This document shows, one piece after another, positions 1-64,000 of a DNA stretch of 64,000 nucleotides. Under the pieces are notes generated by a model that was given only the letters and a program-made list of their open reading frames with translations, was not told the DNA's origin and did not search any database. A program made the position numbers and the translations under genes. Position 1 is the stretch's first letter, and each line of letters opens with the position of its first letter. The stretch comes from Gammaproteobacteria bacterium (GTDB lineage Bacteria > Pseudomonadota > Gammaproteobacteria > Arenicellales > Poriferihabitantaceae): the NCBI GenBank assembly GCA_026709505.1, contig JAPOSW010000094.1, forward strand, positions 1-64,000, written 5' to 3'.

Positions 1-1
1 C

Positions 2-347
2 TGGAGCCCGCAGAGGGATTCGAACCCCCGACCTGCTGATTCTTACCCGCTACCGCTTTCACGGCCCGGACATTCTGCCCGGTTTGGGGTCTGGACTTTC
101 TCTTCACCATCCCTGTGGGAAATGCATCCCATGCAGGGCTAAGGTGGGCGGTGTAAAGCCTCTACACTCAATGTCGAAATACCGACATCTAGCACGGGAT
201 TGCCATTCGCCCTCCACAAGGATCTTGCAACTCTTGCAAAGGGGAGTCAGGTTTCCCCGTTTTAGCCGCCTCCACTTGAAGGGTTTCCCGTCCAAGGTGC
301 AATGTTCGTTTACAAATCAGCTGCTCTGCCAGCTGAGCTATGCGGGC
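2..347 (-). tRNA. tRNA-Thr(UGU), split by an intron; exons complement(312..347) and complement(2..41), CCA encoded
   Basis: Minus strand: GCCCGCATAGCTCAGCTGGCAGAGCAGCTGATTTGT | intron | AATCAGCAGGTCGGGGGTTCGAATCCCTCTGCGGGCTCCA. The 7-bp acceptor GCCCGCA/TGCGGGC, D-arm, anticodon stem GCTGA/TCAGC with loop TTTGTAA, T-arm GGTTCGAATCC and CCA all form. The joined exons give a 76-nt tRNA. Confidence 0.95.
42..311 (-). ncRNA. Group I self-splicing intron (IC3-like) in the tRNA-Thr anticodon loop, ~270 nt, no ORF
   Basis: 5' exon ends in U36 and the intron ends in G. P1 can form as UGU^AA/UUGCA with U.G at the splice site. Core strings GGGAAACC, GGGCGAATGGCAA, GTGTAGAGGCTTT...CCGCCCACCTTAG and ATGGTGAAGAGAAAGTCCAG parallel the Azoarcus tRNA-Ile intron. 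P7 GGCUUU/AAAGUC pairs. Confidence 0.92.
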
Positions 348-1215
348 CAGCTTGGCTAGGTCGAAGCCTGTCCAGAACAGTCGCCAACCATGCGTGGATT
401 GTATTCGGTTAATGCCGGATATTCAACCATCCCGCTTCACTTTGCACAAGGTCGGGTCATCAGCACCCAACAGGCCCGGCATTGCAGCGCATTGACCGCA
501 TGATCGCTATCAGCGGCCGAACCGGTTCAAGAAAAGGTCCGCCCGGTGCAAAGCAGGCCTGAGGCCTGCACAACGCCCAAAGCCACACCCCGACGATCAA
601 CCTTGATGCCCGATGATGCGGCCCCCTTCAGGTCAATGCTGGATACGGTACTCGACACCATGTCCAGCACTGCCGTGAATGAATGATGGATACCAATGTA
701 GCCTTTCTCCACTACCATGCTCCCGCCACTCTTCATGACAGTCTCGCCGACAGATTGGCCTGGTTCCTGCAGTCAGGCCTGCTTCCCATGGACATGGCTG
801 GAGAGCGAGGATAAGCAACGCAGACAACATTCTGGTTTTACATCTTCTTGCCGGAAATGACCATAAATCAACACGGCATGTACGAATGCAGCATAGCACT
901 CTTGACCTGGGCGCTCCTGCCTCGCTGTTGTATGAATTGTGAATCCAAGAGGCCTTAATCATTGCGACCAAGCGCCGGGCGGCATAGGTTTTGCTTCAGT
1001 TGATTTACCGCAATATCGCATTGCGAAACGGGATGAAAGGGCCAGCACCTTGAAACAATGTGCTGCATTGGGGGGGTACAGGTTTCATATCTCCTTCAAT
1101 CAAAAAAACCTGTCTTGGTCAAAGGACTGTTTTGTTAGAATGGCCTAATCGCCTTTTCCCGGTCAAGCTGGATTGACGCCGTGCCACCGAGTGCTACTCA
1201 CTCCGGCTATTTTCT

Positions 1216-3335
<2,120 letters not shown>

Positions 3336-3640
3336 GATTGGGAAACAGTTCCGGTCATAAATCAATAGTCTTGCTGAAGCCGGAACAGTCATTTCGCGCC
3401 AGAAATTCAAGCATGCAGCGAAGTTGTGGGATAGAATAGCCTATCGGCCTTGTTTCCCATCCAATTTCGCCCAACCGTTGAAATTGGATGCTGGTTCCAC
3501 GTCATGCCCCTGTTCTTGCAAGGTCCCATCATTTCCAGTTACCGGCCGTGGCTGACACGGCATTTTAAGGGCCCGGCGCAGGATTATCGAATACAATCGC
3601 CGTTGGTCTTGTGATTAACCATATTGCATGGAACATTCCA

Positions 3641-4903
3641 ATGTTTGACAAAAATCTGACTATTGAACAACTCGACCCGGAACTCTGGGAAGCCCTAGAG
3701 AACGAGAAAAGCCGCCAAGAAAACCATATAGAACTAATCGCCTCGGAAAACTTTGTCAGTCCTCGTGTGCTGTCCATACAGGGATCCGTGCTGACCAACA
3801 AGTATGCAGAGGGCTATCCCGGCAAACGTTATTACGGTGGATGCGAGCACGTTGATGTCGCAGAATCGCTGGCTATCGAACGGGCGAAAAAACTGTTTGA
3901 CGCAGATTATGCCAATGTACAGCCACACTCGGGATCTTCTGCCAATGCGGCTGTCTACATGGCCCTACTGGAACCTGGCGATACAATTCTCGGCATGAGC
4001 CTGGCCCATGGCGGACACCTGACCCATGGAGCAACGGTTAATTTTTCCGGAAAAATCTACAATGCCGTTCAGTATGGCCTGGACTCACGAACCGGCCTGG
4101 TTGACTACGATCAGGTTGAGGAACTGGCCGAGAAGCATCGTCCGAAAATGATCGTGGCTGGATTTTCTGCGTATTCACGGGTCATGGACTGGACACGATT
4201 TCGTCAAATTGCCGACCGGCTCGGCGCATATCTGTTTGTCGACATGGCCCATGTTGCCGGACTGGTAGCCGCAGGCCTCTACCCCAATCCTGTTTCGATC
4301 GCTGATGTAACCACCACCACCACCCACAAGACACTCAGGGGAGCTCGCGGGGGCATGATTCTGGCCAGAGCCAATGAAGAAATAACCAGGAAACTGAACT
4401 CTCTCGTTTTCCCCGGAACTCAGGGCGGACCGCTGATGCATGCGATCGCAGCCAAGGCGATGGCGTTTCAGGAAGCCTTGGACCCGTCTTTCATCACCTA
4501 TCAGCAAAACACGCTTGACAATGCCAAGGCGATGGTTGAAGAGTTTCAGGCACGGAGCTACAAAATTGTATCGGGAGGAACCGACAATCACCTGTTTCTG
4601 CTTGACCTGATTGACAAGGATATCACCGGCAAGGATGGCGATGCTGCGTGTGGACGATCCAATATCACGCTCAACAAGAACTCGGTTCCGAACGATCCCC
4701 GTTCTCCGTTTGTCACCAGTGGCCTGCGGATGGGCACTCCGGCAATCACGACCCGAGGATTCGGGATCGCTGAAGCACGCGATGTGGCTGGCTGGATCTG
4801 TGATATTCTCAATGATCTTGGCAATTCATCTGTTGAGAAGGCGGTCAAGGAAAAGGTAATTGATGTCTGTTCCAGGTTCCCCCTCTACAAGGGCATCCTG
4901 TAA
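3641..4903 (+). CDS. glyA: Serine hydroxymethyltransferase
   Basis: [55 protein letters not shown] open from 3611, start at MFDKNLT preferred. Confidence 0.97.
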
Positions 4904-4973
4904 TCATCTGTTGCTGGATTCTGACAAGTGACTGCCCTTAGTGCTAACCCGATGAATTTCACAAGGTGACACA

Positions 4974-5477
4974 ATGAAAATGCTCGATAGCTCAACCTGT
5001 TCCTTACCACTGGGCGAAATTCGTATCGTGATGGATGAAGGTTCCCTGGTTTTGCTGGATTTCGAGGAAAACGGGCAGCGAAGCCATAATCTCCTCATGA
5101 AACGATACGGGGAATATTCGTTAAGAGAGGTATCTTGCCCCAGGCAGGTTCGGAAGTCTCTTGACTCCTACTTTGCAGGAGAACTGGAGGTTTTCGGCCA
5201 GATAAAAATGGATCCTTCAGGAACCCCTTTTCAGAGCACTGTATGGGATGCCTTGAAACGAATTCCTGCGGGTGAATCCTGGTCCTACAGCAAGCTTGCG
5301 AATGAGATTGGCAACCCCCGGGCTGCTCGTGCAGTGGGCAGTGCAAATGCCAGCAACCCAATTTCAATCATGATTCCCTGTCACCGGGTTATTACTCAAA
5401 ACGGGCGGCTTTCAGGGTATGCCGGGGGGACCAGCCGTCAGCGCTGGTTACTGCAGCATGAGGGCGCGTTAGCCTAA
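4974..5477 (+). CDS. ogt: Methylated-DNA--protein-cysteine methyltransferase
   Basis: GTPFQSTVWDALKRIPAGESWSYSKLA...RAVGSANASNPISIMIPCHRVI; PCHRV active-site motif. Confidence 0.93.
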   Translation: MKMLDSSTCSLPLGEIRIVMDEGSLVLLDFEENGQRSHNLLMKRYGEYSLREVSCPRQVRKSLDSYFAGELEVFGQIKMDPSGTPFQSTVWDALKRIPAGESWSYSKLANEIGNPRAARAVGSANASNPISIMIPCHRVITQNGRLSGYAGGTSRQRWLLQHEGALA

Positions 5478-6653
5478 CAGCTTTGGTGCAAAGCCGATAC
5501 TGCTTCAGCCCTGTTCCAGAAACGGGGCTTGTGTAGGAAAACTTCAGTTTGACTGCTGTGCATCAACTTGATGGTTCTAACTTTGGTTCTCCAGATACGG
5601 GGCCGACCGACCGCAACGATGCAGCAACATTCCTTGATTGACTTGCCAGCAAGACGAGTTCGGTAAAGAGTGCCTACGCTACTGATTTACAAGTTTTCTT
5701 CACTGGTCTCGGCCCGTCTCTACGCATAGCTCAGCGAACTTAACCGGAAGGCTGCGACCCACTTCTCCCTGTTCGATTTCTTTTGCACAGGAGAGACAGG
5801 TTTGTCACGCATTTTCGGTGGGTTGGCGGATCCGAATGGTGCACATGGGCAAGGCGATAAGTTTCCTCGCCTGTTTCTCGATGAGGTTCGGAGAGCAGCC
5901 CGATCAGGTAAGAGACTATCTGAACTGTCTACAAAAATCCGGCACGCATGCGTGGCTCGTCTATCTGAGTGGCGACGAGCAACTCCGGACCCTGCCAATT
6001 GACTTGGAGAATCGGATGCGGTGCCCAACCCTGCCCTTCAGAGGCAACGAGTTTGCCGAATAGCTACCGAGATTTCCGATGAGTTGAAACGAACTGGTGA
6101 ATTCAAAGACAACTGGATTGATTGGCTTGCGCAGATCAATTATATAAGTTGAGTAAGTTCACTGGCTTGTTCTCCTGTTGCGCCCAACTGTATCTTGATT
6201 CCGGACGCTCCCGGAATTAATCAGGTTCTGCAGAACGTTCTTGCTCGAGCACCTTTCCTCCACGCAAATCCTTGGTACTGAGAATATCTGCCCGGCATCA
6301 CTGAAGGAAAGTTCAATAAGATCAGATGCGAGGCATAAAGCAACAGGCTTCGCATTCGCAAAAGCCCCCATGCGGAACTTGTGGATTTTGATGGCATTAG
6401 TCCCTACTCACCCTTACCGGGAAGGACCTTATACCTTGCTCGACCTTGCTTGAGATGGAACCTCATCCACTAGTATCTCGTTCTAAAGCCAGAATCCCTT
6501 GATGCAATAGCATGCCAGACATGCAATTGAGTAAACATCTGCAGTAAAGCTTGTTAGTATTTTTGATAAATTTCTGACAGAATAACCGAATGACCACACT
6601 TCCCAAATGCGTTTTGCTGACCTGGCATTTTCCCTGAGGCGCATACAACTGTC

Positions 6654-7055
6654 ATGCTGGCAGAACGAACGTTTTGGGAGAAGGCAACCGCTATTCACGT
6701 CTTCTGCCGCCAAGCATGCAGCCGCGGCGAGCACATGTCAAGACACTGGCATGATCTGGTTCGTCTTGATGAATCTGGTATAGCAACAACTGCACTGGCT
6801 GACCGCGCACTTGCGCTCTCGGTAGCACGTCATAAAGCGATTTTCCTCTCTGAAAATGATGCCGACGGAGAGCGGATCGACTACGAGGCAGCAGTTTCTG
6901 GCAGGTTGCAGCTCGTACCCTCAGGTGCCGCCCGTTCGGTGCTCGCCAGTGATTACGCTAAGATGCTGGCCGATGGCATGTTGCTTGACGAGAACGAAAC
7001 GTTCGATTCACTTGTGGAGCGATGCGCTGCTATAGAGGCAAAAGCGAACAATTAA
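6654..7055 (+). pseudogene. C-terminal fragment of an AbiEii-type nucleotidyltransferase toxin (type IV TA)
   Basis: ERTFWEKATAIHVFCRQ...MSRHWHDLVRLDESGIATTALADRALALSVARHKA...DYEAAVSGRLQLVPSGAARSVLASDYAKML resembles the AbiEii/DUF1814 C-terminus as remembered; N-terminal nucleotidyltransferase part absent, in-frame stop just upstream. Confidence 0.7.
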
Positions 7056-7142
7056 TGACACCCCCCCCCTGTTCTGTGCCATCCCTGTTTTAATTGGTCG
7101 GGATATGGGCAGATACAGGGAAATTAGATGCCATGCGTTTGA

Positions 7143-7229
7143 TGGTACCGAGGAAAGGACTTGAACCTTCACGGGCTAATGCCCACTAGCACCTGAAGCT
7201 AGCGCGTCTACCAATTCCGCCACCTCGGC
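7143..7229 (-). tRNA. tRNA-Leu(CAG), CCA encoded
   Basis: GCCGAGGTGGCGGAATTGGTAGACGCGCTAGCTTCAGGTGCTAGTGGGCATTAGCCCGTGAAGGTTCAAGTCCTTTCCTCGGTACCA: long variable arm, anticodon loop TTCAGGT. Confidence 0.95.
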
Positions 7230-7507
7230 ATGGATTTGGTGCAATGTCTCAGCACTGAACTGAAGATGCCTATTGTAATCATCACCAACGAAATTTAACA
7301 GTGGCTAAACGCAAATATCTACTCGATACATTGCAAGTCCGCAAATTAGTCCTGATTTGGACGGACAATGGAATCACGAAACCGGGCCTTTGCGATACAA
7401 TCTACACAATGCTTCACCTGCAACATGCCGGTCTCTCGAGTCCACTCCGAAATCCTTCCAGCCTAGGCCTTCCGGCATATGGCGAATGCTCATAATTTAG
7501 ACTGCTT

Positions 7508-8116
7508 ATGGAATACTACGATCAAATCTTCAAGCTAATCCAGATCGTGTTTGTTGATCTTGTTCTAGCCGGAGACAATGCGATTGTGATTGGAATGGTA
7601 GCCGGAAGATTCCAGCCCGAATACCGACGAAAAGTCATATTTTACGGTGTCGGTGTAGCCGTAGTCCTGAGAATCGTGTTTGCATTGATAACAGTTCAAT
7701 TGCTGCAAATTCTGGGATTGCTTTTGGTCGGGGGATTGCTTCTGCTGTGGGTATGCTGGAAGCTATGGCGGGATTTGAGAGAGGCAGCGCACACGGCAGT
7801 TCCTGAAACTCAAGCTGAAGCTCCCATGGCGGAGAACCCCTCCATGCTCTCGGCAATTGGCTATATCGTGGTCGCCGACATATCAATGTCCCTCGATAAT
7901 GTTCTGGCCGTTGCAGGCATCGCTGAAGGCCATACGGCAATACTGGTTTTCGGGCTTGCGCTATCCGTAGTTCTGATGATGGTTGCAGCGACTCTGATCG
8001 CCGAATTCCTGCAAAAGCGCAAGTGGATCGGCTATGTCGGCCTTGCAATCATATTCTATGTTGCAGTCAAGATGATATACGATGGCTCCTTGCAGGTATA
8101 TCCTCTGTTGGCTTGA
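7508..8116 (+). CDS. TerC/YjbE-family integral membrane protein
   Basis: FVDLVLAGDNAIVIGM, YIVVADISMSLDNVLAVAG; multiple TM segments. Confidence 0.88.
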   Translation: MEYYDQIFKLIQIVFVDLVLAGDNAIVIGMVAGRFQPEYRRKVIFYGVGVAVVLRIVFALITVQLLQILGLLLVGGLLLLWVCWKLWRDLREAAHTAVPETQAEAPMAENPSMLSAIGYIVVADISMSLDNVLAVAGIAEGHTAILVFGLALSVVLMMVAATLIAEFLQKRKWIGYVGLAIIFYVAVKMIYDGSLQVYPLLA

Positions 8117-8312
8117 TCGCATCTCAACAGGGGCTTGGGCCTGCAAGAAATAGATCCGCTATCGATTCGTCAAATCATTGGGCTGATTGAAACAAGGCAC
8201 CCTGCAAGTCTTTGCCAGATTCCAGTAACCCTCCTTGGTGATGACTTGCAGTCACTGCACATTGAGCTATCCAGTACATTATTGTGAGCCAGGTACCCTG
8301 AACAGATTCCTG

Positions 8313-9488
8313 CTAGGCCGATTGCTCAAGCATGGTGAAAACTGGCAGCGTACCGCTCTCGAGAAATTTCAGAAATGCGCCGCCACCCGTCGAAATACAG
8401 GATATGCCATCAGCCAGATCATTCTGCTCAATGGCCGCAAGGGTCTCACCACCACCGGCAACGGAATAACTTCCTGACGCATAAATAGCTCGGCCAATCT
8501 CCCGGGTGCCATGAGAAAAAGCCTCAAACTCGAACACTCCCAAGGGACCGTTCCAGACTATGGTCTGGGATGCGCTGATTGCATTTCGGTATTTTTCGCA
8601 AGTCATCGGTCCGATGTCAAGAACCATGTCACCCGATTCAATATCCGAAACAGGCTTGATCTCGAACGCGGCATCAGCTGCAAAGCGGTCTGCAACAACA
8701 ACATCAACAGGAAGCAGAATATTTTTTTCGAGATGCCTGGCCGATTCAATCAGGCTAGCAGAAAATTCCACCAGACCTGGCTCATAAACCGAATCTCCGA
8801 CATCCAATCCAGCTGCCGCCAGAAAAGTATTGGCAATGCCGCCACCCGGTATCAAGATGTCGACCCTCTTCATCATGCTCTCCAGCAGCATCAGCTTGGT
8901 CGAGACCTTGGAGCCGCCGATGATTGCAACCATGGGCCTTGATGGATTTTCGAAGACCCTGGAGAGCGCTTCGACCTCAGCGACAAGCAATGGACCGGCA
9001 CAGGCCTCTTTGGCAAACAAGCCGATTCCGTATGTTGACGACTGCACTCGATGGGCAGCACCAAATGCATCCATCACAAACACGTCGCACAAGGATGCAT
9101 ATCGCTGGCTCAGTGACTCCCGATTTTCCGATTCACCCTCATTGAACCGAATGTTTTCAAACAACACAACCTGTCCATTTTCTAGTTTCGGTTCTTTCGA
9201 CAGATAATCGCTAATCAGCGGAACCTCTTGGCCAAGAACATCGGACAAGATATCGGCAACCAGATTCAGGGAATATCTCTTGGTGAACTGGCCTTCGACA
9301 GGCCGCCCCAAGTGTGATGCCAGCATTACTTTTGCGCCAGCCTCGGAGGCTTTGCGGATAGTTGGCAATGACAGGTCGATACGCGCCTTCGACATTACCC
9401 TGCCCTCCTTGACCGGAACATTCAGGTCTAGCCGAATCAGGACCCTCTTTCCGCGCAGTTCAAGATCATCGAGTGTTTTGCACTTCAT
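8313..9488 (-). CDS. pgk: Phosphoglycerate kinase
   Basis: KRVLIRLDLNVPVKEGRV, VMLASHLGRP, AIIGGSKVSTK, GGGIANTFL, SVAGGGETLAAI; likely start MKCKTL within ORF 8313..9578. Confidence 0.97.
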   Translation of the reverse strand: MKCKTLDDLELRGKRVLIRLDLNVPVKEGRVMSKARIDLSLPTIRKASEAGAKVMLASHLGRPVEGQFTKRYSLNLVADILSDVLGQEVPLISDYLSKEPKLENGQVVLFENIRFNEGESENRESLSQRYASLCDVFVMDAFGAAHRVQSSTYGIGLFAKEACAGPLLVAEVEALSRVFENPSRPMVAIIGGSKVSTKLMLLESMMKRVDILIPGGGIANTFLAAAGLDVGDSVYEPGLVEFSASLIESARHLEKNILLPVDVVVADRFAADAAFEIKPVSDIESGDMVLDIGPMTCEKYRNAISASQTIVWNGPLGVFEFEAFSHGTREIGRAIYASGSYSVAGGGETLAAIEQNDLADGISCISTGGGAFLKFLESGTLPVFTMLEQSA

Positions 9489-9570
9489 GCCTTGTGAAGC
9501 TTGCAGAGCGGTTATCGTATGGGCATTCTCTCGCTGGCGTAAGCCTGAACCCGATGTGCCCGCAGATGAC

Positions 9571-10569
9571 TCAAGCATTCATCAAGGCCATCGTTGTATC
9601 AAGCATGCGGTTTGAGAATCCCCATTCATTGTCATACCAGGAACAAACCTTGACCAGGGTTCCCTCGGTCACCCGGGTCATGCCGGCATCCACGGTTGAT
9701 GAAGCTGGCGCATGATTAAAATCCGAAGATACCAATGGTTCATCGGTGTAATCCAGAATCTTGCCGTCAGCGGCATCTTTCAAAATCCCATTAATCTCTT
9801 CGACTGTTGTAGCGCGTGATGCAGCAAACGTCAAATCAACCACGGATACATTAATTGTTGGCACCCGAATCGAAAACCCGTCCAGCTTGCCATTCAGCTC
9901 AGGCAGGACTAGGCCGACCGCAGCGGCCGCACCGGTTTTGGTGGGTATCATGGAACTGGTTGCCGATCGCGCCCTTCTTAAATCACTGTGATAGACGTCA
10001 TTCAGGACCTGATCGTTGGTATAGGCATGAATGGTATTCATAAGACCATGAACGATGCCGACGGTATCGTTCAGTACTTTGGCCAGCGGCGCCAGGCAGT
10101 TAGTCGTACACGATGCATTGGAAATGATCGTATCGGATGGTTTCAACTGTTGGTGATTGACTCCGTATACCACTGTCGCATCGATGTCACTCCCGCCCGG
10201 AGCGGAAATGATGACTTTTCTGGACCCCGCTTCCAGATGGGCCTGGGCTTTTTCCCTGCTGGTAAACAGGCCGGTACATTCATAAACCACATCAACACCC
10301 AGCTCGCGCCACGGGAGCCTCGTTGGGTCACGCTCGGAAAGCACTCGAATCCTGTCGCCATTGATACACAAATCATCTCCATCCTTTTCAACCGTGCCTG
10401 CAAATCGACCGTGCGTCGTATCGTATCGGGTCAAGTGGGCGTTGACGTCAACACTGCCCAGATCATTGATGGCGACAATCTTGATATCCTGATTGCCCGA
10501 TTCATACCTGGCTCGAAGAATATTTCGGCCGATTCTTCCATAACCGTTTATCGCGGCGTTAATGGTCAT
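9571..10569 (-). CDS. gap: Glyceraldehyde-3-phosphate dehydrogenase, type I
   Basis: [45 protein letters not shown]. Confidence 0.97.
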
Positions 10570-10690
10570 TGTTTACTCCGTATTAAAAAAGGGGAGTTGT
10601 TCCCGTGAATTGCTGCAATGGCATGCAGACTTGATTTCTATCTGCCTCAAGCCAATTTGGCATCAGTTTGGACTTATCATGCTTACGACA

Positions 10691-12700
10691 CTATTTCTGG
10701 CGGTTTGCCATCTGCCGCCTGACTGCCTGGACAACAGTATCTACCGTCATTCCGAAATGCTCAAAAACATCATTGCCTGGCGCCGACTCGCCAAATGTTT
10801 CAATGCCGACCACTGCTCCATCCAGCCCGACATATTCAGTCCATAAAGCCCCGACTCCGGCCTCCACTGCCACTCTGCGTCTTACCGACGATGGCAGCAC
10901 GGATTCCCGGTATTCAGCGCCTTGCTCCGAAAACCGATCAGTCGATGGCATCGAGACAACCCTCACCTTGATATCGGTCAATTCCCGAGCTGCGCTCATG
11001 GCGAGATCGACTTCTGAACCGGTCGCTATCACTATCACATCCGGTTCTCCCACGCAGTCACGGAGAATGTATCCGCCTTTCCTGATCAGAGATAACTGCT
11101 CGGATGTGCGTGCTTGATGCGGCACGGGTTGCCGCGAGAAGATTAGGCTGAACGGACATTCCGTTGACTCGCAAGCCTGTTGCCAGGCAACCATTGATTC
11201 AACTGCATCGCAAGGTCGCCAGACCGACATTCCAGGCATTAGACGAAGGGTTGCCGTCTGCTCGATGGCCTGATGCGTCGGTCCATCCTCTCCCAAGCCA
11301 ATCGAATCATGGGTAAACACGAAAATCGATGGCTGCTTCATCAATGCCGCCATGCGAAGCGCATTGCGGGCATATTCCGAAAACATCAGAAATGTTCCGC
11401 CATAGGGCTTGAATCCACCATACAGCGCGAAGCCGTTCATCACCGCAGCCATGCCGAACTCGCGAACGCCATAATAGATGTAGTTGCCCCCCCAATCCGA
11501 AGGCGTAACTGTCTGCGACCCTGACCATCGAGTGAGGTTTGATCCGGTCAGGTCGGCAGAACCCCCGATCAGTTCCGGAAGAATCGGGCCGATCGCTTCT
11601 AACGCAAGCAGCGACGCCTTTCTTGTTGCGACAGTTTCGGCCCTGCGATCAGCTTCATCGAGCATGGATTCACACAGTGAAAGCCAGTTACCAGGCAGCC
11701 TCTTGTTCTGACGGCGCATGAATTCTTCGGCAAGGTCCGGGTGAACCTGTCGATATCCGGAAAATTTTGCCTCCCAGTCACTCTCTGCCTGCCGGCCTTT
11801 TTCACAGCCATTCCAGGCATCGTAGATTGACTCGGGAACCTCAAACGGCAGATGCTTCCATCCAAGCTTGGCTCGGGCAAGCTCGACCTCCTGCTCGCCC
11901 AGCGGGGCACCATGGCTGGACTCCTTGCCCGACTTGTTGGGAGACCCGAATCCAATGACGGTCTTGCAGCAGATAAGAGATGGCCGTTGTTTTTCGTCCC
12001 TGGCTGCCTGAATGGCACTTGAAACAGCGTCTGGGTCGTGCCCATCAATATCCTTGATGACATGCCAGCCATAACTGTTAAAGCGAGCGGGAGTATCATC
12101 CGTAAACCAGCCCTGAATCTCGCCATCAATCGAGATGCCATTGTCGTCGTAGATTGCGATCAACTTGCCGAGCCCAAGGGTTCCGGCAAGCGAACATCCC
12201 TCATGCGATATACCCTCCATCAGACAGCCATCACCCGTAAAGACATAGGTATAGTGGTCTACGATATCAAACCCCTTGCGGTTGAAGGTCGATGCCAGAA
12301 TCCTCTCGGCAAGCGCCATGCCGACTGCATTGCAAATGCCCTGGCCAAGCGGTCCGGTCGTTGCCTCAACACCGGGCGTATAGCCATATTCGGGATGACC
12401 GGGTGTTTTCGAATGCAGTTGCCGAAAACACTTGATTTCTTCGATATCAAGGTCATAGCCCGTCAAATGCAGCAGCGAATAAAGGAGCATTGAGCCATGG
12501 CCATTAGACAGCACAAAGCGGTCCCGGTTGACCCACTGGGGATTGCTGGGATTGTGAATGAAAAAGTCCGACCACAGTACCTCAGCGATATCGGCCATGC
12601 CCATGGGGGCGCCCGGATGACCGGAATTTGCACGTTGCACGGCATCCATGCTGAGTGCACGGATCGCATTAGCCTTGGCTCGGCGGGTAATTTCAGTCAT
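10691..12700 (-). CDS. tkt: Transketolase
   Basis: 669 aa; [43 protein letters not shown]; full-length. Confidence 0.97.
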
Positions 12701-13466
12701 TAATTCATCTTTTGCAACAATGATCCATGTGTTGTATTAGACGAACATAGTCATTCGGATGAAAGCAATAAATTTGTACCAAGGCAAGATACAGGCAAAT
12801 GGCTTATTCAAGGAGAATAAACAGACTGCGATTATAATCCGAATTGTCTTCTGAAGAAGATATCTTTTCAGACGGCCTCATTGCCAAAACTCCCCTTGTC
12901 CTCGACATCACCGTCGGCGCATCCTCTCCGGCCATGCCAGGCGATGGAACGTCGAAGACCGGTAAGGCAGTTCTCCAGTGACTGAACTCACGAAACAAGG
13001 CATTTCCACCCAGCACTTATAAAACCGCATGTCCCGAAATACCGTCATTTTCAGCCAGAGTCATTCTCATGGTCTCGCACATCAAGAGATTACTGCCTTA
13101 AAACAATTAGGCCGCATCAATACTGCGATGGCATCATGGCGAGCATAAGGAGCATCAATCGCGAGTCTGCCCGAAACATTTCATGTGCCTCCCTGTACCG
13201 AAAGAAGACGTTAATCGGTCGTTTTTTGTTCACAATCATGCGATTTCCAGATATTTTTGCCGCTGTCGCAAAAAGACATTGTTCGCTGTGATGCATCCAG
13301 TCACTTGCTTCAGGAAAGGTACTGATCATCCATCATAAAAAACCAAAAATCCCATACCGAGTTTTGTGCTTGTGCACCGACTGTCCTTAATAAATCCACA
13401 GCTCCGAAAACCCATCCTTCAGGGCAGGGAACCGTCCCGACCATCGAGAGTTCAGACTAGGGAGTA

Positions 13467-13958
13467 TTAGCCGCCATCCGTTAGGAAGCATTGACGATAA
13501 AAAGGGTTGGAATAGCTGTGGCCATCCCCCTGACCGTAAATCACAGTTGCATAGTAATGGTTAGGCTTTAGATCTGTATAAATATTATAATACCACCAAG
13601 GAGGAGACCAATCGGTTAGCCCGTCTTGATGCTCAGTTGGAAGATCACCCAGTTTCCTCGCTACTATGACTTTATCACCCAATCGGGAGTCATTCGATAT
13701 CAAGCCCACCATTACCGGTCCGGAGTAATCAGACTTTTTGAAGTCAATGACAACAACCCTCGTTCTGGAAGTCAGCCCAGCCGTGACGACAATACACCCT
13801 GAGCAGGGTTTATAAGAGTTGTATATCGTACTGACTCCGTCTTGTGTTGAAGTGCATGCCCCCGGCCCAAGCAGCCACGCTCCGGCGGGGGGGACCAACG
13901 CCAGAACCAACATGGTGGCAAATGCCATGAGGATTAGGGGGCGTTTCATCAGTTGTAT
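13467..13958 (-). CDS. Hypothetical secreted protein (signal peptide)
   Basis: MKRPLILMAFATMLVLALVPPAGAW N-terminal signal peptide; ORF open from 14024; family not recognised. Confidence 0.5.
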   Translation of the reverse strand: MQLMKRPLILMAFATMLVLALVPPAGAWLLGPGACTSTQDGVSTIYNSYKPCSGCIVVTAGLTSRTRVVVIDFKKSDYSGPVMVGLISNDSRLGDKVIVARKLGDLPTEHQDGLTDWSPPWWYYNIYTDLKPNHYYATVIYGQGDGHSYSNPFYRQCFLTDGG

Positions 13959-14171
13959 CATGAGCTTGTACCTTAGTTTGAATGCATGACTCATTGTACC
14001 GGGTTTCGCAGGTGAAAGCAACATTCGCGGATTTTTTCAGGTTCACAAAAAGCCTTGTATGTATCCATACTGGTGAATCATCAATGAAGGGCGATTGACC
14101 TTGTGGCACACTGTTGGCTTATCGAGACCCATCAATCGATCAGACAGTCCGCTGACCTGGTGGTTGCTGGA

Positions 14172-14579
14172 TTATTGATCGGCATACATTGGCTTGCCAT
14201 CATTCAACCGCAACCAGCCTTTTATGATTCTGTAGAGAAACCAGATAGTTATTCCTACCCCTGCAAGAATAACAATGCCTATGGCCAGCGGCACCGAAAT
14301 AAAGGCTGTAACAAGGCAAAGCAGAGAGCCTGCGATAATCCACAGCAGGCCATGCCAAAACGTGCGGATTTGCCATGCAAAATGTGATTCAAGCCATGTC
14401 CCTCGTGCATCTGGTTTCTTGACATGATTGATGATCACAGCAATGACCAGAAGAATAAACGGAACGAAAAAACTCAAAGCCTGCAACAGGTAAACGACAT
14501 GGGCTACCTTGATTACAGATTTCTCCAGTCTGTCATCGGCTTGAAAAAAATCTTCGGGCATTGATAAATCTTCGATCAC
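14172..14579 (-). CDS. DUF4870-like small membrane protein
   Basis: 135 aa with three predicted TM segments; ALSFFVPFILLVIAVIINHVKKPDARGTWLESHFAWQIRTFWHGLLW resembles the DUF4870 family. Confidence 0.6.
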   Translation of the reverse strand: MIEDLSMPEDFFQADDRLEKSVIKVAHVVYLLQALSFFVPFILLVIAVIINHVKKPDARGTWLESHFAWQIRTFWHGLLWIIAGSLLCLVTAFISVPLAIGIVILAGVGITIWFLYRIIKGWLRLNDGKPMYADQ

Positions 14580-14715
14580 CTATACTCATGAAAATACCTG
14601 ATTGGGAAAATCAGTTCAAGAGAGAACTCTTCGTTGGAGCAATGTTCGGGATGCTGTACTTCTAGAGCCGGATTTGATGCAGGATTTGCCGAACTTCAGC
14701 ATTATCTTTTACTTT

Positions 14716-14866
14716 GGGGCTTATATACTTAAGTAACAAAAAATGAAATTAATTGAAAAGAACCAGAATATTATGCTTTAATCGCTATCCATGAGCGAAT
14801 CTTTTTCATGTTATTGATTACATGATATAAATCAAGAAACTTGTTACTTAAGATATATTAAGCCCC
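14716..14866. repeat. ~150-bp AT-rich element bounded by ~25-bp inverted repeats (MITE-like)
   Basis: Left GGGGCTTATATACTTAAGTAACAA (14716-14739), right reverse complement GGGGCTTAATATATCTTAAGTAACAA (14841-14866). Confidence 0.7.
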
Positions 14867-14914
14867 TTTACTTTTATCAAGCCAAATGGACAATGTACAA
14901 GTCATATGTCTTTA

Positions 14915-15083
14915 TACCTTTACATGGATACTGTTGACTCCGAGAGGTTTTCAGCCTCACTGTGGCGGTTTCCGGGCATTTCTTCCACAACAGAATACCA
15001 GTACGGGTACAAAATGCTGCCATTCCGTCTAGGCAGACATTCATCTAGTAATCCCCGAGTCAACAGTGTCCATATGAAAGGTA
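14915..15083. repeat. ~169-bp element bounded by ~26-bp imperfect inverted repeats (MITE-like)
   Basis: Left TACCTTTACATGGATACTGTTGACTC (14915-14940), right reverse complement TACCTTTCATATGGACACTGTTGACTC (15057-15083). Confidence 0.7.
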
Positions 15084-15591
15084 CAGATATATATTTTTCG
15101 AATAATAACGGAATTCTGCGTGCGGCTATCCATATTTCCCCAAGTCTCGGTAAAACTGGGGCATGAAATCATTTCCAAAAGCGGAACGAACGCAGTGACT
15201 GCTGCATACTCTTTCATGAGATTGTCATGGGCATCATTGCATACCGGTTTTTTCAGACCATGAAGAACCATATAAAGAAACACTTGGCTATTCAATCCCG
15301 AAGAAGATTCTCCGCCTTCGACTGCATATCTGGCATCATCTATCTTGAAACGGAACGCTCGATACCCTGTTGTCTGACTTCTTGTACGATAACCCCGATC
15401 CCAGTTGTCACTGTCTATCACCTTCCCGGATGCAGAAATCCTCCAGAGTAGGCTTGAACCCAGAACAAACAGTATCAAACCGGACGGGCATAAGGTCTCT
15501 TTCATGGAACCATACACCTGTTTGCACTTGGGACACCCTAGTCCCTCTGGCTGCATTTGGTTGAAATGAAAGTTTTCACGAGCCGCGACAA

Positions 15592-16020
15592 TCATCGCCT
15601 TTCCGCGTAATCCGTCAGCGTCAAGATAGATGCACCATGCTCGGTCGCAGTGATGGCATTCGCGAATCGACTATCCGCTGTAAGCATGACCGCACCGATG
15701 CGATGGGCAAGTGCAAGATAGACGCAATCATATACCGGGTAGTCGAAAGCCAGCGCCAGATGAACAGCGTCTTCACCGACGGTCTCGTCATGGTTCCAGC
15801 GTATGGGCATATCGGACAGGACAGCCATGGCAGCGCTGGCAAAGGCATCCTCGATCTGACCCAACCGTGCCTTGCGCCACAGTGCATTGGCAACCTCGGA
15901 AACCATCAGCCGGGGAGCATCCAACTCCTGTCCGCTTTCCACCAGTTGCCGTGCGGCATCCGAGCCAGGTTCGTCGAACAGCAACTTGACTGCTACGCTC
16001 GCATCGACGACGAAACGCAT
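15592..16020 (-). CDS. Type II toxin, PIN-domain ribonuclease (VapC/FitB-like)
   Basis: MRFVVDASVAVKLLFDEPGSDAA...VSEVANALWRKARLG...YDCVYLALAHRIGAVMLTADSRFANA: PIN acidic residues present. Confidence 0.9.
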   Translation of the reverse strand: MRFVVDASVAVKLLFDEPGSDAARQLVESGQELDAPRLMVSEVANALWRKARLGQIEDAFASAAMAVLSDMPIRWNHDETVGEDAVHLALAFDYPVYDCVYLALAHRIGAVMLTADSRFANAITATEHGASILTLTDYAERR

Positions 16021-16286
16021 CAGAAACCTTTGCGATGACCGCGACCGCGATCCTCGCGGACCAGTACTTCCGCCGGAGTCTGTCTGCGGCCCCTGGTCAT
16101 TTCCCGCAACCGGTCCGATGCCTCTAGGAACATAATACGTTTCACCGCCATATGATCATGATCATTGGCGGCGCATTCCAGGATATGGCGGATTTCGCCC
16201 TCTAGGGAACGGTTGTTCGACGAGGCACGCTGCTTGAGGCGGTTCACCACATCGTCATCCAGTTGCCGTACACTGATTGCCGCCAT
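16020..16286 (-). CDS. Antitoxin, RHH family (FitA/VapB-like)
   Basis: MAAISVRQLDDDVVNRLKQRASSNNRSLEGEIRHILECA; abuts the PIN toxin; start inside ORF 16020..16379. Confidence 0.88.
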   Translation of the reverse strand: MAAISVRQLDDDVVNRLKQRASSNNRSLEGEIRHILECAANDHDHMAVKRIMFLEASDRLREMTRGRRQTPAEVLVREDRGRGHRKGF

Positions 16287-16370
16287 CGACTTGCCTCCAA
16301 CATTGATAGCATATTGTCGCGGCATACGCAAATCAACGCTGATGCTCACTTGTCCCATGCTTGATCTCAG

Positions 16371-16390
16371 GCGGTACATCCCTGTACCGC
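16371..16390. promoter_or_regulatory. Perfect inverted repeat upstream of the FitAB-like operon, candidate autoregulatory operator
   Basis: GCGGTACA-TCCC-TGTACCGC; 8-bp perfect arms. Confidence 0.55.
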
Positions 16391-16550
16391 TTATGTCAAG
16401 AATGCTGCAACGGACTTTTGACCCAGGAGAACAAGAAAAGAATGGTTGCCGATTTCGTAGATTTGTGAGCGAGAGGCGCTAGAATGCAATCAAGCTATGG
16501 GCAATAACCTTCAGCAGATATCATGTTCCTTGCTGCACTGCAGGTTCAAA

Positions 16551-17447
16551 TCAATCGGAGCGATACAGGTCACCCGAGGCCACCTCCAGATGACCATTAA
16601 TCCAGCTCTGCCATTGGCTTAGTAGCTTGCTATTAATTGCAGCGACAATCGCGCGTTTGCGTAGTTTGCCGCAATCCAGAGGCTGACCGGAAAGAGATGT
16701 CGCCTGCCCGCCTGACTCCAGCAGGATCAGATAGCCTGCTGCAAAATCCCAGAGCTTCTGCCCACCATGAAGATACAACTGGAAACGGCCTGTTGCCAGC
16801 CAGCACCACTCGAGTACTGATGACCCAAGATTGCGCTGGGATCGATAAGGGGGACAACGCACGAGCTGTGCAGCCAAGTCCTCGGTAAGCCGCTTGTAGT
16901 CAATATTGGCAACGCAATCGGATAAAGGAGTGCCAGCAAAACAACTTGACCGGCGACCATTGAGATAAGCACCTTGCCCTCGAACAGCCGAGAAACACTC
17001 GCTCCGAATGGGGTCAAAGGTAACAGCCAGTTCGGGCTGCCCATCAATCACCAAAGCCAATGAAACCCCGTAAAACAGGAATCCACTGGCAAAATTTGTC
17101 GTGCCATCCAGTGGATCAAGCACCCAGTACCCTTCGCTTGCATGACGAATCACCGCATCCTGTTCGTCGTAGTGCATTTCCTCACCGACGAATCCAAATT
17201 GGGGCCAACGTGCCTCCAATGCCTGCTTCAGCTTTCTCTGGATAGACACGTCAATTTGCGTAACTATGCTTCCATCATGCTTGATGGAAACTGCATTTTC
17301 AGGAATAGACCTGTCAAAGGCGGACCGCGATATCTGGACTACGAGGTCTGCGACTTCGCATCTATCTGGAAAGAAGCTCATCTCGGCTTGGGTTTTGCTC
17401 ACGAAGAGTGTGAAAGGTTCAACAAATATTCTCTGTATTCTATCCAC
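16551..17447 (-). CDS. Inositol monophosphatase family protein (SuhB/CysQ-like)
   Basis: GFVGEEMHYDE, YWVLDPLDGTTNFASGFLFYGVSLAL, KLWDFAAGYLILLESGG. Confidence 0.9.
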   Translation of the reverse strand: MDRIQRIFVEPFTLFVSKTQAEMSFFPDRCEVADLVVQISRSAFDRSIPENAVSIKHDGSIVTQIDVSIQRKLKQALEARWPQFGFVGEEMHYDEQDAVIRHASEGYWVLDPLDGTTNFASGFLFYGVSLALVIDGQPELAVTFDPIRSECFSAVRGQGAYLNGRRSSCFAGTPLSDCVANIDYKRLTEDLAAQLVRCPPYRSQRNLGSSVLEWCWLATGRFQLYLHGGQKLWDFAAGYLILLESGGQATSLSGQPLDCGKLRKRAIVAAINSKLLSQWQSWINGHLEVASGDLYRSD

Positions 17448-17491
17448 CGGGATGAATCATGAAAGATCCAATTCCCATGAATCATCGAATC

Positions 17492-19708
17492 CTACAGTTT
17501 CTCAACCATGCGCAGTATTGAACCGAGATGTCCTCGTGCATGAGGGTCTTCTTTCAATTCAGTCTCAATTGACTGATGAACCTCCAGCAACAGATTGAGA
17601 ATAACCGTTGAATCCGATGCGGTTTTCAGATTCTCCTCTCTAATCATCGGCACAACGGCATTGCAGATGCGGGACATGTCCTCATGCTGGCCGGTTTCAC
17701 ATAATTTCGCCAGCTTGGTGAACTCCTCGCGAATTTTGACTGCAATCTCCCGGTCTGCAAAACCCGCCTGCCATTTCTCCAGTTCGGACCTGATCGCATT
17801 CAGTTGATCAGCGATCGGATCGCAATTCAGTTTTGATTGCTCTGCCTTGAGTGTTTCTTGCCGGACAAGATATTCTTCAATCAAGTGAAGAGCCTGATCA
17901 AACCTGAAATCCATATCTCGGACTGGATTTCCAGGATTGGGCATCTTAACCGCCCCTTCCCTGATTGAGTCGATAATCGGGGAGAGTTCCGCAGCGGATG
18001 TTCCAGCATGATCTCCTGAATCGGTCATCTGGCGCATCAGCGACCCTGTACGCCGGGTTATCTCCATCGCCGATGCATCTCCGGCAATGGCAAACAGGCA
18101 TTCAGTTTTATCGACTGCTGACTGCACCTCTCCAAGCCGAGTATCGGTAACGCCTTTTCTGCCTATCTCTGCGAGAATATCGGTCACCGTCGACAAGCCT
18201 TTGCCGGCTTCAACAATTAATGCATTGCTGGACTCGGTGGATTCCGGGTCTGGCCAAGGGTGCATGAAATTGACATCAGAATCTAGAGGGTTGTTGCAGA
18301 CTGCATCGCTCGCGATTGAATTCCCCTGTTGAATATCGCCCGAACGGGGCATGATGGCTGTAGTGCCCCCCGGTTTCTCCCTGTCACCAGCAATTCGCTG
18401 TCCTAAACAGTGGATTTTGTTGACGGTCAATGTATGAGGATCTTCGACAAAACTCCACAGCATCATCCAGGCCGAAGCGATTTCTGCATCTTGCTGAGAA
18501 TCAGGAAAGTCTCCTGTATTGATATCGACATTGACAATCGCTTCACACAGGCGAACCACATAGGTTCTTAGTACGCTATGTGCATGCACTGACACGACCT
18601 TCTTTAACTCATCCAGCTTTGCGAACATTTCTGCGGTTTTTTTCGAGTCCAGCCCCCCAAGGAAAAACAAGGCAAGTGAATTTCTCAGGGAGTGGTAATT
18701 TCCTTTTCGGGCTAGTTGCGAAAGTTCTTCAGCCAACTGAATGGATTTTCGGCATTCCGCCTGCATCACTTGATCCGGGCTGTCGGCAAACCATTCCTCC
18801 AGCAGAAATCGTTCGCAAATCTTCCCGGTATGAGGACCAATATGCTGTGCAAGTACATGATTATCCTGATTCCTCCCATAGACTGCATCGCCAATCAGGA
18901 ACAGCATTTTCTGAAGCAGACTCTCCGGCAACTCGATTCCTTCACCCGTGACGTCACTGCGGCAAATTTGCCTGATCAGGAAGTCCACTTCGGCAAGCAA
19001 TATCCTGGTTGTCTTTTCCACCCCGAATTTGTCTGATTCGTATTGAACGAGTTCGACGAAGCTCGAAACAAGGCAAGCGAGCTGCGTGAGCGGATCTTCA
19101 TCATCGGACTTGATGCGATCAAACAGCTCAGTCATGGCATCAAGCGATTTGGACTCTTGCTCCTTCAGGCAAACCGATAGGTTTTCTCGAAACAGAATGT
19201 GAAATGACTGGTCGATAACCCGGGATTTTTCGTTAGGCGCAATGCGAAACGAGGCATTCGCAGATTCATCGAGGCAAGCATGTGGCCTGAAGAGATCCAT
19301 TGGGGTTATTGCAGTGTTTCCCAAAAGTTTCTGAATGCGAATTATCGGTTCCGCCATTCCCATCGGAGAGATCCGGATCCGGGCGGAAACCAGCGACACG
19401 TATTCAGCCAGTCGCGAGACGCCTTCACCGAAAGCCTCAAACTCTTGGGAAAAGCCTATTGCAGCAGGCTTTTGGATCAATGCTTTCGATAGTTGAGACA
19501 AGCTCGAACAAAGCAGCCCGGCTCCCTCCAGTCCACAGCTTTCCATTATGGATTCAAGTTTGCTGAAGCGAGGGGGCATGCTCTTCAGGCCATCAGCTTG
19601 CCGACTTAGCTGGACCTTCCTTGTTTCAATGAGCAGTTGCTGAACCTCATTATTCGCGCGTGGGCTGATGAGCATTCCGGAATTATGGGCTGGACCTAGA
19701 CCGCTCAT
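17492..19708 (-). CDS. Large protein of uncertain family; possibly ChpA N-terminus/FimL-like (no HATPase)
   Basis: 738-aa uninterrupted ORF; helical, with a segment NKIHCLGQRIAGDREK resembling a degenerate Hpt HTLKGSARMAG; downstream of a PilG-like receiver ORF. Weak recognition. Confidence 0.5.
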   Translation of the reverse strand: MSGLGPAHNSGMLISPRANNEVQQLLIETRKVQLSRQADGLKSMPPRFSKLESIMESCGLEGAGLLCSSLSQLSKALIQKPAAIGFSQEFEAFGEGVSRLAEYVSLVSARIRISPMGMAEPIIRIQKLLGNTAITPMDLFRPHACLDESANASFRIAPNEKSRVIDQSFHILFRENLSVCLKEQESKSLDAMTELFDRIKSDDEDPLTQLACLVSSFVELVQYESDKFGVEKTTRILLAEVDFLIRQICRSDVTGEGIELPESLLQKMLFLIGDAVYGRNQDNHVLAQHIGPHTGKICERFLLEEWFADSPDQVMQAECRKSIQLAEELSQLARKGNYHSLRNSLALFFLGGLDSKKTAEMFAKLDELKKVVSVHAHSVLRTYVVRLCEAIVNVDINTGDFPDSQQDAEIASAWMMLWSFVEDPHTLTVNKIHCLGQRIAGDREKPGGTTAIMPRSGDIQQGNSIASDAVCNNPLDSDVNFMHPWPDPESTESSNALIVEAGKGLSTVTDILAEIGRKGVTDTRLGEVQSAVDKTECLFAIAGDASAMEITRRTGSLMRQMTDSGDHAGTSAAELSPIIDSIREGAVKMPNPGNPVRDMDFRFDQALHLIEEYLVRQETLKAEQSKLNCDPIADQLNAIRSELEKWQAGFADREIAVKIREEFTKLAKLCETGQHEDMSRICNAVVPMIREENLKTASDSTVILNLLLEVHQSIETELKEDPHARGHLGSILRMVEKL

Positions 19709-20027
19709 GGCAACAGGCTAGCGAATTGCTTCGCTTGAACATTCATCAATCTACCCAATTCGATGAGAGGGCTTAAGCTGGACGGACAGACGGGCCAGGA
19801 ATCGGGAGGCGGAAGAGCTCGAGTGCACATTTTGGTTCCGAAGCGGTTTCGGTCCCGACTGCCAGGCAAATCAAGCATAGCAATCAGGCAGTGCAAGGCC
19901 TGTCGTTGCGACACTCGTTGGAATGGTCACCGGGTCAACCTGTTCAAAAAACGGTGCAATTTCCCAAAAACGGCTTGCCGCCGCACTCTAATTGCCAGGG
20001 GTTAACCGCTTTCGAGAAACAGCCCTA

Positions 20028-20432
20028 TCACTGGCAGATGGCCATGCAGTGCCTGGCTGCTCTCAAGAGTTCTTGATCGTCAAATGGCTTCACCAGCTGG
20101 TAAATGGCACCAACTGAGTGGCTTTTTGCCCGTTCATTAAGTCCGTTAGTGCTGGAAAGAATAATCACCGGGATCGGCCTGAATTCGACATTGCGCTTGA
20201 CCAGGTAGCAAAGCTGATGGGCAGTCAATCGGTTCAGCGAGGCATCGATAAAAATTAGGCCGGGACGATGATTGACCACTCCAGTCAGCGCATCGATGCC
20301 ATCGGCGAACGGGAGTACCTGATATTCCAGAGCCGCAAGAATTCGCTCGGCACGCACAAGCAATGAGGCATCACTGCTGGCAAATAAAATCTTGCGGGCC
20401 AAAGCGAATTGACCGGGATTATCCTGAGCCAT
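20028..20432 (-). CDS. Response-regulator receiver-like protein (PilG-like, acidic pocket degenerate)
   Basis: RKILFASSDASLLVRAERILAALEYQVLPFADGIDAL...GLIFIDASLNRL...PVIILSSTNGLNERAKSHSVGAIYQLVKPFDDQELL; Asp and Lys sites retained, usual DD pair replaced by SSD. Confidence 0.75.
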   Translation of the reverse strand: MAQDNPGQFALARKILFASSDASLLVRAERILAALEYQVLPFADGIDALTGVVNHRPGLIFIDASLNRLTAHQLCYLVKRNVEFRPIPVIILSSTNGLNERAKSHSVGAIYQLVKPFDDQELLRAARHCMAICQ

Positions 20433-20568
20433 TCCGGCAAGGACGATGGTGCTCCGGGGGTTTCATAAGCGCCATCCGCATCAATCGGAGCGAATTTCCT
20501 GGACACCTAGGATGCGGAGGGTATTGTTCCCATCATTCTCAAGCGAACTTCCCAAGCCTTGAAGAGGA

Positions 20569-20865
20569 TCAGGGCTTGAACTCATCACACAGAAAAGCGA
20601 ATCCATCAATCGAATCAAGCCTGAGCTTTACAATATTCTGGTAGGCATCCGAGTTGTACCACTCTTTCGCCTTTTCCTTGCTTTCGAACTTGATCACCAC
20701 TGTGCGATTCGCGTCTGACTGCCCTTCCATGATCTCGATATTCTCGTCGACAACCAGCACCTCTGGGCTGTAGGGGCCGAGAGATTCGACCGCTTTCGGC
20801 AAGTAGTTTGAGTTGAGCGTTTCTGCATCGTGCACCTTGTGAGTAAAAATAAAATAAGCACTCAT
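20569..20865 (-). CDS. DUF1330 family protein
   Basis: MSAYFIFTHKVHDAETLNSNYLPKAVESLGPY...VVIKFESKEKAKEWYNSDAYQNIVKLR. Confidence 0.85.
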   Translation of the reverse strand: MSAYFIFTHKVHDAETLNSNYLPKAVESLGPYSPEVLVVDENIEIMEGQSDANRTVVIKFESKEKAKEWYNSDAYQNIVKLRLDSIDGFAFLCDEFKP

Positions 20866-21555
20866 TGGACTCTCCAAAATAATTAAACTTGAAATCGGAT
20901 TATATATCATGAGTTTTGTGCAACCATGAATAAAGCGAACAAGCCAGTAAAGGCTTTCTTCTCCTGCTTGACTGGTCGAGAATAGAGGAACAACGCCCGG
21001 CCATGCAACGACATCCCGTTGCATGTGCTCACAATATCGACCGGGGAAATACCCCTCTGGAACATTTCCAAATTCGAAGTTGCTCTGTACCGCAAGTCCA
21101 GTCAATTTGGAAGACTCTAAAATGCTGGCGGTCTGGCAGCGGTTGCGCTGACAGATTGAACGGTTCTTACCAGTGCCCTCGACGAGCCGATGGTAAAATG
21201 GTCTTAATGACGCACCTCTTCAATCCTTCGCAGATGGAGGTCGGCTGCCTTGGATCCGTCTTCCTTTCATGGCTGAAAAGCCTTGCATGCCCCTCGACCT
21301 GTACCTGTTTTTCATGAATGCCAGCAAGACAAATCGGCCTTGTGCTTTACCGGTTTTCAACTGCTGTTTCCAGGCTAATTTATCTTGCTGGCAAATCCAG
21401 ATGACGATTGCCGATGACCTGCTCATCAAAAAATGCAGTAAATATTTCAATTCAGAACTCGTTGACTCATGGTAAGATTGGCATCTGCATATTCAGGCGA
21501 CTCCAAGTACGGAAAAACATCTCACTATCCGGAATCCCGGAAACAACTGGACTTG

Positions 21556-22113
21556 ATGGAATCTCTTCAAAATCGTTTCCTCGTATCCATGCCCCAGCTG
21601 CTTAGCGAGGAGTTCTCCAGAAGCGTTATACTGATGTGCCATCACGATGATGGCGGTGCGATCGGAATCATTGTCAACAAGACAACTTCCCACTGCATAG
21701 GCGAGATATTCTCCGAAATGGATATCATCACGACCATCGACACTTACGCAAGGCAACCTATTCTCAACGGGGGCCCCCTATCCCAGGAACTTGGCCTAGT
21801 GATTCACGATGGAAGGGAATCAAGATGGAAATCCAGCCTCAAGGTAGACAATGGCTTGTGCTTGACCAGCTCCAAGGAAATCCTTGCCGACATGGCGATC
21901 GGATCGGGACCCGAACGTGCCCTGGTCACTTTCGGGTATGCCAGCTGGGCCCCAGGTCAGCTCGAATCAGAAATCCGTGAAAACAGCTGGCTGACAACCC
22001 CGGTCGATCTTGAGATTCTGTTTTCAACGCCCTTTCAAGACCGCTGGCATCGTTCGGCCGCCATTCTAGGCATCGACATCAATCAGATATCAGGACAACT
22101 TGGGCATGCCTGA
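21556..22113 (+). CDS. yqgE: YqgE/AlgH family protein
   Basis: ESLQNRFLVSMPQLLSEEFSRSVILMCHHDDGGAIGIIVNK...GGPLSQELGLVIH; start MESLQN within ORF 21469..22113. Confidence 0.9.
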   Translation: MESLQNRFLVSMPQLLSEEFSRSVILMCHHDDGGAIGIIVNKTTSHCIGEIFSEMDIITTIDTYARQPILNGGPLSQELGLVIHDGRESRWKSSLKVDNGLCLTSSKEILADMAIGSGPERALVTFGYASWAPGQLESEIRENSWLTTPVDLEILFSTPFQDRWHRSAAILGIDINQISGQLGHA

Positions 22114-22582
22114 CCTCAAGCAGCAAAAGAAACCGACAGGACGCGTACTCGGTTTTGATTATGGCTCGCTACGCATCGGCATCGCAGTTGGCAACAGGAT
22201 TACCGGTACAGCTGAACCTCTCGACATCATTCATAATCGCAGGCACGCGCCCGGCTGGATGGAAATTTTAGGTATCATTAACGAATGGAAGCCCGAAATT
22301 CTTGTGGTTGGGCTGCCTCTTTCCATCTCGGGCGAAGAAACGGAGATGTCGGCCGAGGCTCGGGCTTTTGCGAAAAAACTCGGCAATAAAAGCCGGGTAG
22401 ACTACATCATGGTGGATGAACGATACTCAACCTATGAAGCAAGCGAGGTTGTGGTTAGCCTGGCCAAGTACAAGATACGCAAGCGTTGGGCATTCAATGA
22501 GAGGGACGGCATAGCCGCCCAGATCATTCTCGAGACCTATTTCGCAGATATCAAGGATCAACAGCTGAGTCGACATGGATAA
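22100..22582 (+). CDS. ruvX: Putative pre-16S rRNA nuclease / Holliday junction resolvase-like YqgF
   Basis: GRVLGFDYGSLRIGIAVGN, PEILVVGLPLSISGEE, VDERYSTYEA. Confidence 0.93.
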   Translation: MGMPDLKQQKKPTGRVLGFDYGSLRIGIAVGNRITGTAEPLDIIHNRRHAPGWMEILGIINEWKPEILVVGLPLSISGEETEMSAEARAFAKKLGNKSRVDYIMVDERYSTYEASEVVVSLAKYKIRKRWAFNERDGIAAQIILETYFADIKDQQLSRHG

Positions 22583-23072
22583 TGCCGCCGCCAATGCCGT
22601 CGACAATCTCGCTCAACAAGTCGCTTCAAGTTTGATCGAAGATCCTTTGCTGATCGGCATCCATACGGGAGGGGTTTGGGTTGCCGACATTCTCCACCGG
22701 AAAATTGGCTTCAGCGAAGAACTGGGCATCCTGGATATTTCATTCTACCGGGACGACTTCAGCAGAGTCGGGCTTAACCCGCAGGTCAAGGCATCCTCCT
22801 TGCCGGCTGGAATAGAGGACCGCAATATCATCCTGATCGATGACGTGCTCTATACCGGCCGCACGATCCGTGCCGCCCTCAATGAAATATTCTCGTATGG
22901 GCGGCCTGCAAGTGTCAAGCTGGGCGTTCTGATCAAGAGGACTGGTCGCGAACTGCCGATACAGTCCGATTTCACCGGCATGGAAATGGATCTGGGAGAC
23001 CATCAACAGGCCAAGCTCTATCGAGATAATGGCAAGCTCGGTTTCAGCATTGACGAGACAGGCTGTACTTGA
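22575..23072 (+). CDS. pyrR: Bifunctional pyr operon regulator/uracil phosphoribosyltransferase
   Basis: [49 protein letters not shown]. Confidence 0.92.
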
Positions 23073-24052
23073 ATATGCACGCAAACGTTCCTGTCCAGTT
23101 TGACCACAATGGAAAACTCCGCCATTTCCTGACCATACAGGGACTTTCCGAAGAAACTCTCACAGGGATTCTTGACATCGCTCACTCCTTCATTGATTTC
23201 GGCAAACGCGAAATCAAGAAAATCCCCCTGATGCGGGGGAAAACGGTGGTAAACCTGTTTTTCGAGCCGAGCACTCGAACACGCACCACCTTTGAAATCG
23301 CGGCGAAACGACTATCTGCCGATGTTGTGAACATGAATGCAACCCGAATGTCGACCACAAAAGGCGAAACCATTCTGGATACTGTGAAAACGATTGAAGC
23401 CATGCATACTGACATGTTTGTGGTTCGAGATCGTGCAAGTGGCGCGGCACAGTTGATTGCCAGCCATCTGCCCGACTATGTCCGGGTCATCAATGCCGGA
23501 GACGGACGCCATGAGCATCCCACTCAAGCCATGCTCGATGTGTTTACCATCCGTCAGCACAGACAGGACTTCTCCAAGCTTCGTATCGCTATCGTGGGCG
23601 ATATCCTCCACTCACGCGTTGCACGCTCGCAGATTCATGCCCTGAATATACTCGGTACCCGTGAAATTCGCGTAATTGGACCTCGCACCCTGATCCCCAC
23701 GGATATCGAGACCATGGGGGTCGGCTACGTCAATAACATGAGGGACGGCCTCGAGAATATTGATGTCGTCATCATGTTGCGCATACAGCGAGAAAGAATG
23801 GACGGCCAGCTTATTCCCAGCGAACAGGAATACTTCGCTCGTTATGGACTGACCGAGGAGACTCTCGGCTTTGCGAAGCCTGATGCCATGGTCATGCACC
23901 CCGGCCCCATTAACCGTGGCCTGGAAATCTCTTCAAGCGTAGCTGACGGGAATCGATCCGTTATTCTTGATCAGGTTACCAATGGGATTGCAGTCAGAAT
24001 GTCAATCATGGCCCACCTAATGGGTGGCCAGGAAAAATCCAGATGGACATAA
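23069..24052 (+). CDS. pyrB: Aspartate carbamoyltransferase catalytic subunit
   Basis: [52 protein letters not shown]. Confidence 0.96.
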
Positions 24053-25317
24053 GTATCCTTAATGGCCATTTGATAGATCCAGCCAATGGGATCAATCAGG
24101 TTATGGATATCCATATCTCCCAGGACCGGATCAAGGCAATCGGCGATCCAGGCCAGGATTTCAAGCCCGAAAGAGTCATTGACGCCAAAGGCCGCTACAT
24201 TTTCCCAGGCATTGTCGATCTGTGTGCCCGATTGCGGGAACCCGGAGAGGAACATAAAGCCACCATCCTGAGCGAGACCCGCGCCGCAGCCAGCGCAGGG
24301 ATCACCAGCCTGATCTGCCCGCCTGACACATTGCCCGTTATCGAAACCCCCGGCATGGTGCACATGATCCAGGATCGGGCCAATGCAGCGGGATACAGTG
24401 ATATTTATCCTCTCGGTGCGCTTACGTCCGGCCTGAAAGGCGAAAAACTTACCGACATGGCTACTCTCCAGGATGCGGGATGCGTGGGGGTAAGCAATGC
24501 GCTTGAACCGGTTGAAAATTCACTGCTGATGCGAAGAGCAATGCAGTATGCCTCGACCTACGACATACCGGTTTTTCTGGCCTCATGGGATCCATGGCTG
24601 CAGGGCAACGGGGTCGTCCATGAGGGATTCATCAGCACGCTGCTCGGATTACCAGCAATACCGGAAGCGGCAGAAACCGTTGGAGTTGCACGTGACATTG
24701 CGCTGGTTGAAACTACCGGCGCTTCAGCACACATCCTTCTTATTTCCTGCGAAAAATCAGTCTCCAGACTGAGGGAGGCCAGGCAACGAAAATTGCCCAT
24801 TACCGGTTCCGTCGCTGTCCACAACCTGCTCTGTACTGAAAGCGATATTGGAGAGTTCAATACGTTCTTCAAGGTCATTCCACCATTGCGTACAATGCAG
24901 GATCAGGAAGGGCTGATTCAAGGACTGGCAGGTGGCGATATTTCGGTAATCTGTTCAGATCACCAGCCACACAGCCTGGACTCAAAGCTGGCTCCCTTCA
25001 GCGAGGCAGCAACCGGCATTGCCGGCCTTGACACGCTGCTGACTCTGGCCTGGAGTCTGGCAAGAAACGGCCGGCTAAAAGCAGAAACAGTGATTGCAGC
25101 GCTGACCGAGAACCCCGCTCAAATTGCTGGTCTTGAGTGTGGCAATCTGGCTGTCGGAAAACCCGCTGACCTGCTGGTGTTTGATGAGGGGGTGAGCTGG
25201 ACACTGGACAATACCACAATGATGAGCAGAGGAAGGAACTCGCCCTGGTTCGGTCATGAGCTCACTGGCAAGGTTTTATTGACCATCAAGGGTGGAAAAA
25301 TCGTCTGGGAACCCTGA
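24043..25317 (+). CDS. pyrC: Dihydroorotase (PyrC-like, multifunctional type)
   Basis: [53 protein letters not shown]; note [10 protein letters not shown] where DxHxH is usual. Confidence 0.85.
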
Positions 25318-25445
25318 TCAGTCTCTCAACACTCCCTGACCGGCTTCTCCGGTTTTCTATTGGCGCCATGCCCGGATTGATGGACACCAGTGCCAAAATC
25401 GTACTGGAAATATTGTCCCGCTTATTCATATTCCTGTCAGGGATT

Positions 25446-27015
25446 CATGATTAAACTCGCCTTCAGTATTTTTTCAAACACATACGAAAGCATGAAAACA
25501 GCAAACACAATGCCATTCAACCAGGTCAGCAGAAGTACTCATGGAATTTTTCGGGCTTTCGCAGCTTTCTGCCTCACTGCAGGGGTTCTCCTGATCAATT
25601 CAGCTCCGGCAAGCGTCGACTCATCCCATGCTGCGGCCGATCTTGGAGAAGTCAATATAAGCGATGGATTTTCTGAGCTGGTTGAAGCGGTCAAGCCTAC
25701 CGTCGTGAACATATCCGTAACTGGCAGCGTTAAAACCCCAAGGTCAGGCCCTTTCGGTGAGAACATGCCGTTCGATGATTTCTTCCGGCGTTTTTTCGAG
25801 GGGGTGCCCGAGATGGCGCCTGATCAGGATCAGGCCCCGAATGTCAGGAAAACAATGGCAGTGGGATCCGGCTTTATCGTGGATCCTGATGGACTGGTCG
25901 TCACCAATCATCATGTCATTGAAAATGCTGATTCCATCGAAGTGGTGCTGCACAATGGCATCCGAATTCCTGCAACTGTCAAGGGAACCGACGAAAGAAC
26001 AGATCTGGCCCTGCTGGAAATCGAATCAGACAGCCCGCTTCCCTATGCCAAATTCGGCGATTCCGATGCCGCCAAGGTCGGCGACTGGGTTGTTGCGATT
26101 GGCAACCCTTTTGGCTTTGGAGGCACCACCACCAGCGGCATCATCTCTGCACGGGGTCGCGACATACAGCAGGGATCCTTGCTGGACTTTATCCAGATCG
26201 ATGCTTCAATCAATCGCGGGAATTCAGGGGGACCGCTTTTCAATATCCGCGGGGAAGTGATTGGAGTCAATAACGCAATCTACTCTCCAACAGGGGGCAA
26301 TGTCGGCATCGGCTTTGCAATTCCCTCATCCACGGCCCGGGAAATCATCGACCAGCTCAAGTCCAGCGGAATTGTCGAACGGGGTTTTCTAGGGGTTTTG
26401 GTTCAATCCCTTGATGAAGAACTAGCGGAAAGTTTTGGACTGGAAGCAACAGAAGGAGCTCTTGTTGCACAGGTCAATCCGGACAGCCCAGCGGAAAGGG
26501 CCGGCATACGGGTCGGAGACATCATTGTCAAGTTCGATGGCAAGCCCGTCGACAGTCCGCGCAGTCTGGCGCGCATAGTCTCTCTCACCAGTGAAAACAG
26601 CAAGGTTATCGTAACTCTGTGGAGAGACAATGCTGAAGTCAATGTGTTTGCCGATATCGGCAATCTACAGGCTTCAAATGATCAACCGGAAGCTCCGGCT
26701 GCTTCCGTCTCGATGGATAGAATTGATCCGTTTGGAATGTCTGTCCGGGTCATCACCAGTCAGGACAGGGAAAACTACAATCTGGAAGAAGATGCTGAAG
26801 GAGTGGTCATCATCGAAATCGGTCCGGACAGCATAGCCGCAGAAAATGGGCTAAGGCCTGGCTTCATCATCGAGCGGGTCGGCAATCAAGAGGTTCTGAC
26901 CGTTCAGGACATCCGGAATCAGGTGGAGCAGCTCATCAAGGATGGCCGAAGCTCTGTTCTGATGCTGGTTCAGCGCTTTGACGGTGCATCTTTCATCACG
27001 CTGCCCCTGTCGTGA
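25446..27015 (+). CDS. Periplasmic serine protease, DegP/MucD-like, two PDZ domains
   Basis: VVTNHHVIENAD, DERTDLALLEI, IQIDASINRGNSGGPLFN, PDZ segments; exact start uncertain (ORF open from 25390). Confidence 0.93.
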
Positions 27016-27024
27016 TGCCAAGGC

Positions 27025-27060
27025 GCCTGTAGCGGATTGCCCGTCCATTCCGCTACAGGC
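27025..27060 (+). terminator. Stem-loop downstream of the DegP-like gene
   Basis: GCCTGTAGCGGA...TCCGCTACAGGC, 12-bp perfect stem, followed by a T-rich stretch. Confidence 0.6.
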
Positions 27061-27070
27061 AGACTTCTTC

Positions 27071-27213
27071 TTATAGTCCTTCGACCAGAATCAAGTCCCC
27101 ATCAGCAGCAGCATACACTTCCGGAATTTGGTGGAGGGCAATTGCTTGATTGCTTGAGTATTCGATATGCCTTTGAAATAGTCTACCCAGAGGCTGGAGT
27201 CGACCAGAATCAT
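27071..27213 (-). pseudogene. Truncated, frameshifted VapC (PIN) toxin remnant
   Basis: MILVDSSLWVDYFKGISNTQAI then, in another frame, EVYAAADGDLILVEGL: canonical PIN N-terminus followed by the D-L-I-L-x-E motif. Confidence 0.7.
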
Positions 27214-27310
27214 TCTGAGTTCTCATATCATCGAGATTTCCGACCCATTACAAGGCGTGAGCGGTAATGCTTTATGCATTCCTGCGCTTTCGCCTGTCGA
27301 CGCAATTGCT

Positions 27311-27913
27311 TCAGAACGCCGATCCCGGGAGTTTCAGAAAATCCAGTTCCTGAGCAGTGGAAGTGCGCCCCAAAATCGGGTTTCGATGGGGGAATCGCCC
27401 GAACTTTTCGATCACTTCACGATGCTTTACTGCATACTCCAGAAAACCCTCGAACATTTCCCGCTCCGCTGGCCCTGCCATATCCACCAGTTTCCTGAAC
27501 AGAATAACTGAACGTTCCTGATCCCTCAGATCTTCGCTATGCTCAAAAGGGAGATAGGCAAACACGCACTGCAGTGGGGTCATGAATTTCTCGAATCCTT
27601 GCGATACGAACTGTTCAGCCAATTCCCTTGCCATGGCATCATAAAAGAAACTTTGGGGAGTTCCCCTGAATATGTTTCGAGGAAACTGGTCAAGAGCCAG
27701 TATCGATGCCAGACAGCCATCCGGCTGATTTCTCCAGAAATTGTATTGACTGCCTGCGTGGATTAGATCAATAAGCGGCCGGAACAGATTGGCCATGTTC
27801 TGATCAACGGCAGAGCTCTTGCCCCACCATAGATCGGACATCTCCGAATTGATATCGAGCATGCTTTTCTGGTTTCCAAACCAAAACTCCAATATGGCTG
27901 AAGGTGTAAACAT
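27311..27913 (-). CDS. DUF924 family protein
   Basis: ILEFWFG...LIDLIHAGSQYNFWRNQPDGCLASILALDQFPRNIFRGTPQSFFYDAMA...PFEHSEDLRDQERSV. Confidence 0.92.
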   Translation of the reverse strand: MFTPSAILEFWFGNQKSMLDINSEMSDLWWGKSSAVDQNMANLFRPLIDLIHAGSQYNFWRNQPDGCLASILALDQFPRNIFRGTPQSFFYDAMARELAEQFVSQGFEKFMTPLQCVFAYLPFEHSEDLRDQERSVILFRKLVDMAGPAEREMFEGFLEYAVKHREVIEKFGRFPHRNPILGRTSTAQELDFLKLPGSAF

Positions 27914-28020
27914 AATCCGTATTCATGATTTGCTGCAGTTGCCATACAATACTACTGAAATCAACGCAACACAACAACAAGCACTGGCAGTTCTAACTCG
28001 AAGATTGTAGATTCAATTGT

Positions 28021-28509
28021 ATGTTTCCCCGTATTTTTCTGTTCCTGGTCGCACTGTTTGGCATCATGTGGTATCTGTCGTGGTACCGGCGAGCAAGCCC
28101 CAGGAAACGCAATCAATCGCTGCTAGCCATTCTCCTGTACGGGTTGGGAGCAGCATTGCTGCTGCTAGTAGTCACCGGCAAGGTTCATGCACTGTTTGCA
28201 ATTTTTAGCGCACTGGTACCCTGGGTCAATCGAGCACTCGCTGCGCGATTGATTTGGCGGCAGTTCAGCGGCTTTCGAGCAAATGCAGGAACTTCATCGA
28301 ACTCGGGACACCACCAGAACCGGGCAAATCCCGGTGTAATGACCCAACAGGAAGCCCTGGAAATTCTCGGCCTCAATTCTGGTGCAAGCAAAGAAGAGGT
28401 TATTGCTGCACACAAGAAACTGATGCAAAAGATTCACCCGGACAAGGGCGGGTCAAGTTTTCTGGCCAGCCAGATCAATCAGGCAAAAGATACCCTGCTC
28501 AATCACTGA
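28021..28509 (+). CDS. Membrane-anchored J-domain protein
   Basis: Two N-terminal hydrophobic segments and C-terminal QEALEILGLNSGASKEEVIAAHKKLMQKIHPDKGGSSFLASQINQAKDTLL (HPD motif). Confidence 0.85.
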   Translation: MFPRIFLFLVALFGIMWYLSWYRRASPRKRNQSLLAILLYGLGAALLLLVVTGKVHALFAIFSALVPWVNRALAARLIWRQFSGFRANAGTSSNSGHHQNRANPGVMTQQEALEILGLNSGASKEEVIAAHKKLMQKIHPDKGGSSFLASQINQAKDTLLNH

Positions 28510-28940
28510 AGGGATTTAACAACCATTCTCGGCATTGTGAAATACTGACTGAAGCAGGATAATTTCTCCACGGGAAACAGCAGGACAATTAAACGGATAA
28601 CGACAAGAGTCCTGGACCTTTTGCGAACAAAGTGGAAGTTACGATGGAGGTATACGGTCGAAAATCAATCCAGCATTACTCTCTGGCCAATGCGTCAAAC
28701 CACCTCAAGCCATCGATCTGGCAGTAGTATTCCGAATCGATAGTCGTAGGCCTTTTGAGAAATACAAATCCGGGGAATCACTCACCCTTGACAATGTTCG
28801 GACCCTTGAGCAATTGCAAAATCAAATTGGATGCAGGAATAACGATGGTTCTTGAGTTCGAAGTCATTGAAATAACTTTACCCCTATATTCCAGTTTTTG
28901 CTAAAATCCCGGAACAGTTAATTCAACTACAGTAAGTATT

Positions 28941-30152
28941 TTGTCTAAGCTGTTTACATTTATAGTCACTGCACTTACATTGGGTTCATGGCCAGCTGCT
29001 GTTGGATTTATTGGTCCCGAAACGAATCGTAACTGGGGCATTACCGACCAGGCAATCTCGGATGCAATCTCTCCCTACCTCCTGTCACGAAGCCTGCCCC
29101 AAAAGATCGTGATTCCAAACGGCATTGTGGATGAACCTCTGCAAGTCAACTATACATTCGATCAGAACCTGCAGAACCATGCCGAATCCTTGCTCGGGAA
29201 ATACAATCCCGATTACGGAGTATTTGTAGCCATTGATCCCGACAATGGCCATGTTCTGACCATGGCTGAATCCCGCCGGGATGGTCTTGACGGGGAAGTG
29301 TTTTCTGTCAAGAACACCTTTCCCGGTGCCTCAATATACAAGATTGTTACAGCAGTAGCTGCCGTCAATGAGGGCATTGCTTCGGAATCCACCATCATCC
29401 CGTTCAACGGCAAGGGCACGTCATTTTACAAAAAGCACGTATTCAATCACAAGGATGGAGAATGGACCCGCAAATACACATTGAATGAATCATTTGCCAA
29501 GTCCGTGAATTCCGTATTTGGACGCCTGGGTGCTGTGCACCTTGAACCCGATGTCATGCTTCAGTATGTGCACAAGCTCGGCTTCAACCGACGATTCGCT
29601 TCTGATTTTGCATTTGAGGGCGGGAGAGTCAACATAGATCCAGAAGACGCATGGCAGTTTGCGGAACTGGCTTCGGGCTATACAAGGAAAAACACCCTCT
29701 CGCCAATCCATGGTGCAGTACTGGGTGCACTGGCGGTCAACGATGGTCATCTTCTGACTCCGTCCATTGTCAAATCATTGACGGATTCAAGCGGCATTCC
29801 GATTTACACCAACGAAAAGCCAAACAGAACCGCAGTCATTCATGCAGATACTGCCAGGCAACTCAAATCGATGATGGAATCCACCATTCGGATCGGATCG
29901 GCGAAACGCTCCTTTGGCAGGCTGAAGGGAGAGAGTTACAAGGGCTTGACCGTGGGCGGCAAAACTGGCTCCCTGACCGGCACTGAACCGAAAGGCAGGT
30001 ATGACTGGTTTGTGGGCTTTGCCGACAACGGAGAACGTAAAATTGCCTATGCCATGTTGTGCATCAACAAGGAAAAATGGTATGTCAAGTCTGCCCGATT
30101 CGTTCGCGATATTCTGCATTACTACTACCAGTCGCCCGATAGCAAGGCCTAG
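28941..30152 (+). CDS. Penicillin-binding protein transpeptidase-domain protein
   Basis: GASIYKIVTAVAAV (SxxK), FAKSVNSVFGRLG (SxN), TVGGKTGSLTG (KTG). Confidence 0.88.
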   Translation: MSKLFTFIVTALTLGSWPAAVGFIGPETNRNWGITDQAISDAISPYLLSRSLPQKIVIPNGIVDEPLQVNYTFDQNLQNHAESLLGKYNPDYGVFVAIDPDNGHVLTMAESRRDGLDGEVFSVKNTFPGASIYKIVTAVAAVNEGIASESTIIPFNGKGTSFYKKHVFNHKDGEWTRKYTLNESFAKSVNSVFGRLGAVHLEPDVMLQYVHKLGFNRRFASDFAFEGGRVNIDPEDAWQFAELASGYTRKNTLSPIHGAVLGALAVNDGHLLTPSIVKSLTDSSGIPIYTNEKPNRTAVIHADTARQLKSMMESTIRIGSAKRSFGRLKGESYKGLTVGGKTGSLTGTEPKGRYDWFVGFADNGERKIAYAMLCINKEKWYVKSARFVRDILHYYYQSPDSKA

Positions 30153-30176
30153 CATTACCCATCTCAGGACCTTTCT

Positions 30177-31046
30177 TTGAAACAATACCTTGATGCTGTC
30201 CGGAAAACCCTGGAATCCGGAACCCGAAAAGCAAACAGAACCGGGGTGGATACCATCTCGACCTTCAACATCAACTATGAAATTGATCTGGCCCAGGGAT
30301 TTCCATTACTGACCACCAAGGAAATCTCCTGGAAAAACATCGTCATCGAAAATTTGTGGTTCCTGTCTGGACAAACCAGCATTGACCTGCTTCGCAAGCA
30401 CGGATGCAGGTTCTGGGATCCATGGGCTGACGAGGATGGCATGGTTCCAAGTGCATACGGAAATTTCTGGCGTCATTTTCCCTTGCCCGACCATCAGTTC
30501 AACGATCAAGTCGCCTATGTGATCGATCAGTTGACCAGCAACCCATCAAGCAGACGCATGGTCGTCTCTGCCTGGGCACCCGGCAATGCGCAAACTAGCG
30601 CATTGCCGCCGTGCCATGCCCTGTGGGTCCTGAATGTCCAGTACAATTCGAAGGGAAGCCCCAGCCTGTGCCTGCATCTCACCCAAAGAAGCTGCGATAT
30701 CGCCTTGGGAGTTCCCTACAACATTGCGGGATACTCGCTACTGCTTGAATTGTTTTCCCGGTTTTCCAGCATTCCAGCTGGACGCTTCGGCCACACCCTG
30801 ATTGATGCACACATCTACACCTCCAAGGAAGATGGCAGCATGGCCGAATACGATCATGTATCCGGGCTCAAAAGGCAGCTATTGCGTAAACCCCGATCAC
30901 TTCCGCAGCTCCATATCGACCCATCGATCCGTTCCCTGTCCGACATTGAGCCTCTACTTGAACTCGATACGGAAGAGATCATGTCGAAGTTTGTACTGGA
31001 AGGGTATGATCCGCATCCAGCGATCAACTTCAAGGTTGCCGTCTAG
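30177..31046 (+). CDS. thyA: Thymidylate synthase
   Basis: GTRKANRTGVDTIS, LPPCHALW, RSCDIALGVPYNIAGYSLL. Confidence 0.95.
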   Translation: MKQYLDAVRKTLESGTRKANRTGVDTISTFNINYEIDLAQGFPLLTTKEISWKNIVIENLWFLSGQTSIDLLRKHGCRFWDPWADEDGMVPSAYGNFWRHFPLPDHQFNDQVAYVIDQLTSNPSSRRMVVSAWAPGNAQTSALPPCHALWVLNVQYNSKGSPSLCLHLTQRSCDIALGVPYNIAGYSLLLELFSRFSSIPAGRFGHTLIDAHIYTSKEDGSMAEYDHVSGLKRQLLRKPRSLPQLHIDPSIRSLSDIEPLLELDTEEIMSKFVLEGYDPHPAINFKVAV

Positions 31047-31048
31047 AA

Positions 31049-31543
31049 ATGCCTCCCGGAAAAGGGACTCCTCTCCGTGGCGCAATCGTTGCGATGACTC
31101 ACGACCGGGTGATTGGCCTTGATAACGGCATACCCTGGCATTACCCTGAGGATCTGCGGCGCTTCAAGCAGCGCACAATCAACAGCATCATAGTAATGGG
31201 CAGGATCACCTGGGAGTCAATAGGCAGACAACCGCTGGTCAATCGAAGAAATATCGTGATCAGCCGGCACCGTATAGAAAATGCCGAATGGTACCCTGAT
31301 CCCGACTCAGCTCTGACCCAGTGTGAATCTGAAGATACCTGGATTATTGGAGGTGCACAAATCTACCAGGCAACCATGGATTGGATCACGTTGCTGGACA
31401 TTACGCTTGTTCCGAATCGTATCGAATCCGACCAAGCGGTTTGCTTTCCGGAAATTGACGAAAAACTCTGGCAGCTGCAGTCAGAAACCATGCTTGAACA
31501 CTCGCAGCTTGAAAATCGAATTTACAGCAAGATAACGAGGTGA
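31049..31543 (+). CDS. folA: Dihydrofolate reductase
   Basis: AIVAMTHDRVIGLDNGIPWHYPEDLRRFKQRT, VMGRITWESIGR; directly follows thyA. Confidence 0.94.
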   Translation: MPPGKGTPLRGAIVAMTHDRVIGLDNGIPWHYPEDLRRFKQRTINSIIVMGRITWESIGRQPLVNRRNIVISRHRIENAEWYPDPDSALTQCESEDTWIIGGAQIYQATMDWITLLDITLVPNRIESDQAVCFPEIDEKLWQLQSETMLEHSQLENRIYSKITR

Positions 31544-31567
31544 TGGCTGGGCGCTTCAGGATTGCCT

Positions 31568-32560
31568 TCATAGCTTTTTGGCCGTCATGATTGCGCGAAT
31601 TGGAGCAGGAAAGCCTTCTATGGTCTTCTCGGGATTTCCGGCATCCAGAAAATCAGCCAGAGATTCAAAAGTCATCCATTCCGTGCTTCGCTGCTCGTCA
31701 ACCGTTGTCCGCGAGATATCAATCACCTGGATATCTCCAAAGCCACTCTCTCCCAGCCACCCGCTCAATATCCTTTGGGAGGGAATCAAGTCAATATTCG
31801 GCATTTTTGCATAAGGACCTTGCGGATACAGGATAAATCCTTCATCATCGTTGATCATGATCAACGTCTCGAGAATGAGTTCACCCCCTTTGCGTAACGC
31901 TTGCCCCAGTTCAAGAAGATGCCGGGCCGGGTCTCGACGGTGATACAGAACACCCATTGAAAAAACACTGTCAAACTCAACGCCTCTCTCTCGCATTTTC
32001 ACCGCTGGAAATTCGTCCGAACACAGAGGAAAAAACGCAATCGGCAATCCCGGTGCATAGTTCAAAATCGCATGAAACTGGGCGAGAAACAGCTGTGAAG
32101 GGTCAATGCCCAATACAAATCGGGCATCCTCGCCCAAAGCCCTGAACATGTAGTAGCCATTTCCACAACCGACATCCAGCACTAGCCGATTCGCTAGAGG
32201 AGTTATTTTTCCCTGAAGTCGTGACCACTTGAGGTTCGAGCGCCATTCGGCATCGACCCTAACCCCAAAAACATCAAAGGGTCCCTTGCGCCATGGGTGG
32301 AGCGCCTTGAGAACATCCCGAATGACCTGTTGCTGCTGCTTCGAGAGCTGCTCATTACAGCCGATCGTCACTGTGTCAGAGTCTAAATTTGCAAAGCTGG
32401 CGTCAATTTCAGGCAATGAATACAGCAACCCCCTCCACGTGTTCAAGAGTCCATGCCTGCGATCTTTCCATGCTTTTTCCGTTGCTTTCTGTAAATCACC
32501 GGCAATCGACTGGAGTGGAGACTCAGCCAATCTGGCTGCCAGATCGCGAGGATTCAGCAT
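31568..32560 (-). CDS. cmoB: tRNA U34 carboxymethyltransferase
   Basis: WRKGPFDVFGVRVDAEWRSNLKWSRL, VLDVGCGNGYYMFRALGEDARFVLGIDPS, SMGVLYHRRDP. Confidence 0.95.
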   Translation of the reverse strand: MLNPRDLAARLAESPLQSIAGDLQKATEKAWKDRRHGLLNTWRGLLYSLPEIDASFANLDSDTVTIGCNEQLSKQQQQVIRDVLKALHPWRKGPFDVFGVRVDAEWRSNLKWSRLQGKITPLANRLVLDVGCGNGYYMFRALGEDARFVLGIDPSQLFLAQFHAILNYAPGLPIAFFPLCSDEFPAVKMRERGVEFDSVFSMGVLYHRRDPARHLLELGQALRKGGELILETLIMINDDEGFILYPQGPYAKMPNIDLIPSQRILSGWLGESGFGDIQVIDISRTTVDEQRSTEWMTFESLADFLDAGNPEKTIEGFPAPIRAIMTAKKL

Positions 32561-33303
32561 CAGGGTTTGCTATCCGCCTTGATGGCAAGAAACGAGACAA
32601 AATTCAACCCCTGAAACCATTGATGGACGGATTCAAACCCGGCATTCAAAAGCCTCTTCCGGTGACACTCGACGGTGTCTATCTGCATGACCCGCTCAAG
32701 TGCCGTGCGTTTTTGACTAATCTCGAGCTTGCTGTATCCATGCGACCGCTTGAATTCATCATGCAGGAGATTCATGACTCCATTCTGGTCCGAGTCATCC
32801 AACACCACCTTTTCCGACAAAATCAGCACCCCGCCCGCAAGCAGGCCATCATGAATTTTCTGAATCAGTTGATTGCGCCCAGCTGGATCAACAAACTGCA
32901 ATGTCAAATTCATCACCACGATGCTGGCATTGCTTACTGGAACTGACTGGACATTATCGTTAATCAGGGTATAGCCTGTTTGGGGAATCCGGCTCTCGAG
33001 ATGCTTTTGACAGCCGTTCAGCATATCCTGTGAATTATCGACACAAACATAATGGACTCCCGTGCAATCAATCCGGGAATGCATCATGAGTGCTGACTGT
33101 CCGAGCGAACACCCGAGATCATAAACATTGCTGTTTGGCTTGGCCCATATTCCCGCAATGCAGCCTATCATGAATACCAGAACTTCATAGCCAGGTACTG
33201 AACGCCGAACCATATCCGGAAAAACCCGGGCAACCTCGGGACCAAACGCAAAGTCCTTTAACAAGGCCAGCTTCGATGCATAAATCTCATCCGACTCGTT
33301 CAT
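32560..33303 (-). CDS. cmoA: Carboxy-S-adenosyl-L-methionine synthase
   Basis: FAFGPEVARVFPDMVRRSVPGYE, VYDLGCSLGQSALMM, NLTLQFVDP; adjacent cmoB. Confidence 0.94.
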   Translation of the reverse strand: MNESDEIYASKLALLKDFAFGPEVARVFPDMVRRSVPGYEVLVFMIGCIAGIWAKPNSNVYDLGCSLGQSALMMHSRIDCTGVHYVCVDNSQDMLNGCQKHLESRIPQTGYTLINDNVQSVPVSNASIVVMNLTLQFVDPAGRNQLIQKIHDGLLAGGVLILSEKVVLDDSDQNGVMNLLHDEFKRSHGYSKLEISQKRTALERVMQIDTVECHRKRLLNAGFESVHQWFQGLNFVSFLAIKADSKP

Positions 33304-33365
33304 GCTCCAGGGATTTCGCTTGAGATTCAGACAGTGCCGGTACTGCAAGCCGAACCGGCCTTCAT

Positions 33366-33770
33366 TCAAGCCTGCTCAAGTTCGATTAATGTTCCAATGC
33401 CGTCTTTCGGGTGCAAAAAAGCAACTGGCTTGCCATGGGCGCCAATTCTGGGCTTTCCATCTCCGAGCACCCTGAGACCCTGTCCGGACAAACGCTGTAC
33501 GGCGGCCTCTATATCCGTGACTTCATAGCAGACATGATGCATGCCCCCGTCAGGATTGTTTTCCAGAAAACGCTGGATCGGGGAATTTTCACCAAGTGGA
33601 TGAAGCAACTCGATCTTGGTGTTGGGCAGGTTGACAAAAACCGTCGTTACTCCATGTTCCTCAAGATCAACAGGGGATGATACTTCGGCACCAAAAGCCT
33701 CTCGATACAAGTGACTGGCCGAATTGAGGTCTGGAACAACAATGGCTACATGATTAAGATTTCCGATCAT
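33366..33770 (-). CDS. mce: Methylmalonyl-CoA epimerase
   Basis: NLNHVAIVVPDLNSASHLYREAFGA, GGMHHVCYEVTDIEAAV; VOC fold. Confidence 0.92.
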   Translation of the reverse strand: MIGNLNHVAIVVPDLNSASHLYREAFGAEVSSPVDLEEHGVTTVFVNLPNTKIELLHPLGENSPIQRFLENNPDGGMHHVCYEVTDIEAAVQRLSGQGLRVLGDGKPRIGAHGKPVAFLHPKDGIGTLIELEQA

Positions 33771-33789
33771 GGGATTGAGTTTTACAAAC

Positions 33790-34761
33790 TTACGATGATA
33801 ACTCGAAAAAGCGCTTGACCAGCTTCCGTGCTAGCGTGATGTGACTGCTTGAGGGTTCAGTTTCTTCACTGGCCAAATCCGCATGCAGCAAGGACAAGCG
33901 CTGATTCCTGTCGAACTGATCGAGGATCATCTCGCGTGCCTCCATGCGGATCCAGTCATGCAACTGCCTCTCTCGGTTTTCCCAAAATGCGCCAGTTTGT
34001 TCAGTCTGCTTGCGAAACTGCAGTATTACTTTCCATAATTCGTTGATGCCTTCGCCCTGAAGAGCGGAGGTCTTGAGGACATGGGGTTTCCATCCTCGGT
34101 GCCGGGGCCGCATGTACTCGAGCGCATGGCGCACATCGACCTCCGATAAGACTGCCCGTTTTTGCAAGTCGCCATCAGCCTTGTTAACGACGACGATATC
34201 AGCAAGCTCCATCACACCCCTCTTGATTCCCTGTAGATCATCCCCTCCCCCGGGCAACAGCATCAAAATCGAAAGGTCGGTCATTTGACTGACCATGGCC
34301 TCAGCCTGGCCAACTCCAACAGTCTCGACGAAAATCATGTCATATCCTGCTGCCTCAAGCACCAGAATGGATTCCCGGGTACGCCTCGAAACACCACCCA
34401 GAGACTTTCCAGCAGAACTGGGCCGAATATAAGCTGATTGATCCAGCGACAAGGTCTGCATTCTTGTCTTGTCACCCAGAATTGCTCCGCCTGATATCAT
34501 TGAGCTTGGATCAACTGCCAATACCGCAAGCTTGCTGCCGGCCTCAATAACCTGACGTCCAAGAGTCTCGATCATTGTTGATTTGCCAACACCCGGAATA
34601 CCGGTAATCCCAATTCTCAGGGAATTGCCCCTCTGATCAGTTAGATTTTCAAGAATCCGTTCGGTTTCCTGCCGGTCTTCAGGGCGGGTCGACTCGACAA
34701 GCGTGAGCAGTTTGGCTAGCACCTTGCGATCCCCGGAGCGTAATGCGTCGATATTCACCAT
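33790..34761 (-). CDS. meaB: Methylmalonyl-CoA mutase-associated GTPase MeaB
   Basis: RIGITGIPGVGKSTMIETLG, AVDPSSMISGGAILGDKTRM, FVETVGVGQAE. Confidence 0.95.
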   Translation of the reverse strand: MVNIDALRSGDRKVLAKLLTLVESTRPEDRQETERILENLTDQRGNSLRIGITGIPGVGKSTMIETLGRQVIEAGSKLAVLAVDPSSMISGGAILGDKTRMQTLSLDQSAYIRPSSAGKSLGGVSRRTRESILVLEAAGYDMIFVETVGVGQAEAMVSQMTDLSILMLLPGGGDDLQGIKRGVMELADIVVVNKADGDLQKRAVLSEVDVRHALEYMRPRHRGWKPHVLKTSALQGEGINELWKVILQFRKQTEQTGAFWENRERQLHDWIRMEAREMILDQFDRNQRLSLLHADLASEETEPSSSHITLARKLVKRFFELSS

Positions 34762-34769
34762 ATAGGGAT

Positions 34770-36785
34770 TCAGATTCGAGTTTCGCCAACACCTTGTTCA
34801 AATTCTAGAATCGGTTGATCCACTTCAAGTTTATCGCCGGGCTCCGCAAAGATTCCTGCAACAACGCAAGATTGCTCAGCTTGCAACGAGTTCTCCATCT
34901 TCATGGCCTCGATCACCGCAAGTTCCTCGCCCGGCTTGATCTTTTGTCCGACTTCGACCGATAGTGAAACGAGAAGTCCCGGCATCGGCGAGAGCAGATA
35001 ACGGGAATGATCAGGAGGCGCCTTGACTGGCATCAGTCGATTAAGCCGGGCAGTTTCAGGACGGCAAACCATTACTCGCCCGACATAGGAGTCACAGACA
35101 ATGTCATACCGGAAGTCCGATTTTTCGATCTGGAAACTGATGTCCTTATCACCCACCCTGCCTGCGTATACGGGGTCTGCAATCGTCCAGTCATCGACCA
35201 CTTTGTAAACGCCCTCTTCAAACTCGACGGTAATCCCGTTATCATCTTCATCATGCTGAATCCGGGTCAGGTACTCGATGCCTTCCATGATCACCACCCA
35301 GCTTAAATTGACATGTCGGCCATACCCCTCGATTTGTCCGGATATGGTACCCGCCCGAATATGGTGCCGGTGATGAATGGCTGAAATGGCGCTCATGACA
35401 TGAGGATGCAATGTCGCGTCAATCGGCTCCATGCTGAAGTTATTTGGGTACTTCTTCTCAATGAAGGAGGTATTGAATTTCCCCGAGCGAAAATCAGGCT
35501 TGTTCAGGATTGAGGACAGAAATGCGATATTGGTGTCAACACCACGAATGTAATATCGATTGAGGGAATCATTCATGGCCTGCATCGCCTGTTCCCGGCT
35601 TTCGCCCCACGTAATCAGCTTGGCGATCATCGGGTCGTAGAACATGGAAATTTCTGAACCCTCCTCAATGCCGGTGTCCAGTCTCACGTGCTGCGAGGTC
35701 GGCGGCGCCCGATATTTTCGGATGCGGCCCGTCGAGGGCAAAAATCCCCGACTCGGATTCTCGGCATAAATTCGGGCTTCCATTGACCATCCATTGATAC
35801 CGACATCTTTCTGCTGGATAGTGAGGTGCTCGCCATCTGCAATCCGGATCATCCACTCTACCAGATCAACGCCGGTGATCATTTCCGTGATTGGGTGCTC
35901 AACCTGCAGGCGTGTATTCATCTCGAGAAAATAGAAATTTTTCCTCTCGTCAACCACCATCTCAACCGTTCCCGCCGATTGATAATTGACAGCCTTGGCC
36001 AGAGCAACAGCCTGCTCCATCATTTTGCTTCGGGTCTCATCGTTCAAGAATACGGAAGGCGCTTCCTCCACGACTTTCTGGTAGCGGCGCTGAATGGAGC
36101 ATTCCCTTTCATTCAGTGCTATGGCATGTCCATGCCCGTCGGCCAGCACCTGGATTTCGATATGCCGGGGATTGCTGATGAACTTCTCAATGAAAATCCG
36201 CCCGTCTCCGAAACTTGACTGGGCTTCGCTGGTTGCCCGTTCAAAACCCTCGCGGCATTCGGCTTTATCATGGGCAATGCGCATGCCCTTGCCACCGCCT
36301 CCTGCTGAGGCCTTGATGATGACTGGATATCCGATCTCATCGGCAATTTCAACTGCTCGATCAGCATCTGGAACAACCCCGTCAAATCCGGGAATGGTAT
36401 TAACCCCGGCTTCTGCTGCCAGTTTCTTTGAAGTGATTTTGTCTCCCATGGCACGAATTGCGCATGCCTTGGGACCAATGAACGCAATACCCGCTGCCTG
36501 CAGCTTCTCTGCAAACTCCGCATTTTCGGAAAGGAAGCCATAGCCGGGATGAATCGCCTCGGCACCGCTGTCCTGACAGGCTGCAATGATGCGATCACCA
36601 TTCAGATAGCTTTCCGCTGCCGGCGGTTTCCCGATACAGATTGCCTCGTCAGCCTCGCGTACATGCCGGATATCCCGGTCCGCTTCCGAATACACTGCAA
36701 CAGTAGCGATGCCCATGCGTTTGGCTGACGCGATGATGCGACAGGCAATCTCTCCCCTGTTTGCAATCAGAATTTTCTTGAACAA
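34770..36785 (-). CDS. pccA: Propionyl/acetyl-CoA carboxylase alpha subunit (biotin carboxylase + BCCP)
   Basis: FKKILIANRGEIACRI, IKASAGGGGKGMRI, EMNTRLQVEHPITE, C-terminal VIEAMKMENS biotinyl site. Confidence 0.95.
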   Translation of the reverse strand: MFKKILIANRGEIACRIIASAKRMGIATVAVYSEADRDIRHVREADEAICIGKPPAAESYLNGDRIIAACQDSGAEAIHPGYGFLSENAEFAEKLQAAGIAFIGPKACAIRAMGDKITSKKLAAEAGVNTIPGFDGVVPDADRAVEIADEIGYPVIIKASAGGGGKGMRIAHDKAECREGFERATSEAQSSFGDGRIFIEKFISNPRHIEIQVLADGHGHAIALNERECSIQRRYQKVVEEAPSVFLNDETRSKMMEQAVALAKAVNYQSAGTVEMVVDERKNFYFLEMNTRLQVEHPITEMITGVDLVEWMIRIADGEHLTIQQKDVGINGWSMEARIYAENPSRGFLPSTGRIRKYRAPPTSQHVRLDTGIEEGSEISMFYDPMIAKLITWGESREQAMQAMNDSLNRYYIRGVDTNIAFLSSILNKPDFRSGKFNTSFIEKKYPNNFSMEPIDATLHPHVMSAISAIHHRHHIRAGTISGQIEGYGRHVNLSWVVIMEGIEYLTRIQHDEDDNGITVEFEEGVYKVVDDWTIADPVYAGRVGDKDISFQIEKSDFRYDIVCDSYVGRVMVCRPETARLNRLMPVKAPPDHSRYLLSPMPGLLVSLSVEVGQKIKPGEELAVIEAMKMENSLQAEQSCVVAGIFAEPGDKLEVDQPILEFEQGVGETRI

Positions 36786-36803
36786 CTTACTTGTCTCGAT
36801 CTG

Positions 36804-38360
36804 TTAAAGCGGAATATTGGCATGCTTCTTCCACGGGTTCTTGAGCGACTTGTCCTTGAGCATGGCCAGGGAGCGACAGACCCGCTTTCTGGTAGCATGA
36901 GGCAAGATGACGTCATCAATGAAACCCCGACGGCCAGCGACAAACGGATTGGCAAATTTTTGACGGTATTCAGCCTCTCTCAAGGCGATCTTCTCGGCAT
37001 CTTTGGATTCTTCCCGAAAAATAATCTCTACCGCACCCTTGGGTCCCATGACTGCGATCTCGGCACTTGGCCATGCCAGATTGACATCGCCTCTCAGATG
37101 CTTGGATGACATGACATCATAAGCGCCGCCATAGGCCTTGCGCGTGATCACGGTTACTTTGGGAACCGTGCATTCTGCATAGGCAAACAGCAGTTTCGCT
37201 CCATGGAGAATGATGCCGCCGTATTCCTGGCTCGTCCCGGGCATGAATCCGGGCACATCCACAAAGGTCACGATCGGAATATTGAACGCATCGCAGAATC
37301 GAACAAAACGGGCGCCCTTGACGGAAGCATTGATATCCAGACAGCCTGCCAGTACCAGTGGCTGATTGGCAACGATGCCAACCGTCGAACCCTCAATCCT
37401 GGCAAACCCGGTGACAATGTTTTTGGCATAGTTAGGCTGGAGCTCCAGAAAGTCTTCCTCATCCACCACCTTGTAGATCAATTCCTTGATGTCATAGGGG
37501 TGGTTGGGATTGTCCGGAACCAGAGTATCCAGGGACATCTCGATTCGTTCAGGAATATCCGACGTCTCTCTTATGGGTGGCGGAGACTGATTGTTCAGAG
37601 GCAGAAAGTTGAACAATCGACGGGTCATCATCAAGGTATGGATATCATTGTCGAAGGAAAGATCAGCAACCCCGGAGCGTGTGGTATGGGTGATTGCACC
37701 CCCAAGTTTCTCGGCGGATACTTCCTCGTGGGTAACCGTCTTGACCACATCCGGACCGGTCACAAACATGTAGGAAGTATCTTCAACCATGAGGATGAAA
37801 TCCGTGATCGCCGGAGAATATACGGCACCGCCTGCACACGGACCCATAATCAGCGATAGTTGCGGTATCACGCCAGAGGCCATGACGTTTCGCTGAAAGA
37901 CCTCTGCATATCCGCCAAGTGATGCCACGCCTTCCTGGATGCGGGCACCGCCCGAGTCATTGATGCCGATAATCGGTGCACCAACACTCACTGCCTTATC
38001 CATTATCTTGCAGATTTTTTCGGCATGAGATTCCGATAGAGACCCTCCAAATACGGTGAAATCCTGGCTGTATACGAAAACGATACGATTGTTGATTGTG
38101 CCGTAACCGGCAATGACGCCATCGCCCGGAATAGTTTTGCTTTCCATTCCGAAATCCGTGCATCGATGCTCGACAAAGATGTCCCATTCCTCGAAGCTGC
38201 CCTCATCAAGCAAAACGTCGATGCGCTCACGAGCTGTCAGTTTTCCTTTCTTGTGCTGTGCATCGATGCGGTCTTGACCTCCGCCAAGTTTTGCCAGATT
38301 TCGCTTGCGTTCGAGTTCGTCAATGATGTCCTGCATAGTCCTTCGCCGGGCCCGTTGCAT
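36804..38360 (-). CDS. pccB: Propionyl-CoA carboxylase beta subunit
   Basis: [71 protein letters not shown]. Confidence 0.95.
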
Positions 38361-38379
38361 ATAGCATTATTTCACTCAT

Positions 38380-40536
38380 TCAGTCTTTGTCAGCAAGCAA
38401 GTCTAACACCCTTTCAGCCGCTTCCGGGATATTCGTTCCCGGGCCAAAGATGGCGCCAACGCCTGAAGCGTACAAGGAGTCATAATCGCTCTCCGGAATC
38501 ACTCCTCCGCAAATCACCTGAATATCCTGGCTGTCCTGCAGCTTGAGCTCTTCCATCACGGCGGGTACCAGGGTACTGTGTCCTGCAGCCTGGGAAGATA
38601 TGCCGATCACATGTACGTCGTTTTCGATAGCCTGCCGGACCGCTTCATCCGGCGTCTGGAACAAGGGGCCGATATCCACATCAAAGCCAATGTCGGCAAA
38701 TGCCGTCGCTATCGTTCTTGCCCCTCGGTCATGACCATCCTGCCCTAGCTTCACCACCAACATACGGGGTTGACGTCCTTCCCGATCGGCAAATTCTGCA
38801 ACCCTTGAGCGCAATGCATGGAAGGCCTCATGGTCTTCAAGAGCGCGTGCATAGACCCCGCCCAGTGATTTTGGACTGGCATTGTAACGTCCATAAACGG
38901 ATTCAAGCATGCTTGATATCTCTCCGAGGGTTGCTCTCGCATGCGCTGCTTCAATTGCTTTTTCCAGCAGGTTATCCTGTTCAGCTTCAGCGGATTTCCT
39001 CAAGCTGTCAAGAGCCCCCTGGACGGCCTCGCTATCGCGTGATGCCTTGATTTTCTGCAGACGCTCAATCTGGGATTTGCGTACCGCATGGTTGTCGATC
39101 ACCCGGATGTCAACCTCCTGCTCCTGTTCGGGTTCATATTGATTAACTCCGACAATCACTTCTTCACCCTTGTCAATCCTGGCCTGCCGCATGACCGATG
39201 CTTCCTCGATTCTGAGTTTTGGCAATCCTGCCTCAACTGCAGTCGTCATGCCGCCCATCTCTTCTACTTCGCCAATCAACTTCTCCGCTTCATGAATCAA
39301 TGAATGAGTCAGGCTCTCAATGTAATACGATCCTGCCAAAGGGTCGACCACACTGGTCATTCCGGTCTCATGCTTCAATATGAGCTGGGTATTGCGCGCG
39401 ATGCGTGCCGAATGTTCGGTCGGCAATGCCAGAGCCTCGTCAAAGGAATTGGTATGCAAGGACTGAGTGCCTCCGAGAATTGCCGCCATGGCTTCGATGG
39501 TGGTGCGCACGATGTTGTTTTGCGGGTCCCTGCTGGTCAAGCTGACGCCGGATGTCTGACAATGTGTCCTCAGGATCAGGGACTTCTGGTTTTTTGGCGA
39601 AAAATGCTGCTGCATGAGCCTGGCCCACAAAGTTCGGGCCGCCCGCAGCTTGGCAATTTCCATGAAGAAGTTCATGCCAATCGCAAAGAAGAAGGATAGC
39701 CTCGGCGCAAATTGATCAATATCCAGACCGCCATCAATGGCTGCACGCACATACTCGATACCGTCAGCGAGCGTATAGGCCAGTTCCTGGACTGCCGTTG
39801 CGCCCGCTTCCTGCATGTGGTACCCGGAAATTGAAACCGGATTGAATTTGGGCATGTCTTTCGCGGTATAGGCAATGATGTCCGAGACAATTCTCATGGA
39901 TGGGCGTGGCGGATAGATATAGGTATTTCGAACCATGAACTCCTTGAGAATATCGTTCTGAAGAGTGCCCGACAGCAATTTGCGCTGTACACCCTGCTCT
40001 TCGGCTGCCACGATATACATGGCCATCACGGGCAGCGCCGCACCATTCATGGTCATTGATACGGACATTTTATCGAGCGGGATTCCATCGAACAGGATCT
40101 TCATATCTTCAACCGAATCAATTGCGACACCGGCCTTTCCAACATCGCCGGTTACCCTGGAATGATCGGAGTCGTAGCCACGGTGGGTTGCCAGATCAAA
40201 CGCTACCGACAATCCGGTCTGCCCGGCAGCAAGATTGCTGCGGAAAAAGGCATTGGACTCTTCGGCTGTGGAAAATCCGGCGTATTGACGGATTGTCCAG
40301 GGTCTTCCGGTATACATGGTTGCCTTGGGACCACGGGTAAAGGGCGGAAATCCCGGCATGCTGTGCAGGTGATCGATCTGCTCCAGGTCCTCGGCAGAAT
40401 AGACGGGCTTGACCAAGATTCCTTCGGGCGTCAGCCATTCAATCTGTTTTGTATCCTTGGCCTTGATTTCGGTGGCGGCAAGGTCTTCCCACTCTTTTAC
40501 TGCTTTCGCTGGATTTTTGTTCTTGTCTTTGCTCAT
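38380..40536 (-). CDS. Methylmalonyl-CoA mutase (catalytic + B12-binding domains)
   Basis: [91 protein letters not shown]. Confidence 0.96.
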
Positions 40537-40811
40537 GACTCATTACTCATGCCTCGGCACCCGTGCCACGAAAATCCCGGACAAATTTCGGCAGGCAGTA
40601 AAGTGGATTTCATCAAAAGGCGCCATATGCGGTTTTTCATAAAATAAATGCGGCTGCTTGCAGCTTATCCATGCCATGAACTACCACGCAACGACTTTTT
40701 CAAGCCAGACTGAATAACCGGTCGACACAGGGCAGCATACTGCATGAACCCATCCATTCACAACATGTGCAACGCATTTCCAGAAAGCATGTTCAGCATC
40801 TCGACAACAGG

Positions 40812-41092
40812 TCAGAGTTCCTCGGCACGAATGCCAAGCAGGCTGCGTTCCTCTCCGCCAAATACCATGCCAATCAGGTGGATCGGTTCCTCAAGGTCCC
40901 GTACTTCTCTGCATAGCCTTTTTCCCGTGTCTGGGCAATGGCACTATCGAGATCTTCCCCAACACCGGACTCGTCATCCGCCATCTTGAATTCAAGGACG
41001 AAAACCTGCCCCCCATGCAGCAGCACCATGTCCGATCGGCCATGGCTCGTGGCTTCTTCCGCCCGAAGGTCAATCCGGGTTGCAGTACTCAT
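40812..41092 (-). pseudogene. C-terminal fragment of an AAA-ATPase-like/PD-(D/E)XK nuclease protein (DUF1703-type), frameshifted
   Basis: RADEATSHGRSDMVLLHGGQVFVLEFK-like nuclease motif; after YAEKYG the expected DLEEPIHLIGMVFGGEERSLLGIRAEEL continues in another frame. Confidence 0.8.
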
Positions 41093-41260
41093 TATCTGCC
41101 TATATTAGCATAGTGGCATGGTGGTTGCGGATTAAGGCTAGGCGTGATTGGTCAGAAACAGTTTCCCGATTGAACCATCCTGCTGAATGAAGCCGGCAAT
41201 CAGGAAAAATCAACATCTCTACCGAACAGTTGTTCCCACGCTTGAGTTCCGGGTCTTTCT

Positions 41261-44032
41261 TCATCGCCTGCGCCTACCCTTTTTCCTGCCCGACATCAGC
41301 GGCTGACACATCTTCTCATACAATCCGAACAGGTGTTCCACCCTCTCCCACTCCGAACCGAATCCTGAACGCTTGTAGAGGCGGTCAACCGCACGGTCCA
41401 GCATCTGATGGACCTGTCGGAGATTCGGAGGCATCGAGTCAGGATCGTATAAATTAGCCAGAGTTGCATTCGGATGAGAAGCCCGTGCATCAAGCACTGC
41501 CTGGGCAAGCGGCTCCAGCCTGGACAGATCCGAGCCTTCAGGAGGCAGAGGAAAAGTATTGTAGACAAGGCCAATGGAGTAACGGTAGCGGCTTTCCAGC
41601 CTCCCGCCTATGTGGCGCAGCCATGCCATGTGCATTGATGATGTAAGCAATGCGAAGTCGGCTAATGACGCAGCAGTAAGCACAAGTGTTGAATCGCTAG
41701 GAACTGAAGGAGGATTCACCCAGCCAATCGGAGCATACTCCCGTTTCTCTGAGCTCACCCGAGGTATCAATAGAAAGGACTCGGTAGGAATGACATTGAC
41801 GTGATAGAGCGTTGGCGTCTCGGCAAGCTTGCGGGTTGGCGCACTCTTGCTGGACTTTCTGTAGTCGCGCACGGCGCGTATCCTTTCCCGCACTTTCGGT
41901 AACTCAGCCAGTATATTCGGAGGTACATCATGCAAAGCAAGAATCCAGCGCTTCCCGCCCTGCAGATATTCCCGTGCTCCAATGAATGGACGGAAAAGCG
42001 ATTCCGACCCGGGCTCTGCCTCAAGAAATGCAGCACGTTCCTGCTTGTCGAAAATATAATGACTGCCGTCGATTGGCTTGGAACCGATAATCAAGCGTTC
42101 CATGCTATTGATTGGGTGACCTTCTTCCTTGATCACAAGGTGAGTATCAGTGAGACCGCCAGCGTCGATCAGGTATGGCGATAAAGCTTTGTGACCGCTT
42201 CCTTCAGGCTCGCCGTTGATATCGGGATAGCTGAAAAGGCGTTTTTCAGGACGTGCTCGTTCCTTTCGGTCTAGCCCAAGAATTACGACATGCACATGCG
42301 CTTTGCCTCTCGCATCCGATCCCCAGGCGAAGGTTCGGTGTGCAAATGCGATTTCCAGACCATATCGATCGAACAGGACCGGCCAAAGCTGGGCGACCTG
42401 CTCCCCCTGTGTAATCGAATTGGTTGCTACAAAACCGATCCGGGCATTGCTGTTTCGAACATAGTCTCCCGCCTTGATGAACCATGCGGCAACATAATCT
42501 AAAGTCCCGACGCTCCGGCCGAGCGCCGCAATGCGGTGCACCTGTTCTCTCTGCTCAGTCGTCTGTAATTTTGCGCCGATGAAGGGTGGATTGCCGAACA
42601 CGAAGGAGCAATCCCTGGAGGGCAGCAGACTCTCCCAATCAGATTCCAGTGCATCCGCATGGATGATGTGCGGTGACTTCTTTAAGGGGATACGTACATA
42701 AACTTGCCCAAATTCCTGGCTCAGCTGATTGTTCATGATGTGATCCATCATCCATAGTGCTGTCTCGGCAATGCGGCCTGGAAACTCCCCGATTTCAATT
42801 CCTTAGAACTGATCAACATCAATTACCGATAGCTCGCTCGCAGCCAGATCGACATTTTTGCGGGGATATATTTCTTTCAGGACCTCAATTTCCAGTTTGC
42901 GTAATTCCCGGTAGGCAATAATCAGGAAGTTGCCGCAACCACAGGCCGGATCGAAGAATGTCAGAATTCCAAGTTTCGCCTGAAACTTGCGAAGTGCCGC
43001 GAGGCGCCCGTGGTCACGACGCACCTTCAACCGCTCGAACTCTCCGTGCAGATCATCCATGAACAGGGGTTCAATCACCTTGAGGATGTTTTTTTCAGTG
43101 GTGTAGTGTGCACCCTGGGCACGACGTTCCTCAGGGATCATTACCGACTGGAACAACGCGCCGAAGATAGCAGGCGAGATATTCGACCAGTTGAAGTTGC
43201 AGGCATCCAGCAGTTTCTCGCGCATTCCAGCGTCAAAGGCCGGGATACGAACCAATCCGTCGAAAAGATCACCGTTCACATAGGGGAAGCGCTGCAAGTC
43301 CTCATCGCGAGTTGACAGGCGATCGCCGTCCGGCGCATTCAGTACCTGAAACAACTCGGCCAGCTTTGACCCCGTATCCGACCCGTCCTGACTGGTACGC
43401 GCTTCAATAAAGTCCAGAAAAGCATCCCGCTCGAATATGCCAGTGTCATCGGCAAACAGGCAGAACACCATCCGCACCAGAAAGACCTCTAGATCATGTC
43501 CGCGATAACCGCACTCGAATAATGCATCATGTAGCCTTCCCACCAGTTCAGCAGCTTCAATATTGACAGGATCCTGGTCGCGGAATATACGGCGTTGCAC
43601 ACCTGCAATAAAGCCGAACTTCTCGACATGATTTGGGAGTTCACGAAGCGCAAAGGAGGTTTTACTACGCTCGCTTAGATCGTGCAGCTCAAATGTCTGG
43701 AAGTCGCTGACAAGTATGTAGCGAGGTCGTTCGTTCTCAGGCAGAGCATCAAAGTACTCTCCGGCTTGTCCATATGCCTTCTCGAGATCGCGCCCTGCAC
43801 TCTTCTGTTCGACGATCAATTCTCCAGGCCAGAATAAATCGATATAGCCAGAGCGGTCGTCAATTTTGACGACATGCTGTTCGTAACGCGCTACCGACCG
43901 CCGCTGGATGCCGAAAACATGGAAGAAATCATTGTAAAAACTCTGCGTCTCTCCCTTCTCATAGGATGCATCTTGCCAATCCTTGGCAAAAGCAGCAGCA
44001 CGTGCTCGGATTTCGTTCCAGGACAGGCGCAT
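41261..44032 (-). pseudogene. MmeI-like (type IIG/IIL) restriction-methyltransferase, interrupted by one in-frame TAA at 42803-42805
   Basis: N-part: YIDLFWPGELIVEQKSAG nuclease, DPACGCGNFLIIAYREL motif I; C-part: SFVFGNPPFIGAKLQ (NPPF) and TRD-like segment. Frame continues across the stop as DVDQF*GIEIGEFPGRIAETALWMMDHIMNN. Confidence 0.88.
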
Positions 44033-44616
44033 TAGGTGGTCCTAGCAGGTAAACCATTGTTCTTTTTGGACATCCGGTAGGACAGAAAGAACTCCTGTAT
44101 TTTATTAACCATTCTGCACATATGGTTGATCGTGCCGGCATGTCGCAAGTTTTTACTTCCTATGAGCTCATTCATATATCGATGATGATATTTCGCACTA
44201 ATCCTGAGGCAAGCACCCTTTTGTTCAGGCTTGATCATCGACAAAATAGACTATATCTGTTCATCAAGCCTCAATCCTGGCATATACTTGATTTCAGCCT
44301 TGTTCGGTCCATCCATGCAAACTGGGATAGTAAGCTGGGCAGTAGCTGTAATTTTCAGTGAAGTTCTCAATTTCTCAACCCAACCTTGTTACAACGGCAC
44401 TGTTCAACGTTATACCATCAAAGCTATGTGGAGTTGCAAATGGTCACCTACGGATATGAACCCCAAAGGATATCTGGGTAAAACTCCTGCAACCAAACCG
44501 GGGAAATACTCAATGCATGATGTGATAACTGTCAGCACTTCCACCAAGAAGTTGCCCCGCATACAAACACTGACCTACATTGGCTGAGATATTGCGTTAT
44601 CATCTTGTCAATGTCA

Positions 44617-44963
44617 TTACGCATGTTTATCGCGTTCAAGATAATGTCTGAGCGCATCGGTAGCGACAGTGTTGAGATTGATTCCTTCACGTCTGGCATG
44701 TTGCATTGCACGGCAATGTAGTTCGCGTCCAGGAAGCACGTTGAAACTTCCTTTCAGCGGTATACCGGGATTGCGGTTTTCGTTCCTACAAAGTTCCAGG
44801 TAATTGTCTACAGACTGCTGAAACGCAGACTCAGGCTCTTCACATCATCGCCTTCATAGGCTACCAAGTCACGGATGAATTCAAGTCGCCCGTGCAACGC
44901 CTCATCCTCATCACTATATTCTACCGAAACAAAGCAGTCCTTGTATTCCAACATTGTGCTCAT
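44617..44963 (-). pseudogene. hicB: HicB-family antitoxin, frameshifted
   Basis: MSTMLEYKDCFVSVEYSDEDEALHGRLEFIRDLVAYEGDDV | frame change | EPESAFQQSVDNYLELCRNENRNPGIPLKGSFNVLPGRELHCRAMQHARREGINLNTVATDALRHYLERDKHA. Confidence 0.82.
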
Positions 44964-45205
44964 ATCTCATCTATCAATATCCGAAATACATCCGTAATGA
45001 CGTATCTCCTGACAATATTGCCGGTAGGCTTATGCAAAATAATTTTGGGTGCGGCGGCATGAATAAAGCGATACCGTGAACCAACTGTCTTGCCGGACTT
45101 TGCTTCACTTTAACCTGCTCCTTCCAGCAGCAAGAACAGCCCATTCCAAGTGAAATCTTTTTGCTTGCTCTTGAATCGCGTTTTCAGCTTGTCTAACCGA
45201 CCCAT
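44960..45205 (-). pseudogene. hicA: HicA-family mRNA interferase toxin with in-frame TAA at codon 32
   Basis: MGRLDKLKTRFKSKQKDFTWNGLFLLLEGAG*SEAKSGKTVGSRYRFIHAAAPKIILHKPTGNIVRRYVITDVFRILIDEI; stop overlaps the hicB start (ATGA). Confidence 0.82.
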
Positions 45206-45246
45206 ATCACTTTTATCCCTTTTCAAATTACAGCATTGCCACAAAT

Positions 45247-45272
45247 AATTGCAACTGTATATAGTTGCAATT
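45247..45272. promoter_or_regulatory. Perfect palindrome upstream of hicA, candidate hicAB operator
   Basis: AATTGCAACT-GTATAT-AGTTGCAATT, 10-bp perfect arms, 41 bp upstream of the hicA ATG. Confidence 0.6.
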
Positions 45273-45424
45273 TTGCAATCCACATCAAACAGAAAATAAT
45301 TAAGGGGCGAGCAGAAGGCGGCGTTTCAATTGGGGTTTGCAGCGTAAATAGGAACTCATTGAACTGTGTTCGGGTCAGTATACTGCGGACATGATTGATA
45401 AGGCCTGGCTGGCTTTTCCATGTG

Positions 45425-45796
45425 TTATCTCTCCGTTGTTGCCAGCGGAACGATGTGCGATCGGAGAATTGTATGGTCTCGGGTAAGAAGAGGAATATCA
45501 TGTATGATGCTTGTAGCAGCGATGATTTCATCCGCTGGATCTCCCCTGAAGTCAAGATTGGTAGAAGCCCTGGCGATTTCAAGATCAATGGGCCAGACGT
45601 GAAGTTGGGCTAGCACATGCTTGACATCGCGGTCATAAAGGTCTATGTCTATCCGCCTGAGTTGGACTAGCTTGGCAAGTTCCCATAACACAATGGCTGA
45701 AACCGACCACCTGTTGCTTGACAACAAGTTCCTTTCTGCCGGGCGCAGGTCGTCTTTTACGGCAAAAATCAGTACATGGGTATCAAGATTCAGCAT
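45425..45796 (-). CDS. PIN-domain toxin (VapC-like)
   Basis: MLNLDTHVLIFAVKDDL...SAIVLWELAKL...DPADEIIAATSIIHDIPLLTRDHTIL. Confidence 0.92.
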   Translation of the reverse strand: MLNLDTHVLIFAVKDDLRPAERNLLSSNRWSVSAIVLWELAKLVQLRRIDIDLYDRDVKHVLAQLHVWPIDLEIARASTNLDFRGDPADEIIAATSIIHDIPLLTRDHTILRSHIVPLATTER

Positions 45797-46001
45797 CCCA
45801 GTCTATATCTGTTGATAGGGTGTTGCCCTCGATTTTCACCTTATGGCACAAGCTGCCAATCAATTCACTATGCTGACGGCCGTAAGGTAGCAGTCGGGCC
45901 ACGGGCTTGCCATGTTTGGTGACTACCAAGCCATCCTGATCGAGACTGTCTAGCAATGCCAAACATTGTTCCTTGAACTTGGCTGCGCCGATTGTTTTCA
46001 T
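45783..46001 (-). CDS. Phd/YefM-family antitoxin
   Basis: MKTIGAAKFKEQCLALLDSLDQDGLVVTKHGKPVARLLP; overlaps toxin by 14 nt. Confidence 0.92.
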   Translation of the reverse strand: MKTIGAAKFKEQCLALLDSLDQDGLVVTKHGKPVARLLPYGRQHSELIGSLCHKVKIEGNTLSTDIDWDAES

Positions 46002-46375
46002 TGCTATGCTCTATAAATATTTGGACATATTATATGACTGGTCAAAATAAATGTCTATATTTAAGATCACCATCCTAATCCGATAACCGAAAACATAAAA
46101 ACACGTCCAGCGACTTGATTGTCGGAGTTTTCGAAAGGCATCAAGCTTCCCCCAACAGCTGATTTCAATGTAGAGCGCCTACTTGTGGCCTATGAAGACT
46201 TGTGCTCATGCAGGGTAATCTGTTGAAGAATCGTGAACAGGATGACCGGCTAATTTTCAAGTGCAAAACCAAGGCAAATCGCAAGCAATGGATTCAAGAT
46301 CTAGTCATCCATGTAAACGAATCAAATTTCCAGTATAGCAGTCCGCTCACTATGTTAAAATCATGAAATAATAAA

Positions 46376-47940
46376 TGCAAAAGTTCAGACAGAACGCCGC
46401 CCGCTGCCGACGGGCATTCAGACGTTCAGCCGTCTCCGGAGCAAGGGCTGCTACTATGTCGACAAGACATCCCTGATCCGCCGGATGATCGAGGAGGGCG
46501 ATTTCTAGCTCCTCTCCCGACCTCGCCGCTTCGGCAAGAGCCTTCTGGTCAGCACGTTGAAGGAACTGTTCGAGGGAAACGAGCCGCTGTTTCGGGGTCT
46601 GGACATCCACCCGCACTGGGACTGGTCGATCAAGTATCCTGTAGTCCGCCTGAGTTTCGGCGGAAACGTCAGTACGCTTGAGGACCTAGAGGATAACGCA
46701 TTAAGCCAGCTGAACAAAATCGAACAGGCATTCAATCTGAAGCCGCGTCCGGTAAAGTCCGCCTCGGAACGACTAAGACATATCCTGTACCAGCTGCATC
46801 GAGCGACCGGCCTCCAGGTGGCGGTGCTGTTCGACGAATACGATGGGCCCGTCCTGAACGTGCTGGACGATTCAGAGAGCAAGAGAAAACAGGAACAGGC
46901 TGCGCGACCTGTACAGCATACTGAAGGATGTGGAAGAGCACATCCGCTTCGTGTTCGTCACCGGCATCACGATGTTCTCGAAGACCAGCTTCTCCTCGGG
47001 GCTCAACAATCTCACGAACATCAGCCTGTACCCTCCGCTCGCGGCCATCTGCGGATACACGGACAATGACCTTGACACGGTATTTGCCCCGGTTGCCCCG
47101 GAACTGGAAGGTCTGGACCGGGACCGGATTCGCACATGGTACAACGGCTACAACTGGCTCGGCGATGAGAGGCTCTACAACAACCCGCTCGACATTCTCC
47201 ATCTCTTCCATGGGCTCGAGTTTCAGGCCCACTGGTTCCAGTCCGGCGAGCCGGGCTACCTATACCGGCTGCTGACGGAGAAGAAGGTCAGCCCCATGCA
47301 GCTGGAGAACTGCGTGCTGGATGCAGACACCGTTTCGAAGTTCGAGATGGACACGTTCAGCAGCGAGGCCCTGCTGTTCCAGTCCGGGTATCTGACTATC
47401 AGGGAAAGGGAAGTACAGGAAGACTGTGTCCTGTGCCGTCTGGACTATCCGAACTTCGAGGTTCGGAGCAGTTTCAACAGGAGTCTGGCCGAGCACCTGA
47501 CGGGGCGCGGGCGGGAAATGGCAGCGGCAGGAAAGACCCTCATCCAGTGTCTCTTCAGTAACAACTTCTCGAAGTTCAGGGAGAAGGCCAATGTCCTGCT
47601 TGACGGCATTCCATATCCATAGCATGACGACGATGGTCCCGGCCGCTACGAGTTCTGGTATACTGGCCTGCTGTACATGAACTTCAGTACTAAACAGGTG
47701 GATCTCCGGATGGAGGAGGCCTCCAGCAGAGTCCGGTCAGACATGGTGCTGATGCTTGAATTCAAGATGGCCGAGGACGATGCGGGCACGGAAGAGGGTC
47801 TCGACAGCGCCATTGCGCAGATTCGGAAAAAAGGCTACGCGGAGAAGTACAGGGGTCGCGGGGAACCGGTTCACCTGATCAGCATGGTATTCGGAAAGAA
47901 AGAGCGCAACCTGCTGGGAATCCGTTCCGAACCACTATGA
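46376..47940 (+). pseudogene. AAA-ATPase-like + C-terminal PD-(D/E)XK protein (DUF1703-type), multiply disrupted
   Basis: SKGCYYVDKTSLIRRMIEEGDF*LLSRPRRFGKSLLVSTLKELFEG...LFDEYD, frameshift near 46880, RLRDLYSILKDVEEHIRFVFVTGITMFSK..., stop at 47620-47622, then VRSDMVLMLEFK...YAEKYRGRGEPVHLISMVFGKKERNLLGI. Confidence 0.88.
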
Positions 47941-48180
47941 CGGTATCCGGCATTCCCTCCGGTAATGGGTGGTTTGCATTGCGGACTCAGGAATTGAGCC
48001 GGACCGCCGCCTGATGCCGGTCGGCATTCAATCCGACCGGCTTCGAAACGGTTGTGGATTCGGATAGTGCTTGATTTTGTTAAGGTGCGGATAGTTTCAT
48101 TCCCAAGTAGAAAAATGCAGACATCAACGGGCTATTCCATGACAAGAAAGGCGATAATGCCTGTCAGGCACGTGATTTTG

Positions 48181-49182
48181 TCAGTTCATGACTTCACGAA
48201 TACATCGGTCCAGGAATTTATGAAAGCCTGGGTCATTTTTTCCGGAAGCAACACAATGCCCCCATGGAGAGGAATAGCACTCATGCCGGCCTCCCTTTAT
48301 GTGAATAACCTCTAGTTCGTTGTCTTCCGGCCTGAAATACAGGTCATCGCTGCATGAGATAATAATTGTCTTGGCCCTGATTGAGGCAAGTGCCTTCTCC
48401 AAATCCTTGTTGTAGAGATCATTATCGCTGATATCGCCTCGTTGCCAGGTATCCAGCTTGGATAGAAGATCATTGGCATCCCAGTTCAGATGATCCTGCT
48501 CCCAGTCCAGCAGCAATGCCTCCGCTGAATCAAAGCCCAGTGCCTCATACATCCGCTCACGATAGAATGCCTGTGAATAGGCCCATCCGGCATAAATCCT
48601 GCCAAACGCCTTGAGACCTGCTTCCGGCGGACTTTGATAATTTCCTGAATCATACCTGGCATCAGCCTTAAGCGCGGCCTTGACACCCTCCAGAAACACC
48701 CAGTTATGCACCGATGTTCTCGCGGATGCGCAATAGGGAACAATGGCCCTCACCAAATCCGGATACTGGGCAGCCCATTGATAGGATTGACAGCCAGCCA
48801 TCGACCATCCCGCAACCAAGGCAATGCTCTGGACCTCCAAGTGCTCGGTCAGTAAAGCATGTTGCGCACCGATGTTGTCATACAGGGTCACCGCAGGAAA
48901 ATGTGCCCCACCGAATGGACCGTCCGCATTACTGGGGGATGTTGAAATGCCGTTGCCGATCAGGTTGATGGAGATAATGAAATGCCGGGCAGGATCAACC
49001 GCTCTACCTTTCCCGAAATATCCTTCATTTCGTTGATGACTGCCGGTATAGAAAGTTGGCAATACCACCGCATTGTCGCGGTTCTGATTCAACTGCCCAT
49101 AGGTCTTGTAGGCCAGCATCAAGCGAGGCAGGACAACCCCGCATTGAAGCTTGAAATCATTGATAACGTATTCCGAATGCAT
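48181..49182 (-). CDS. Homoserine O-acetyltransferase (MetX)-like alpha/beta hydrolase
   Basis: LAYKTYGQLNQNRDNAVVLPTFYTGSH, INLIGNGISTSPSN, ALVAGWSMAGCQSYQWAAQYPD, CSDDLYFRPEDNELEVIHIKGGRHECYSSPWGH. Confidence 0.88.
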   Translation of the reverse strand: MHSEYVINDFKLQCGVVLPRLMLAYKTYGQLNQNRDNAVVLPTFYTGSHQRNEGYFGKGRAVDPARHFIISINLIGNGISTSPSNADGPFGGAHFPAVTLYDNIGAQHALLTEHLEVQSIALVAGWSMAGCQSYQWAAQYPDLVRAIVPYCASARTSVHNWVFLEGVKAALKADARYDSGNYQSPPEAGLKAFGRIYAGWAYSQAFYRERMYEALGFDSAEALLLDWEQDHLNWDANDLLSKLDTWQRGDISDNDLYNKDLEKALASIRAKTIIISCSDDLYFRPEDNELEVIHIKGGRHECYSSPWGHCVASGKNDPGFHKFLDRCIREVMN

Positions 49183-49243
49183 GCTTATGCCCTAACCTGC
49201 CACGCCAAAACCAGCTGTCCCGAAGCAAAACAGGAAGGCCTTT

Positions 49244-50536
49244 TCAGCGAACCACCGGCATGGGCTCGGTCTCTTGGGCAGGCTGTATTTCACTGTCAGA
49301 GTCATGAGCAAGCAAAAATTCGGAATCTAGCGCCGGCTTCCCGATACTTGCAGATTGATTTTCAAGAGCTGCCAGACCTTCCTTGTATAGGTTCAGCGCA
49401 GTTTCCGAATCGCCCATCTGTTCGTAAGCGTCAGCCATTTCGGAGAATGCCCCATCGCTGGCACCCAGCGCCATGACTTTTTCATACCATGATACAGAAG
49501 TCTTGAAATCTTCTTCATAGCGATACAGCCGGGCAAGTGCCAGTATAAGTTCAGGATTTTCTGGACGGGTTTTCATCAATTTCTGGACAAATTCGATCTG
49601 ATAGGGAATAAATGGACTTTGTAGCTGACCATACAAGTTCACCAAATTGGCATCGTATTTCTTGTTGAGCGCCCGACGCAACATGGTCTCGGCATCCTTG
49701 CTTTCGCCCTGCTGTACCAGGTGCCTAATCCATGCTGAAAGAATTGCAGGATTGCGTTTCTGCCTGGCCGGCAAAGACTTCCAGTCGAGGGGGATTTCCG
49801 GAACATCGTCATCCAGGCCATCGGCAGTCAGCAGTCGACTCCAGGTTAATTGCTCACGCTTTTCGACTTCATCGGGGGATAGCACCTTCAATTTCCTGAT
49901 GGTCGGCAATATTCCCTTCAAGGCCTGCCAGTCTCCAAGAGCCTGATAAACGTGAGCCAGCAGACGGAGCAAAGGCTTGTTTCTCGGATTTTGCATTTTC
50001 TGGGCTTCAAGCACCTGTCGTGCCTCGACATACTCCCCAGCATGGCAGTGAAAACGGGCTCGGGTAAGCTGAATCGATAAACGGTGCTCTGGCTGGCTTT
50101 GCAGAGCCTGATCAAGATACATGTTTCGTCGTCGCAGACTGCCCTGCTGCAGGGCCGCATAGGCCGCACCCAGATAGTGAATGAGCGGCATTCGGGAATT
50201 TTCGACTTTCTTCAGCAAACGCGTTTCGGCTTGATCCCAGCGCCCTTCGATGAGGCCCGTCAATCCCTGCATGCAGGCCTTGTGGGCAGCATCCTCGTCC
50301 ATTTGCATCTTGATCTTTCCGAGCTTTTTCGGAGCTCGAATAATATTCGCGATCAGGTTCAGAGCCAGATACAGAACAATAAATGCAAGAAACAGCATCA
50401 GCATCAGCATCAGCAACGGCATGCGTATTTCATACGGTTCCCGGAACAAGACCACATAGCCGGGGTCTTCGATTGCCAGCAATCCAAGCCCGACAGAAGC
50501 GATCAGGACAACCAGGCAAAGAATAACCAGTTTCAT
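49244..50536 (-). CDS. hemY: Heme biosynthesis-associated TPR protein HemY
   Basis: Two N-terminal TM segments, GYVVLFREPYEIRMPLLML, TPR-rich; downstream of hemX. Confidence 0.88.
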   Translation of the reverse strand: MKLVILCLVVLIASVGLGLLAIEDPGYVVLFREPYEIRMPLLMLMLMLFLAFIVLYLALNLIANIIRAPKKLGKIKMQMDEDAAHKACMQGLTGLIEGRWDQAETRLLKKVENSRMPLIHYLGAAYAALQQGSLRRRNMYLDQALQSQPEHRLSIQLTRARFHCHAGEYVEARQVLEAQKMQNPRNKPLLRLLAHVYQALGDWQALKGILPTIRKLKVLSPDEVEKREQLTWSRLLTADGLDDDVPEIPLDWKSLPARQKRNPAILSAWIRHLVQQGESKDAETMLRRALNKKYDANLVNLYGQLQSPFIPYQIEFVQKLMKTRPENPELILALARLYRYEEDFKTSVSWYEKVMALGASDGAFSEMADAYEQMGDSETALNLYKEGLAALENQSASIGKPALDSEFLLAHDSDSEIQPAQETEPMPVVR

Positions 50537-50552
50537 AGTTATTGATCCGAAA

Positions 50553-52055
50553 TCAACTTTCCATCAAGGCCTGCAAGGCAACGATTGACTCTGACAAATC
50601 ACCAGGGGGGTCTGTTGGCAGATTCATGAGAATATCATCAAGCATGCCAGCCCACTCATTTGTGATATCTGAATTCGTATCGAAGTTCTCAAAAACCCAG
50701 TCCCTCAGGATATGCAGGCGTTCCGCAACAAGCACCGGCTGCTGACGAATCAGTGCAGATTCCGCAGACTCTATGAATAAATGAGTCCGCTCGTATATCA
50801 ACTGCCGGATTTCTCCTGACATCAGCGGACGAACCGGCCGATTGTTTTTTTCAATCTGTATGAGATCGGTAATGCTGTCCAGGAATCGCGCTCCGGCATC
50901 GACCACTGGCTGAAAAGCTCCTTCCGATTGCTGAGCAGTGCCCGGACCTGCTGTTTCCGGGTTGCCTGCTTCGGAACCGATGCTGGACCCTGAAGCTGTC
51001 AAGTCACCGAGTATGGGAAGATAAGTCACACCATCATTCAAGATCCGCATCTGCTCCAGCAGCAACAGGGAATCAACCGGAGCAGCGCTTTTCAACATCT
51101 GGATATCCTGAGCCAGAAGTCTTCTGACTTGGGAGTAGTTCGAATTGCCCAGCGCGTCCAAACGGGCAAAGGCTATTTCAAGTGCATCCAGTGCAAGATG
51201 ATTTTCTCCAGTGAAGCGAAGTCGATGATCGGCAACCAGCAAAAGGTGTTCAATTTCCTTCAAGGTCCAGCTTTCTACCCCTTCCTGAAAATAGGATCCG
51301 GTACGTGCTACTTGCTGGGAAAGTGATTCCAGTTCTTTCCGAAACGACTCGATTTGACCTGTCATCTCCTCCAATGGCTCTGCACTGAGTTGCCGTATAG
51401 AGTCTTCCTGGGCATTGATTTGCCTTCTCAGTTCCCCAAGTCTTTCCTGATTTGCGGCTTCCATTTCCGCTGCACTCAACCTGAGATTGGCAACATTCGT
51501 TTCAAGCGCTGATTGAATATCCTGAACGGATTCTGCACGCTGTTCAAGGAATTCAATCTGATCATGCTGCCTCATCCGCTCAAGTCTTGAATCAAATTGC
51601 GTGGTATAAACCGCATAGCCCGCAGCAAGCATCGAGACAACCGCCGCTACTAGCGCAATCGAAGGAAGAATGGATGTCGATGCCTGGCGGCTATTGATTT
51701 GGCCGCTACCAGCATTTGCTCTTTCAACCGAGTCCGGTGCAGGCAATTGTTGAGATTCCCGGGACGACACGGATGCAGTGGACGCGGATGATTTTTCAAT
51801 ATCCGCAGCCTTCTCCTGCGTACTCGTTTTGAATTCATCAGTCTTAGTTTTGCCAGCACTGGCTACCCTGGCGGCTGAAGCACCCGATTTCTTTGCCGCT
51901 GGCTGGGCATTGTCATCACTCGGGGTAGATGTGGCACCCGAGTTGGCAGATTCTTTTGCAGATCGAGCTGTCGTACCGCTCGATCTCTTTCGAGCGGGAG
52001 TTTTTCTTTTCTGGGTTGTGGGCTTTTTGCCACCCGTGCCGCGGCTCACAGTCAT
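50553..52055 (-). CDS. hemX: Uroporphyrinogen-III C-methyltransferase-like HemX
   Basis: Low-complexity N-terminus, single TM, LKEIEHLLLVADHRLRFTGENHLALDALEIAFARLDAL; between hemD and hemY. Confidence 0.88.
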   Translation of the reverse strand: MTVSRGTGGKKPTTQKRKTPARKRSSGTTARSAKESANSGATSTPSDDNAQPAAKKSGASAARVASAGKTKTDEFKTSTQEKAADIEKSSASTASVSSRESQQLPAPDSVERANAGSGQINSRQASTSILPSIALVAAVVSMLAAGYAVYTTQFDSRLERMRQHDQIEFLEQRAESVQDIQSALETNVANLRLSAAEMEAANQERLGELRRQINAQEDSIRQLSAEPLEEMTGQIESFRKELESLSQQVARTGSYFQEGVESWTLKEIEHLLLVADHRLRFTGENHLALDALEIAFARLDALGNSNYSQVRRLLAQDIQMLKSAAPVDSLLLLEQMRILNDGVTYLPILGDLTASGSSIGSEAGNPETAGPGTAQQSEGAFQPVVDAGARFLDSITDLIQIEKNNRPVRPLMSGEIRQLIYERTHLFIESAESALIRQQPVLVAERLHILRDWVFENFDTNSDITNEWAGMLDDILMNLPTDPPGDLSESIVALQALMES

Positions 52056-52156
52056 TTTGGAGTCTGAATAGTTGGAGGTATTGTCGGATTATGTGTCTTT
52101 AGCACGATACTTTGCCCGATTTTCCGATTCTACCAGACAATTTGCGGGCTTGGCGA

Positions 52157-52972
52157 TCAAGCCCGGGCAAACTGCTTGAGGCTCTCGCAAACCGAGGCAG
52201 TTCCGGGAGAGCATACGCTCACATTGCAAATCTTATTTTGTTTGCAGTAATTGGCAATTCTTGCGCTAATCACAAGCGCACAAGTGGTCTCGATCAGATG
52301 CCTGTGACTGGCCCCGAGCAATTCAAGCAATGCATCGAGAATGTTATGGCTGGTAACGATCACGACGTCAAACCCTATCGATTTCCACACTTGAATCACT
52401 TCATCAAATGCTCGGTCGGTAACCTGTCTGCGATAACTCATTACAGGCAATACAGCTGCCCCCGATTTTTCGAGATCTTCGGTTAATTTTTCCCGGCCTT
52501 CCTGACCTCGAAATATCGCTATATGCTTGCCGGACAGCTCTACATGCTGCAGTGATTCAAGCAAGCCTTCCGATGTGAATTCATGCTCAGGTTCAATATC
52601 AACGCGAACCCCATAGCCTCTCAACACTTGACTGGTTACTGGCCCGACGCTGCAAACCAGAGCTGAAGAGGGCCAATCCAGACCTAGGCTGCGCATGCGC
52701 ATGACTACCGCCCTTGCCGCTGCCACACTGACCATAATGATGATTCCGAATCTTTCCATGTCTCGCAAAGCCTGATCAAGGTCTCCATAGCTTTCGGGCG
52801 GTACGGTCTCAACCACCGGAAAGTGCAAGGTTTCTGCACCGAGCTGGCGAAGTTCCTTGACCAGTTCATCGCCTTGCGGGCTGGGTCTTGGCACCAGTAC
52901 TCGAAGCCCAGATAGTTGACCGGAATCAGACATCGCTGAATCGCTTGAGAATCTTGTCGGCACCCTGATCAA
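52157..52972 (-). CDS. hemD: Uroporphyrinogen-III synthase
   Basis: LRVLVPRPSPQGDELVKELRQLGAETLHFPVVET; overlaps hemC. Confidence 0.9.
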   Translation of the reverse strand: MIRVPTRFSSDSAMSDSGQLSGLRVLVPRPSPQGDELVKELRQLGAETLHFPVVETVPPESYGDLDQALRDMERFGIIIMVSVAAARAVVMRMRSLGLDWPSSALVCSVGPVTSQVLRGYGVRVDIEPEHEFTSEGLLESLQHVELSGKHIAIFRGQEGREKLTEDLEKSGAAVLPVMSYRRQVTDRAFDEVIQVWKSIGFDVVIVTSHNILDALLELLGASHRHLIETTCALVISARIANYCKQNKICNVSVCSPGTASVCESLKQFARA

Positions 52973-53861
52973 CCAGCTCTCCTGCTACCTCCTCGGCCAG
53001 TTGACCGCCCGACTGGTACGGACCGATACGATCGGACTTCAAGAGATTCGACCCGTCAAGTTCCCCCACCATTGCCCTTAACCGGAGCTTCGTCTCGTCC
53101 CGGTCAAACCACTGTTCGGCAAATACAGCCACTGGCGCATGACAGCCTCCGTTCAAAATTGCATTCACTTTGCGCTCTGCAGCAACAAGAAACGCACTAT
53201 CCGGATTGTTGATGGGCGAGATTAAATCTCTGGTTTTTTCATCCTCGGCACGACATTCGATACCAACAACGCCCTGTCCCGCGGCCGGCAAGCAGATATC
53301 AGGGCTGATCGTCTGGCGGATGCGGTGTTCCATGTCCAGTCGCTTGAGTCCAGCCACTGCAAGAATAACTGCATCATATTGGCCACTATCGAGTTTTGAC
53401 AATCGCGTATGGACATTCCCGCGCAGGTTGGAGAACTCAAGATGGGGATAGGCAGCCTTTAATTGCGAGACACGTCTTAAACTGCAAGTGCCGACAATAC
53501 TGCCTTCTGGCATCTCCTCTAGTGAATCATGGTGATTCGACACATAGGCATCCCGGGGATCCTCTCTTGGACAGACCACCGGAATGGTCAAGCCATCCGG
53601 GAGATTGACAGTCACATCCTTCATGGAATGCACCGCTAAATCTGCCGCTCCTTCCAACAGTGCCATTTCCAGTTCCTTGAGAAATAAACCCTTGCCCCCA
53701 GCCTGATGGAGAGGAATATCCAGGGTTCGATCGCCTTCCGAAACGACCTTGTGCAACTCAACCACCAACCCTGGATATTGCTGCTGAAGGGACTCCTTGA
53801 CATAATTTGCCTGCCAGAGTGCCAAAGCACTCTGGCGGGTGCAAATTCGGATCTTCTGCAT
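52926..53861 (-). CDS. hemC: Porphobilinogen deaminase
   Basis: IRICTRQSALALWQANYVKESL, GKGLFLKELEMALLEGAADLAVHSMKDV, GTCSLRRVSQL, LNGGCHAPVAVFA. Confidence 0.96.
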   Translation of the reverse strand: MQKIRICTRQSALALWQANYVKESLQQQYPGLVVELHKVVSEGDRTLDIPLHQAGGKGLFLKELEMALLEGAADLAVHSMKDVTVNLPDGLTIPVVCPREDPRDAYVSNHHDSLEEMPEGSIVGTCSLRRVSQLKAAYPHLEFSNLRGNVHTRLSKLDSGQYDAVILAVAGLKRLDMEHRIRQTISPDICLPAAGQGVVGIECRAEDEKTRDLISPINNPDSAFLVAAERKVNAILNGGCHAPVAVFAEQWFDRDETKLRLRAMVGELDGSNLLKSDRIGPYQSGGQLAEEVAGELVDQGADKILKRFSDV

Positions 53862-53964
53862 GCTCAGTCACCGTCTCCGAAAGAGAACGGATTCAAACGA
53901 CTGATGCTGCCACCAGAAATTGCTGCTTGCAACGACAATGAATACAGGCATCCAGAATGATCCA

Positions 53965-54729
53965 TCAATTGCTTTTTGATACCTTGAGCCGTAACGGCTT
54001 GATCCCTTCCTCTTTCAGTATCCTGTCTGCATTTTGCATTTCTTCATAGACGGAGAACGGTCCCAGTCGAACTCGATAGAAATCACCTCTATCTTGAATT
54101 GTAACTTTCTGAATATTCGAAGTTAGTCCAGATAGGGCCAGGCGTGCTCGCAACTGTTCAGCATCCGTCTGGCGCTTGAATGAGGCAGCCTGAAGCATGA
54201 AGTGTTCTTCACTGGATGCAGCCGGTTCTGGCTGTGGCGTCGACGTCGCCGAGTCCGGATTGACAATTGCCAGTTCCGTACTCGAATTGTCTGCTTCGGC
54301 TTCGCCACTCTCTGGCTCCTGAACAGCGGTGATGGGCGGATTTGCTGCGATTTGACGATAATCTTCCGGTATCAGCACTTCAACTTCCGGCAAGACCGTA
54401 TAAAAATCATAGATGTTCGGCTGCCCGCCCGAAACCGATTCTGCATCGGAAGCCTGTTCCTGATTACCAAGAACTTCGCTCTGCTTGGATTCATCCATCA
54501 ACCCACGAATTCCCTTTCCAAAGTCTGACTTCGGAACCCCGACCTGCAACACCACCATTGTTAGTGCGCCGACACTGACTCCAATCGCAAATGTAATCAA
54601 GGTGTGGGGCATACGGCTGCCCGATGCCGAACGGCGCACTGGTTTTTTCTTTCTTCCTGCCATAATATCGACCGCTGAGTCACATGCTTGTTGGGGCAGA
54701 AACTCCGAGAATTCCGAGCCCGTTTGCAA
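53965..54729 (-). CDS. SPOR-domain protein (FtsN-like)
   Basis: One TM segment and C-terminal FMLQAASFKRQTDAEQLRARLALSGLTSNIQKVTIQDRGDFYRVRLGPFSVYEEMQNADRIL. Confidence 0.88.
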   Translation of the reverse strand: MQTGSEFSEFLPQQACDSAVDIMAGRKKKPVRRSASGSRMPHTLITFAIGVSVGALTMVVLQVGVPKSDFGKGIRGLMDESKQSEVLGNQEQASDAESVSGGQPNIYDFYTVLPEVEVLIPEDYRQIAANPPITAVQEPESGEAEADNSSTELAIVNPDSATSTPQPEPAASSEEHFMLQAASFKRQTDAEQLRARLALSGLTSNIQKVTIQDRGDFYRVRLGPFSVYEEMQNADRILKEEGIKPLRLKVSKSN

Positions 54730-56416
54730 TCACCACTCGAACCGCATCAATCAAACCCAGTCTAGCGAGCCGCAATTCATCCTCGCTCGATAAGAAGGGG
54801 TGCTCATTGTAGTAAGCGTGAAACAGCTGGGCTAGATTTCGCAAATAATAGGCCACTTGGTGCGGAGTGCGGGTCTGTGCTGCATTAACTACCGTATCCG
54901 GGAATTGAGAAAGGGTTTTCAATAGCTCTGTTTCCTGTTTTTCAATCAGCAGGCGATAAGCAGGCTGTCGGTTATCCGGTGTTTCCATTCCCCGACCCTT
55001 GACCTGCTGGAAGACACTCGAGATCCGGGCATGTGCATATTGTATGTAAAAAACCGGATTTTCAGCACTTTCCGACTTGGCCAGATCAAGATCAAAGTCC
55101 ATGTGTTGATCAGAGCGCCGGAGCACATAGAAAAACCGGGCTGCGTCATTTCCTACTTCCTCCCTTAACTCACGCAAGGAGACAAACTCTCCACCTCGGG
55201 TTGACATGGATACTTTCGCAGAACCCCGATACAGCACTGCAAACTGCACCATCAAGAACTCCAGTCGATCAGCGGGATTTCCCAAGGCCTGGAAAGATGC
55301 CTCTATACGTTTGGTATATCCATGATGATCAGCGCCAAATACATTGATGACCTGATCGTAGTTTCGCTCTGCCTTATTGTAGTGATAGGCGATATCGGAA
55401 GCGAAATAGGTTTTGCTGCCGTTCGCTCGAACCACCACTCGATCCTTGTCATCCTCGAAATCGGTTGAGCGAAACCAGGTGGCGCCATCTTTAACGTAAA
55501 GATAGCCGTTTTTTTCGAGGCGTTCCAGCGCCGCCTCAATATCGCCGTTGTGTACAAGCTGGCTTTCGTGAAACCATTGATCGAAAACCACCCCGAATTC
55601 CGCGAGATCCTGCTTGATATCCTGCACCATCGACTGACTCGCCATGTCAAACAGGATCTGGTAATCATCATCCAGACTGCTCTTGGCTCGGTTGATCAGT
55701 TCGTCAATGTTCTCTTCATCATCTTCTGGCAGATCCTGAAACAATGTTTCAGCATGCACGGCAAATCTCTTTTGATGTTCCTCAAGAAGGCGTTTCCCGA
55801 TATTTCGGATATAGTCGCCCTGATATCCCCGGGCTGGAAATTCGCTTACGAGTCCGAGTTCTTCCAGATAGCGAATCCAGATACTCACGGTCAGGGTGTC
55901 CATCTGGCGACCAGCATCATTCACATAGTATTCCCTCTCAACATCATAGCCTGCATAGGACATGGTTCTGGCCAGAGCATCGCCATATGCCGCGCCTCGT
56001 CCATGACCCACATGCAGGGGCCCGGTTGGATTGCTTGAGACAAACTCTATCAGCACCTTTGGGCTATTCTCGATTCGGGATCTGCCGTAATCGGGGCCTG
56101 CTTCCCGGATTTCGTCGATCAGGTCAAGATAGGCTTCTGAATGCACGTAAAAGTTGATGAACCCGGGTCCGGCAATCTCGCAGCGTTCCAGAATTTCACA
56201 GCTGGGCATGGAATCAACAATACTTTGAGCACACTCTCTAGGTGAAACCTTCTGCTTCGAAGCCAGCTGCATTGCCAAGTTGGTGGTGAAATCACCATGG
56301 GGCCCACTGCGCGGCCTCTCTATGATGATGCTCTGTGGATCAGCGTTAAGAAACCTGCCCTGCTGTTGCAGACTTGCAAGGGCCTGCGAGACCAGTTCGA
56401 GAACTTTTTCTTTCAT
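54680..56416 (-). CDS. argS: Arginyl-tRNA synthetase
   Basis: VLIEFVSSNPTGPLHVGHGRGAAYGDALAR, NVFGADHHGYTKRI, KVSMSTRGGEFVSLREL. Confidence 0.97.
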   Translation of the reverse strand: MKEKVLELVSQALASLQQQGRFLNADPQSIIIERPRSGPHGDFTTNLAMQLASKQKVSPRECAQSIVDSMPSCEILERCEIAGPGFINFYVHSEAYLDLIDEIREAGPDYGRSRIENSPKVLIEFVSSNPTGPLHVGHGRGAAYGDALARTMSYAGYDVEREYYVNDAGRQMDTLTVSIWIRYLEELGLVSEFPARGYQGDYIRNIGKRLLEEHQKRFAVHAETLFQDLPEDDEENIDELINRAKSSLDDDYQILFDMASQSMVQDIKQDLAEFGVVFDQWFHESQLVHNGDIEAALERLEKNGYLYVKDGATWFRSTDFEDDKDRVVVRANGSKTYFASDIAYHYNKAERNYDQVINVFGADHHGYTKRIEASFQALGNPADRLEFLMVQFAVLYRGSAKVSMSTRGGEFVSLRELREEVGNDAARFFYVLRRSDQHMDFDLDLAKSESAENPVFYIQYAHARISSVFQQVKGRGMETPDNRQPAYRLLIEKQETELLKTLSQFPDTVVNAAQTRTPHQVAYYLRNLAQLFHAYYNEHPFLSSEDELRLARLGLIDAVRVVIANGLGILGVSAPTSM

Positions 56417-56551
56417 GAATATGGCCGAAGTACGCTGATCTTGAGCGAGTACAAATCAGTGATTGTACTCGGATGAAGCGATGGATTAGAGGCAGGACAG
56501 GAAGTTCTTCAGAATGTTTGACTTTTTTCCTGCTTTTATAAATGACAAGCC

Positions 56552-58174
56552 TTAATATGTCGGGTCATACATGAACTCCTCAATATGGCTTTCGATATTG
56601 TCAGGGCGGGGTAATTGAGAAATATCATTGTCCCAGGCATACGTCGCAACCGCTGTCGCTATGTTGAGCGAAACGCGCCTAATCTTTTCCACTCTGGGGT
56701 AGACGGAACTATGCTCAATATCCTCGTCAGTCAGGGATTCGGCAAGTACCTTGGCAGCGACCAGAAACATCTCGTCTGGAATGAGTCTGGCCTTGCAGAC
56801 GATTGCGCCGAGACCAACACCCGGGAAAATATAGGCATTATTCCCCTGACCGGGCCTGATCAGCCTTCCATCATAATTGATGTCATCAAACGGGCTTCCG
56901 CTTGCAAAAACTGCCCGCCCATCAGTCCATTGATAGGCCTCCTCAGCCGTACATTCAGCGCGGCTGGTTGGATTTGACAATGCAAAAATACCCGGTTTCG
57001 ACTTGATTGATGCCATTTTGCGAACCAGTTCCTGGGTAAAGGTTGCCGGCGTGCCGGTTGCCCCAATCAGTATGTCGGGGCGATGGATATCAATCGCTTC
57101 CAGTAGTTCACACTCTTCCACATCGTGTGCATAGCGCTGGATGTAATCCGGCAAGCTTGGCAACCCTTTGCGAATAAGCCCCTGCCGGTTGAAAAACCAC
57201 AGTCTCTGGACAGCTTCAGCTTCATCAAGCCCACTTTCAATCAGAGCCTCGACAATCAGGTTGCCCATGCCGGTTGCCGCTGATCCAGCTCCCAGAAACA
57301 GGAATTTGAGATCTCGAAAATCCACCCCTGAAAAACGCGTTGAAGCATATATTCCGGCTAATACCACTGATGCTGTTCCCTGAATATCGTCGTTGAAGCA
57401 CAGTGCCTTTTCGCGATAGGCATTCAAGTGAGTAAAGGCATTATCGGCCGTGAAGTCTTCAAATTGAATCAGCACACCGGGAAACGCGTCCTGGGCCGCC
57501 TCGATGAATTCATCCATCAGGCTGAAATATTCATCGCCCTGCAAGCGCGGCTGTCGCAATCCAAGATAGATCGGATCTTCGATCAGCTCTTCGTTGTTCG
57601 TGCCGACATCAAACATCACCGGCAAGGTCTGATCTGGGGAAATTCCGGCACAGGCGCAATACAAACCCAGCTTGCCGAGCGGGATGCCCATTCCATTGGC
57701 CCCAAGATCACCCAAGCCGAGAATTCGCCCGCCATCGGTAATCACGATAATTCGCACATCGCGGTTAGGCCAGTTGTCGAGAATCTTGCGGATTTTCCCC
57801 CGGTCACGGGCGGTAACGTAAAACCCTTTTTCAGTACGGAATATGCTGGCAAATTCACGGCACGCCTGCCCGACGGTCGGGGTATAGACGATTGGCAGCA
57901 ATTCCTGAAAATTGTCCATGATCAATCTGAAGAACAGCCGCTCGTTGCGATCCTGCAACATGGACAGAAAAATGTACTTTTCAATGTCGCTTTCCTTGCG
58001 GCGCATGTTTGCAAGCACTCGCTGGATCTGGGTCTTCATGGTGCCGACAGCCGGAGGGAGGAGACCACGCAAACCATACTGGTCACGCTCCTGCTCAGTA
58101 AACGCGGTTGATTTGTTGTGTGCGGCGTTATGCAGTAATTCAACGCCCATTAGCCCATGCTTATTTTTGTCCAT
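56552..58174 (-). CDS. Malic enzyme
   Basis: LPIVYTPTVGQACREF, ITDGGRILGLGDLGANGMGIPLGKL, CFNDDIQGTASVVLAGI, FALSNPTSRAECTAEEAY. Confidence 0.95.
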   Translation of the reverse strand: MDKNKHGLMGVELLHNAAHNKSTAFTEQERDQYGLRGLLPPAVGTMKTQIQRVLANMRRKESDIEKYIFLSMLQDRNERLFFRLIMDNFQELLPIVYTPTVGQACREFASIFRTEKGFYVTARDRGKIRKILDNWPNRDVRIIVITDGGRILGLGDLGANGMGIPLGKLGLYCACAGISPDQTLPVMFDVGTNNEELIEDPIYLGLRQPRLQGDEYFSLMDEFIEAAQDAFPGVLIQFEDFTADNAFTHLNAYREKALCFNDDIQGTASVVLAGIYASTRFSGVDFRDLKFLFLGAGSAATGMGNLIVEALIESGLDEAEAVQRLWFFNRQGLIRKGLPSLPDYIQRYAHDVEECELLEAIDIHRPDILIGATGTPATFTQELVRKMASIKSKPGIFALSNPTSRAECTAEEAYQWTDGRAVFASGSPFDDINYDGRLIRPGQGNNAYIFPGVGLGAIVCKARLIPDEMFLVAAKVLAESLTDEDIEHSSVYPRVEKIRRVSLNIATAVATYAWDNDISQLPRPDNIESHIEEFMYDPTY

Positions 58175-59462
58175 TGCTCCTCTCCAGAATGATGCTTGAT
58201 TTTACCTTGTCCAAATAGGCATTCTTCATCGCATCTTCAAAATCTTGATTATTGTCGTATTGATAGCCAAACACCCGCTTCCACAAAGCATGAGGCTCCA
58301 TGCAAAGATAAAAAAACACTCGCCCATGCCAGCTACTCAGTGCACCATATACAGCCCTGAACATTTCAATCTTGACATGCCCTGGGTAGGACAGTTTTCC
58401 TGCACACTCTTCAAGCGGCATTTGCAAAATCTTGCTGTTCAGGTTCCGTTTCCGGATGGTTTTCATGACTGATCGTGTGTAAGTCAGGGTTCCCAGTGAA
58501 ACCATGGCGACTTGTCCTGCGTCAAAGCGTTGCACCAGAGTATGCGCAAGGTCTGTATAGTGCGACTCCCAGTCCGAGTAATGAACAATCGGATGAAAAT
58601 GAAACCCTACCAGAGTCCCTTTTTTTGCTACTGCATGTGCAGCATCCAGGCGCTGGTTCAGGCTGGCTGTCAAGTGTTCCTCATGATCAATAATCACTTG
58701 TGTATTGAGCGACCAGGTGCAGATCACATTTTTAGGTACTGGATTATCCAGCAGCCATCCGATATTTCTGGATTTGGTTTTGAGTTCAAGCAGGACATTG
58801 GGATTCTGCTCGGCAAACTCACAAAGGGCTGCAAGCACCCCCTGATGGTTTCCCCACATCAACGAATCGGAAGACTGTCCCGTTCCAATGTGATAAAGCT
58901 GATCATCCTCTAGCCTCAGCTTTTGCAGCTTGGATGCAAAATCCGGGTCAAATGTGACCTGATCTCCGTGGTAAAACGATTGAATACTGCAATAACTGCA
59001 ATCAAATCCACATTGTTGAACCGCATCAAGGGTCAGCAGATTGCAGCAACGGGTTTTTTCTGAAGCGACTGGACATCTGCCCAAACCCAATTCCCTTTTG
59101 CTTCGATTAACCAGTTTAGGCTTCACCGTCAATGGCTTGTCATTGATGGTGAATTCCCGATAAGACTTGGTTCTACTCTTTAGTTCTTCGTGGATAGTCT
59201 GGATTTCCGCTAGCACTCTTTTTTTATTTTGCCTTGGCTCCGGATGTAGAAGGATTTTTGGCCAATCGGCTGAAATGCAGGCTTCTTTCCATCTCAATCG
59301 ATCCAGCGCCATATCGCTCACTTTACACAACTCCTGTTGTGTAAAGTGCATTTCGTGAGCCTTGCTGCGAACAAAGTCCTGTGCCTGATCGTTCAACAAA
59401 TGAAACGATGAATGCTCGACAATCTTTTCAAATTTCGTCTGATAGTTAAAATCGGAGTGCAT
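58161..59462 (-). CDS. Spore photoproduct lyase-like radical SAM protein
   Basis: CNLLTLDAVQQCGFDCSYCSIQSFYHGDQVTFDPDFASKL; YHIGTGQSSDSL; CTWSLNTQVIIDHEEHLTASLNQRLDAA. Confidence 0.8.
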   Translation of the reverse strand: MHSDFNYQTKFEKIVEHSSFHLLNDQAQDFVRSKAHEMHFTQQELCKVSDMALDRLRWKEACISADWPKILLHPEPRQNKKRVLAEIQTIHEELKSRTKSYREFTINDKPLTVKPKLVNRSKRELGLGRCPVASEKTRCCNLLTLDAVQQCGFDCSYCSIQSFYHGDQVTFDPDFASKLQKLRLEDDQLYHIGTGQSSDSLMWGNHQGVLAALCEFAEQNPNVLLELKTKSRNIGWLLDNPVPKNVICTWSLNTQVIIDHEEHLTASLNQRLDAAHAVAKKGTLVGFHFHPIVHYSDWESHYTDLAHTLVQRFDAGQVAMVSLGTLTYTRSVMKTIRKRNLNSKILQMPLEECAGKLSYPGHVKIEMFRAVYGALSSWHGRVFFYLCMEPHALWKRVFGYQYDNNQDFEDAMKNAYLDKVKSSIILERSNGQK

Positions 59463-59733
59463 CAGTGCTTGGCGTTCTGATTGAGTCAGCAGATATAATC
59501 CACTTTATGGATAATGGCAAATCCTACATCGCTTACAGAGCCAAAAATGCCGTGAAATTGCAGAAAATCCAGGTTATTTTGACGGAAACTGGAATTAGTG
59601 TAGGTGCCATTTTGATTTTATCACTAATTTACCAAGGCAACGAATTTACCCGGAAAGAGCTGGGCATCCATCCTCTGTCGATCATAACCTGACCGACATT
59701 TTTTCGAAAACAAGTCCCTACATGAGTTAAGAA

Positions 59734-60357
59734 TTGATTGATTCAGCAGTCTCCATAGATCAGATTGATCAATGCTTGCCACAAACGCAATGTATGCTTT
59801 GTGGTTACCCGCGCTGCTGGGAATATGCAGAGGCAATATATCACGGGAGCACAGAAATCAATCAGTGCCCACCTGGAAGCACCATGACAATCTCTGCTTT
59901 GGCAGAGTTGCTGAATCGTCCTGAAATTCCCCTCAATGAAGAGCACGGGGTTCATGATAAAAAACAAGTAGCCTTGATCCGTGAATCCGATTGTATCGGT
60001 TGCACGTTGTGTATCAAGGCCTGTCCGGTAGATTGTATTGTCGGGGCAGATAAACTGATTCATACGGTGATTACCCAACAATGCACAGGATGCAAGCTCT
60101 GCGTCCCTGTCTGTCCGACTGACTGTATTGAACTTTTGCCTGCAAAGAGTGTCAAGGGATCTCCTAGCCTCTGGCCAGACTTTGCCAAGGAACAGGTAAT
60201 GCGAGCCCGCACCGATGTTCACCATAAACTTGATAGAAAAGCGAAACGTGCTTCGGAGCGCTCATCAGATATGACGCCAATCGGTCGGAAAAGACTCAAA
60301 CGCGAAATTCAGGCGGCTGTCAAGCGCAAAAAATCTGCCCGTAATGATGTTTCATGA
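59734..60357 (+). CDS. RnfB/RsxB-like ferredoxin protein
   Basis: [73 protein letters not shown]. Confidence 0.9.
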
Positions 60358-60986
60358 AAGCCGCTGCAATTTCTGAAGTCTTCGCCAGACTGGCCAGGAA
60401 CAATCCTGCGCCAACTACTGAACTCGAGTATCGCTCTGAATTTGAATTGCTGGTCTCGGTGATTCTGTCTGCCCAGGCAACCGATATCTCCGTGAACAAG
60501 GCTACCGGCATCCTATTTCAAGTCGCCAGTACTCCATCGGCAATCCTCGCGCTTGGCCTGGACGGACTGAGGGGGTACATTCGAAATATCGGATTGTTCA
60601 ATACCAAAGCGAAAAACGTCCTGAAAACCTGTGAAATGCTGCTTGAAAAGCATGACGGAGAAGTCCCCCGAACCCGTGAAGAACTTCAGGCGTTGCCGGG
60701 AGTGGGCAGAAAAACTGCTAACGTTATCTTGAACACGGCATTTGGAGAACCCGTAATTGCGGTTGACACACATATTTTCAGGGTCTCCAATCGAACCGGG
60801 GTCGCCCCAGGGAAAAATGTTGATGAGGTTGAAAGCAGGTTGATGAAGCGAGTTCCAGATCAATTCAAGAAAGACGCCCATCACTGGCTAATTCTGCATG
60901 GCCGATACGTGTGTATGGCGCGCAAGCCGAAATGTGCATTGTGCATAATCAATGATCTCTGTAAAAGCGCATTCAGAATCAATTGA
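60354..60986 (+). CDS. nth: Endonuclease III
   Basis: [56 protein letters not shown]-terminal FeS cysteines. Confidence 0.96.
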
Positions 60987-61188
60987 CCTGTAATCCAACA
61001 TACTCGAAAATTCAATCACATTTGAAAAACTCATTATATTCAAGATGGCAACATGCGGTAAACTTGCGAAAATTCATCAGTTACTGAATTTGATGATCGA
61101 CCGTGTAGTCTGCAAATTCAAACACGGAGCAATTTGGCCTTGAAAAGCGTTCAAGCTGCCTGGAATCGTCTCCTCAGTTCCACTGAAG

Positions 61189-61338
61189 TTATATTTTCAT
61201 ACGGACTTCGGTGGCATCCGAATCCCAGGAGTTTGCAATGGTTTCGGATATGACAGCAGGTGTATTGCTGTAGAGATGCAATCCCATGTGATTCAGCACA
61301 TTAAGGCTAATGCGCATCACATATTCGCTATCGTTCAT
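61189..61338 (-). pseudogene. N-terminal fragment of a GHKL (HSP90-like) ATPase adjacent to the C5-methyltransferase
   Basis: MNDSEYVMRISLNVLNHMGLHLYSNTPAVISETIANSWDSDATEVRMKI*: Bergerat N-box (E..ANSWDSDA), terminates after 49 aa. Confidence 0.6.
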
Positions 61339-62384
61339 TCAATGCCCCCATGAGCGACAGGCCGATAGCTTTCGCCCCAGATTAACTGGAACAGCGTTTC
61401 CGATCTGGCGCGAAAGCTCACGGACTGTCGCAGGATTATCTTCATCAATTAAGGAGTAATCGCCGGGAAAAGTCTGCAGCATGGCCCCTTCCCGAACCGA
61501 TATGGCACGATTCTGTTCCGGGTGACCGAATCGTCCGGTACTGTAGTAGCAAAACTGTGTCATGATTGTAGGTGCCAGCCCGTCCCAGGACATTCTGCCG
61601 TATGGGGCAGGATAGTGGCTTTTTCTCTGGCAGTCATTGACCAGCCCATCATCCCAGTCCTTCCAGGATCGGCCAGGCCGAGACTGGATGATTCTTTTCT
61701 TATTCAAAGGTGACAGTGGCAAAGAAACATGTGCGGGGTCGCCAGGGTGCGATGATCCTTCCAAGATTGGAGGGAGGTTGCGTATGCAGTCACCTACAGT
61801 AGTCGGTGATCCAGTTCGTGGCAGCATGGATATCTGCCCAAGACGGGAAGCCAGCAAAACCAGTCGACGGCGTTTTTGCGGAACACCATGAAGCTCGCAT
61901 TGCACGATGGCATGATTAACCGCATAGCCCAGGGCTTCAAGTGTTTCGACAAAGCCATTGAAAACGGGAAGCTTTTGAAGTCCGGGAACATTTTCCATTG
62001 AAACGAAATCCGGCCGCCCCTCCCTGACTAGCCCGGAAAACTTTGTTACCAGCGAGCAGTCGGCTTCGGATTTCGGTCTGCATCTGTTATGGCCGGAAAA
62101 TGGCTGACAGGGCGCACATCCTACAAGCGCAGTAATGTCCGCATCCCTGTAGTAATGCTCAATTTCCCTGAAATCGATTGACTGGACATCCCGGTGAACA
62201 AATTCTGCACCGGCATTGTTGGACTCGAAAGCAAATTGGCAACTTGAATCAATATCAAACCCCGCCTCGCCTTGACAGTGACTCCGGCCATCTGCAGGCC
62301 ATGGGTCAATCCGACTATGCCGCAAAAAAGATCAACCGCACCAATTTTGACGCACTTTTGCTGGCGCATTACAACTTCTGACAT
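61339..62384 (-). pseudogene. DNA (cytosine-5)-methyltransferase, frameshifted by a 5-bp tandem duplication
   Basis: KIGAVDLFCGIVGLTHGLQMAGVTVKA | frame change | GFDIDSSCQFAFES...LVGCAPCQPFSGHNR...SMENVPGLQK...PQKRRRLVLLAS...RQIGNAVPVNLG. Confidence 0.88.
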
Positions 62385-62588
62385 TACTTGTAATTTGAGA
62401 TGGGAGTATTGTCGTTGGCATGATCGCAATTATACACAAATTCAACAAACCATGAATTCACCCGTCTCCGGATAAAATTCTCCATTTACCGTTATCAACA
62501 TCGTCGAAATTTCATCAGGACAAGAATAGGAATCAAACCTTCCTTCCATTCCGACTCATTGGTACGGCACCCTGACTCAAGAATATGG

Positions 62589-62608
62589 TAATATTGGGTA
62601 ATACTGAT
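62589..62608. promoter_or_regulatory. Tandem 10-bp direct repeat, candidate RHH-antitoxin operator
   Basis: GGTAATATTG-GGTAATACTG (9/10 identical), ends 10 bp upstream of the antitoxin ATG. Confidence 0.45.
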
Positions 62609-62618
62609 TCGAGGACTT

Positions 62619-62903
62619 ATGATGCCGACAACTCCTGTTACCGTCAACCTTGATGATGATGTCCATGTTCGAATAAAGGCACTCGCAGAAGTTTGCGGCA
62701 AATCTTCCCACTGGATGATGCGGGAGGCTATCCGCCAGTATGTAGAACATAGGGAAAAGCGCGAAGAATACCTAAATGATGGATTGCGGGCCTGGGAGGC
62801 CTATGATCAGACAGGATTGCATGTTAGCCATGCCGAAGCAGATGCCTGGCTTGAACAACTTGCTGATGGTGACAATCAGGAACCACCCTCCTGCCATCCC
62901 TAA
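62619..62903 (+). CDS. CopG/RelB-like RHH antitoxin
   Basis: TPVTVNLDDDVHVRIKALAEVCGKSSHWMMREAIRQYVEHREKREEYLNDGLRAWEAYDQTGLHVSHAEADAWLEQL. Confidence 0.85.
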   Translation: MMPTTPVTVNLDDDVHVRIKALAEVCGKSSHWMMREAIRQYVEHREKREEYLNDGLRAWEAYDQTGLHVSHAEADAWLEQLADGDNQEPPSCHP

Positions 62904-63191
62904 TCTGGTCACCGGAGGCACTTTCGGATGTGCAGCGTCTCTATCGATTTCTGTTCAAGAAACACCCGGATGCGGCAAGGCAAGCTGTCAATGCAATCCG
63001 CGATTCCATGCAGATTCTCGCAAGTCATCCCGAAATTGGGCATCCGGTAGAGAGTGTGGGTCCAGAGTTCCGTGAGTGGCCGATCAACTTCGGGGGTAGC
63101 GAGCTATGCCGTGCTTTACCGCATTAGGTCCAATGTTGCACTGGTCACTGCTGTTCGTCATCAAAAAGAGGCTGGCTACCGCAATGAGTGA
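62892..63191 (+). pseudogene. ParE/RelE-like toxin, frameshifted
   Basis: LIWSPEALSDVQRLYRFLFKKHPDAARQAVNAIRDSMQILASHPEIGHPVESVGPEFREWPINFG | frame change in GGGGG | ASYAVLYRIRSNVALVTAVRHQKEAGYRNE*. Confidence 0.8.
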
Positions 63192-63378
63192 ACCAATATT
63201 GCAGTGTGGTGCCAGCCAGTGTCTCGACGGCCAGATGGCGAACCATTCCTTTTTTTCAGAGTGCGAGGATGTGGCCGTATCGACAGTAGTAACGGGCAGA
63301 TGAAAAGGTATAATTTCCCGAACCGGTGCTTTTGCTCTCAAATATCGGAATCACATATTTTCAACCAAGGAATAGTCC

Positions 63379-64000
63379 ATGGATATCAAGGTTAGACACA
63401 ACTTCACACAGACGCTCAGAGATCATGGATGCCCGCCTCTGCGTCGGGCAAGACTTTCCGAACTGCAGATAAATACCGGTTACTTGTGCAATCAGGCCTG
63501 TGAACACTGCCATGTGGAAGCCGGTCCCAAACGGACTGAATTAATGACCTGGGAGACCATGCAACGCATACTCGAATGGATTGATGACAACCATGTCGAA
63601 TCGGTCGATATCACCGGTGGTGCACCCGAACTGAACCCCTGTTTCCGAATTTTTTGTGACGCTCTGAAATCCCGCAATATTGCCATTACAAGCCGATGCA
63701 ACATCACGGTTCAGTTTGAGGAGGGGCAGGAAGATCTGGCGAGCTGGTATGCCGAACGAAAGATTCGTCTGGTGTGCTCTCTGCCCTGCTACAGCCGAAA
63801 GAATGTTGATCAGCAGCGCGGCAAGGGCGTGTTTGACAAAAGCATTCAGGGGCTGTTGAATTTCAACCAGTACGGCTATGGAATTGACCCTGAGTTGACC
63901 CTTGATCTGGTATACAACCCAGTTGGGCCCTACCTGCCACCCAGCCAGTCATCACTTGAGATTGATTACAAGAAGGCCCTTTCAGAAGACTTCGGCATTG
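63379..64000 (+). CDS. ArsS-like radical SAM/Cys-rich protein (3'-truncated by window edge)
   Basis: MDIKVRHNFTQTLRDHGCPPLRRARLSELQINTGYLCNQACEHCHVEAGPKRTELMTWETMQRILEWI...VDITGGAPELNP; CxxxCxxC; open to the end of the window, absent from the supplied ORF list. Confidence 0.85.
   Translation, partial: MDIKVRHNFTQTLRDHGCPPLRRARLSELQINTGYLCNQACEHCHVEAGPKRTELMTWETMQRILEWIDDNHVESVDITGGAPELNPCFRIFCDALKSRNIAITSRCNITVQFEEGQEDLASWYAERKIRLVCSLPCYSRKNVDQQRGKGVFDKSIQGLLNFNQYGYGIDPELTLDLVYNPVGPYLPPSQSSLEIDYKKALSEDFGI

Follow-up and report, generated by a model that had tools for sequence, protein, structure and literature searches.

The window analysed here is a 64-kb stretch of DNA that starts with the first base of contig C69 in a gammaproteobacterial genome (3.50 Mb, 130 contigs, 94% complete), and at its very edge lies an interrupted tRNA-Thr(UGU) gene. 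With introns allowed, ARAGORN reports this gene as tRNA-Thr(tgt) c[2,347], that is complement(2..347), with 76 tRNA bases and a 270-nt intron inserted at 36/37; when run without introns the program misses it, and its sole call in the window is a tRNA-Leu(CAG). The 5′ exon (312..347, minus strand, from the intron-mode call and the call on the spliced product) holds the 5′ strand of the acceptor, the D arm, the 5′ strand of the anticodon stem, U32, U33 and the anticodon UGU. The IC3-type group I intron (42..311, minus strand, bounded by cmsearch and ARAGORN) lies between U36 and A37, and the ARAGORN-defined 3′ exon (2..41, minus strand) supplies A37 and A38, the 3′ strand of the anticodon stem, the variable loop, the T arm, the acceptor and an encoded CCA (4..2). 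The CCA is at the contig edge, and both exons and the intron are complete inside the contig. Upstream of the tRNA, a consensus scan found a tentative sigma-70-like promoter (TTGAAT-17-TACAAT; 398..426, minus strand), one match against 0.4 expected and so weak evidence. The ORF list shows no homing-endonuclease gene within the 270-nt intron.

An initial annotation, made from the letters alone, had described two tRNA halves 270 nt apart that join into a perfect 76-nt tRNA-Thr(UGU) with CCA, with the insertion between U36 and A37, and this is borne out by ARAGORN. The same program, given the joined exons as that annotation had suggested, again calls tRNA-Thr(tgt), a standard 76-nt tRNA with CCA, in which cloverleaf and UGU anticodon are all present once the intron is removed. 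The sequence also confirms that the 5′ exon ends in U and the intron in G, and that UGU^AA can form a P1 helix with UUGCA in which a U.G pair falls at the splice site. Spliced products of all 113 Thr intron records that we parsed (some of them one genome present in two collections) are likewise tRNA-Thr(tgt).

The initial annotation had proposed Rfam model RF00028 as a test of group I identity, and this proposal failed: the Thr intron is matched neither at the gathering score nor at E-values up to 10. Relatives reach at best 34.2 bits against a cut-off of 50; within the same genome the Rfam model gives 52.2 bits for the Leu intron and 46.3 bits for the Arg(CCU) intron. The miss is a matter of the library threshold, not the lack of a biological defining feature. 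Since RF00028 fails on this intron, we used a purpose-built covariance model, trained on 13 introns from Arg(CCU) and Leu(UAA) genes in the order, with no Thr intron among them. As the IC3-type check that had also been suggested, it succeeded: it matches the Thr intron from 274 to 42 at 80.1 bits (E=2.6e-20, a rough value because calibration was shortened, although the margin is large), as the sole hit in the window, and the hit stops exactly at the terminal intron G. It also recovers all 42 other Thr introns tested, at 45-134 bits, and across the whole genome gives exactly four hits, which are the Arg(CCU), Leu(UAA), Thr(UGU) and Arg(UCU) introns. Four same-genus genomes carry the intron in the same gene, 79-86% identical; with the model E-value obtained in 64 kb, these orthologues exclude chance.

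The helices P1, P2, P3, P4, P5, P6, P7, P8, P9.0, P9 and P9b were drawn from the window sequence and then checked on 18 related introns (all coordinates that follow are on the minus strand). The guide, or IGS, UUGCA (298..302) is predicted from sequence and pair table to form P1 with UGU^AA (314..310), and its UU can pair with A37 and A38 of the 3′ exon as P10. The U.G pair at the splice site is found in 18/18 aligned introns, and the guide fits each host's own exon: UUGCA/GCA for UGU^AA, GGG for CCU^ and GAG for CUU^. P2 is a hairpin with a GAAA loop (275..296; 95% of cells paired, and 6/8 pairs changed on both sides among the 18 introns). In P3, GGCGG (266..270) pairs with CCGCC (147..151, read 151..147), both strands showing compensatory changes, and across the Thr introns of gammaproteobacteria (23) and Firmicutes (20) pairing in this helix is 100%, again with compensatory changes; the Arg(CCU) and Leu introns and the Thr introns of Rhodobacterales fail to align with the window in this register of P3. 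P4 pairs ACGGGG (255..260) with UCCCGU (199..194), its pairs are kept, and it turns from A-U to U-A between the gammaproteobacterial Thr set and all other sets. P5 joins CC (250..251) to 204..203, and its pair 73-121 is always paired across sets, as C-G, G-C, A-U, U-A or G.U. The P6 hairpin (170..189) is 93% paired with 7/7 pairs changed on both sides, and P8 (112..137) is an approximate hairpin that forms in the window and aligns poorly in relatives, with 59% of cells paired. The 3′ domain (45..90) comprises P9.0 (90..87 with 48..45), P9 (82..66) and P9b with a GAAA loop (65..52); P9b is 100% and P9.0 90% paired, and P9/P9b show compensatory changes.

The predicted guanosine-binding site lies in P7, whose 5′ strand GAGGCUUU (155..162), with a bulged A, pairs with AAAGUCC (93..99, read 99..93). 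The G-C binding pair of this helix is kept in 81/81 introns and the bulged A is conserved. A core from P3 to P8 with the P3/P7 pseudoknot is present, with the pairing and covariation given above, together with the terminal intron G. The initial annotation had seen a compensatory change in P7 relative to the Azoarcus intron; this stands for a U-A versus A-U pair, but not for the A-to-G change at the second pair, which gives a G.U wobble in place of A-U in the window copy and is absent from the 22 other gammaproteobacterial Thr introns. The same A-to-G change was observed at the second P7 pair of an Arg(UCU) intron in a same-genus genome (G004, L054 c[1459,1806]).

Taken over the 18 introns, 93.6% of cells are paired, against 81.7% in shuffled alignments and 38-48% with slid partners, a control which leans in the structure's favour because the structure was read from the window. 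Changes on both sides were found at 26 pairs, and 0/500 shuffles reach any of the five observed measures. The Firmicutes Thr introns, which were not used for drawing, show P3 paired in 100/100 cells and P5 in 40/40, with other base pairs. Such compensatory changes across relatives show that the intron fold is under selection; the exons are near invariant and the peripheral loops of the intron diverge in length and sequence. An independent model, helix covariation, orthologues and our failure to detect an intact copy (below) all support the initial proposal of a group I intron in tRNA-Thr(UGU) at 36/37. To judge from its fold and its relatives, the Thr insert is an IC3 tRNA intron of ordinary mechanism, predicted to splice as such introns do.

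We consider it very probable that this intron self-splices from the pre-tRNA to give a tRNA for ACA, transcription, splicing and essentiality all being predicted from the sequence. The pre-tRNA would be transcribed and the intron would fold from P1 to P9, with the guide UUGCA holding the 5′ splice site via the U.G pair. A guanosine bound in P7 would attack after U36; the freed U36 would then attack after the terminal intron G, while P10 would hold A37 and A38, and the ligated exons would form the tRNA reading ACA. ACA codons are used in the nearby genes queA, tgt and glyA. Under the decoding rules neither Thr(GGU) nor Thr(CGU) is expected to read this codon, so splicing is probably needed for growth. 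If this is true, ACA decoding in the cells that carry the intron would depend on splicing by a ribozyme.

That reading has to be weighed against a dead intron, in which the window gene would be a tRNA-Thr(UGU) pseudogene and a different tRNA, encoded in sequence missing from the assembly, would read ACA. We found no intact tRNA-Thr(UGU) in the draft, although at 94% completeness some room is left for such a copy in the missing part, and the position of the tRNA at a contig edge gives the idea some purchase, as does the G.U beside the guanosine-binding pair of P7, peculiar to the window copy among gammaproteobacterial Thr introns. Against this, both exons make a perfect tRNA, the fold is under selection across relatives, and the two forms of the gene exclude each other in the order: among 109 genomes, the Thr intron junction is present in 23, an intact Thr(UGU) in 59 and both in none, the remaining genomes showing neither form, as expected of drafts. 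The 22 further genomes of the order that carry the intron, one of them scored 100% complete, likewise yielded no intact copy; we regard a dead intron as very improbable. Outside the order, no intact Thr(UGU) was found in 14/16 intron-bearing Rhodobacterales and Firmicutes genomes. An intact Thr(UGU)-like anticodon stem-loop was observed in two intron-bearing genomes (G487 C57:39897-39915; G476 C66:61538-61556).

An artefact of assembly or binning, in which a chimeric contig end joined unrelated tRNA halves and an intron, would be in keeping with a gene sitting at contig base 1, but the intron and both exons all lie within the contig and the order has 22 other genomes with the same arrangement, so that we give this explanation hardly any weight. 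In the relatives examined with enough sequence, the interrupted gene heads a cluster tRNA-Thr(UGU)-Tyr-Gly(UCC)-Thr(GGU), which matches the E. coli gene order thrU-tyrU-glyT-thrT-tufB, and the contig break of the window probably falls within this repeat-rich stretch. Equally negligible, in our view, is removal of the insert by proteins (a tRNA endonuclease and ligase), or an insertion of some other type, rather than by a ribozyme. Use of such an endonuclease system is not known from bacteria, and a complete IC3 core, a terminal G, a U.G pair at the 5′ site and the match to a group I model at the E-value given above all speak for the ribozyme, even though 36/37 lies near position 37/38, the canonical site in archaea and eukaryotes (PMC4033280).

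The initial annotation had suggested searching other bacterial tRNA-Thr(UGU) genes. A junction pattern scan of 85,000 species found at least 115 loci, a count from which prevalence is not derivable, and which places the same host gene and site in gammaproteobacteria (the order included), Clostridia/Bacilli and Rhodobacterales. Among the matches listed, the gammaproteobacteria include records named Arenicellales, Acidiferrobacterales and Acidiferrobacteraceae; those listed outside this class are mostly MAGs of Clostridia and Bacilli, many of them recovered from the guts of animals; and at least 6 loci are from Rhodobacterales, including the cultured Salipiger aestuarii DSM 22011, Paracoccus rhizosphaerae LMG 21293 and Ruegeria strains. 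One match (L143, Arenicellales bacterium r_call13) is the same intron as that of a same-genus genome, G003, so the window probably comes from an Arenicellales-like gammaproteobacterium. When 369 genomes were drawn evenly from the class, the window's genome was the only one to show the junction. The related introns are 205-343 nt long. Three scan matches (L145, L194 and L202) look like chance matches and were set aside, as were several ARAGORN labels with misplaced boundaries: His (L042, L053), Tyr (L043) and SeC/Ser/Arg(ACG) (L082, L085, L089, L090) were reparsed as Thr(UGU), Arg(UCU) or Arg(CCU), and an Ile(TAT) label in Rhodobacterales is really Thr(UGU).

In many of the Firmicutes Thr introns P1 is extended into a long helix of about 10 pairs, GGGAUAG with CUAUCUUGCA (L091, L096, L098, L111 and others), and these loci come after tRNA-Lys/Glu or tRNA-Val genes. 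The Rhodobacterales Thr introns (L093, L106, L172, L195, L197 and L204) differ in P1 extension and P3 register.

In a tree of 81 intron cores, with guide columns left out, the introns group according to their host gene. The Thr introns of gammaproteobacteria and Firmicutes form one group (97/90), to which neither the Arg(CCU), Arg(UCU) and Leu(UAA) introns nor the Thr introns of Rhodobacterales belong, and a single clade of all Thr introns including those of Rhodobacterales is neither demonstrated nor rejected (AU p=0.35); the short alignment and flagged long branches make this tree suggestive only. Within the order, intron presence requires 12 changes for 12 genera against a shuffled mean of 16.3, and the genera mostly cluster, which fits mainly vertical inheritance. 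One carrier (L041, genome G079) belongs to family f3, where most other members have an intact Thr(UGU); this could reflect either loss elsewhere or transfer. We propose, as a view on which we are evenly balanced, that an old group I lineage, specific to its host gene, resides in tRNA-Thr(UGU), that its gammaproteobacterial and Firmicutes members go back to a single origin, through descent or an ancient transfer, and that it has been kept mostly vertically, without homing endonucleases and with no spare copy detected in nearly all genomes checked. The Rhodobacterales Thr introns may be a second arrival, possibly through a separate, independent insertion into that position.

Group I introns in bacterial tRNAs serve as textbook cases of how old introns can be and how they spread. 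The Thr introns offer a new data set on the long-standing question of whether these elements descend together with their host gene or pass from one tRNA to another, a question made testable by the cultured carriers. The lineage is missed by standard tRNA annotation and by Rfam, and explains an apparent loss of tRNA-Thr(UGU) from genome annotations.

Considering known relatives, the proteobacterial tRNA-Arg(CCU) IC3 intron shares with the Thr intron its site at 36/37, core and terminal G, and a model built in part from such introns detects it, but it differs in host gene, guide (GGG versus GCA), P3 register and sequence, and falls in a separate clade. The cyanobacterial/plastid tRNA-Leu(UAA) IC3 intron, which is also found in this genome, has the same ribozyme architecture, but is inserted at 34/35 with the guide GAG, again in a separate clade. 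The Azoarcus tRNA-Ile(CAU) IC3 intron is, like the Thr intron, small, lies at 36/37 and has GAAA loops L2 and L9 and a U.G splice site; the host gene differs. As a lead, the Rhodobacterales Thr introns may be nearer to the Azoarcus intron than is that of the window.

The initial annotation had listed Leu(UAA), Arg(CCU), Ile(CAU) and fMet as the known bacterial hosts; these are indeed reported, but the list was incomplete, as putative group I introns of tRNA-Arg(UCU) and tRNA-Leu(UAA) are described in the large sulfur bacteria Beggiatoa/Thiomargarita (PMC4853749). These are also Gammaproteobacteria, and the same two host genes are interrupted in the genome studied here; tRNA-Thr is not mentioned as a host in that paper. 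Inserts of only 22-49 nt in the Arg, Gly and Lys tRNAs of cyanobacteria have also been claimed as group I introns (PMC5733544); in our view this length does not suffice for the fold. We found no earlier bacterial tRNA-Thr group I intron in the open-access literature, and both this host gene and its breadth appear to be new; the suspected novelty of the host holds on this literature, but the intron is no peculiarity of the window, being present also across a gammaproteobacterial order, gut Firmicutes and Rhodobacterales.

The genome carries four group I tRNA introns, so that four tRNA genes of one bacterium would need splicing. Besides that in Thr(UGU), these are a 213-nt intron in tRNA-Leu(UAA) (L001 c[1417,1716]), a 215-nt intron in tRNA-Arg(CCU) (L002 [1477,1768]) and a 302-nt intron at 34/35 in tRNA-Arg(UCU) (G000 C51:17318-17527, minus strand; L011 c[1099,1477]), this last interrupted gene sitting between those for tRNA-Pro(UGG) and tRNA-His.
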